From Metabacillus niabensis (lineage in GTDB: Bacteria; Bacillota; Bacilli; Bacillales; Bacillaceae): a stretch of 33,944 bases of DNA. The DNA lies in the NCBI RefSeq assembly GCF_902829255.1, contig NZ_CADEPK010000228.1, forward strand, positions 1 to 33,944, given 5' to 3'. Position 1 is the first letter of the stretch. Each line of letters begins with the position of its first letter. Of this stretch, positions 1 to 33,944 are shown piece after piece. The translations under genes and the position numbers were made by a program. A model generated the notes under the pieces. It ran no database searches. It saw only the letters and a list, made by a program, of their open reading frames with translations, and had not been told where the DNA came from.

Positions 1-1575
1 TGGTAGCTCCATTTCATCCATTTTTCTCAATATTTTTTTTCGGTATTGAGTTGGTGTCATACCAGTGATTTTTTCAAATTGAGTGACAAAATAATCCGAA
101 TTAGAAAACCCAACGACTTCAGCTACCTGATAAACACGCATATCTGTTTGTCTTAGCTTTTTCTTCGCTTCCTTAATACGAACTTGTAAAAGGTAATCTT
201 TAAAATACATGCCATATGTTTTTTTAAATAGCTGTCCCATATAGACAGGATTCATAAAAAATTGATTTGCAATACTCTTTAATGTAATGTCTTCTTTGTA
301 GTGCATATCAACGTATTTTTTAATTCTACGAATATGTACTGTTCCAGATTCTTTGTTCAATTGATTGATTAATGCTGCAGCTTCTAATATAAAATCAAAA
401 AATATCCCCTTTATCACTTGCAACGTTCGAGGCTTATTTTCCCAATTTAACATGTTTTGAAGGAAGGATAAATTTTTCTCATCCCCCTCCATTGTCTGAA
501 TCGTTTTTATTACTTCATGTACCACCCGATTAATGGATGTTTTTACCGCATCTTTTGCAAACGCCTTGTCTTGAAATTGCTCAAACATTTTATCAATTGC
601 ATTTTTTATCTGCGAAGGCTGATTTTCCTCAATGTACTCAAAAAGTGTTTGGTAGATAGTTTGGTCAAGCTCGATGTAATTAACATTGGACACTTTTGTT
701 TTACCATATATAATTGGGCTTTCTAAAGATTCCAAATATTTAAATTGTAAAGCTTTTATCGCAGTATCATACGTTTCCTTGATATCATTGGGATTATTGA
801 TGATTTTTCCAATATAGAGAGAAACTTCTGTATTCAAACTGTTCGTTAACTGCTTTTTTAATGCTTCTGAAAAGTGAATGATATTTCCATTAAATTGTTT
901 CATTTCCTCACTTTTGACTAATATGCCGATACGATTATTCCCATGGTCCCGAAACAAAGTACTAGAATGATAATGTTCACCATGGAGCATTTTACTTATA
1001 ATATCACGCAGCTTGGCAACGTTTACAATAATATTATTAATCTCAATAATCATGTAAGCCATTCCTGTTGTTTGGTTGATATTCAACTTTTTCATGCAAT
1101 CATGACGATGTGCTTCTTCTAACTCTTCGGTTAACAATTCATTAAAAGCAGTAGTAGCAAGTATATTATTTCTATTTCGGTCTACCTGTAGCTTTCTCTT
1201 TTTCTTTTCCGCAACCTTTTTAAGCGTTTCTTCAATCTCATCTTTATCAACTGGCTTCAGTATGAAATCATCCACACTATACTTTACGGCTCTTTGAGCA
1301 TACTTAAAGTCACTATACCCAGTTATAATGATAAAGTTAGGTGGAGATTTCTTCATTTCAACAGTCTGCTTAATCAACTCAAGACCGTCTAACACTGGCA
1401 TCTTAATATCAGTTATGACTAAATCGGGATGATTCGCTTGGATATACTCTAAAGCATCCTCTCCATTATCTGCTTCTGCACAAACTTCAAAGCCACAGCC
1501 TTCCCAATCAATTAGATTAATCAATCCTTTGCGAACAAATCGATCATCATCTACTAAGAATACTTTATATGCCAT
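1..1575 (-). CDS. YesN-type two-component response regulator with AraC DNA-binding domain (3' end outside window)
   Basis: Transcribed leftward and still open at the window edge; 525 codons are visible without a stop. The N-terminus (MAYKVFLVDDDRFVRKG) is a CheY-like receiver: acidic pocket near residues 9-11, phospho-acceptor Asp56 in VITDIKMP and the conserved Lys in FILKPVD. A long middle region follows, and the C-terminus carries two helix-turn-helix units of the AraC type (SIANQFFMNPVYMGQLFKK, then VAEVVGFSNSDYFVTQFEK). This is the layout of YesN-type regulators, which pair with a YesM-type sensor kinase and control carbohydrate uptake and degradation genes. The ATG has GGAGG nine bases upstream. 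It lies just after the YesL-type gene, as in yes/lpl-like loci; the kinase gene is probably just beyond the left edge (inference). The target genes are likely those to the right. Confidence 0.93.
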   Translation of the reverse strand, partial: MAYKVFLVDDDRFVRKGLINLIDWEGCGFEVCAEADNGEDALEYIQANHPDLVITDIKMPVLDGLELIKQTVEMKKSPPNFIIITGYSDFKYAQRAVKYSVDDFILKPVDKDEIEETLKKVAEKKKRKLQVDRNRNNILATTAFNELLTEELEEAHRHDCMKKLNINQTTGMAYMIIEINNIIVNVAKLRDIISKMLHGEHYHSSTLFRDHGNNRIGILVKSEEMKQFNGNIIHFSEALKKQLTNSLNTEVSLYIGKIINNPNDIKETYDTAIKALQFKYLESLESPIIYGKTKVSNVNYIELDQTIYQTLFEYIEENQPSQIKNAIDKMFEQFQDKAFAKDAVKTSINRVVHEVIKTIQTMEGDEKNLSFLQNMLNWENKPRTLQVIKGIFFDFILEAAALINQLNKESGTVHIRRIKKYVDMHYKEDITLKSIANQFFMNPVYMGQLFKKTYGMYFKDYLLQVRIKEAKKKLRQTDMRVYQVAEVVGFSNSDYFVTQFEKITGMTPTQYRKKILRKMDEMELP

Positions 1576-1666
1576 AGCTATTTTCCTCCAATCATGCGAC
1601 AAATAATGTATGACCTTAAATGCAACACTCTCATTTCATCATATCACACTAAATTCGCGGATAGAG

Positions 1667-2308
1667 TCACATTCTTTCATTAGATGTTTGCTGCTTACCC
1701 TCTAATCTCCGAAACCCAACTAAAGCACAACTCATCATGATTAACGCAACTGTGCTGGAAGTTACTAAAGGAATCAAACCTGGTATAAGAAATAGTAGAA
1801 AACATAGGAAGGATAATCCAATGACAATTAGAAGCGTCATCATTGGACTAAGAATGCCGATTAAAACAGCATGTTTAAAATATTGAAGAAGTTTCAAATG
1901 ATAATGTACATACACTGGAATAATATATAAGAAAGAAATAACGTAAATAATCGTTATGAAAATCATCCCTGTTTGAAACACATAAAATGATGCACCTGTC
2001 ATATTTTGAATAAATTGAAAATCAAGATATAACAAATAACCGATAACTAGGTAGATTACTCCGATAACATTAGACTTGAAAAATTCTTTCCTATAAGTGA
2101 TAGTAAAAGTTTTCAAAATTTGTTTACCAGTGCCATCCTTAAGAAGTAAGTGCCGAATGACCGCAAACATTGCAACTGTTGCTGGAAATATACCAAAGAC
2201 AATTAACCCAGCAAGTACACTCCCTATCCAAAGTAGATTTATATAAGCTAACCACATAATCCATTCTAATAAATGATAAAACTTCGAGATATTGAGAACT
2301 TTCCCCAA
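1667..2308 (-). CDS. YesL-type (DUF624) integral membrane protein
   Basis: A 213-residue hydrophobic protein with about five membrane segments and short basic loops, matching the length and character of the DUF624/YesL family. The motif-like stretch GIFPATVAMFAVIRHLL near residue 40 is typical of that family. Its biochemical role is not known; members sit beside YesM/YesN two-component systems and sugar ABC transporters in Bacillus, as here. The start is TTG, with AAGGGAG eight bases upstream. It precedes the response-regulator gene by about 90 bases and is likely co-transcribed with it. Confidence 0.85.
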   Translation of the reverse strand: MGKVLNISKFYHLLEWIMWLAYINLLWIGSVLAGLIVFGIFPATVAMFAVIRHLLLKDGTGKQILKTFTITYRKEFFKSNVIGVIYLVIGYLLYLDFQFIQNMTGASFYVFQTGMIFITIIYVISFLYIIPVYVHYHLKLLQYFKHAVLIGILSPMMTLLIVIGLSFLCFLLFLIPGLIPLVTSSTVALIMMSCALVGFRRLEGKQQTSNERM

Positions 2309-2432
2309 TTTTTATGCTCCCTTCACTACATGATCATATGACTTTAAAACTTGCTTTCATAGTTTATAAACGATAGTTCACTCATTATTTTAGTGATAAG
2401 CTCAAAATTAATAAGAATACATTTTTACTGAA

Positions 2433-2464
2433 AAGAAGGTTGATAAATCGAACTCAACCTTCTT
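2433..2464 (-). terminator. Hairpin, possible second terminator
   Basis: An 11-bp perfect stem (AAGAAGGTTGA / TCAACCTTCTT) with a 10-base loop. On the minus strand it is followed by only a short T run, so it is a weaker terminator than the one at 2683-2720. It could also shape the 5' leader of the yesL transcript if the promoter lies upstream. Confidence 0.45.
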
Positions 2465-2523
2465 ATCACACTAAAATTTTAGAATCTTAATTATCAGAGT
2501 TATAATTATATATTAGAAATTTT

Positions 2524-2537
2524 TGTAAGCACTTTCA
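2524..2537 (-). promoter_or_regulatory. cre-like site (CcpA) upstream of yesL / response regulator
   Basis: The minus-strand sequence ATGAAAGTGCTTACA fits the consensus WTGNAANCGNWNNCW with one mismatch (T for the central C). It lies just upstream of a TATAAT-like -10 for the leftward transcript, a position that would allow carbon catabolite repression. Site identity is by eye only. Confidence 0.4.
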
Positions 2538-2682
2538 TTTTAACTATTAATTTTCAACTAAGTTACCCTACAAAGTAAAGATTTTACTTTGAAAAACTTA
2601 GTCGGTTAGCAAAAAGGAACTATAATCATGTCACTAAACCTCTTATTGTAGAATTGAAGGAATATATTTATAGTCCCTAATA

Positions 2683-2720
2683 TAAAAAAACTCCAATACC
2701 ATATAAAGGAATTGGAGTTT
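2683..2720 (-). terminator. Intrinsic terminator after the Gfo/Idh/MocA gene
   Basis: A 10-bp perfect stem (AAACTCCAAT / ATTGGAGTTT) with a 13-base loop, followed on the minus strand by a run of seven T. It lies about 140 bases past the stop of the oxidoreductase gene and should end the leftward sugar-catabolic transcript. Confidence 0.8.
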
Positions 2721-2857
2721 CTGAATGTTTTGTACCAAAGAATACATACCATATCTTTACTTTTATAATATAAAGAGGAATAAACATTTAAATTTTAGTT
2801 AGAATTGCAGTGTTGAAATAAATAACAAGGCAATGAATCTATCAACTTTTTCTCACC

Positions 2858-4015
2858 CTAATGAGTCCCCGACACATCTAAATTCACCTTACCGACAGCC
2901 CTTTTCTGAAACGTCGAATTTCTTATTTTCTCCTGCAGCTTCTCGTAAAAAAGCTCCGCATCAATCGGCAGCTCCACTGGCTCCTTTAACCAGGAGGACA
3001 AATAAATCGCATTGGAGATTTCCAGTCCCTTGATTCCCTCTTCCCCAGGAGCCAATAACGGTGTTCCTTTTGTAATCGAATCAATCCAATTTTGCATGAT
3101 TCCTTGATGCTCGGTATGTCTACCTTTAATCGGGATATCAATTGTCCAGCATTCGGGTCTTCCAAAACCACCGGTATAGGTTGCATTGAATTCACGCTCA
3201 GATTGAGTTAAGCGGTGAAAGGTAAGCTTGCTGTTCTCAACAACTAGCTTTCCGCGGTCACCAGTGATTTCAAAGCGGTTTGTTCCAGGTGCTTCACCAG
3301 TTGATGTGATGAATACGCCTGTTGCTCCATTTTCATATTCAACATAGGCGGTAAGATCATCCTCAACTTCAATATCATGATATTTACCATAGCTGCAAAA
3401 GGCATGGACCTTTTTCGGCATAAGTCCTGTTGTCCATTGCCATAAATCAAGCTGATGAGGTGCCTGGTTTAATAAAACCCCACCGCCTTCTCCCTGCCAG
3501 GTTGCTCGCCACTCACTTGAATCATAATAGCTTTGTGAGCGGTACCAATCTGTGATAATCCAATTTGTTCTTTTGATTTCTCCTAGCTCACCTGAAAGAA
3601 TAAGCTCACGTAGCTTTTGGTAAATTGGGTTACAGCGTTGATTATACATAATCCCAAATACCTTCCCGCTTTCCTTTGCCGCAAGATTCATTTCCGCTAC
3701 ATCCTTCGTATAGACACCAGCAGGCTTCTCAATAAGAACATGCAGTCCTTTCGCAAATGCCTTCATTGCCAGTCTTGGATGATCATAATGTGGTGTTGAA
3801 ATAAGGACTGCATCAAACACAGATGTGTTAAAAAAATCATCCTCATCTCGAAAAATCTTCACATTATCTTGACCAATTATCGATTCAAGCTCGTTTTGAA
3901 ATGGATCACATATAGCAGTTAGAATGGCTCCCTTTATTTTCCCTTCACTTAATGCCCTTACATGCGATCGACCCATATTACCAATTCCAATCACGCCAAC
4001 TTTAATTAAACTCAT
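2858..4015 (-). CDS. Gfo/Idh/MocA-family NAD(P)-dependent oxidoreductase
   Basis: A 385-residue protein. The N-terminal Rossmann fold begins at VGVIGIGNMGRSH (GxGxxG-type), and the family's EKP motif is at HVLIEKPAG near residue 95-100. These cytosolic enzymes oxidise or reduce hydroxyl groups of sugars, inositols and uronates. The substrate cannot be read from the sequence; the pectin-type context suggests a sugar released from rhamnogalacturonan or a modified uronate (inference). ATG start with GGAG eight bases upstream. It follows the isomerase gene by about 47 bases and is the last gene before a strong terminator. Confidence 0.9.
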   Translation of the reverse strand: MSLIKVGVIGIGNMGRSHVRALSEGKIKGAILTAICDPFQNELESIIGQDNVKIFRDEDDFFNTSVFDAVLISTPHYDHPRLAMKAFAKGLHVLIEKPAGVYTKDVAEMNLAAKESGKVFGIMYNQRCNPIYQKLRELILSGELGEIKRTNWIITDWYRSQSYYDSSEWRATWQGEGGGVLLNQAPHQLDLWQWTTGLMPKKVHAFCSYGKYHDIEVEDDLTAYVEYENGATGVFITSTGEAPGTNRFEITGDRGKLVVENSKLTFHRLTQSEREFNATYTGGFGRPECWTIDIPIKGRHTEHQGIMQNWIDSITKGTPLLAPGEEGIKGLEISNAIYLSSWLKEPVELPIDAELFYEKLQEKIRNSTFQKRAVGKVNLDVSGTH

Positions 4016-4062
4016 TTATCTCACTCCATATTATTAAGATCATTTCTCAAAGATGAACTTTT

Positions 4063-4836
4063 CTACCGACTAGTACTACCGCTTATTTTTTCAGCAAATT
4101 GGGTAAGATTTCGTAAACTTGTTTCTAAGCATCTTAATGGCGGACCCTCACAAATATCCTGCTCTACTACATACCATTCGATCCCATTCACTTCCCCCCA
4201 TTGAAAGATTGGGAGAAAATCGATAACACCTGTGCCGACTTCTGCAAACGTTTGTCGTTCATCATCCGTCATGTCCTTTAAATGGATAATCGGCATCCTT
4301 TTCTCATATCGCTTAATATATTCCAACGGTTCGATGCCTGCCTTTTTTATCCAAAACACATCGATTTCAGCTAAAATGCGATTATCATCTAATGGATCAA
4401 GGATATAACTTAGTGCATCTTGCCCATCTATATCAATATCAAACTCAAATGCATGGTTATGATAGGAAAACCGATACTCAGGCTCATCCTTTGCCAATTG
4501 GTTTAACAATTTTTTTATTTCCTTGTATTGCTCGCAATTTCTAAATTCAGCTGCTACATGTGGAAGAATTATATCCTTTGTACCATACAAATTTGCTTCA
4601 TTTAATACTGCCTTGAAATCATTTAATAAACGATTCAATGATACGTGTATTCCTGCTGCTAGTAATTTATTTTCTTTTAATCCCAACGCAATCTCGTTTG
4701 GATCATAATCTTTAGGCAGGCCAGAAATTTGCACACCTGCCCAGCCCATCTCCTTAATGGTTTTAAAAATTGGACGGATTCCCGTTTTTAATTCTTCTCG
4801 TAATGTATACAATTGGACTGCAAATTTATGCTTCAA
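4063..4836 (-). CDS. Sugar phosphate isomerase/epimerase family protein (xylose-isomerase-like TIM barrel)
   Basis: A TIM-barrel protein of the AP-endonuclease-2/xylose-isomerase-like family. Visible barrel-strand motifs include FAVQLYTLREEL at the N-terminus, GVQISGLP, YHNHAFEF, ILAEIDVFWI and IIHLKDMTDD; the conserved His, Glu and Asp residues in these would bind a divalent metal. Such enzymes interconvert keto/aldo sugars or epimers, and they often pair with a Gfo/Idh/MocA enzyme, as here. The reading frame opens upstream at a GTG (4878), but that codon lacks a ribosome site. I prefer the TTG at 4836, which gives the usual family N-terminus (MKHKFAVQLYTLR), 257 residues. It has an AAAGG about 12 bases upstream, so the choice is moderate. 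Confidence 0.8.
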   Translation of the reverse strand: MKHKFAVQLYTLREELKTGIRPIFKTIKEMGWAGVQISGLPKDYDPNEIALGLKENKLLAAGIHVSLNRLLNDFKAVLNEANLYGTKDIILPHVAAEFRNCEQYKEIKKLLNQLAKDEPEYRFSYHNHAFEFDIDIDGQDALSYILDPLDDNRILAEIDVFWIKKAGIEPLEYIKRYEKRMPIIHLKDMTDDERQTFAEVGTGVIDFLPIFQWGEVNGIEWYVVEQDICEGPPLRCLETSLRNLTQFAEKISGSTSR

Positions 4837-5211
4837 AATTGACCATTTCCTTTCTCCAAATCGTCTATCAGCTTCCACTTTCTCATTGCTTTGTTATGTT
4901 GTTTTATACTGAAACTCGATTCAAATTACCCAAATTTTTTAGACCATTCTAATCTAACCTCATAAAATTTGATTAATTATCAATTTTTTAGATAGATAGA
5001 AGTATCGAATCATCGCCTCATATTGCTTTGATTACTCAAAAAAGAACTGATACTGCCATTTCGTCATCGTAGTGATCTGCTTTTAATTCATTAATAGATT
5101 TGTTTCCACATTTTGTTTTAACGTTCCCACATTTCCCTTTGATGCCACCATATATTTCCCGTGAGTCAGAGTGAGCATTAAGCTCACCAACCGAGTTAAC
5201 AGCTCATTTGT
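4837..5211. other. Gene-free interval between lipoprotein and isomerase genes
   Basis: No credible coding sequence. There is one hairpin at 5171-5187 (GTGAGC / GCTCAC, 5-base loop) just after the lipoprotein stop, without a T tract. It is the kind of structure that can protect an upstream mRNA 3' end and so keep lipoprotein mRNA more abundant than distal genes (inference). Confidence 0.4.
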
Positions 5212-6738
5212 CTATTTGCTTGCTTCCTTGTATAGTTTATTGATTTCTTCAATATAATCGTCTCCACCGGTGCTACGCCATAATTCAATTGCTTCTTTAA
5301 ATCCCGTTTCATCGATTTGCCCAACGATAAATTTAATTCGTGCATCATTGATAATGTTGTCTAATTGCTGACCTTTTTGGGCATATACTTCAGAAACAAG
5401 TGATTCAGTAGGATTTGGAACAACGATTTCTTCATTCTCCTTCATGACCTGTGCTTCTTTGTCTCTTAAAGGAGTTTGGATTGGTTTGATAAAACGTTCT
5501 TCTGGGATGTATGGTTGGAATTGGTTAAATCCTGAGCCTTCTTGAGTAAGCGCTTCATTGTCTTTCTTTAAGTCTACATATTGACCGTCTTTTATTTCGT
5601 AATGACGCCCTTCAATCCCATTATTTGCTAGCATTTGTGCTTCCTCGTCATTTAATTTATCAATAAACGTTAATACCTTTTTTAGCTCTTCCTCTGTATT
5701 GACACTTGATTTAGGGATGGCAAGCATTCCAGAATATCCTGAAGTTGGAAGGTTATGAAGTCCTGTAGGTCCTTCAACAGCACCAATCACATCAATTGCA
5801 TCTTTCATATTCGGATCTGCAGCGAGCATATCCTCTTCGGCACGATGGGCATGGTCAACAACATCTACAATCACCCCAGCCTCCCCATTTAGAAAGTGGT
5901 CTACCCATTTTTGTGGATCCATGACAGCAAAATCCTCATTGATTAATTTTTCATCATAAAGCTTTTTGAAAAATTTAAGCGCATTGACATATTCTTCTGT
6001 CATAAAATCAGGCTGGAGGTTTCCATCAGCATCCTCTCCCCACTTATTTGGAGCACCGAACCATGTTTGCATAATATCAAATGGACCTGTGTATTTTGAA
6101 ATAACCATTCCGTAAGTGTCATCCTTGCCATTTCCATCTGGATCCTCTTCTGAAAATGCCTTTAACATCTGATAAAAATCGTCAATTGTTTTTGGTGTTT
6201 CTAGTCCAACCTTCTCTAGCCAATCCTTTCGAAATGTAATGCCGTGTCTCCCTAAAGGACGTGAGCGATAAATCCCGTAAATTTTGCCATCAATTGAGCT
6301 ATTATTTAATATCATCTCATTTGCTTGACTTAAATTAGGATAATCCTTTAAGTAAGGTCCTAATTCCCAAAACGCTCCATCCTTAACTGCACTGATGAAG
6401 CTAGGATCCTTTCCTGGAATCATCATTATATCTGGGAGATCTCCAGAGGCTAACGTAATGTTTAGTTTTTCTTGATAAGAGCTATTCAGTGCCCATGTGA
6501 TTTTTATATCGGTATCTGTATATTCTTCAAGTGCCTTTAAAACCGGATTGTCTTCACTTGGAGGGTCTGTGTCAAATGTTGTTGTCATAATGCTAATCGT
6601 ATTATCCGAACCGCCCTTTTTCGAATCACTGCTTGACGATTCTGAATTGCTGCATGCGACTAATGATGAAGAAAGAAGCACCGTTGAAAGTAAAGGCAGG
6701 ACTATTTTTTTCCTTAATGCTTTTTTACCTTTTCTCAT
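5212..6738 (-). CDS. LplA-like extracellular solute-binding lipoprotein of an ABC sugar importer
   Basis: A 508-residue family-1 solute-binding protein. It has a basic N-terminus, a hydrophobic stretch and the lipobox LVAC with Cys at residue 29, so it is exported and lipid-anchored. A Ser/Asp linker and a two-lobe periplasmic-binding-protein fold follow. The sequence resembles LplA-type binding proteins that feed oligosaccharides from pectic polymers to LplB/LplC-type permeases. No permease or ATPase gene is in the window, so this protein relies on components encoded elsewhere. The reading frame opens at a TTG (6747) that sits on top of the GGGGG ribosome site; the ATG at 6738 has proper spacing (10 bases) and is chosen. 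Confidence 0.9.
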   Translation of the reverse strand: MRKGKKALRKKIVLPLLSTVLLSSSLVACSNSESSSSDSKKGGSDNTISIMTTTFDTDPPSEDNPVLKALEEYTDTDIKITWALNSSYQEKLNITLASGDLPDIMMIPGKDPSFISAVKDGAFWELGPYLKDYPNLSQANEMILNNSSIDGKIYGIYRSRPLGRHGITFRKDWLEKVGLETPKTIDDFYQMLKAFSEEDPDGNGKDDTYGMVISKYTGPFDIMQTWFGAPNKWGEDADGNLQPDFMTEEYVNALKFFKKLYDEKLINEDFAVMDPQKWVDHFLNGEAGVIVDVVDHAHRAEEDMLAADPNMKDAIDVIGAVEGPTGLHNLPTSGYSGMLAIPKSSVNTEEELKKVLTFIDKLNDEEAQMLANNGIEGRHYEIKDGQYVDLKKDNEALTQEGSGFNQFQPYIPEERFIKPIQTPLRDKEAQVMKENEEIVVPNPTESLVSEVYAQKGQQLDNIINDARIKFIVGQIDETGFKEAIELWRSTGGDDYIEEINKLYKEASK

Positions 6739-6937
6739 TTCGATCAATCCCCCTGTAAGTAAAAATATTTATCGGAAACAAGCCACCACAGTGTGAATGG
6801 TTTTGCTTCTACAATCATTTCTTAAGTACTAATCAACCAAACAATCAATTCCATCCCCCGATAAAATTTGCCGATCTTCTAATTTTTCGCTATAATTATA
6901 TTGGTAACTTATGGGCAAAAATGAGTTAGATATAAAA

Positions 6938-6954
6938 CTGCTAATAAATAGCAG
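6938..6954 (-). terminator. Short hairpin after the YetA-like gene
   Basis: Stem CTGCTA / TAGCAG followed on the minus strand by TTTTA, placed just past the stop of the YetA-like gene and before the lipoprotein gene. It is a weak or partial terminator at best, which may reduce read-through into the transport gene. Confidence 0.4.
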
Positions 6955-6960
6955 CTCAAC

Positions 6961-9561
6961 TTAAGTTAGTTGTTTCATATCATCATGATCATGTATCTTT
7001 AGATTAGAAGGTAAATAATCACCGATTAACTCTAAGGCGATCATCGTATTTAAACACCATTGTGATGTGGTATTCGTCGTTATCGTAGGAACCTCTGTTA
7101 ACTTTCTCCATACGTGTATTTCATTTTCCTCCATTGGCAGCATTACCTGATTTACTTCTTTATTTAGTAGTAAATTCCATGCTTTCGCAGCAATAGACGG
7201 GCTCTTTTTCTTTGCAGCTGCATAGGCGACGATGTCAGCGGCTAACATACGATTATTAAATAATTTGTTATGCAGCTTTCCATTGCTTCTTTCTAGCTTT
7301 TCCTCCTGACTTAATTCATAAAATTCGCCGAACTCAGCAAGCATCTCTTCCCATTCTTTGTCTTCTAAAACTTCAGCAAGCTCCATCCAAACTTGTGGTC
7401 CGCCAAAAGCGATAATCATATGATAGCCACCTGCAATGCCATCCCCAATATGATAGAGCTCATTTGTCTTAGGATCATACCCAAAGGTTGGTCCTGACAG
7501 CAAACGTAATGGCAATTGTTTGAACGTTTCAATTCCTTTTATGATTTTATTTCGATAATCGATATTCCCTGTTCTCTCCCATTCAGATAACCAATTTGAG
7601 CAAAACGCCGCCCAATCCGGCCCTACACGAACATGTGTCTTATATTGATCATCTGGATAAAATTCTCTCATTGGGTCTAAGTTTGCAAGAGCAAAATCTG
7701 CATCTTTCACTTCTATTAATAAATCTCTCGTCCGTTCATCTGTTGTGAGAAAATAATAATATTTATGGAGGCCAGCCATACTTATCCTCGCTTCCTTACA
7801 GCCACATCCCCAATGGACGACATTATGTCTTGAGCCAAGTCCAGCATATTCTCCAAAATGATAGACATCGACCTCACTTGTATGGCGGGTCATCGCCTCA
7901 GCCATTTTGAAGATATCTTCCCGACCTGAACGTAAGAAGGAAATCCATAGCCACATATTCGGCACGAGCTCAGTATTTTGCCAAGCAAAGCCACCTAAAT
8001 CATATCTCCATTGATGACGGATCGGGTCATATGTATGCATGACATCTCCATAATTCCAGAATCCATACCATCTACGTTGATCAATCTCACGTTTATAAAA
8101 GCAAATCGCTTTATCAAGCTCTTTTTCTAGCTGTGCTTTTACTGGATGACTTGTATCAGGTAAACTCCAAACTCCTAACGCTTTTGTCTCATAATAATAT
8201 TCCGGCTCACAAACTAAGAGGATTGGTGCTTGCCATTCTTCTACCTTTTCAACGAGCTCTTCGTCTGATGGAATTGCGCGATAGCATTGTAAAAATACTT
8301 CACTAGTGTTAGCAATTCCGTATGGGGTTGCTCGCATTTCGTCAAAGCCTTCATAAGCACTTACAACATGCGTTTCTTCACTATAATGCCTTAAATCCAT
8401 TGCCTCACAGTCAGGTGACCAAAACCATACTTTTACTTTTGTTGCTGCGTGATTTAAACCAGTAATTTCTAAAGTGGAAGGGAACTTCTGCCAAAAGTTT
8501 TTTACACCAATGCCAATCCCACCCTTTTCTCCACCTGTATACATCATTCCTTTTGCTCTACTGCCATGTGTTGATTCAATCCATGAATAGCCATTCTTTG
8601 TACGTTTGACAATCCGGTAATGTTCTGCTGAATCCTGGGTTAGTTTAAAATCATTCCAAATGGCGTTTTGTTTGACATGCTCAAGTAAATTTTGATGTTT
8701 TTGCTGCGACAGATCGATTACTTCTCCTTTTATTTGTTTTTCATATAGTCCATCAGCATGTCGATGTCTTCTCGTTAACAAAATTTGAGCAGGCTCAGAA
8801 TAAATTCCTTCATCACCAGCAAATCGACAATGGCGGTTCCACGGTTCACCGCTTAAAGGTAGCGAAAATTCCATTCCTAATCCTTTAATAAAATCTATTT
8901 GAGGGTCTCCATCATAGAAAAAGGTATGAACCATTCTTATTGAAGGAGATTGTGCATAAAAGTAGATACGTAAATGGAAAGGAAGCCATAATTTCTTATG
9001 ATTTTTTGAGCTACTTACATGCTCACCTTCGATTTTAATGACACATCTTAATGGACCATCTTGTTCAATTTCCACATGGGTAATCTTAGTTTCAAATGGG
9101 ATTTGTTGGATTGACTTTATTTCTGAAGTTTCATCCCTTACCTCTTGAATGGACATCAATCTCCCCTTTTCCCCTAATACAGATGAACCGCTAACAATTT
9201 TCTCGATAAAATGGCTGCCTTGCTTGTTTATCGTCCATTGGATTTCTTCTGTATCTACGATTATCTGATTCTCAGAATCTATTACTCGCAATGGATTTAT
9301 CGGATGTTGATTTTCACCAACTTTTAGTTCATACCTTTTGCCGTTTGGTTGAAAAACAGCGCTGTGACCTGTCCATTTAACACTCCCATCCGGCCAATAA
9401 GCCATCGGCCAGCTTTGAATTGGAATCTTCTTACGATCTTCTGCGATGAGCGTTATGTTGTCTTCTTTTTTTAGCTGGCCTTTTTTCCATGGAACTCCCC
9501 ATGAAACACCAGCTTTACTATTAGGACGATGCTTTAACCATTTTAATTTCAAAAAAACCAC
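6961..9561 (-). CDS. YetA-like / PcRGLX-type exo-rhamnogalacturonan lyase family protein
   Basis: An 866-residue protein close in length to B. subtilis YetA. Recognisable family stretches are GVSWGVPWKKG and WPMAYWPDGSVKWTGH near the N-terminus, and WFWSPDCEAMDLRHYSEETH near the middle. YetA-type proteins share their domains with the PL26 exo-rhamnogalacturonan lyase of Penicillium, which cleaves unsaturated-product-forming bonds in rhamnogalacturonan I; activity here is inferred. No signal peptide is visible, so it probably acts in the cytosol on imported oligomers. The start is uncertain: GTG at 9561 is only two bases from AGGG, while TTG at 9552 has better spacing. It lies between the AraC regulator and the lipoprotein gene. 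Confidence 0.85.
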   Translation of the reverse strand: MVFLKLKWLKHRPNSKAGVSWGVPWKKGQLKKEDNITLIAEDRKKIPIQSWPMAYWPDGSVKWTGHSAVFQPNGKRYELKVGENQHPINPLRVIDSENQIIVDTEEIQWTINKQGSHFIEKIVSGSSVLGEKGRLMSIQEVRDETSEIKSIQQIPFETKITHVEIEQDGPLRCVIKIEGEHVSSSKNHKKLWLPFHLRIYFYAQSPSIRMVHTFFYDGDPQIDFIKGLGMEFSLPLSGEPWNRHCRFAGDEGIYSEPAQILLTRRHRHADGLYEKQIKGEVIDLSQQKHQNLLEHVKQNAIWNDFKLTQDSAEHYRIVKRTKNGYSWIESTHGSRAKGMMYTGGEKGGIGIGVKNFWQKFPSTLEITGLNHAATKVKVWFWSPDCEAMDLRHYSEETHVVSAYEGFDEMRATPYGIANTSEVFLQCYRAIPSDEELVEKVEEWQAPILLVCEPEYYYETKALGVWSLPDTSHPVKAQLEKELDKAICFYKREIDQRRWYGFWNYGDVMHTYDPIRHQWRYDLGGFAWQNTELVPNMWLWISFLRSGREDIFKMAEAMTRHTSEVDVYHFGEYAGLGSRHNVVHWGCGCKEARISMAGLHKYYYFLTTDERTRDLLIEVKDADFALANLDPMREFYPDDQYKTHVRVGPDWAAFCSNWLSEWERTGNIDYRNKIIKGIETFKQLPLRLLSGPTFGYDPKTNELYHIGDGIAGGYHMIIAFGGPQVWMELAEVLEDKEWEEMLAEFGEFYELSQEEKLERSNGKLHNKLFNNRMLAADIVAYAAAKKKSPSIAAKAWNLLLNKEVNQVMLPMEENEIHVWRKLTEVPTITTNTTSQWCLNTMIALELIGDYLPSNLKIHDHDDMKQLT

Positions 9562-9631
9562 AACCCTTCATTTTGTTTTCACAAATGTTTACCACCATTA
9601 GAGATCATAGTTGAAAATGAAATCACAATTT

Positions 9632-9646
9632 ATAAAACGCTTACAT
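9632..9646 (-). promoter_or_regulatory. cre-like site (CcpA) upstream of the YetA-like gene
   Basis: On the minus strand ATGTAAGCGTTTTAT fits WTGNAANCGNWNNCW with one mismatch near its right end. It sits about 70 bases upstream of the YetA-like start, in the gap after the AraC gene, consistent with catabolite repression of the degradation operon. Confidence 0.5.
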
Positions 9647-9714
9647 TTTGTTTCATAAAGTAAAACGTAACTTTTCTTTTAAACCTCTACTCTCAATATC
9701 CAATATTTCTACTA

Positions 9715-10563
9715 TCAGCTTTGCAAACGCATTTTCCGATACTCACGAGCTGTTACACCAATTTTCTCATTGAAGTATCGACTAAAATGGGAGGCACTTT
9801 CAAATCCGCACTCATAGGCAATTTCATGAATGGCTTTATTAGGCTCCATTTCTAGTAAATATTTCACCTGTGTTAGGCGACATCCCATAACATATTCCAT
9901 CACGGTATATCCTGTCATTTCCTTGAACACATGGGAGACATAGGACTTACTCAAATTAAGTGCTTCAGCAATCGTGATAAGTGTTAATTTTTTCATATAA
10001 TTGTGTTGAATATAATTTGCGATATTCTCTGCATGCTCGATTTTGTCACCCTTTTGATTCGGGATTTTCAGTGAGACAAGCTGTCCTAGCTGATACACTT
10101 TGATTAATATTTGGATAAACAAAACCTTCATTTCTGTTTCTGCTAGCTCATCATGATCGTCCGTTTTATTCTTAAGCTCTGACAGTTGATAAATCAATCC
10201 TTCTAATTTCTTTGATTGTTCACTCTCATTTGTTCGAATTAAACAATGATGCAGCTTTTGAAAAACTTCAATTAAATACATACATCCTAGCTCTTCCAAT
10301 AATCCTTTAATCCACTCTGGTGAAAAATGAAGCAGGCTTCGGACATAATCCATATTCGGATCAAAATTTGGCCTATGCATTGTCAGGCCATCCATAAGCA
10401 AAATATCACCAGGCTCTAAGTCATAAATTTTATTATGGATTAAATAGCGGCATGATCCCTTGTGAAAAAAGTAAATTTCATATTCTGGATGGGAATGAAA
10501 GTCAAAAGAATAATCATCCTTACCTTTAATCCTATGTTTTACCCGTAATACTTCCTCCTTCAA
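9715..10563 (-). CDS. AraC-family transcriptional regulator with N-terminal cupin sensor
   Basis: A 282-residue protein. Residues roughly 1-100 form a cupin-like effector domain (FHSHPEYEIYFFHKGSC, then LEPGDILLMDGLTMHRP). The C-terminal 100 residues hold two helix-turn-helix units (TIAEALNLSKSYVSHVFKE and IAYECGFESASHFSRYFNEK), the standard AraC pattern. It probably binds a small sugar derived from rhamnogalacturonan and activates the neighbouring lyase and transport genes (inference from position). The start is TTG, with GGGAGG nine bases upstream. A TATAAT at 10640-10645 on the minus strand is a plausible -10 box, without a clear -35. Confidence 0.9.
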   Translation of the reverse strand: MKEEVLRVKHRIKGKDDYSFDFHSHPEYEIYFFHKGSCRYLIHNKIYDLEPGDILLMDGLTMHRPNFDPNMDYVRSLLHFSPEWIKGLLEELGCMYLIEVFQKLHHCLIRTNESEQSKKLEGLIYQLSELKNKTDDHDELAETEMKVLFIQILIKVYQLGQLVSLKIPNQKGDKIEHAENIANYIQHNYMKKLTLITIAEALNLSKSYVSHVFKEMTGYTVMEYVMGCRLTQVKYLLEMEPNKAIHEIAYECGFESASHFSRYFNEKIGVTAREYRKMRLQS

Positions 10564-10875
10564 ATCACCATTCCTCCCAGTGAAGCTATTTTCATTTTAT
10601 CTTAAAAATGTCATCATTTCGTTACCTGAAACTGTCTTGATTATATAGGAAATTGACTGAGAGTGCTTTAAAAAGTTGAAGAATATCTATTATACGAGAA
10701 AAGGTTGATTTTCGTAGATTGCTAATGCTGAAGTTAAGTTTTAATAAATTATATGGGAAAAATCTTAAATAGCTTTTCTAATCAAGTTGTTTTCATCTAT
10801 AAACTCCCTTTCAAGTAGATTCCCTATTGTGAAAAGCTTTTCAAAGCGTGTAAGGCCTCTGATAATTGCATCCTT
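10564..10875. other. Intergenic region upstream of the AraC gene
   Basis: No coding sequence was seen. It holds the presumed promoter of the AraC gene (TATAAT on the minus strand at 10640-10645). The rest is AT-rich without a recognisable motif. Confidence 0.4.
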
Positions 10876-10902
10876 AAAAAACACCCACTATAGTAGTAGG
10901 TG
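10876..10902 (-). terminator. Intrinsic terminator after the PL9 lyase gene
   Basis: An 8-bp stem with one G-T pair (CACCTACT / AGTGGGTG on the minus strand) around a 5-base loop, followed by six T. It lies 22 bases past the lyase stop codon. Confidence 0.85.
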
Positions 10903-10923
10903 CATCCGTTACATGTCCAATCC

Positions 10924-12429
10924 TTATTTAGTTATTAACGCATTCCATATATTCGCCTCTCGAATAAGAATATTTGCTGCTTCCTTCTCTATCTGTTTTC
11001 CTGCTAGAGCCTTAACCTGATGGATAAAAGAAGATAGATTCCGATTTTTTAGTTTCTCTTGGAGGCTGTTCGCAATTCCAACATGATCGATTGTGCCGTC
11101 ATCGGTAAATGTAGTCACGAGTTCCTGTAATGATAAAAAAGGATCTTTTTGGTCAGCGAGGTAGCCTAACTTATATTTGTAAAGTGGACTAGTTGTTATA
11201 GGACGCATAAAGGTTACATCAGGTAAACTGCCATCAGGCTTTCTAGGTGCAGATAATTGGCTTACATCAAGACTATAAAAATCAGTCGTATTGATCTTAA
11301 TCCCACCATCAATTGTCCAAGAATTATTCGCTACATTTTCTGGCTGATGATTATCATTTAAAATGGTTGTCCCAATATATGCAATGTTATTGTGTAAAAC
11401 TTCTCTATAACCAGGGATGTCTTCTTCACTAGTCGGACTAATGCGCTCAAGCATATTGAAGTTAGCACCATAGGATAAACCATTATTGTAGGCTGTGTTA
11501 TTTATCCAATCAGCTGCTTTTCCTGGCTGATGATTCGCATAAAAGCCGTTAGCTCCGTTATTAACGGCTAAAGAATATCTGACTGTATGAACTGGTATTG
11601 GATCTGGCAGACCAGATGTTCGATACGAATATCCACCTACCTTAAAGCCATTTTTGTCACCTATCCCGTTCTGATTACCCCTATTATTGAAAGCCCAACA
11701 ATGGTCATAAACAACTGCCCCAGTTGAACTAATACTGTCAAATCCATCATCGCTATTATTCCATGCCCTGGAGTTAATGAAGGAAACTGGACCTCCATGA
11801 GCACCAAAACCATCTGTATTTCCAGCTGATATGTCAGTTGGTCCAATGTTGTTATAAGCATCAGAATTTAATACAATACCTGTCCCTCTTCCAGTATAGT
11901 AGAAACCATTTGCTTCATTATCATGTGCAGCCATATTTTCGAAATTGGCTTCACCCCTAATTCGAAACGCTTCAGATTGCTTTTGATTCCCTACTTTAAC
12001 CCCTACCACATCAAATCCCTTAAATGTGATATCTGTTACACGATCCTCAACGTAAAAGGCTGCCACACGTAAATTCGTTGGCACTTGTTTAAAATCAAAG
12101 ACAGGCCGTTCTCCAGGATATGCCTCATAGGTTATTCCACTCTTCGTCATCACATGAACATAATTATAATTACTATCCGTTTTTGCAATTTCAAACTCAT
12201 CATAAACCCCTCCCCGTATATAAACGGTATCCCCTGAGGAGGCTACTTCTTGTGCTTTCATCATGCTTTTGAAAGGCGCACTTTTCGTTCCTGGATTGCT
12301 ATCATTACCAGTCGGAGAAATATAATAGCTTGTCGAGCCTGTCCCTTCTTCAGCATAAACAGCATTTGTCAAAAACAATGCAAAAACGATACAACCGAAC
12401 ACAAACAAACTCCCGATCTTTTTCAACAT
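10924..12429 (-). CDS. Secreted PL9-family pectate / rhamnogalacturonan lyase (right-handed beta-helix)
   Basis: A 501-residue secreted enzyme. A signal peptide ends near residue 26 (AVYA-EE), followed by the start of the parallel beta-helix (YYISPTGNDSNPGT). The catalytic layout of PL9 is visible: calcium-binding Asp206 in NTDGFG, Asp227, Asp228 and Asp231 in NSDDGFD, and the catalytic Lys263 in DKNGFKVGG. These match the Asp/Asp-Asp-Asp/Lys set known from Pel9A. It should cleave galacturonan or rhamnogalacturonan backbones outside the cell by beta-elimination. A smaller C-terminal extension (about residues 400-501) is helical and may be a separate domain. ATG start with GGGGAG five bases upstream; a terminator follows, so it is its own transcript. 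Confidence 0.88.
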   Translation of the reverse strand: MLKKIGSLFVFGCIVFALFLTNAVYAEEGTGSTSYYISPTGNDSNPGTKSAPFKSMMKAQEVASSGDTVYIRGGVYDEFEIAKTDSNYNYVHVMTKSGITYEAYPGERPVFDFKQVPTNLRVAAFYVEDRVTDITFKGFDVVGVKVGNQKQSEAFRIRGEANFENMAAHDNEANGFYYTGRGTGIVLNSDAYNNIGPTDISAGNTDGFGAHGGPVSFINSRAWNNSDDGFDSISSTGAVVYDHCWAFNNRGNQNGIGDKNGFKVGGYSYRTSGLPDPIPVHTVRYSLAVNNGANGFYANHQPGKAADWINNTAYNNGLSYGANFNMLERISPTSEEDIPGYREVLHNNIAYIGTTILNDNHQPENVANNSWTIDGGIKINTTDFYSLDVSQLSAPRKPDGSLPDVTFMRPITTSPLYKYKLGYLADQKDPFLSLQELVTTFTDDGTIDHVGIANSLQEKLKNRNLSSFIHQVKALAGKQIEKEAANILIREANIWNALITK

Positions 12430-12837
12430 GATTTCTCCCCTTTCCTTGCATTAAAATAGTTCAATGAATACTTATCTTCGTGAACAAGTAACAATAGATT
12501 ACAAATAATGTCACCTCCTTTAATGCGTAACGAAAAAGCAGACGTTCTTCCCTATCCTCTAGCCCTTTTGAATTTATTTGCTTCTAGTTCATAAATGAGC
12601 CAAATCATATCGTAACCACACTCTTTCTCCCTCAATACACATGATGGACACATCCCCTATAAGATGCTATTGGACGAATTGGAATTTCGTAAATTTAGTT
12701 ACGGTAGCGATTTTATTAATGTTAGTTTAGGGCATACGCTTAGGAATTTCATGTTCTGATAATGTCTAGTTTTCTTTTAAAATGATCTGAGAATCTTTAA
12801 GGCTACTAACTCACATATTTATTGCTATAGTATTTTT
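12430..12837. other. Gene-free interval, probable decayed DNA
   Basis: No intact gene. The part next to the lyase start should hold its promoter, though no clear -35/-10 pair was recognised. The part toward 12838 lies in the direction of the ruined helicase gene and may be its further decayed remainder, but I cannot align it. Confidence 0.4.
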
Positions 12838-13101
12838 GTCTGTAAATATATGAGAGATATTGCTAATCTATGAATGCCCTGATAATCCGAAGGTATGACT
12901 ATCCCCTAACGAATCAAAATCTGGTAGATTGACAATGTGCTCCAGAACATTATTTTTACCAGAACCACATAATACCACCATTCTCCGCACGATTTATCTA
13001 TGTCATGTACTTTCCAGGTAATCAGGTTGAATGCCAGAATCGTAAAGTAGCTACTCTGCTTTCATCATGGTTCCTAAGTACGCTTCTTCGGCAATGCTCA
13101 T
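12838..13101 (-). pseudogene. Ruined N-terminus of a DnaB-type replicative helicase gene
   Basis: The frame starts with an ATG that overlaps the TGA of the DnaD gene (ATGA). It reads MSIAEEAYLGTMMKAE, then a TAG at codon 17, then LLYDSGIQPDYLEST, a TGA, and further on LEHIVNLPDFDSL, with more stops after that. The first part is the usual N-terminus of DnaB-family helicases (AEEAxLGxxMKAE), and the later parts resemble the HR-hydrophobic and LPDxDSxGG region of the N-terminal domain. No helicase core with Walker motifs follows, so the gene is lost beyond this stub. The ATGA overlap shows it was once coupled to the DnaD gene. Confidence 0.7.
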
Positions 13102-14126
13102 TCCTCTTCACCAGCCGTTATGTCAAGCACAAAGCCACTAGGAATCGCTCGTCCAGCAGGAGAAGTTTGTGTAGATTGCTTGAATTTTTGTAGAGAACGT
13201 TCGTTTTCTTGGTTCACTTCAATTTCTTCAACAGTCAGCAACGACTCATTCTCCCAGTTCCTAAGGATCCCAGCTACATAGTTTAGCCTTCGCTTATTAT
13301 TAGCACAGGCTATTTCCATCGCCTTTAAAATCATAGCTTTTGGCTGTAAAAAGCTAGAATTAGTTAACCACAACAACAACTGCTCTTTTGCATTTATGTT
13401 TGAAAGACCAAAACCATTTTTGTCCCAAAACTCAATAATTTCCTTCACATCATCTGTTTGTACGGTATGCCCTTGAACCACTATGCTTGGAGTGGTATCT
13501 AAATCCTGCTCCTCCTCTATAGTTGGCGCAGGTGCTATTTGTTTTTCTTTTTGTTGTTGTTTTTCTTTTTTATTTTCTTTTTGTTTTTCTTTTTCCCCAC
13601 GTATCGTAAAAAGTTGTAAAGAAGCCTCTTCAGGATCCTCACATTCTGACTCTTCAAAGATATTTTCTTCATTTTGGTTGTCCTCTTCGTTAAGAGATTC
13701 TTCAGGCTCACAAAACGATTCATATATATTGCGTATCTCTTCTTTTTCTATTGATTCTGCCACATATTGAATAAGCGAGATGTCCTTGACATCCTTTAAT
13801 TCCTTCGTTATGCAATCCATCACAGCTTTTCCGCATTTATGTAGGTTTTCTTTGCCCCAGTTTTTAATCGCTAGTTCTCTTGTTTCAGGATTGTAGCGAA
13901 TGAGCTTATAATGATGGATGAATCGTTCCATTAACAATTGAACACTATCAATTGAGTATCCTAATTCAAACGCAATTTGTTTTTTCGTTATACGATAAAT
14001 ACCAGTTTGTGTCGTACATGGACCCGTTAGAAGATAAACATAAAATAGCTTATCCTCAGGAGTCATTTCTTCTAATACAATCGGATCGTTCCATAAATTT
14101 GTCCATATCACTCGATATTTTGCCAT
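13098..14126 (-). CDS. DnaD-domain replication initiation protein
   Basis: A 342-residue protein. The N-terminal ~120 residues (YRVIWTNLWNDPIVLEEM, LTKKQIAFELGYS-like region) form a winged-helix module common in Bacillus DnaD/phage-replisome-organiser proteins. A charged low-complexity linker (Glu/Asn, then Lys/Gln-rich) covers roughly 145-215. A C-terminal DnaD domain ends in the diagnostic YxxxILxxW motif (YVAGILRNW). Such proteins load the replicative helicase. A GTG three codons upstream is only two bases from AAAGGG, so the ATG at 14126, 11 bases from it, is chosen. Its helicase partner downstream is destroyed. An inverted repeat CTATATA / TATATAG (14146-14175) lies just upstream and could be an operator. 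Confidence 0.85.
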   Translation of the reverse strand: MAKYRVIWTNLWNDPIVLEEMTPEDKLFYVYLLTGPCTTQTGIYRITKKQIAFELGYSIDSVQLLMERFIHHYKLIRYNPETRELAIKNWGKENLHKCGKAVMDCITKELKDVKDISLIQYVAESIEKEEIRNIYESFCEPEESLNEEDNQNEENIFEESECEDPEEASLQLFTIRGEKEKQKENKKEKQQQKEKQIAPAPTIEEEQDLDTTPSIVVQGHTVQTDDVKEIIEFWDKNGFGLSNINAKEQLLLWLTNSSFLQPKAMILKAMEIACANNKRRLNYVAGILRNWENESLLTVEEIEVNQENERSLQKFKQSTQTSPAGRAIPSGFVLDITAGEEE

Positions 14127-14145
14127 TTTTATCACTACCCTTTCT

Positions 14146-14175
14146 ATATAGAAATGTATTTCATATGTTATATAG
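14146..14175. repeat. Inverted repeat upstream of the DnaD gene
   Basis: CTATATAG ... TTATATAG, an imperfect palindrome of about 30 bases ending 20 bases before the DnaD start. It may be an operator or carry the -10 region. Confidence 0.35.
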
Positions 14176-14257
14176 AGAGAATTGATGAAAGAGTAGCGTG
14201 TGAAAGCATTTTTTTTAGCGGAAGATAAAGATTATCCTTAACTTTTAGGAGGTAATA

Positions 14258-14738
14258 ATGAAAGAGATTATTAGGATTCGAGCCTTAAAGTACCCCGATA
14301 TTTTACATTATGAATGGCACGGAGAATTAGTTAGCAAAAGCTCGGAATATGTTTTGGTGCTTTGTAAGCCGGGAAGAAAGTTAAAACACTATACGAAAGA
14401 AACAACGTAAACAATAGCGAACACTTCATTAGAATTCTTCTCTCTTAAAGAAGGTTTTACAGTGGCGATGGAAATTGAGGATGGAATGATTGTCTCATAT
14501 TATTGCAATGTTGCTTTGAAGTTTTGTTGATTTAGTCTTAGATCTCGTGAAAAAACTTGTTGAAGAGTGGAAAGTTATTGATGTTGATGAATTTAAAATG
14601 AATCGTACGAAATATCATTATCCATCTAAACTAGTAAAGGCTTCAGTTCATTCGTTAGACACTTTGAAAAGAAGAATTGCTAGAAAAGAGTTTCCTTTTA
14701 ATGATGATTTTCTAAAATCTAAAGGGACAATTCTCTAG
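14258..14738 (+). pseudogene. Broken DUF402-family gene (nucleoside tri-/diphosphatase type)
   Basis: An ATG with AGGAGG five bases upstream opens a frame MKEIIRIRALKYPDILHYEW, typical of DUF402 proteins. It carries the family stretch VLVLCKPGRKLKHYTK, then a TAA at 14408-14410. The same frame resumes with LEFFSLKEGFTVAMEIEDG and SYYCNVA and stops at 14528. The C-terminal part continues in the +1 frame from about 14523: FVDLVLDLVKK, then EEWKVIDVDEF and RRIARKEFPFNDDF. One nonsense change plus a small deletion/frameshift therefore separates it from a normal gene of about 175 residues. DUF402 enzymes of Bacillales hydrolyse nucleoside tri- and diphosphates. Confidence 0.8.
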
Positions 14739-14769
14739 CTTCCAAAATTAAAGCAAAAGAACTGTCCCC
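14724..14769. repeat. REP-like inverted repeat (GGGACAGT core) between DUF402 relic and helicase
   Basis: AGGGACAATTCTCT and AGAACTGTCCCCT face each other about 20 bases apart. The structure overlaps the end of the DUF402 relic and ends close to the stop of the helicase gene, for which it may act as a transcript end. Related cores occur near 17.1, 17.25 and 17.78 kb. Confidence 0.55.
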
Positions 14770-14772
14770 TAT

Positions 14773-17040
14773 TCATTTCCATTCATTCGGCAATAATCTC
14801 TGATATTTCTCCGTTAAAAAACGGTCGTCAACTAGGACAATCACACCCGAATCTGTCTCGGATCGGATTAAGCGCCCTCCTGCTTGGAGGACCTTGTTTA
14901 TTCCTGGAAAGGTATATGCGTAATCATAGCCATTTTTTCCCGTTGCTTGAAAGTAGTCCTTCATAATATTTCGTTCCAGGGAGAGCTGTGGCAAGCCTAC
15001 TCCAACAACAATCACTCCGTTTAGCCTGTCTCCTTTTAGGTCAACACCTTCTGAGAAAATACCTCCTAATATAGCAAAGCCAATGAAAGCATCTTGATTA
15101 CCCGCTTTAAACTCCTCTAAAAATTGTTCCCGTTCCATCTCACTCATCCGATGATTTTGAATAATGGTCCGAATTTCCGGAAAGTTTAAAGTAAAATCTT
15201 CATAGACACTTTTCATATATTGATAGGAAGGAAAGAAGATGAAATAATTTCCTCCTCGCTCCTTTACTAGTGTTGAAAGCATTTCAATAATCTGTTTTTT
15301 CGAATTCTCTCTGTCATGATATCTAGTTGATAATGGTTGTATGAATACCTCTGTTTGTTCTTTGGAAAATGGTGATGGGACTGAAAGTGTATAATCCTCT
15401 GGTGTGCCACCGAGCATATTCATAAAATACTGGAGTGGTAATAGAGTTGCAGAAAAATAAACTGTTGCTCGGAACTTTTTACTAGTTTGTCGCAAAAGAT
15501 AAGATGGATCTAAGCAAAACATTTTGATATGGACTTCGTTCTTCTCAGCTTCGACATATGTCACATACCGCTCATCATAAAGCTTTGCGATTCGACAAAA
15601 TCCCGTTGCTGCAAAATATGTGTCAAGTAACAATGCTTGCTCAGCTGATTTCATTTGCTGTAGTAACTCGATCTCAGCACTGTGAACAAATTGCTCGAGC
15701 ATTTCAATTAAATCCTCTTGTAGCTCCTTAAGTACTAAATGCCCTTTCTCTGAACACTTTTTCTTTAGTTCAATAAAATATTTATTAAGTTTATTTGCCG
15801 ACTCATACAAATTTGTTCCCTTATATTCGCGCTTTAAGGTAAGAAAACTTGATTTTTGTAATTGTGCTGAAAACATCTCACGGGCACGGTCAACAAGATT
15901 ATGGGCTTCGTCGATTAGTAATGCAGACTGTCGCTTATGTTCATCGAAAAATCGTTTCAGCGATACCTTCGGATCAAAAATATAGTTGTAATCACAAATA
16001 ATCGCATCCGCAACAAAAGCTAAATCCAAGGAAAATTCAAATGGACATAGCGTATGCTTTCTTGCATATTTCTCGATTATTGTTCGATTGATGAACGTTT
16101 CGTTCGAAAAAATGTCCAAAAGCGCTTCATTAACACGGTCATAATAGCCATTCGCAAACTCGCAATACTCCTTCTGACAAATTGTTTCTTCTTTAAAACA
16201 TATTTTTTCCTTAGCCGTTAGCGTTACTGCACTCATACAAAGGCCTTTGTTTTTCATAAGTGAAAAAGCCTCTTCTGCCGTCTGCCTTGTAATCGTTTTC
16301 GCCGTTAGATAAAACATTCGTTCTAGCTTTCCTTCCCCCATCGCTTTAACTGTTGGGAATATCGTCGAAATCGTTTTTCCAATTCCAGTAGGTGCATTTG
16401 CAAAAATATTTTTTTCCTCTGAGATTGTTTTATAAATCGCACCAGCAAGCTTTCGTTGGCCCTCTCGATAGGCCTCAAAAGGGAATTGTAGGTCTTGGAT
16501 ACTTTGATCTCGACGTATGCGATGCACATTCATGAGGGATGCGTAAGGGTAATAGTCATGCACTAGCTCGTCTACAAACTGCTTAAGCTCCTGAAATGAA
16601 AAACGTTTTTGAAATTTCTTTTGCTCTTCTGTGACGACATGAATATATGTTAGTTGAACACTCATTTCTTCTAGGTCATGGTCTTTTGCATACATATAAG
16701 CATAAACCTTCGCTTGTGCCCAGTGTACAGGGTTGGAATCTTCCTTTATTTCAGCTAAATCCCTAGAGGTTGACTTAATTTCATCGATAAGTAATTCATC
16801 ATAACGAACAATTAACCCGTCACAGCGGCCTTCAACGATGAATATCATCTCTTTATACTCCAATTCAGTCTTTAGAAACACTTCCTTCTGATCGGTTTCC
16901 TGATACGTACTTTGAATAACCTTATGAGCCTTGGTCCCTTCTGTAAGTGTTGTAGCCGTTCGAAATTTATTATCAATACTCCCACTCCGATAAACATATT
17001 CAACTAATGCACGTACAGAAATCTTCACTTCGGGTAGCAT
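14773..17040 (-). CDS. XPD/DinG-like ATP-dependent DNA helicase with N-terminal PD-(D/E)XK nuclease domain
   Basis: A 755-residue protein. The N-terminal ~140 residues hold a RecB/Cas4-like nuclease signature: Asp74 in GRCDGL, then Glu87 and Lys89 in LLIDEIKS, with a downstream QAKVYAY motif. Helicase motif I (NAPTGIGKT) is at about 215-223, followed by cysteines 281, 288 and 293 and one in LCPFEF. That is the four-cysteine Fe-S cluster pattern of XPD/DinG helicases. The DEAH box is LLIDEAHNL, and motif VI is QAGGRLIRSETD near the C-terminus. It probably unwinds DNA 5'-3' in repair. ATG start; the usual Bacillus protein of this kind has no settled name. It stands alone between REP-like hairpins. 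Confidence 0.88.
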   Translation of the reverse strand: MLPEVKISVRALVEYVYRSGSIDNKFRTATTLTEGTKAHKVIQSTYQETDQKEVFLKTELEYKEMIFIVEGRCDGLIVRYDELLIDEIKSTSRDLAEIKEDSNPVHWAQAKVYAYMYAKDHDLEEMSVQLTYIHVVTEEQKKFQKRFSFQELKQFVDELVHDYYPYASLMNVHRIRRDQSIQDLQFPFEAYREGQRKLAGAIYKTISEEKNIFANAPTGIGKTISTIFPTVKAMGEGKLERMFYLTAKTITRQTAEEAFSLMKNKGLCMSAVTLTAKEKICFKEETICQKEYCEFANGYYDRVNEALLDIFSNETFINRTIIEKYARKHTLCPFEFSLDLAFVADAIICDYNYIFDPKVSLKRFFDEHKRQSALLIDEAHNLVDRAREMFSAQLQKSSFLTLKREYKGTNLYESANKLNKYFIELKKKCSEKGHLVLKELQEDLIEMLEQFVHSAEIELLQQMKSAEQALLLDTYFAATGFCRIAKLYDERYVTYVEAEKNEVHIKMFCLDPSYLLRQTSKKFRATVYFSATLLPLQYFMNMLGGTPEDYTLSVPSPFSKEQTEVFIQPLSTRYHDRENSKKQIIEMLSTLVKERGGNYFIFFPSYQYMKSVYEDFTLNFPEIRTIIQNHRMSEMEREQFLEEFKAGNQDAFIGFAILGGIFSEGVDLKGDRLNGVIVVGVGLPQLSLERNIMKDYFQATGKNGYDYAYTFPGINKVLQAGGRLIRSETDSGVIVLVDDRFLTEKYQRLLPNEWK

Positions 17041-17100
17041 GTCATCACCTTATCTCTTCGTTTCAAGTAGTTAACTAGTACAAATTATAACAAAAAATAG

Positions 17101-17115
17101 TGGGGACAGTCCCCC
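17101..17115. repeat. GGGGACAGTCCCC palindromic element
   Basis: A short palindrome with the same GGGACAGTCCC core as the terminator at 17238-17264, about 60 bases upstream of the helicase start. Probably a REP-like sequence. Confidence 0.5.
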
Positions 17116-17237
17116 ATCACGTTAACTTAATAAAGCATTAAGAGGGGATTCACCTCTACTATAGTTGCTAGTTTGTAAAAATGCCCTAAAGAAAACGCAG
17201 TTTTTCGAGTGAAATCCTCTGTAGTTAAAGTAAAAAA

Positions 17238-17264
17238 GCATTCGGGGGACTGTCCCCCGAATGC
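17238..17264 (-). terminator. Strong palindromic terminator after ywbE
   Basis: A 12-bp perfect stem (GCATTCGGGGGA / TCCCCCGAATGC) around a 3-base loop, with a run of T on the minus strand. It lies 11 bases past the ywbE stop. The core is of the GGGGGACTGTCCCCC type shared with nearby elements. Confidence 0.85.
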
Positions 17265-17275
17265 AACTGAAATTT

Positions 17276-17470
17276 TTAAGAGTGAATTTCCTTTACTCGC
17301 CCAATCTGCCCATCAGTTAGTCTTACTTTGATGCCATGGGGATGTGTGGCTGAGTTTGTTAGAACATCTTTCACGATGCCTCTAGTAAGCTTTCCTGTTT
17401 TTTGGTCCTTTTTTAACACAATATCAACCGTGATGCCAGGTATGACATCCTTCCGATTTTGTCCATTCAT
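17276..17470 (-). CDS. ywbE: YwbE family protein (DUF2196)
   Basis: A 64-residue protein matching YwbE in length and sequence pattern: GITVDIVLKKDQKTGKLT, then GIVKDVLTNSATHPHGIKVRL and a closing IGRVKEI. The fold looks like a small KOW/SH3-type barrel, which suggests nucleic-acid or ribosome binding, but no function is established. Its ATG shares one base with the TAA of the preceding gene (TAATG), so the two are translationally coupled. A strong terminator follows. Confidence 0.85.
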   Translation of the reverse strand: MNGQNRKDVIPGITVDIVLKKDQKTGKLTRGIVKDVLTNSATHPHGIKVRLTDGQIGRVKEIHS

Positions 17471-17670
17471 TAGACACCCATTTTTCTTCTCGTATTGCTT
17501 GTTTTCTTCGTTTGTTGGCTTTTCATTTTCTTTGGTGAAAGGTCGGCATTCATTTTGCCTTTGCCGGACTGGGACTGGGCCTGTTTCTTCTTGTTTTCAA
17601 GCTGCTGTTTAATCGCCTCTTGCAGACTAATTTTCTTTTTTGGTGTTTCGGATTGGTGATTCTCGGTCAT
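17470..17670 (-). CDS. Small basic, Lys/Gln-rich protein coupled to ywbE
   Basis: A 66-residue hydrophilic protein (begins MTENHQSETPKKK), rich in Lys, Gln and Ser and ending in RRKMGV, with no hydrophobic core and so probably disordered. An upstream in-frame ATG (17685) lies inside the ribosome site; the ATG at 17670 follows GGAGG at eight bases, so it is taken. The one-base overlap with ywbE suggests a shared role, perhaps on RNA or the ribosome (inference). I do not recognise a named family. Confidence 0.65.
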   Translation of the reverse strand: MTENHQSETPKKKISLQEAIKQQLENKKKQAQSQSGKGKMNADLSPKKMKSQQTKKTSNTRRKMGV

Positions 17671-17742
17671 AGGAAATTCCTCCATTGTTTTTATTGATTA
17701 GTCCAAATATAAACTATTTCACTAATTTTTGAAAGAGGAAAC

Positions 17743-17793
17743 AGAGGGAAGGCCCTTTTCTTCCAACAATGAATGTTGAAGAACCGTCCCTCT
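17743..17793 (-). terminator. Hairpin with GGGAC core after the FbpA-like gene
   Basis: An outer stem AGAGGGA / TCCCTCT encloses an inner stem CTTCAACA-type / TTGTTGGAAG, just past the FbpA-like stop. The minus-strand form AGAGGGACGGTTCTT resembles Bacillus REP-like sequences, and it may serve as the transcript end. Confidence 0.5.
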
Positions 17794-17803
17794 ATATTTC
17801 TAT

Positions 17804-17986
17804 TTACGTCCAGCGAATGGAATCAAATTCACCATGTGGATGAAATTGCTTTTGGATTTTTTTATATTCTGCTTGTAATGTTGAGAGTGATACTTCATAA
17901 AGCTGTTTACCATCAATTTTATATATATTAAACATCACAAGTTTATTTATAAGTTTTTGTCTTCTTTTTTCTATGCTATTTCTCAT
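17804..17986 (-). CDS. FbpA-like Fur-regulated basic protein
   Basis: A 60-residue basic protein (MRNSIEKRRQKLINKL, then GKQLYEVSLSTLQAEYKKI) that matches the length and central QLYExxLxxLxxEY pattern of FbpA-type proteins. In Bacillus, FbpA is a small basic protein of the iron-sparing response and may act as an RNA chaperone with the FsrA sRNA. A longer reading from 18007 lacks a proper start; the ATG at 17986 has AAAGGAG eight bases upstream. A TTGACA-type -35 (18089-18094 on the minus strand) is upstream. I saw no convincing Fur box, so regulation by iron is not shown by this sequence. Confidence 0.7.
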   Translation of the reverse strand: MRNSIEKRRQKLINKLVMFNIYKIDGKQLYEVSLSTLQAEYKKIQKQFHPHGEFDSIRWT

Positions 17987-18260
17987 ATGAAACACTCCTT
18001 TAATCATTTTGCTTCATGTAACATGATTACCTTCGATAAAACAACCGCGCTTTCCTATATATTTATCACATACCCAATAATTCCGATGTGTCAAGTATGA
18101 ATTATGATTTCAAAGGCGCTATTTCTCTTTATAAATTCCTTTTTATATAAAAAGACAAGTCTCAGAAGATCTTTTTGATGTGCCTTTAATAACTAAGTTG
18201 TGATATATAAATTAAAAACATTTTTAAAAAATAAGGATATTCTTAACTTTAACAATTGCC

Positions 18261-19451
18261 TTATTTTCCAAGTTCCCAAAGCTCTAATGGTAATCCAACT
18301 AATTGCTTTCCTATTTGTTCACGCGCTAAATTGTTTGATGGTGCCATTGGAATTCCACCTCTCGCATCACGATAAAGCCGTTCAAATATTCCATTTATAT
18401 ATCCATATCCACCAGCTACATCCATTGCAACCCGTGCAGCAAAATCGGCTAATTCAGTCGCTTGGACTTTAAGTTCTGATACTTCAGTAGCAAGCGGTAA
18501 GAGTGATCCTCCTGATGCAAGAATTTCATCATGATATCTGGCTAACTCATATTGCCAGGCTCGTAATCCTGAAATTTTGATTTTGACTTCTGCTAATTTT
18601 TGACGTATAACTTGGTAATCAGCCAAACTCCGATTAAAATCTTTATGAACTGTTTTTTTTACATGTTTTATTGCTGCATCCAACGCACCTTGTGCCACGC
18701 CTAACCAGACAGCATTTAAACCTAATAACCCACCTGAAGCATCAGGGTCTCCCGCTTTAGCATTTAGCAAATCTTGTTTATGCACCTGGACATTTTCAAA
18801 CGTAAGGGGTCCACTATGATTACCACGTACCCCTAATGCATTCCATGGTTTTGCTGTTATTCCATTGGAATGTCCATTAACAATAAAAAAGCTTTGTTCA
18901 CTAGGATCATTACTATTTGCAGAACGTGTTTGAAAAACATAAAAGTCAGATTGCCCACCACTTGTTGTGAAAGATTTCTCCGCATTTAAAATATAAAAAT
19001 CACCATCTCGTTCAGCTTGACTTAAGCTATACCACACATGTCCTCCTGTCGCCTTTTCACTAATCGAGAATGTTCCTAATGCACCTTCACGAATCTTCAA
19101 AAACCAACGTTCCTTTTGCTCTTCATAACCAAAAAGATTAATAAATTGAGCTGCTGCCACATGCATAGCAAAAACGAGACCTGTCGATGCATCAACCCTA
19201 CCAATTTCTTCTGCAACGGCTGAAAATCCTACATATCCTAAATCTAATCCTCCCCATTTCTTTGGGAGCGTAACAGATGTCCACCCTTCTTTAGCTAAGG
19301 CTAAAAAATTCTCTCGGGGAAATTTTCCTTCCCTATCTATAATCTCAGCATTCGGTTTAATCACTTCATCAATAATAGGCTTAACATTCTCCTTAATTTC
19401 CTCAATAAATTCCCTTGAATTCTTATTCTTTTTCAACACTGGATTACTCAT
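18261..19451 (-). CDS. Acyl-CoA dehydrogenase-fold flavoprotein (organosulfur cluster)
   Basis: A 396-residue acyl-CoA-dehydrogenase-fold protein. It has an N-terminal helical domain (WTSVTLPKKWGGLDLGY), a middle beta domain (GTFSISEKATGGHVWYS, LNAEKSFTTSGGQSDFYV, ALGVRGNHSGPLTFENVQV) and a C-terminal four-helix domain (AMDVAGGYGYINGIFERLYRDARGG). The FAD-contact regions are present. In this fold a Glu near the end of the last domain is the usual dehydrogenase base, and I cannot place one with confidence. The enzyme may be a monooxygenase or desulfurase rather than a fatty-acid enzyme. ATG start with AGGAG seven bases upstream. It is the last gene of the cluster, separated from the preceding monooxygenase by a 218-base gap that carries a small ORF. 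Confidence 0.85.
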   Translation of the reverse strand: MSNPVLKKNKNSREFIEEIKENVKPIIDEVIKPNAEIIDREGKFPRENFLALAKEGWTSVTLPKKWGGLDLGYVGFSAVAEEIGRVDASTGLVFAMHVAAAQFINLFGYEEQKERWFLKIREGALGTFSISEKATGGHVWYSLSQAERDGDFYILNAEKSFTTSGGQSDFYVFQTRSANSNDPSEQSFFIVNGHSNGITAKPWNALGVRGNHSGPLTFENVQVHKQDLLNAKAGDPDASGGLLGLNAVWLGVAQGALDAAIKHVKKTVHKDFNRSLADYQVIRQKLAEVKIKISGLRAWQYELARYHDEILASGGSLLPLATEVSELKVQATELADFAARVAMDVAGGYGYINGIFERLYRDARGGIPMAPSNNLAREQIGKQLVGLPLELWELGK

Positions 19452-19482
19452 TTAATTTCTCCTAACTATTGAATTTTTTCTA

Positions 19483-19557
19483 TTATGACGATAACAACTT
19501 TATGAGACTAACATGACTGTGCACATTAGAATGGTCAGACTCCGTTCCTTGGACCAT
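19483..19557 (-). CDS. 24-aa upstream ORF before the last cluster gene
   Basis: A short frame (starts MVQGTESD, 24 codons) with an AGGAG about nine bases before its ATG, a better ribosome site than chance would give. It ends about 32 bases before the acyl-CoA-dehydrogenase-type gene. It contains no Cys or Met beyond the start, but several His and Ser residues. It could be a leader peptide controlling the downstream gene, or a small protein. Confidence 0.4.
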   Translation of the reverse strand: MVQGTESDHSNVHSHVSLIKLLSS

Positions 19558-19669
19558 ATTTCATCCTCTCCTCTATTCACATAATAAATTCGATTTAACT
19601 ATTCTTATAAGTTTAGTCAGTTTTAGGTGTATAAGTTTGATATATTTATATGATAGTACGAAGGTTCAT

Positions 19670-21034
19670 CTAATAATGTTGAAAAACACCTCGATAGTTT
19701 GCAGCAGGGTGACGAGTATTTATATAGTCATCTCCAAAAAGCTTTTTACGTAAAGTACTCGTCTCTTCTTTTCTATTTCGCACTAAACCACGCTTACGTA
19801 AAACAGGCATTACATGTTCAATAAATTCTTCATATGAGCCTGATATCGTCGAATTAATGACATTTACACCATTAATCCCAGCGTCTTTCCAAATCTCAAG
19901 TTGGTCCGCTATGCTTTCAGGAGTACCAACTATCCGAGATGATTTTGTTCGAAGACGCGCAATATCTCTTACTGTTGGAGTGCGTCCTTGTGTACTTTGC
20001 TTTAACCATTCGAATGAACTTCTCACTCCCTCCGTTTCTACATGCTCAATCATCGTATCTAAATGATAATGACCAAGGTCTACTCCCATGCCGCCAGCCA
20101 TATGGGCAATCATCATATCTAAATTGATTTTTTTATCAAGCTCTTTTTCCTTTCGTTTTGCTTCTTTTTCTGTTTCACCAATAACAAATGACAGCCCTTG
20201 ATAAAAATGAATATCATTACCCTCCCTGCCATTTTGAACAGCTAACCGACGGGTAGTATCAATTAATTGACGAGCATTCTCGGGATCGGGCGCTACAATA
20301 AATACAGCCTCTGCATGACGTGCAGCAAAGTCTCGACCTGTTGTTGATGCCCCTGCCTGAAAAAGTAAAGGTGTGCGCTGTGGCGATGGTGAGACAAGAT
20401 GTGGACCTTCAACCTTATAATACTTTCCAACATGGTTTATTTTGTGAACCTTTGTTGGGTCTGCATAGATTCCGCTCTCCCTATCTTTTTTTAAGGCTCC
20501 TTCATCCCATGAGCCTTCCCAAAGTTTATACAATACATCTACATATTCATCGAGCCAACGATAGCGTTCATCATGTGGCACTAGACCTTCGTAACCAAAA
20601 TTTCTAAAAGCATTTTCTGATGAACTTGTTACCATATTCCAGGCAATACGACCTTTAGAGATGTGATCCAATGTAGAAATACGTCTAGCGAAATTAAATG
20701 GATGTTCTTGAAGTGGAGCTGCCGTATAGGCTAAACCTAAATGCTTTGTGTTTACTGCAAGTGCTGACATAAGGACCATCGGATCATTACTTGGAATTTG
20801 CAAACCATTTTCAACATGAAAGCTCCAGCCTCCACGATGATTTCCATATAAGCCAATAACATCGGCGAAAAAAACAGCATCAAACCCTCCGTCTTCAAGT
20901 GTTTTTGCCAATGAAATCCAGACATCAATATCATTAAAATTTATCTGATTTCCTTGCTCATCACGCCATAATCCGTGGATAATATGTGATGCTGTATTCA
21001 TTACAAAGGCCGAAAATGAAAGTGGAATCGTCAT
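19670..21034 (-). CDS. NtaA/SnaA/DszA-family FMN-dependent monooxygenase
   Basis: A 454-residue LLM-class flavin monooxygenase. Family motifs seen are GGFDAVFFADVIGLYG, SALAVNTKHLGLAYTAA, HPFNFARRISTLDHISKGRIAWNMVTS, the SPSPQRTPLLFQAGAS stretch and the C-terminal RKKLFGDDYINTRHPAANYRG. Enzymes of this group use reduced FMN and O2 to oxidise sulfones, sulfides or amino-acid-like chelators; the cluster context points to organosulfur compounds. They need a separate flavin reductase, and none is in the window. A TTG just upstream is ignored; the ATG at 21034 has AGGAG about 10 bases away. It follows the DszC-like gene by 50 bases. Confidence 0.92.
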   Translation of the reverse strand: MTIPLSFSAFVMNTASHIIHGLWRDEQGNQINFNDIDVWISLAKTLEDGGFDAVFFADVIGLYGNHRGGWSFHVENGLQIPSNDPMVLMSALAVNTKHLGLAYTAAPLQEHPFNFARRISTLDHISKGRIAWNMVTSSSENAFRNFGYEGLVPHDERYRWLDEYVDVLYKLWEGSWDEGALKKDRESGIYADPTKVHKINHVGKYYKVEGPHLVSPSPQRTPLLFQAGASTTGRDFAARHAEAVFIVAPDPENARQLIDTTRRLAVQNGREGNDIHFYQGLSFVIGETEKEAKRKEKELDKKINLDMMIAHMAGGMGVDLGHYHLDTMIEHVETEGVRSSFEWLKQSTQGRTPTVRDIARLRTKSSRIVGTPESIADQLEIWKDAGINGVNVINSTISGSYEEFIEHVMPVLRKRGLVRNRKEETSTLRKKLFGDDYINTRHPAANYRGVFQHY

Positions 21035-21084
21035 CAAATACCCTCTCCTTTCTTCAACAGATTTTCGTAACTTTCACAGCAAAA

Positions 21085-22332
21085 TTAAAAATAAACCTCT
21101 TGAATTGGTAGTTCCTCATCATTCACGATAAAATTCCCAATAGCACGTGCTTTGTAAACTGTCGGATTATGTGAAGCGAGCGTTCGTATATTGCGCCAAT
21201 GACGATCAAGCTTTACAGATTGTCTTGTTGCCGAAGCACCTCCAACGTCAAATAATAATGTAGATGCCTTTAAGGCAAGTTCATCTATGATCACTTTAGC
21301 TTGTGCTGCCCGAAGAGAAGCTTCATGACTTAATTGAAAATTAATATTACCGTCGACTACAGAAGTAGCAGCCTTATCAAGCGCTTCTGCAGCTGCAATG
21401 ACAATCGTCTCCGCAGCAAAGGCAATGCTGGAAATCTCACCTATTATTTGTTGCAGCTGTGGATCTTTTGCTGGTAAATCAGCTGATGCAAATGTAAATG
21501 TTCGAGAACGACCACGAACTAATGCAGATGCATCTGTTACCACATTTCGTAAAATGCCAGCTATAACAGCTTGTAAGAAAAGCTGCAAAAATGAATTAAA
21601 TGGTGTTTTTGTTTTGTCAATCAATGTAACTTCATGTTTATGGACAAATACATTGTTCAGGTGTGTTGTACCACTACCGGTTAATTTTTGCCCGATGCCA
21701 TCCCAATCATCCACGATGACAATTCCATCTCGATTAGTTGGGATGACCGCTGATACCGTGTTTCCCTCAATAGTTGAAGCCGTTACAAGGACCCAATCAG
21801 AATACATCGTTCCTGTACTAAAATATTTCGTCCCATTCAAGCGAAAGCCATCACCATCTGGAGATAATGTTGTTTCAAATTCATATTTCCCAACATTTTT
21901 CGAGGAAATCTCAGTATATGCATTGCCTATTATGTCTCCTTTTGCGATTATTTTCAGCCATTTATCACGTTTTTGCTCGTTAGAAATTCGTAGTACATCC
22001 TCTACATACGAAAAGTGTGAACGAAGACTATGTGCAACATCTGGATCCGCTTCAGCTAAACGAATAATAATAGAAAATAGTTCACGAATATTTGCACCGC
22101 CACCTCCTTTTTCAACCGGTAAGCGCAATGCACCAAGCTTTGATTTTCGTATCAATTCCATCGCAAAATACGGACGAATTTCACAATCCTTTTTGCGACG
22201 TTTCTCTGCATCTCGGGCAATTGTTTTAATTAATTGCTCAAGTTGTGAAGAACCAACTTTTACTGGCTCAGTAAATTCCAATGGAGCATCAGTTTCCTTT
22301 AAACGATTAAAATTTGTTTTTGAATTAGGCAC
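21085..22332 (-). CDS. DszC/SfnB-like flavin-dependent monooxygenase (acyl-CoA dehydrogenase fold)
   Basis: A protein of about 415 residues. Family signs are LRLPVEKGGGGANIRELF, the beta-domain stretch LNGTKYFSTGTMYSDWVLV, DDWDGIGQKLTGSGTTHLNNV, and the C-terminal RHWRNIRTLASHNPTVYKARAIGNF, which is typical of DszC and SfnB proteins. DszC oxidises dibenzothiophene sulfur; SfnB acts in sulfone use. The substrate here is unknown. A GTG at 22332 (nine bases after GGAGG) is the likely start, with a TTG one codon upstream as an alternative. It sits between two DszA-type genes with gaps of about 45-50 bases, so the three are one operon. Confidence 0.9.
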   Translation of the reverse strand: MPNSKTNFNRLKETDAPLEFTEPVKVGSSQLEQLIKTIARDAEKRRKKDCEIRPYFAMELIRKSKLGALRLPVEKGGGGANIRELFSIIIRLAEADPDVAHSLRSHFSYVEDVLRISNEQKRDKWLKIIAKGDIIGNAYTEISSKNVGKYEFETTLSPDGDGFRLNGTKYFSTGTMYSDWVLVTASTIEGNTVSAVIPTNRDGIVIVDDWDGIGQKLTGSGTTHLNNVFVHKHEVTLIDKTKTPFNSFLQLFLQAVIAGILRNVVTDASALVRGRSRTFTFASADLPAKDPQLQQIIGEISSIAFAAETIVIAAAEALDKAATSVVDGNINFQLSHEASLRAAQAKVIIDELALKASTLLFDVGGASATRQSVKLDRHWRNIRTLASHNPTVYKARAIGNFIVNDEELPIQEVYF

Positions 22333-22377
22333 CAATAATTTCCTCCTTTTCTTAAAATGGAATTTTTTCTCTCATCC

Positions 22378-23760
22378 TTATAATTGACTGAATATTTTTC
22401 TATAACTTGCACCAGTATGGTTTTCTGGTAATCTATTCTTTCCTCTTCCATATAACTTCTCTCTTAAAGTTCCTTCTTCATAGTCGGTTTTCAATAATCC
22501 TCTTTTTTGGAGTACTGGTACGACAAGATTGACAAAATCCTTAAATGTCCCTGGTGTTATCGCATAAGCCAAATTAAAGCCATCAATATCTGTTTCATCC
22601 ATCCATTCTTCTAACGTATCTGCAATTTGTTCAGGTGTTCCGACTGCTACTGGACCATTTCCACCTATGCCGATAAAATTTGCGATCTCCCGTACAGTCC
22701 ATTTTTTATTTGGACTTGATTTTGTTATATTATGGAGTGTTGATCTCACCGCATTTGTATCAATGTATTCAATCACCTGGTCAGGGTCATATTTAGAAAA
22801 ATCTACTCCAGACCAACCACTAAGTAATGAAAGAGCACCTTCATAACTGATGTATTTTGTTAACTCTTCATATTTTGCCCATGCTTCATCCTCGGTTCTC
22901 CCGACAATTGGTGTAAATAAAGCAAAGACTTTGATGCTAGATGGATCTCTTCCGTGAATGCTTACCTGAGCTCTTAAATCCTTAACATATGAAGAAATAG
23001 CTTCTTTACCAGGAGCAGCAATAAACGTACATTCTGCGTGTTCAGCAGCAAATTTACGTCCTCTTGGAGAACCTCCAGCCTGATATAAGACAGGCGTTCT
23101 TTGTGGTGATGGTTCACATAAGTGAATACCTGGAACATCAAAATACTTACCATGATGGTTAATTTCATGTACCTTTTCTGGAACTGCGAATATTTTATTC
23201 TCCTTATCTTTTACAACCGCATCGTCTTCCCAGCTCCCCTCCCATAACTTATAGCAAACTTCTAAATACTCTTCGGCAATGTTGTATCGTTCAGAATGCT
23301 GAAATTTATCGCCAATTTCAATATTTTTTGTTCCGCTTTCTAAATAGGAGGTTACGATGTTCCAAGCGATTCTTCCTTTTGTTACATGATCTAGAGTTGA
23401 CATTCTACGAGCAAATGTATATGGATGTTCAAATGTTGTTGAGCATGTAATCCCAAAGCCTAAATGTTTTGTCACAGCTGCCATTGCTGAAACGAGCATC
23501 ATCGGATCATTAACAGGAACTTGAGTAGCTTCACGGACCGTTGTTTCCTTATCTCCTCCATACACATCATATATCCCAATTACATCTGCAATAAAAAGCC
23601 CATCAAACCTTCCTTCTTCCAATGTTTTTGCTAACTCTATCCAATAGTCAATATCGTTGTACCGATGTGATTGGTCTTCAGGATGTACCCACAAACCTGG
23701 TGACTGATGGACCACACAATTCATATCAAAGGCATTTAAATAGATTCGTTTTTTCTTCAT
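22378..23760 (-). CDS. NtaA/SnaA/DszA-family FMN-dependent monooxygenase (second copy)
   Basis: A 460-residue LLM-class enzyme (MKKKRIYLNAFDMNCVVHQ), with FDGLFIADVIGIYDVYGGD, HPYTFARRMSTLDHVTKGRIAWNIVTS, the SPQRTPVLYQAGGSPRGRKFAAEHAE stretch and C-terminal REKLYGRGKNRLPENHTGASYR. It is a paralogue of the enzyme at 19670-21034, diverged over its whole length, so substrates may differ. A longer reading from 23823 has no ribosome site; the ATG at 23760 follows GGAGG at eight bases. Its transcript leader contains the hairpin element at 23861-23933, so it is probably under attenuation control with the genes after it. Confidence 0.92.
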   Translation of the reverse strand: MKKKRIYLNAFDMNCVVHQSPGLWVHPEDQSHRYNDIDYWIELAKTLEEGRFDGLFIADVIGIYDVYGGDKETTVREATQVPVNDPMMLVSAMAAVTKHLGFGITCSTTFEHPYTFARRMSTLDHVTKGRIAWNIVTSYLESGTKNIEIGDKFQHSERYNIAEEYLEVCYKLWEGSWEDDAVVKDKENKIFAVPEKVHEINHHGKYFDVPGIHLCEPSPQRTPVLYQAGGSPRGRKFAAEHAECTFIAAPGKEAISSYVKDLRAQVSIHGRDPSSIKVFALFTPIVGRTEDEAWAKYEELTKYISYEGALSLLSGWSGVDFSKYDPDQVIEYIDTNAVRSTLHNITKSSPNKKWTVREIANFIGIGGNGPVAVGTPEQIADTLEEWMDETDIDGFNLAYAITPGTFKDFVNLVVPVLQKRGLLKTDYEEGTLREKLYGRGKNRLPENHTGASYRKIFSQL

Positions 23761-23860
23761 TACAAAGCCCTCCATTATTCTTTCTAAAACTTTTTTCAAA
23801 TTAAGGTTCTCTTTCCAATCCAAATCTGTGATATAGTTGGATATTTTTTTAAATCTACTA

Positions 23861-23933
23861 AAAAACCAGAGACATCTTTCAAGTTTTTCATGTAATCTAA
23901 CTTGAAAAATAAGTCTCTGGTTGTCCAGTCAAC
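23861..23933 (-). promoter_or_regulatory. Structured leader / attenuator, copy 1
   Basis: Read leftward: GTTGACTGGAC, then AACCAGAGAC, then an inner stem with a loop, then GTCTCTGG followed by a T run. CCAGAGAC (23866-23873 and 23913-23920) forms an 8-bp terminator stem. The CTGG before it could instead pair with CCAG in a small CTGG-ACAA-CCAG hairpin, which would break the terminator stem. It lies about 100 bases before the 23760 start. A close relative sits at 25523-25590. I do not recognise it as a SAM-I or T-box type. Confidence 0.65.
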
Positions 23934-24059
23934 TATAAACGTTTCTTTTCTAAATTAAGAAATCTTAGCTGCTTTATCTGTACCTCCAATTATCCCCATT
24001 TCGCTACCAACCATTTTGGTGTTTTTGCAAAACGTTTATTCTCTTCAAATGCTCCATTA

Positions 24060-25247
24060 TTATGAATACGGGGTAATCGGAGGAAGATGATCATTTAGTG
24101 CCCAATTTCCGATGTCACGAATTTTATAATCAATCGGATCATGCAATGTGTGTGTTCTGATATTTCGCCAAAATCGATCATATCCATACTGTCCTGAAGT
24201 TGCTCTAGCCCCCATAACTTCGAACATACGATTTGTTACCTCTAAAGCTGTCTTACTAACAGTAACCTTTGCAATCGCGATATGAATCCCGCATTCCCCT
24301 CTCTCTTCAATAGTAAGCTTAGACTTTTTATCCCATGCTTGTTGAAAAACATCGACTGCTTTTTGAGTCAATGCATTTGAGGCTTGTAACTTTACAAACA
24401 AATCTCCATATTGATAAACCGTAAAAGGGTCATCAACTGCTTTTTCGACACCGGAAGTTAACCAAGGTCGAGATTTTGTTTTTGTATAGTCTTTAGCTTT
24501 TTCAAAGGCTCCTTCAGCGATTCCAAGCAGAACATGAAGAATAATTAGTTGTGCGATATGTGTTCGCAAAGTAGGAAACAAATTATCTGGAAATTGCTCA
24601 TAGAATAGTAGCATTTCTTTTTCTTCGATCAATACATTATGAAAAATGACTGACCCACTATCAGTTTGCCGCTGTCCAAAGCTATCCCAGTCATCATGAA
24701 TGACTATTCCTGTTCGTTTACTTGGAATAACTGCAATAAAAGGCCTTTTGCGATTTGGACTCTTTGCTGAGATAAGAAGTCGGTCCGAATCGTTTGCACC
24801 AGAACAAAAGGTCTTTTTTCCATTCAACCGCCAGTTCGTACCATCATTCGTAACAGCTAATCCTTCGTCACGTGGATTAAAGGCATTCCCCCAAAATTGT
24901 CGGTGTTCAACGGTTTCTTTATACAGCTGATCTTTTTGTTGTTTTGTACCATATAGATGTACCGACGCCAGACATAGAAAATGATACCCAAGCAAATGAG
25001 CCATCGATCCATCAACTTTAGCAAGTTCACGAATGATTTGGCATACTGCCTTCCAATTCTCACCATATCCACCTAGAGCTTTCGGAATAATTAGTGAAAG
25101 TAATCCACTCTCACGAATGAGATCACGTTCTTTTTTTGCTGTTCCACCCTGTTTATCTCTATCGATAGCTGTTTTTTCCAATTTCCTTGCTAAATCAAGA
25201 GCTATATCAAGGTAATCATGTTTTGCATCTTTTGGTGATAAATTCAT
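24060..25247 (-). CDS. DszC/SfnB-like monooxygenase (acyl-CoA dehydrogenase fold)
   Basis: A 395-residue protein. It shares the DszC/SfnB signs DDWDSFGQRQTDSGSVIFHNV, LNGKKTFCSGANDSDRLL and C-terminal RFWRNIRTHTLHDPIDYKIRDIGNWALND. The N-terminal helical domain (LLSLIIPKALGGYGENW) and active-site histidine region (AHLLGYHFLCL) are intact. It probably acts with the DszA-type enzymes downstream on an organosulfur compound (inference). A longer frame from 25310 lacks a ribosome site; the ATG at 25247 has GGAGG 10 bases upstream. Its 5' leader is long (about 400 bases) and carries copy 2 of the attenuator element; a divergent TetR gene is on the other side. Confidence 0.88.
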   Translation of the reverse strand: MNLSPKDAKHDYLDIALDLARKLEKTAIDRDKQGGTAKKERDLIRESGLLSLIIPKALGGYGENWKAVCQIIRELAKVDGSMAHLLGYHFLCLASVHLYGTKQQKDQLYKETVEHRQFWGNAFNPRDEGLAVTNDGTNWRLNGKKTFCSGANDSDRLLISAKSPNRKRPFIAVIPSKRTGIVIHDDWDSFGQRQTDSGSVIFHNVLIEEKEMLLFYEQFPDNLFPTLRTHIAQLIILHVLLGIAEGAFEKAKDYTKTKSRPWLTSGVEKAVDDPFTVYQYGDLFVKLQASNALTQKAVDVFQQAWDKKSKLTIEERGECGIHIAIAKVTVSKTALEVTNRMFEVMGARATSGQYGYDRFWRNIRTHTLHDPIDYKIRDIGNWALNDHLPPITPYS

Positions 25248-25522
25248 GCCGGTTTGCCCTCCTTTTCTTTTTGTGGAACAAAATATGTAAATTATTCTTT
25301 TATTAGCCAATAATGTGATTATTTATTTTTCATTTCTATTTCCTTCATAAATTCAAGAAGCTTATTTGAAAGAAGTCTATATCTGATATTTTAAGATACT
25401 CACTCTTCACTAAAATTTGTTTTGGTTTAATGAAGCCCATTATTCCATTCAAATTGATTCCTCAAATAATCTCCTAGCCTTGAAGGATTCGAAATAAATT
25501 CTTAATGAATCAGCAGTAATAC

Positions 25523-25590
25523 AAAAAGAGACCTTTATTTACAGCTTAAGAAATTAAGCTTCCATAAAAGTCTCTGGTAGTCCAGTCAAC
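25523..25590 (-). promoter_or_regulatory. Structured leader / attenuator, copy 2
   Basis: Read leftward it has the same GTTGACTGGAC followed by TACCAGAGAC, then an inner stem (AGCTTAA / TTAAGCT, loop GAAA type), then GTCTCT with a T run. The terminator stem AGAGAC / GTCTCT is at 25527-25532 and 25570-25575. The small alternative hairpin CTGG-ACTA-CCAG overlaps the CCAG part of the stem. It lies about 56 bases after the likely transcription start and about 275 bases before the ATG at 25247. Confidence 0.65.
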
Positions 25591-25652
25591 AAATGACATT
25601 GAGAGTTTTTTAATTTTTCAATCCATATTAAATAGATCGGAATTTGATACCT

Positions 25653-25674
25653 ATTATAACAAGATTAAACATAA
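25653..25674 (-). promoter_or_regulatory. Sigma-A-type promoter for the leftward cluster
   Basis: TTGTAT, a 16-base spacer and TGTTATAAT (extended -10) on the minus strand; the -10 box TATAAT occupies 25653-25658. It would give a leader of about 400 bases in front of the 25247 start, with the attenuator element beginning about 55 bases in. Only the -10 and spacer are included in the interval. Confidence 0.5.
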
Positions 25675-25959
25675 ATACAACATACAATTAACACAATTTT
25701 GACGTTTAAAATACATATGAATCAAATATGTTTATTATATTTACATTACACTACACTTTTTTCTTAATTGTTTATCTGAAAACGAAAAAGAATCTACTAT
25801 GACCTACTACACAATCCATACAATTCCTATTGATTAAATCAGAATTTTGTGCATATTATAATAACAAAGATCAGAATAAGTAATGCAAGCCTCATTATAA
25901 AATTTTATTCGATAAAAGTACTTAAAATTGACTGAATTGTCATTACTTTGGAGGATACG

Positions 25960-26559
25960 ATGGAGAATCTTGAACAAAATATCGATCGCCGAATCATTCG
26001 TACTCGTCATATGATATATGAGACCTTTCTTGCACTCATGTCTGAGAAGGATTTTTTGCAAATTTCCGTCAAGGATATTACTCAACAAGCGAATATAAGC
26101 CGGTCAACTTTTTATGCGCATTATAAAGACAAATATGATTTACTAGATAAAATAATTGAAGATAAATTATCAATATTAAATGAGCTCCTAGCAAAATCTA
26201 ACCTACCTAATAATGCATGGAATAACGAAGTAGCCGATCCCTTTTTTGTCACGTACTTTGAATGTATTGCTAAGAACTATACGTTTTACAAACAGATGTT
26301 CATGATTAAGGATCCTAATCAATTTTCAACAAAATTATATCATGTGATAAGAGAAAGTTTTTCTATTAGGTTTTCAAGAATAGATAAAGAACGTAAACTT
26401 TCAGTTCCTTTGGATTTCTTGCTTGATTATAGTACCTCATCTCTCTTAGGAGTGACAAAAGTATGGGTGGAAAACCATATGATTTATTCCCCTAATTACA
26501 TAGCCTTGCAATTTACTAGATTATCGATAAATGGTATCTATCATACAATGAAAAAATAG
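25960..26559 (+). CDS. TetR/AcrR-family transcriptional regulator
   Basis: A 199-residue protein. The N-terminal DNA-binding domain is RTRHMIYETFLALMSEKDF, then ISVKDITQQANISRSTFYAHYKDKYDLLDKI, the classic TetR helix-turn-helix with its signature STFYxHYxxKxxLL. The C-terminal domain resembles the ligand domains of Bacillus TetR regulators with short, helical sensor parts. It is divergent from the monooxygenase cluster and is the most likely local repressor, perhaps sensing a sulfur substrate (inference). The start at 25960 has GGAGG at five bases; an in-frame TTG four codons earlier lies inside the ribosome site. Confidence 0.9.
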   Translation: MENLEQNIDRRIIRTRHMIYETFLALMSEKDFLQISVKDITQQANISRSTFYAHYKDKYDLLDKIIEDKLSILNELLAKSNLPNNAWNNEVADPFFVTYFECIAKNYTFYKQMFMIKDPNQFSTKLYHVIRESFSIRFSRIDKERKLSVPLDFLLDYSTSSLLGVTKVWVENHMIYSPNYIALQFTRLSINGIYHTMKK

Positions 26560-26586
26560 AATAATTTATTTTTTATTCATAAATAA

Positions 26587-26620
26587 AAGGAGAAATCCAA
26601 AACCTATAGATTCTCTCCTT
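26587..26620 (-). terminator. Terminator between TetR and ppnP genes
   Basis: Stem AAGGAGA / TCTCCTT (with an internal unpaired position) and a T-rich stretch on the minus strand, just past the ppnP stop. It may work in both directions for the converging genes. Confidence 0.7.
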
Positions 26621-26643
26621 CTTCTACTATATTTAAAAGCAAA

Positions 26644-26964
26644 TCAATCCTCTTCTGTCAGATACGAACAACAATAATCGACAACAGAATGAACCTTTAA
26701 AAGAAAGCTTTCATTTGCAGGCACATAAAACACTCCACTATTTTCGATTTTCTTCCATTCCTGTCCATTTACTTTATATTCGAGAATACCTGCTTGGATA
26801 TCCATTTCTTCCTTTTGAGATGTTGAGAATTCGTAATCACCTGGAAGCATGATTCCTAAAGTTTTTCTTGTTCCATCTTGAAATTCTACCGTTCTACTTG
26901 TTACCTTTCCATCAAAATAAATATTTGCCTTTGTATTGATGTTAACATTTGTAAATTGCGTCAT
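26644..26964 (-). CDS. ppnP: Pyrimidine/purine nucleoside phosphorylase PpnP (DUF1255)
   Basis: A small cupin-fold protein of 106 residues that matches PpnP in length and sequence: NIYFDGKVTSRTVEF near the N-terminus, TLGIMLPGDYEFST, EEMDIQAGILEYKV, and the C-terminal FYVPANESFLLKV with the final tyrosine-cysteine stretch. PpnP cleaves several nucleosides with phosphate to free the base and ribose-1-phosphate. An in-frame ATG three codons earlier touches the ribosome site; the ATG at 26964 with GAGAGG at about nine bases is preferred. Confidence 0.9.
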   Translation of the reverse strand: MTQFTNVNINTKANIYFDGKVTSRTVEFQDGTRKTLGIMLPGDYEFSTSQKEEMDIQAGILEYKVNGQEWKKIENSGVFYVPANESFLLKVHSVVDYCCSYLTEED

Positions 26965-27499
26965 TTGCTTCATCCTCTCTCTTTTCTGTCCTCATTTAAT
27001 CATAAAAATTTATAATTGAAAACAAAAAATTCAGATAACTATTTAAAATAGCCACCAATTATGGTAGCTATTTTAAAAGAAACTCTGAAAGGTTCCTCAA
27101 AACCTATCTTAAACCCTCTTATTTCAATGTTCACTAAAGTTTGTTTTATCTGTTAAATCATGCTTTAAGGTGTCCTTCATCTGTCATTTTTTTCAAAATG
27201 CACAATCACTATTGTCGGCTTTTCTTTTTATAAAATTTACATAATCTTTCTAAACGGAGCAATGCTTTTTCCAAAAATCCTCTTATTAAAGAGATTCCCC
27301 ATTCTTCCCTAGCTGATTGATAAAAACAATGCAGCTTGCTTTTATGAAATTATGCCAATATTCCCAACCATAAGCATCAAATAGAGGGATAATAAATCAT
27401 ATCAAAAGTGCTATCTCTTACGACTGTCATTCCCTCAACGCAATTGTGCGTTTACCTATATCATCTTTACAATCTTCGGAGTGTGAAGCTAAGTAAGCA
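26965..27499. other. Gene-free interval with hairpin and a decayed reading frame
   Basis: Upstream of ppnP there is a hairpin at 27045-27074 (AAAATAGC / GCTATTTT with inner ACC / GGT), which may belong to the ppnP leader. Between 27286 and 27396 a minus-strand frame reads like protein (FDAYGWEYWHNFIKASC, then INQLGKNGESL) but is closed by stops on both sides, and the frame continues afterwards with more stops. It could be a decayed gene; I cannot name the family. Confidence 0.4.
27045..27074. terminator. Hairpin upstream of ppnP
   Basis: AAAATAGCCACC and GGTAGCTATTTT can pair as a nearly perfect stem of 11-12 bp with a 6-base loop. T-rich flanks exist on both strands, so it could end a leftward transcript from the decayed region or serve as a leader structure. 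Confidence 0.45.
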
Positions 27500-29365
27500 C
27501 TAGACGACTTCATCTAACAGTTTATATAGTTGCTCCCTTTCAAGCTCCATTTCCTCTAATTTAATGAAATGCCCTTGAATTATTTCGACATCCGTCTCGT
27601 TTTCCATTACTTTTTTTAGCAAATGAATTTGTTCCTCAAGTTCTTCTAATTTTCTTTCAATGTCATCAAGGTTCATGTTTTTGTTAGTTTTTTTCGGTTT
27701 TTCTGGACTAACCTTCACCTGTACAGGTTTTTCCACTGGTGCTATTATCTTTAATTTCTCCCTTGCCCAATCATAATTTCCGTCAAAGAAATGGACAGTA
27801 CCATTTTCTAGCCAATAAATTTTCGTAAACAATTTATTTAGGAAATAACGGTCATGGGAAACGGCAAGGATTGTACCGTTAAAGTCCTCCAATGCCTCTT
27901 CCAATACCTCACAAGAATCAATGTCCAAATGGTTCGTCGGTTCATCTAAAATGAGCAGATTAATGTCCTGGTACATCAGCTGTGCGAGGCGCAGACGCAT
28001 CCGCTCACCACCGCTTAGCTGATTGACCTTTCGAAAAACGGCTGGACCGTAAAACAAGAACTTAGCTAAGATATGTCTTGCTTCCCCTTCATTCACGGAT
28101 ACTTCTGAACGAAACACGTCAATCAGTTTTTCATCACCGATGTTTTGAAAAACATGTTGTGATAAATAACCGACTTTTACATTACTTCCAACCTTCACCA
28201 TGCCATTGTCTGGCTCATATTCTTGGAGAATTAGCTTTAAAAGAGTCGACTTTCCAGTACCGTTTTCACCAACGATCGCAGCTCGGTCTTTGTATTGAAC
28301 AAGCATATTTACCTTTTCAAACAAGGAACGGCTACCAAAGCTTTTCGAAACACCTTTAAGCACTATGACATCTTTTCCACTCCGGTCATTCGCCTCAAAA
28401 TCAATCCCCATCTTTTTAACTTCGATTTTTGGTCGTTCAAGCTTTTCCATTCGATCGAGTGCACGCTGCATGTTGGTGGCGCGCTTATGAAGAGCGGCAC
28501 TAGGCGGGTTTGAACGATTCGCCCAATCGCGCAGACGTTTAATCGCTTCCTTCATTTTTTTAATTTTACGCTGCTGCTCTTGATACTCCTGAAATTCTCT
28601 TAAAAGTCTTTCTTCTTTTTCCTTTACATAGCCGCTGAAGTTCGAATGATAAAGGTCAATTTCACCATCTTCCATGTCTAATACCTTTGTCACGACCTCA
28701 TCCAAGAAATAACGGTCATGTGATATTAAGATAATCGTCCCGTTATATTCCTCTAAAAACGAAGCTAACCACTCAATTGCCATCAAATCCAAATGGTTCG
28801 TCGGTTCGTCCAGCAGTAAAAGGTCTGGTTTCTTTAGCAAGCTTAACGCAAGGCCTACTTTCGTTTTTTCTCCCCCACTTAAGAGGGAAAAAGGTTTTTC
28901 GAGTAGTCCAGTGATCTTCAACCCACTGGCGACACGATCCATTTGAGCATCCATTTCATAACCGCCATTTAAAATAAAATCATCCTGGAGCTTGCCGTAT
29001 TGCTCCATTAATTTTTGTAAATCACTTGGAGCGATTTCCTGACCCATTTCCACTTCCAATTTTCGTAACTTTGATTCAGTTGAAACTAATTGTTCAAAGG
29101 CTGTTTTTAAAACATCCTTTACGATTAAGTTTTGATAATCAGGTATTTGTGCCAGATATCCTATTCTTAATCCTTTTTTCCAATGAATGGCCCCCTCATC
29201 TACCGTATCTTGATTAGCAATCAGTCGTAATAAAGTCGTTTTTCCACTGCCGTTTCTCCCAACTAACCCAATGCGGCTGCCTTCATGTATTTCGAACGAT
29301 AAATCCTTAAAAATAAGATTTCCGCCAAATGATTTTGCTATATGATTAACACTACATACGATCAT
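27500..29365 (-). CDS. ABC-F family ATPase, ribosome-protection type
   Basis: A 621-residue cytosolic protein with two fused ABC domains and no membrane segment. First domain: Walker A GRNGSGKTT (near residue 36), signature LSGGEKTKVGLAL, Walker B LLLLDEPTNHLD. Second domain: GENGTGKST, LSGGERMRLRLAQ, LLILDEPTNHLD. The linker between them is long, charged and helical and carries the region that reaches the P-site tRNA in ABC-F factors. The C-terminal ~80 residues form a charged coiled coil. ABC-F proteins dislodge antibiotics or help stalled ribosomes; the attenuation leader upstream favours an antibiotic-resistance role. Exact subfamily not assigned. The ATG at 29365 (AAGGAG, seven bases) is preferred to the one at 29371, which is too close. 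Confidence 0.9.
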   Translation of the reverse strand: MIVCSVNHIAKSFGGNLIFKDLSFEIHEGSRIGLVGRNGSGKTTLLRLIANQDTVDEGAIHWKKGLRIGYLAQIPDYQNLIVKDVLKTAFEQLVSTESKLRKLEVEMGQEIAPSDLQKLMEQYGKLQDDFILNGGYEMDAQMDRVASGLKITGLLEKPFSLLSGGEKTKVGLALSLLKKPDLLLLDEPTNHLDLMAIEWLASFLEEYNGTIILISHDRYFLDEVVTKVLDMEDGEIDLYHSNFSGYVKEKEERLLREFQEYQEQQRKIKKMKEAIKRLRDWANRSNPPSAALHKRATNMQRALDRMEKLERPKIEVKKMGIDFEANDRSGKDVIVLKGVSKSFGSRSLFEKVNMLVQYKDRAAIVGENGTGKSTLLKLILQEYEPDNGMVKVGSNVKVGYLSQHVFQNIGDEKLIDVFRSEVSVNEGEARHILAKFLFYGPAVFRKVNQLSGGERMRLRLAQLMYQDINLLILDEPTNHLDIDSCEVLEEALEDFNGTILAVSHDRYFLNKLFTKIYWLENGTVHFFDGNYDWAREKLKIIAPVEKPVQVKVSPEKPKKTNKNMNLDDIERKLEELEEQIHLLKKVMENETDVEIIQGHFIKLEEMELEREQLYKLLDEVV

Positions 29366-29404
29366 GTTCATTCTCCTTTTTCATGAACACTCGCTTTACC
29401 AAAT

Positions 29405-29443
29405 AAAAAAAAAAAAACTGCGTGCATCTAAAGATACCGCAGT
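29405..29443 (-). terminator. Attenuator terminator 2 of the ABC-F leader
   Basis: Stem ACTGCG / CGCAGT extended by GTATC / GATGC with a single bulged A and a TTTA loop, followed on the minus strand by 13 T. It is the last barrier before the ABC-F ribosome site, about 40 bases upstream. Confidence 0.85.
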
Positions 29444-29454
29444 AAAAAAAGCAT

Positions 29455-29480
29455 GAAAAAAGAGTGCATCAAAGCACTCC
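29455..29480 (-). terminator. Attenuator terminator 1 of the ABC-F leader
   Basis: Stem GAGTGC / GCACTC with a 6-base loop and a run of T on the minus strand. It comes after the leader peptide stop and before terminator 2, so it would stop most transcripts unless an alternative fold forms. Confidence 0.85.
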
Positions 29481-29530
29481 CTTACTACCTTTTTTAATTT
29501 GGGTAAAGAGATGTGTTTCGTTCTAGTTCA

Positions 29531-29650
29531 TTATGCAATTTTTCTAAAAAAGGGCAGACTACCCCCTTGGAAAACTGCATCATGAAAAATTGCACGGCAC
29601 AAATAAAGGACTTTTAACCATTGTACACGTACAAACATAGAACTCTCCAT
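29531..29650 (-). CDS. Leader peptide of the ABC-F gene (39 aa)
   Basis: ATG at 29650 with GGAGGTG about seven bases upstream opens a 39-codon frame (starts MESSMFVRVQWLKV, ends FFRKIA) that stops at 29531. It is preceded by a sigma-A promoter and followed by two terminators, the classic layout of ribosome-mediated attenuation for ABC-F resistance genes. Ribosome stalling on this ORF in the presence of a drug would change leader folding and allow read-through. Within it, TGCAATTTTTC (29584-29594) and GAAAAATTGCA (29534-29544) pair, and an inner AAGGG / CCCTT stem with a T run looks like another terminator. Confidence 0.65.
   Translation of the reverse strand: MESSMFVRVQWLKVLYLCRAIFHDAVFQGGSLPFFRKIA
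29546..29568 (-). terminator. Terminator-like hairpin inside the leader ORF
   Basis: Stem AAGGG / CCCTT with a 9-base loop and a T run on the minus strand, nested inside the 11-bp TGCAATTTTTC / GAAAAATTGCA stem. A translating ribosome would cover it, so it would form mainly when the leader ORF is not translated (inference). Confidence 0.5.
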
Positions 29651-29686
29651 CTCTTTACACCTCCGTTTCCATAAAAAGTTACTTTT

Positions 29687-29715
29687 ATTGTAATGATAAT
29701 AGAAACAGAATGCAA
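29687..29715 (-). promoter_or_regulatory. Sigma-A promoter of the ABC-F leader transcript
   Basis: TTGCAT (29710-29715), a 17-base spacer and TACAAT (29687-29692) on the minus strand. It sits about 30 bases before the leader ribosome site, giving a leader of about 310 bases before the ABC-F start. Confidence 0.75.
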
Positions 29716-29742
29716 GCCCTATAATCTGATTAATCTAACTAC

Positions 29743-30165
29743 TTAATGTAAGTATTTTTTCCTCGTACTGAATCTTCGCCGGTAAACAAATTTCCGAAAA
29801 TCATCCTCTTTCAGATTTCCATCATAATAGGCAAACAATAATGATTGATACTCGGGATAGTGCTCCATAACAAAAAGAGCAAACGCCTTCCGCTCCCCAA
29901 TAAATCGTTTCTTAAACTCGTCATTTTTTACAATGTCATTAAGTTGTTTTTGATAAAATGCCATCGTATCCTCCCATTTATGCTTCCGGTTCTCTAAAAT
30001 GTCCCGGGCAAACACTGGGAGCTTATCAATCACTTGATCGATATAGCCTTCAGACCACATAACCATTTTATCCTTCTCAGTGAGCTCCATGACCATTTTC
30101 ATCAGTTCAACATCATCAACGTTTTCACCTGTTGCATATCTTCCGACTTGATTCACTGCCTTCAC
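29743..30165 (-). CDS. Hypothetical protein, possible C-terminal remnant of an RNA ligase
   Basis: A 140-residue protein with a helical, charged sequence. The C-terminal stretch FALFVMEHYPEYQSLLFAYYDGN resembles the end of bacterial RNA-ligase-like proteins, where an xxFAxxxxxxxPxxxxLLFAxxDG pattern occurs; this is a weak match by eye. No nucleotidyl-transferase motif KxDG is present, so at best it is a truncated remnant, or it may be an unrelated small protein. GTG starts: 30165 has no clear ribosome site, while the GTG at 30156 has GAGG eight bases upstream. It follows the Nudix gene by 18 bases and is in the same frame, so the pair probably shares a transcript. Confidence 0.5.
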   Translation of the reverse strand: MKAVNQVGRYATGENVDDVELMKMVMELTEKDKMVMWSEGYIDQVIDKLPVFARDILENRKHKWEDTMAFYQKQLNDIVKNDEFKKRFIGERKAFALFVMEHYPEYQSLLFAYYDGNLKEDDFRKFVYRRRFSTRKKYLH

Positions 30166-30183
30166 CTCATTAACGCGATGACT

Positions 30184-30708
30184 TTATTGAAGTATAGAAT
30201 CCGTTAGTTTAACGACGTTATTTTTTACTCCCCAATGTTCATAGCACTCTACATCTAAGCCTAAGTCACCTTTTTTTAACCATTCAAAAGCTTTAAGGAC
30301 TAATGGTGAAGCATTATTTAAATTTACTTCACTCTCCGAAACCCAGAAAGCACCAAGTGAATCTTGTCCATCAAATTGTTTAGGAATAACAATCTGTCCA
30401 CCGATTCTATCAACTAAATAATACACTGCAATATGATGAACGTGACTATATTGTTCCCAATCCCACGGCAACATAAAGTCGATAACACCTAAATTCTTGA
30501 CTACTTCTATCTCAAACCCTGTCTCTTCAAGAAATTCCCTTTTCATGGCATTTGTTAGGCTTTCGGATTCTTCAAGACTTCCCCCTGGAAGGTCAAAACG
30601 ATTTATGTATGGACCTCCATTTTTATTTATCACTAAAAGTTTTCCATCTTTAAAGTAAAGACCATACACACCAAATGCACGATGGAATTTCGTCTCTTTC
30701 TCACTCAG
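30184..30708 (-). CDS. Nudix hydrolase with probable CTG start
   Basis: A Nudix-family protein of about 174 residues with a full Nudix box: GGSLEESESLTNAMKREFLEETGFE (G, then E, then REFLEETG). It would hydrolyse a nucleoside diphosphate linked to another group; the substrate is not readable. The frame extends upstream of the nearest conventional start (GTG at 30669) through TKFHRAFGVYGLYF, which looks like a true Nudix N-terminus, to a CTG at 30708 right after GAGGAGG and TAA. The start therefore seems to have changed from ATG to CTG, or expression is reduced. Confidence 0.75.
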   Translation of the reverse strand: MSEKETKFHRAFGVYGLYFKDGKLLVINKNGGPYINRFDLPGGSLEESESLTNAMKREFLEETGFEIEVVKNLGVIDFMLPWDWEQYSHVHHIAVYYLVDRIGGQIVIPKQFDGQDSLGAFWVSESEVNLNNASPLVLKAFEWLKKGDLGLDVECYEHWGVKNNVVKLTDSILQ

Positions 30709-30786
30709 TTACCTCCTCTATCTTGCTTGTATCTCTTATATTTAACTTCTGTACTTGTCTTTATTTTCCTATGTTGAACAAGAAAA

Positions 30787-30814
30787 AGCGATGCTTCTTT
30801 ATTGAAGGATCGCT
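30787..30814 (-). terminator. Terminator hairpin, family copy A
   Basis: On the minus strand AGCGATCCTTCAATAAAGAA, then GCATCGCT and a run of T: stem AGCGAT / ATCGCT plus inner TTC / GAA. It ends the broken frame at 30832-31233 and resembles copies at 31241, 32556 and 33549. Confidence 0.75.
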
Positions 30815-30831
30815 ATATTTTAAAGAATGCT

Positions 30832-31233
30832 TTAATCTTTTTTTAGTATTTCTCCAAACTCAACATATGAAGGTAAATTCTTAATAGCTTCAAATTTTAA
30901 AGTTGGAATAAAGCTAATTGTTAATGCAATACCCTGCTGTATCTTTTGAGGTAGAATACACAACTTTTTGATTACTTTATTATAGATAATCGTATCTGAA
31001 TTCATATTCTGTCCATATAGTTCAAGAATTTTTACTCAGTACCCTTGATTTTGGTTATTATATTTACTTTTAATCTTTACCGTCATTACAAAATTAATGT
31101 TAAATCGGGGGTAATTATCTAAATAATCTATTAGTAATCCAAATCGGTGTGGAACTCCTCGTGCATAACCAGAACATGAACATATCCCCCGATAACGGAC
31201 TTCACCGTCTAGTTGATGACATCTCTTGCACAT
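30832..31233 (-). pseudogene. Reading frame split by one in-frame TGA, family unknown
   Basis: From 31233 a frame runs to a TGA (ends NQNQGY) and continues in the same frame as VKILELYGQNMNSDTIIYNKV down to EILKKD and a TAA. A single TGG-to-TGA change would explain it, so this may be one gene of about 133 residues broken by a nonsense mutation. The first half is Cys-rich at its start (CKRC, then CSCSGYARG), but neither half has a ribosome site I trust. The second half alone could start at ATG 31005 (57 residues). I do not recognise the family. Confidence 0.4.
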
Positions 31234-31240
31234 AGAAAAT

Positions 31241-31266
31241 GCGATACCTCTTTATAGAAGCATCGC
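31241..31266 (-). terminator. Terminator hairpin, family copy B
   Basis: GCGATGCTTC and GAGGTATCGC pair around a short loop, followed by TTTTC on the minus strand. It ends the serine-hydrolase gene, whose stop is 29 bases upstream. Confidence 0.75.
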
Positions 31267-31294
31267 ACCCGACAATTTTCACAGTCTCTTGACT

Positions 31295-32296
31295 CTATCC
31301 GAACAATGGCATAATATGCTTTCTAATCAATTCAATTCGATCCTTTGCTCGTGGCATAAAGCGAGATGCAATCGCAACGACCATTTCCTTTTTAGGGTTT
31401 ATGAAAATTACATTTCCACCATCACCTAACGCTGCATAGCAATCATCAACAATCCACCACAAGTAACCATATGACAACTCTCCCCATCGACTTTTTTCCT
31501 TTGTGCTTTCCTCTATCCATTTAGAAGATAGAATTTGATTACCGTTCCGTACCCCGCCACTTAAATATAACTGACCTATTTTTGCCATATCCCGAGGCGT
31601 TAAAGTAAGCCCCCAGCCTGCGGTGTTTATACCTGTAGGGTCTACTATCCAACCAGTTACATATTTATCCTTAAGAAAAGCCAAATAGTCTTCTTTATTT
31701 TGTATAAATACATGATTAGGAGCATTGATCCCAAGAGGTTTAAACAAGTTCTCTGTAGCAAAAGCAATCACGGATTGACCAGTTGCATTGGCAAGAACAC
31801 CTGACAAAATATGTGTCCCAACGGTAGTGTATTTAAACACTCCAATACCGCCTTTTCCCCCTAGCAAATCCAATGTAGCTTTTACCCAATCATCACTTGT
31901 ATAAATCTTTGTATATGGCTCAGACTTGTATTTATATGGTGCAGTCATTGTCATTAAATTTTTTATAGTGATATTTTGGATTGTTTTTTCACCACGCTTT
32001 ACTGTGTAATCTGGAAAAAACTCTAATACTTTCTGTTCTATATTTTTAATATAGCCTTTATCTATTGCAATACCAATAAGAGCTGATGTAATACTTTTTG
32101 TTACAGATGCTATATGCAATCCATCCTCTTTCGTGTAACCATCAAAATATTTTTCATAAATCAAATGTTCATTTTTTATTATCGCAATGCCTGCTATATT
32201 GGAATAATCTTTTTTTATTAAATCTTCAAATTTCGAAATAGGATTATTATTCATTTTTATATTTTCGGATTGACACATTGACGTCAAATATATCAA
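31295..32296 (-). CDS. Serine hydrolase of the beta-lactamase / penicillin-binding-protein-like fold (PF00144)
   Basis: A serine hydrolase of class-C beta-lactamase type. The catalytic SxxK motif is SVTK near residue 64, in HIASVTKSITSALIG. The second motif region is FKYTTVGTHILSG, where the usual YxN is changed to YTT, and the third motif region is LGDGGNVIF where HxG would be usual. It has no signal peptide or membrane segment that I see. Activity is probably an esterase, peptidase or amidase; true beta-lactamase action is doubtful given the altered second and third motifs. The start is uncertain: TTG at 32296 has AAAGG six bases upstream, and ATG at 32278 is the next choice. A related terminator follows the stop. 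Confidence 0.82.
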   Translation of the reverse strand: MIYLTSMCQSENIKMNNNPISKFEDLIKKDYSNIAGIAIIKNEHLIYEKYFDGYTKEDGLHIASVTKSITSALIGIAIDKGYIKNIEQKVLEFFPDYTVKRGEKTIQNITIKNLMTMTAPYKYKSEPYTKIYTSDDWVKATLDLLGGKGGIGVFKYTTVGTHILSGVLANATGQSVIAFATENLFKPLGINAPNHVFIQNKEDYLAFLKDKYVTGWIVDPTGINTAGWGLTLTPRDMAKIGQLYLSGGVRNGNQILSSKWIEESTKEKSRWGELSYGYLWWIVDDCYAALGDGGNVIFINPKKEMVVAIASRFMPRAKDRIELIRKHIMPLFG

Positions 32297-32670
32297 TTCA
32301 TTCCTTTCGTCAAAATGATTGATCAATATTGATGTAATAAAGATAATTTATTATAAAATTATTATCAATTCTTTTTTTACAAATAAATGGTAATTTCGAA
32401 AAAGAATGATCGAATCACTTTTCAAAGCGAAATATTGATTATTTTAGGTAAATTTAATACTTAGCGTTGAAAATAGTCCACAAAAACATGTCGCTAAAAA
32501 TCTTTTATTCTTATTAGATTTCTTATTAGGCTGTCCTTCCACTTTTGTTCAATAAAAAATACGATACCTCTTTATTGAAGTATCGCTACCCGTTTAATTT
32601 AAGCACATTCGTCATAATCTTGAATTTCAAGGCAATATAGGTTTTCTTTTATTACATCAGTTTATATGAT
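32297..32670. other. Gene-free interval between serine hydrolase and NAT-like gene
   Basis: It holds the terminator of the NAT-like gene (32556-32590) and the presumed promoter of the serine hydrolase. Just before the terminator, at 32606-32665, the minus strand reads ENLYCLEIQDYDECA then TAA, like the end of a protein whose remaining part is gone, so it may be a gene remnant. Nothing else recognisable. Confidence 0.4.
32556..32590 (-). terminator. Terminator hairpin, family copy C
   Basis: On the minus strand AGCGATACTTCAATAAAGAG, then GTATCG and a T-rich end: stem CGATAC / GTATCG plus inner TTC / GAG-type pairs. It follows the NAT-like gene (stop at 32671) and shares flanking sequence with copy D. 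Confidence 0.8.
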
Positions 32671-33438
32671 TTATGCCTTACTCTGAAAATTTTTATATTT
32701 CTCCAATACATTCAGCAACATTTTTTTATCATATTTTGTCTTTTGGTATATTTTCTCTACCATCTCTTCTAAACTTTCTAATTTCGGTTCAATAAATAAG
32801 CCTTTGCTTGTACTTAAAAAACTCTCCCAATTGTAAAATTCCCAATGAGCAATCTCATTTTTGTAAGGTATTCTACATTCTACTAATGGTTTTGGATAAA
32901 TTAGGCTTTGGGAATACTCAGCAGCCTGCAAAAATTCATCCATTTCTATTGGCTGCGTATTATAAATTTGTCTAGAAATCTTTCCGTTTGGTCGATAATA
33001 AAGTATTTCCGTGTTATGTTCATAATTTTTCACCTGTACCTTTGCTGCTGGGAAAAAGCCACTCAATTGCTCATTAACAAAATCTTCACTATGTGAATCT
33101 ATTAAAATTGGATTTAACCATTGGTCTCCTAAATCACACAAGAAACGATGACCATTTTCACTAATTGCTACTACAGCTACATGGGCAGCTTCTTTTTTCA
33201 AACTATGACCAATAGGATAAGCATCAACTCCATCTTTTTTAAATTCATCTAACAACCAAATAGCAAGGTCAAAACAGTTACCCGTTATTCCATACTGTTG
33301 TCTATGTTCCCGCATGAGAGAGACATCTCGTTGTTTTTTATAACTTCCTTCGTTATAAATCCAGACTTTTGTTAATGTCTCCATAGGGAAGTCGTTAAAC
33401 TTCTCCCAAGTAGCTAGAATACTTTGTGTTGGTAGCAT
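32671..33438 (-). CDS. Arylamine N-acetyltransferase-like protein (Cys-His-Asp triad)
   Basis: A 255-residue protein of the NAT/transglutaminase-like thiol fold. Cys55 lies in GITGNCFDLAIWLLDEF, His86 in AAHVAVVAI, and Asp102 in RFLCDLGDQW, in the order and spacing of the NAT catalytic triad. NATs move an acetyl group from acetyl-CoA to arylamines, but related proteins of this family act on other acyl groups, and the acceptor is unknown. The N-terminus (MLPTQSILATWEKF) is shorter than in typical NATs. ATG start with AGGTG five bases upstream. The C-terminal third is rich in Lys and Glu and looks helical. A terminator of the copy-C type follows. Confidence 0.7.
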   Translation of the reverse strand: MLPTQSILATWEKFNDFPMETLTKVWIYNEGSYKKQRDVSLMREHRQQYGITGNCFDLAIWLLDEFKKDGVDAYPIGHSLKKEAAHVAVVAISENGHRFLCDLGDQWLNPILIDSHSEDFVNEQLSGFFPAAKVQVKNYEHNTEILYYRPNGKISRQIYNTQPIEMDEFLQAAEYSQSLIYPKPLVECRIPYKNEIAHWEFYNWESFLSTSKGLFIEPKLESLEEMVEKIYQKTKYDKKMLLNVLEKYKNFQSKA

Positions 33439-33548
33439 TTTTTCACCTACTTTTCTTTACTATTAAATTACATGAGTAGGTACTGCTTCGGCGTTCCTAG
33501 ATAGGAATCCTTCTTGAAATAAACTGTTTCTGTAGTTGATTTTAAAAA

Positions 33549-33571
33549 ATACCTCTTTATTAAAGTATAGC
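33549..33571 (-). terminator. Terminator hairpin, family copy D
   Basis: A shorter version of the same hairpin (ATAC / GTAT outer pairs, CTTTAATAAAGAG core), with T-rich sequence on the minus strand. It shares about 20 bases of flanking sequence with copy C, upstream of the stem. It follows the possible gene end at 33577. Confidence 0.6.
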
Positions 33572-33576
33572 AACCC

Positions 33577-33789
33577 TTATTTTAAGTACATTTCTTCACA
33601 GAGTTTGTATTTCTCACTCGTTTCATAAAAATATTGCATCACATTAATCCCCTCTTTTTGCCTAAGAGGAACATGAATAATTTGAAATGATAAAAACCCT
33701 TTTCTATTTATCCATTTAACAAGATATTCTACGCACTCATATATAAAGAGTTTGATAATATATTTATTTTTAAAAAAATTAATTAGCAA
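33577..33789 (-). pseudogene. Probable gene remnant ending in EEMYLK
   Basis: A 70-codon frame that opens with a TTG directly after a stop codon and has no ribosome site. The later part (GFLSFQIIHVPLRQKEGINV, then YETSEKYKLCEEMYLK) looks protein-like, and the stop is followed by terminator copy D. I take it as the 3' end of a gene whose front part has decayed; the family is unknown. Confidence 0.4.
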
Positions 33790-33904
33790 TTATAGTATAA
33801 TAAAATAAAATGGTAATATTAGGGGTTTTTTGGATTTAGAAAACAGTGGAACAAATGATTAGCTATATTTAAATAAACAACAGCAGTTGAAAAGGAGAAA
33901 AAAA

Positions 33905-33944
33905 TTGAAAATATTTAATGAAGAATTATCTAAAACAGTAAATA
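33905..33944 (+). CDS. Start of a rightward gene, cut by the window edge
   Basis: A TTG codon with AAGGAG seven bases upstream opens a frame (MKIFNEELSKTVN) that runs off the window. The family cannot be told from 13 residues. Confidence 0.5.
   Translation, partial: MKIFNEELSKTVN

Follow-up and report, generated by a model that had tools for sequence, protein, structure and literature searches.

In the BglG/LicT/SacY systems a small hairpin with asymmetric internal loops, the RAT, overlaps the 5′ arm of a terminator and, when held by its protein, lets transcription continue. In the hut operon of Bacillus the gene for a small regulator, HutP, stands directly ahead of an attenuator that governs the remaining genes. 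T-box leaders pair with the end of a tRNA through a bulge, UGGNACC, that is invariant, and guanidine-II (mini-ykkC) leaders consist of two hairpins, each with an ACGR loop. Attenuators have also been reported ahead of sulfonate genes: the terminator scan of Naville and Gautheret (2010) describes an “ABC-leader” before an alkanesulfonate transporter operon in bacilli and also an element common to the leaders of a sulfonate ABC operon and of an unknown gene (PMC2965389). In the passages of that paper that deal with them, these attenuators come without a consensus, family, partner or regulon; they may be the same element as the one treated here. DUF2292 is the family of OscA of Pseudomonas, which the relevant passages of two papers present as a small sulfur-starvation protein of function not known, encoded in one unit with a sulfate-binding protein gene and tied, as they cite Viti et al. 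(2009), to sulfur starvation and Cr(VI) resistance, a link to starvation and chromate tolerance that is reported there without a mechanism (PMC2996968; PMC3596284).

Here we analyze a stretch of 33,944 nucleotides from Metabacillus niabensis (contig NZ_CADEPK010000228.1; “the window”), in which a first-pass annotation had inferred, ahead of two monooxygenase genes, a new kind of sulfur-gene attenuator, either riboswitch-like or bound by a protein. The two copies belong to a large, apparently undescribed family of hairpin attenuators before sulfur genes. The family, the arm that its hairpin shares with a terminator, the covariation, the sulfur regulon and the co-occurrence and adjacency with the DUF2292 gene yezD are all computed directly from the genomes. 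We propose, with a probability of about 60%, that the element is a transcription attenuator whose hairpin, held by YezD, antiterminates when sulfur is short.

A 21-nt hairpin sequence, GTTGACTGGACnACCAGAGAC, occurs twice on the minus strand of the window ahead of the monooxygenase genes (Table 1). Both 21-mers match exactly at the places given in the first-pass annotation, and the chance expectation for them with up to three mismatches was 0.00 matches (100 shuffles). The elements fold at −26.0 kcal/mol (z −5.06) and −21.8 kcal/mol (z −3.83), and for either one none of 200 shuffles folded as stably. The alternative 21-nt hairpin consists of CUGG-ACnA-CCAG and a lower stem, and since its 3′ half doubles as the 5′ arm of the terminator, hairpin and terminator are mutually exclusive in both elements, as had been claimed. 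Energy favors the terminators (−22.4 and −20.9 kcal/mol) over the hairpin (−5.3 kcal/mol). A simple consensus terminator scan of the window, which permits loops of 3–8 nt only, listed neither of these terminators, and a promoter scan listed no promoter ahead of them. A TATAAT box can be seen by eye upstream of element 1; it is absent from the promoter-scan list.

Table 1. Features of the two window elements and of the gene cluster behind them.
Feature	Position	Strand	Remark
Element 1, conserved 21-nt hairpin GTTGACTGGACTACCAGAGAC	25570..25590	(-)	model R1 33.6 bits
Element 1, intrinsic terminator with T run, 5′ arm starting within the 21-mer	25520..25575	(-)	
Gene behind element 1: DszC/SfnB-like flavin monooxygenase with an acyl-CoA dehydrogenase fold	24060..25310	(-)	likely ATG start 25247
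Element 2, conserved 21-nt hairpin GTTGACTGGACAACCAGAGAC	23913..23933	(-)	model R1 35.7 bits
Element 2, intrinsic terminator with T run, overlapping the 3′ half of the 21-mer	23859..23920	(-)	
NtaA/DmoA-family FMN-dependent monooxygenase behind element 2	22378..23823	(-)	likely ATG start 23760
SfnB-like oxidoreductase, cluster of elements 1 and 2	21085..22335	(-)	
NtaA/DmoA-family FMN-dependent monooxygenase (second), cluster of elements 1 and 2	19670..21037	(-)	
Acyl-CoA dehydrogenase-family protein, cluster of elements 1 and 2	18261..19451	(-)	

Each element thus lies upstream of a monooxygenase gene, as the first-pass annotation had it. The protein behind element 1 has its best NCBIfam matches below the curated cut-offs, and that behind element 2 matches the NtaA/DmoA family above the cut-off. 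Element 1 is about 280 nt from its first ORF; element 2 sits in the gap between the two genes and therefore may act inside an operon.

Against Rfam 15 (4227 families), the window gave no match at gathering score and neither did the elements at 17 other loci, which agrees with the earlier impression that the leaders are unlike SAM-I, T-box and other sulfur-related leaders; sub-gathering matches were implausible or chance-like (one element, for example, reached 27.9 against 80 bits for sau-19 and 21.9 against 54 bits for PyrR). Like the control proposed for the hairpin family, that by the S-box (SAM-I) acts on sulfur genes of these bacteria through a terminator, but the S-box is a separate element: RF00162 does not match at the hairpin itself, although it matches nearby in two cysH operons (L079 and L178) and at L076. 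By eye, an S-box is also present at a Cytobacillus locus (L295). A T-box-like pairing of UGGA with the UCCA end of a tRNA was rejected, because the UGG lies in a stem and gives way to UAG or CGG together with compensating changes; Rfam, too, gave no T-box match at gathering score in the window or at the 17 loci. Guanidine-II was likewise rejected: there is one hairpin only, loop position 12 can be any base (A 72, C 40, G 19 and T 11 of 142 copies) and the genes are different. The letters GACTGGACGACCAGAGAC, present in some copies, do occur as well in enterobacterial leaders that look like guanidine-II. A leader-peptide attenuator using UGA at positions 3–5 as its stop was set aside, position 3 being C in 55 of 142 copies, and no consistent upstream leader-peptide frame was seen by eye among the copies viewed.

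The RAT also offers a likeness, in that a hairpin lies over a terminator arm and, as we propose here, is held by a protein. The present family appears to differ from the RAT in sequence and comes without sugar or PTS genes, and in place of a CAT/PRD protein the candidate is DUF2292, a helix and beta hairpin of 50–70 aa. HutP parallels the arrangement of yezD, in which the gene of the putative regulator stands ahead of a terminator containing what is probably its target. HutP belongs, however, to another Pfam family (PF10055 was the sole Pfam match of a DUF2292 protein beside an element), whereas the RNA target here is a conserved hairpin and the regulon is wide and sulfur-directed. No description of the 21-nt hairpin was found in the open-access papers searched. 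The mechanism of attenuation is of a known kind; what appears to be new is the RNA family, together with the protein class that we propose.

Our covariance model, R1, was built from 25 copies and confined to the 21 nt, and the downstream terminator therefore serves as an independent test. The collection of 203 matches was reduced to 155 distinct ones by merging identical 70-nt sequences and to 149 by removing six with indels. A strict terminator follows the hairpin in 118 of the 149 ungapped copies and in 22 of 26 phylum loci; the same test is passed by 44 of 8000 positions drawn at random and by 8 of 885 offsets close to the hairpins. A lax test passed 142 of 149 copies, yet also 1406 of 6000 random positions, and because of this 23% base rate it was dropped for the strict one. 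In all 118 copies the terminator is more stable than the hairpin, with medians of −23.1 and −5.3 kcal/mol; termination is therefore expected to be the default, and something must hold the hairpin. The arrangement found is that of an intrinsic-terminator attenuator, a hairpin exclusive with a terminator that shares its arm.

The consensus is G-YY-GA-YYRG-WNNA-CYRR-A-RR-C, with positions 1–3 paired to 19–21 and 6–9 to 14–17 around a GA/A internal loop. Across 142 copies A5, G9 and C14 are invariant, A18 varies once (141), G4 is kept in 136 and A13 in 135, and the paired positions 2, 3, 6, 7, 8, 15, 16, 17, 19 and 20 all vary. The conserved RNA with compensatory changes that had been postulated is borne out: 98.9% of cells are paired in the 25-row alignment (shuffled, 90.0%) and 98.5% in an alignment of 65 distinct rows (shuffled, 85.0%). 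Changes on both sides of a pair number 25 in the 25 rows against 0–1 in slid controls, and 88 in the 65 rows against 0–18, counts in which related sequences enter as separate rows and, for the larger set, a few doubtful weak matches (up to E 1) are included. Further pair types were no higher than in shuffles in either row set (8 against 8.8; 12 against 11.5), nor, in the 65 rows, was the number of pairs showing a double change (5 against 4.2). With few exceptions the double changes are transitions, mostly C-G/U-A, that keep the pyrimidine-purine orientation, a bias that the constraints of a terminator with a U-rich 3′ arm would favor and that qualifies the covariation. The U8-A15 version of one pair comes from copies on three related Priestia plasmids, and a form with a five-nucleotide loop is found behind yezD in two genomes (G512 and G669). 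Flanks and inner stems differ among copies while the hairpin is kept, as had been noted for the window pair, and the copies are single hairpins, which speaks against origin as a mobile element.

In the genome of the window a mismatch-tolerant pattern found a third copy, ahead of a threonine-synthase-like gene, and R1 gave ten matches at E ≤ 3; genomes elsewhere carry up to about a dozen copies, Aneurinibacillus, Aeribacillus and Bacillus methanolicus being among the multi-copy species. Over the 21 genomes of the genus, R1 had no match in G003, G006, G007 and G008, and one genome (G019) has many equal-scoring weak matches (about 18 bits) that look repeat-like. At the level of the order, 20 of 397 genomes matched the pattern, with about half as many for a reversed control pattern, and seven loci besides the window's genome look real by sequence and terminator. 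An exact pattern scan of an 84,980-species collection returned 53 loci, most commonly in Paenibacillus and also in Neobacillus, Aeribacillus, Aneurinibacillus, Brevibacillus, Terribacillus, Oceanobacillus, Thermobacillus and others; outside these genera it reached Alkalibaculum and metagenome-assembled genomes labeled Lachnospiraceae, Acidaminococcaceae and Treponema. Ten enterobacterial loci (Rahnella, Ewingella and others) were set apart as looking like another kind of leader, presumably guanidine-II; the one that was scanned, L037, had no Rfam match at gathering score. Planctomycete, myxobacterial and Kangiella matches (L053, L064, L070, L077, L084 and L088) lack a terminator and were judged to be chance or coding matches.

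The genes behind the hairpin are mostly sulfur genes, in many genera, as the proposed linkage required. In the window's genome, besides the copies already mentioned, a tandem pair precedes ssuA-ssuD-ssuC-ssuB-type genes, one element precedes tauE, an Rrf2 gene and a yezD cut by the contig end, a pair precedes a luciferase-like monooxygenase, and two precede substrate-binding, ABC and TauD-like genes. Elsewhere (gene names are HMM results for the scanned proteins and were otherwise assigned by reading) elements are followed by cysH operons (L032/L079, L178, L180), Sat (L206, L210, L212, L218), cysteine-synthase-like PALP enzymes (L200, L201, L213), OAH sulfhydrylase (L076), homocysteine S-methyltransferase (L193), fumarate/APS-reductase-like flavoproteins (L028), MarR with arylsulfotransferase in Paenibacillus and, behind a tandem pair, S-adenosylmethionine synthetase (L214, L219). 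Among 144 elements passing the lax terminator test, 135 had a complete ORF behind them, and 94 of these first genes fell into clusters labeled sulfur or organosulfur, by hand labels that count in generic binding-protein and ABC genes and with one Paenibacillus-type operon supplying 16 of the 94. The commonest Pfam families among 52 cluster representatives were NMT1 and NMT1_2 (six each), Bac_luciferase (five) and BPD_transp_1 (five). Some elements precede genes whose role in sulfur metabolism is not obvious, among them a phosphoribosyltransferase operon headed by tandem elements (L033, L189) and genes for surface proteins of Alkalibaculum. On the Priestia plasmids a DUF2292 gene lies near the element, which precedes a Met/Cys-rich ORF, a finding that makes the direction of control less certain. 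Sulfur-assimilation genes are not annotated near these loci, but p-LAD2 has a MetQ-type protein there.

Small ORFs near elements in deep-branching genomes were identified as DUF2292/YezD, and this family tracks the hairpin. PF10055 scored above its cut-off in all 45 matching phylum genomes and in 15 of the 21 genus genomes, and also matched in the window's genome (G000), where the gene is cut at a contig end. A laboratory strain of Bacillus subtilis likewise has a DUF2292 match. Counting that cut gene, DUF2292 is present in 15 of 15 genus genomes with an element at E ≤ 0.01 and in one of the six without (G002); it was not found in G003, G006, G007, G008 and G020. In G002 the weak element (E 0.14) is followed by a strict terminator and precedes yezD by about 1 kb, and the single match of G020 (E 0.97) has no terminator; both were listed as weak before the DUF2292 search and were split by the terminator afterwards. 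In a phylum set of 299 genomes, 23 carried an element at E ≤ 0.001 under stricter filters and 45 carried DUF2292, which occurred in 22 of the 23 element-bearing genomes (21 without the cut gene of G000) as against 24 of the 276 others, an overlap of 21 or 22 where 3.5 would be expected (23 × 45/299). For these two overlaps Fisher's p is 9e-18 or 1e-19 with the genomes treated as independent, though they are related. The control gene, sulfate adenylyltransferase (sat), is present in 61 of the 299 genomes and in only 9 of the 23 with an element; the genomes that have it comprise nine with both element and DUF2292, none with the element alone, five with DUF2292 alone and 47 with neither. One genome, G556, has a hairpin with a strict terminator and DUF2292 was not found in it. 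The stricter scan found no element in 24 of the 45 genomes with DUF2292; a relaxed scan of these 24 gave matches in 12, against 2 of 15 controls lacking DUF2292, and about seven look real of those inspected in 11 of the 12 genomes.

In 13 phylum genomes the hairpin and the DUF2292 match share a strand and the hairpin follows at a distance of 1–168 nt (in one of them, G653, without a terminator). Among distinct yezD genes with enough sequence downstream, 22 of 67 have a hairpin within 180 nt 3′ (17 within 40 nt), a count in which some loci had been fetched through the hairpin; of the other ORFs at the same loci, 13 of 621 do. Among phylum loci fetched by the protein alone, the best-scoring ones, the hairpin lies this close behind yezD in 13 of 31. 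The hairpin starts directly after the yezD stop codon at L276 and contains that codon at L210. In an annotated record of Cytobacillus spongiae, yezD is followed by a hairpin at its stop codon and by cysH-sat-cysC and sulfite reductase, and in one of Niallia the hairpin behind yezD is followed by a start that by eye resembles arylsulfotransferase genes. In the genus of the window, yezD stands directly ahead of an element at none of 17 protein-fetched loci, and at four of the 17 an element lies 0.6–1.6 kb upstream of yezD. No element is present at the DUF2292-like places of Novosphingobium and of a Paenibacillus plasmid (L300, L301).

We favor the protein-bound form of the switch over a riboswitch because DUF2292/YezD co-occurs with the hairpin and often lies directly ahead of it; YezD is likely the factor that works these switches. 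The leader RNA would adopt either the 21-nt hairpin or the intrinsic terminator built on the hairpin's 3′ half. Left alone it would form the more stable terminator, and transcription would stop; under sulfur shortage YezD (OscA in Pseudomonas) would bind and hold the hairpin, and the polymerase would read through into the sulfur-acquisition genes. We infer the binding, the direction of read-through and the sulfur signal from the arrangement of sequences and genes. On balance we also think that DUF2292 represents a new class of RNA-binding antiterminators that read one conserved 21-nt hairpin and serve a wide sulfur-acquisition regulon across Bacillota and perhaps in Treponema. The sulfur attenuator of the first-pass annotation is thus supported by covariation, by sulfur linkage and by the absence of an Rfam match at gathering score at the elements scanned, and of its two proposed forms the protein-bound one is preferred.

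A small-molecule riboswitch, in which the hairpin would bind a sulfur metabolite and yezD would merely belong to the regulon, we consider unlikely. In its favor, the unpaired A5, A18, G4 and A13 are conserved, G556 has the element and apparently no DUF2292, and in the genus of the window yezD is found at some distance downstream of elements, a position that would suit a gene under their control. On the other hand, an aptamer of 21 nt with a single 2x1 internal loop would be a very small one, yezD is ahead of the hairpin rather than behind it in 13 of the 31 phylum loci, as suits a regulator, and sat, another sulfur gene, does not track the element. There is a precedent for one hairpin, the HMP-PP/thiS riboswitch being termed a simple hairpin in the passage that mentions it (PMC8632094). 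The same protein might instead bind the hairpin or the terminator and promote termination, so that the genes are off when sulfur is plentiful. The Met/Cys-rich ORF on the Priestia plasmids, odd as a starvation-induced gene, would then be easier to understand; we nevertheless hold this to be quite unlikely, as the terminator is already far the more stable structure in every copy compared, the conserved and covarying part is the hairpin, as expected of the bound form, and OscA is placed within the sulfur-starvation response in the passages that describe it (PMC2996968; PMC3596284).

Another trans factor, with YezD as a passenger, seems very unlikely. An uncharacterized 124-aa protein family is encoded behind several elements and an Rrf2 protein in the tauE-yezD stretch of the window's genome, and either might be thought to bind the hairpin. 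The 124-aa protein was rejected, being present in just 8 of the 21 genus genomes and missing from six with strong elements (G005, G009, G010, G014, G016 and G017), and Rrf2 proteins are DNA-binding. That the copies are ordinary intrinsic terminators or a dispersed repeat of no regulatory role is hardly credible: most do end in a terminator and the weak matches of G019 look repeat-like, but the 5′ half of the hairpin, dispensable to the terminator, is conserved and covarying, the linkages to particular genes and to DUF2292 are specific, and flanks and inner stems differ, so that covariation and linkage already contradict this reading.

Antitermination by YezD would add a layer of RNA-level sulfur control, with a wide gene set, beside the S-box and T-box, and it offers a concrete candidate molecular function for DUF2292/YezD/OscA. 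If true, it would account for the phenotype that oscA shows in Pseudomonas with respect to sulfur starvation and chromate, and a 21-nt hairpin with a protein of about 55 aa would make a very compact switch. The partner protein falls in PF10055 and matches the OscA family NF033785 weakly, the only protein scanned (from L079) scoring 32.4 bits against a curated cut-off of 85 bits. No RNA-binding role for DUF2292, YezD or OscA was found in the open-access papers searched, and comparison of the predicted YezD fold with PDB structures found no relative (best match E 3.7). The fold, predicted from two sequences, is a helix and a beta hairpin with a mean pLDDT of 80.7. The matched region has a median net charge of 0. 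Conservation over 74 distinct segments is highest for a G and a Q, present in 100%, followed by E in 96%, R in 93% and K in 89%.

On three Priestia plasmids the element, the 21-nt hairpin overlapping the 5' arm of an intrinsic terminator, is accompanied by a long terminator-like hairpin and lies upstream of a 66-70 aa open reading frame very rich in methionine and cysteine, convergent with the plasmid gene for DUF2292, the proposed antiterminator. For a sulfur-rich protein to be controlled by the same switch would be odd, and informative on the sign of control.

Features associated with the element (L numbers are fetched loci)
Feature	Coordinates	Strand	Setting
Element	L297:8787-8807	minus	Priestia plasmid
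Element	L298:8897-8917	minus	Priestia plasmid
Element	L299:8930-8950	minus	Priestia plasmid
Uncharacterised ~124-aa protein	L133:6452-6823		beside element
Uncharacterised ~124-aa protein	L131:4488-4856		beside element
Uncharacterised ~124-aa protein	L071:6567-6938		beside element
Uncharacterised ~124-aa protein	L027:10611-10988		beside element
TetR-family regulator	window 25948-26559	+	beside element 1

In organosulfur clusters, elements are adjoined by a well-conserved protein of ~124 residues (INKGVYNTIDNWFYEYG...RFGHGGL), which is found in 8 of the 21 genus genomes and had no match in Pfam (two members searched) or NCBIfam (one member). Beside element 1, the gene of the TetR-family regulator is divergent from the monooxygenase cluster, and its product is a possible candidate for regulation at the DNA level. 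Upstream of cysH operons, an S-box riboswitch and the element occur in series (L079:7565-7765, L178:5580-6033, L295:11800-12148); in the Cytobacillus locus L295, where the S-box was assigned by eye, yezD lies between the two.

The letters GACTGGACGACCAGAGAC are shared with the element by ten enterobacterial leaders (L037, L044, L047, L048, L055, L060, L062, L068, L069 and L078), which also have a second hairpin of the GGACGACC type and which we take to resemble guanidine-II; an Rfam scan of the L037 leader returned nothing at the gathering score. Across L177:5913-6024, which spans one element, the Rfam families sau-19 and PyrR matched at 27.9 and 21.9 bits against thresholds of 80 and 54, respectively. 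A Bacillus methanolicus RNA-seq study (PMC4342826) lists PyrR sites upstream of ssuA1 and metN1, and these might be the element under the wrong name. Genome G019 holds many scattered weak matches of equal score (~18 bits) to R1, the model of the hairpin alone, probably representing a dispersed repeat; one (L111:224-243) was included in the pooled hits as an indel hit without a terminator.

Other downstream genes include one for a 640-aa protein (L121:7686-9605) that combines a chemotaxis-receptor signalling region with an SsuA-type sulfonate-binding domain. Bacillus methanolicus and Aneurinibacillus both have tandem elements (L033:8380-8657, L189:625-767) ahead of a nicotinate/nicotinamide phosphoribosyltransferase-like operon with no evident tie to sulfur. 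One of the four elements of a Bacillota genome (L220:1501-1521) is followed by a small open reading frame and a NifH-family gene (PF00142).
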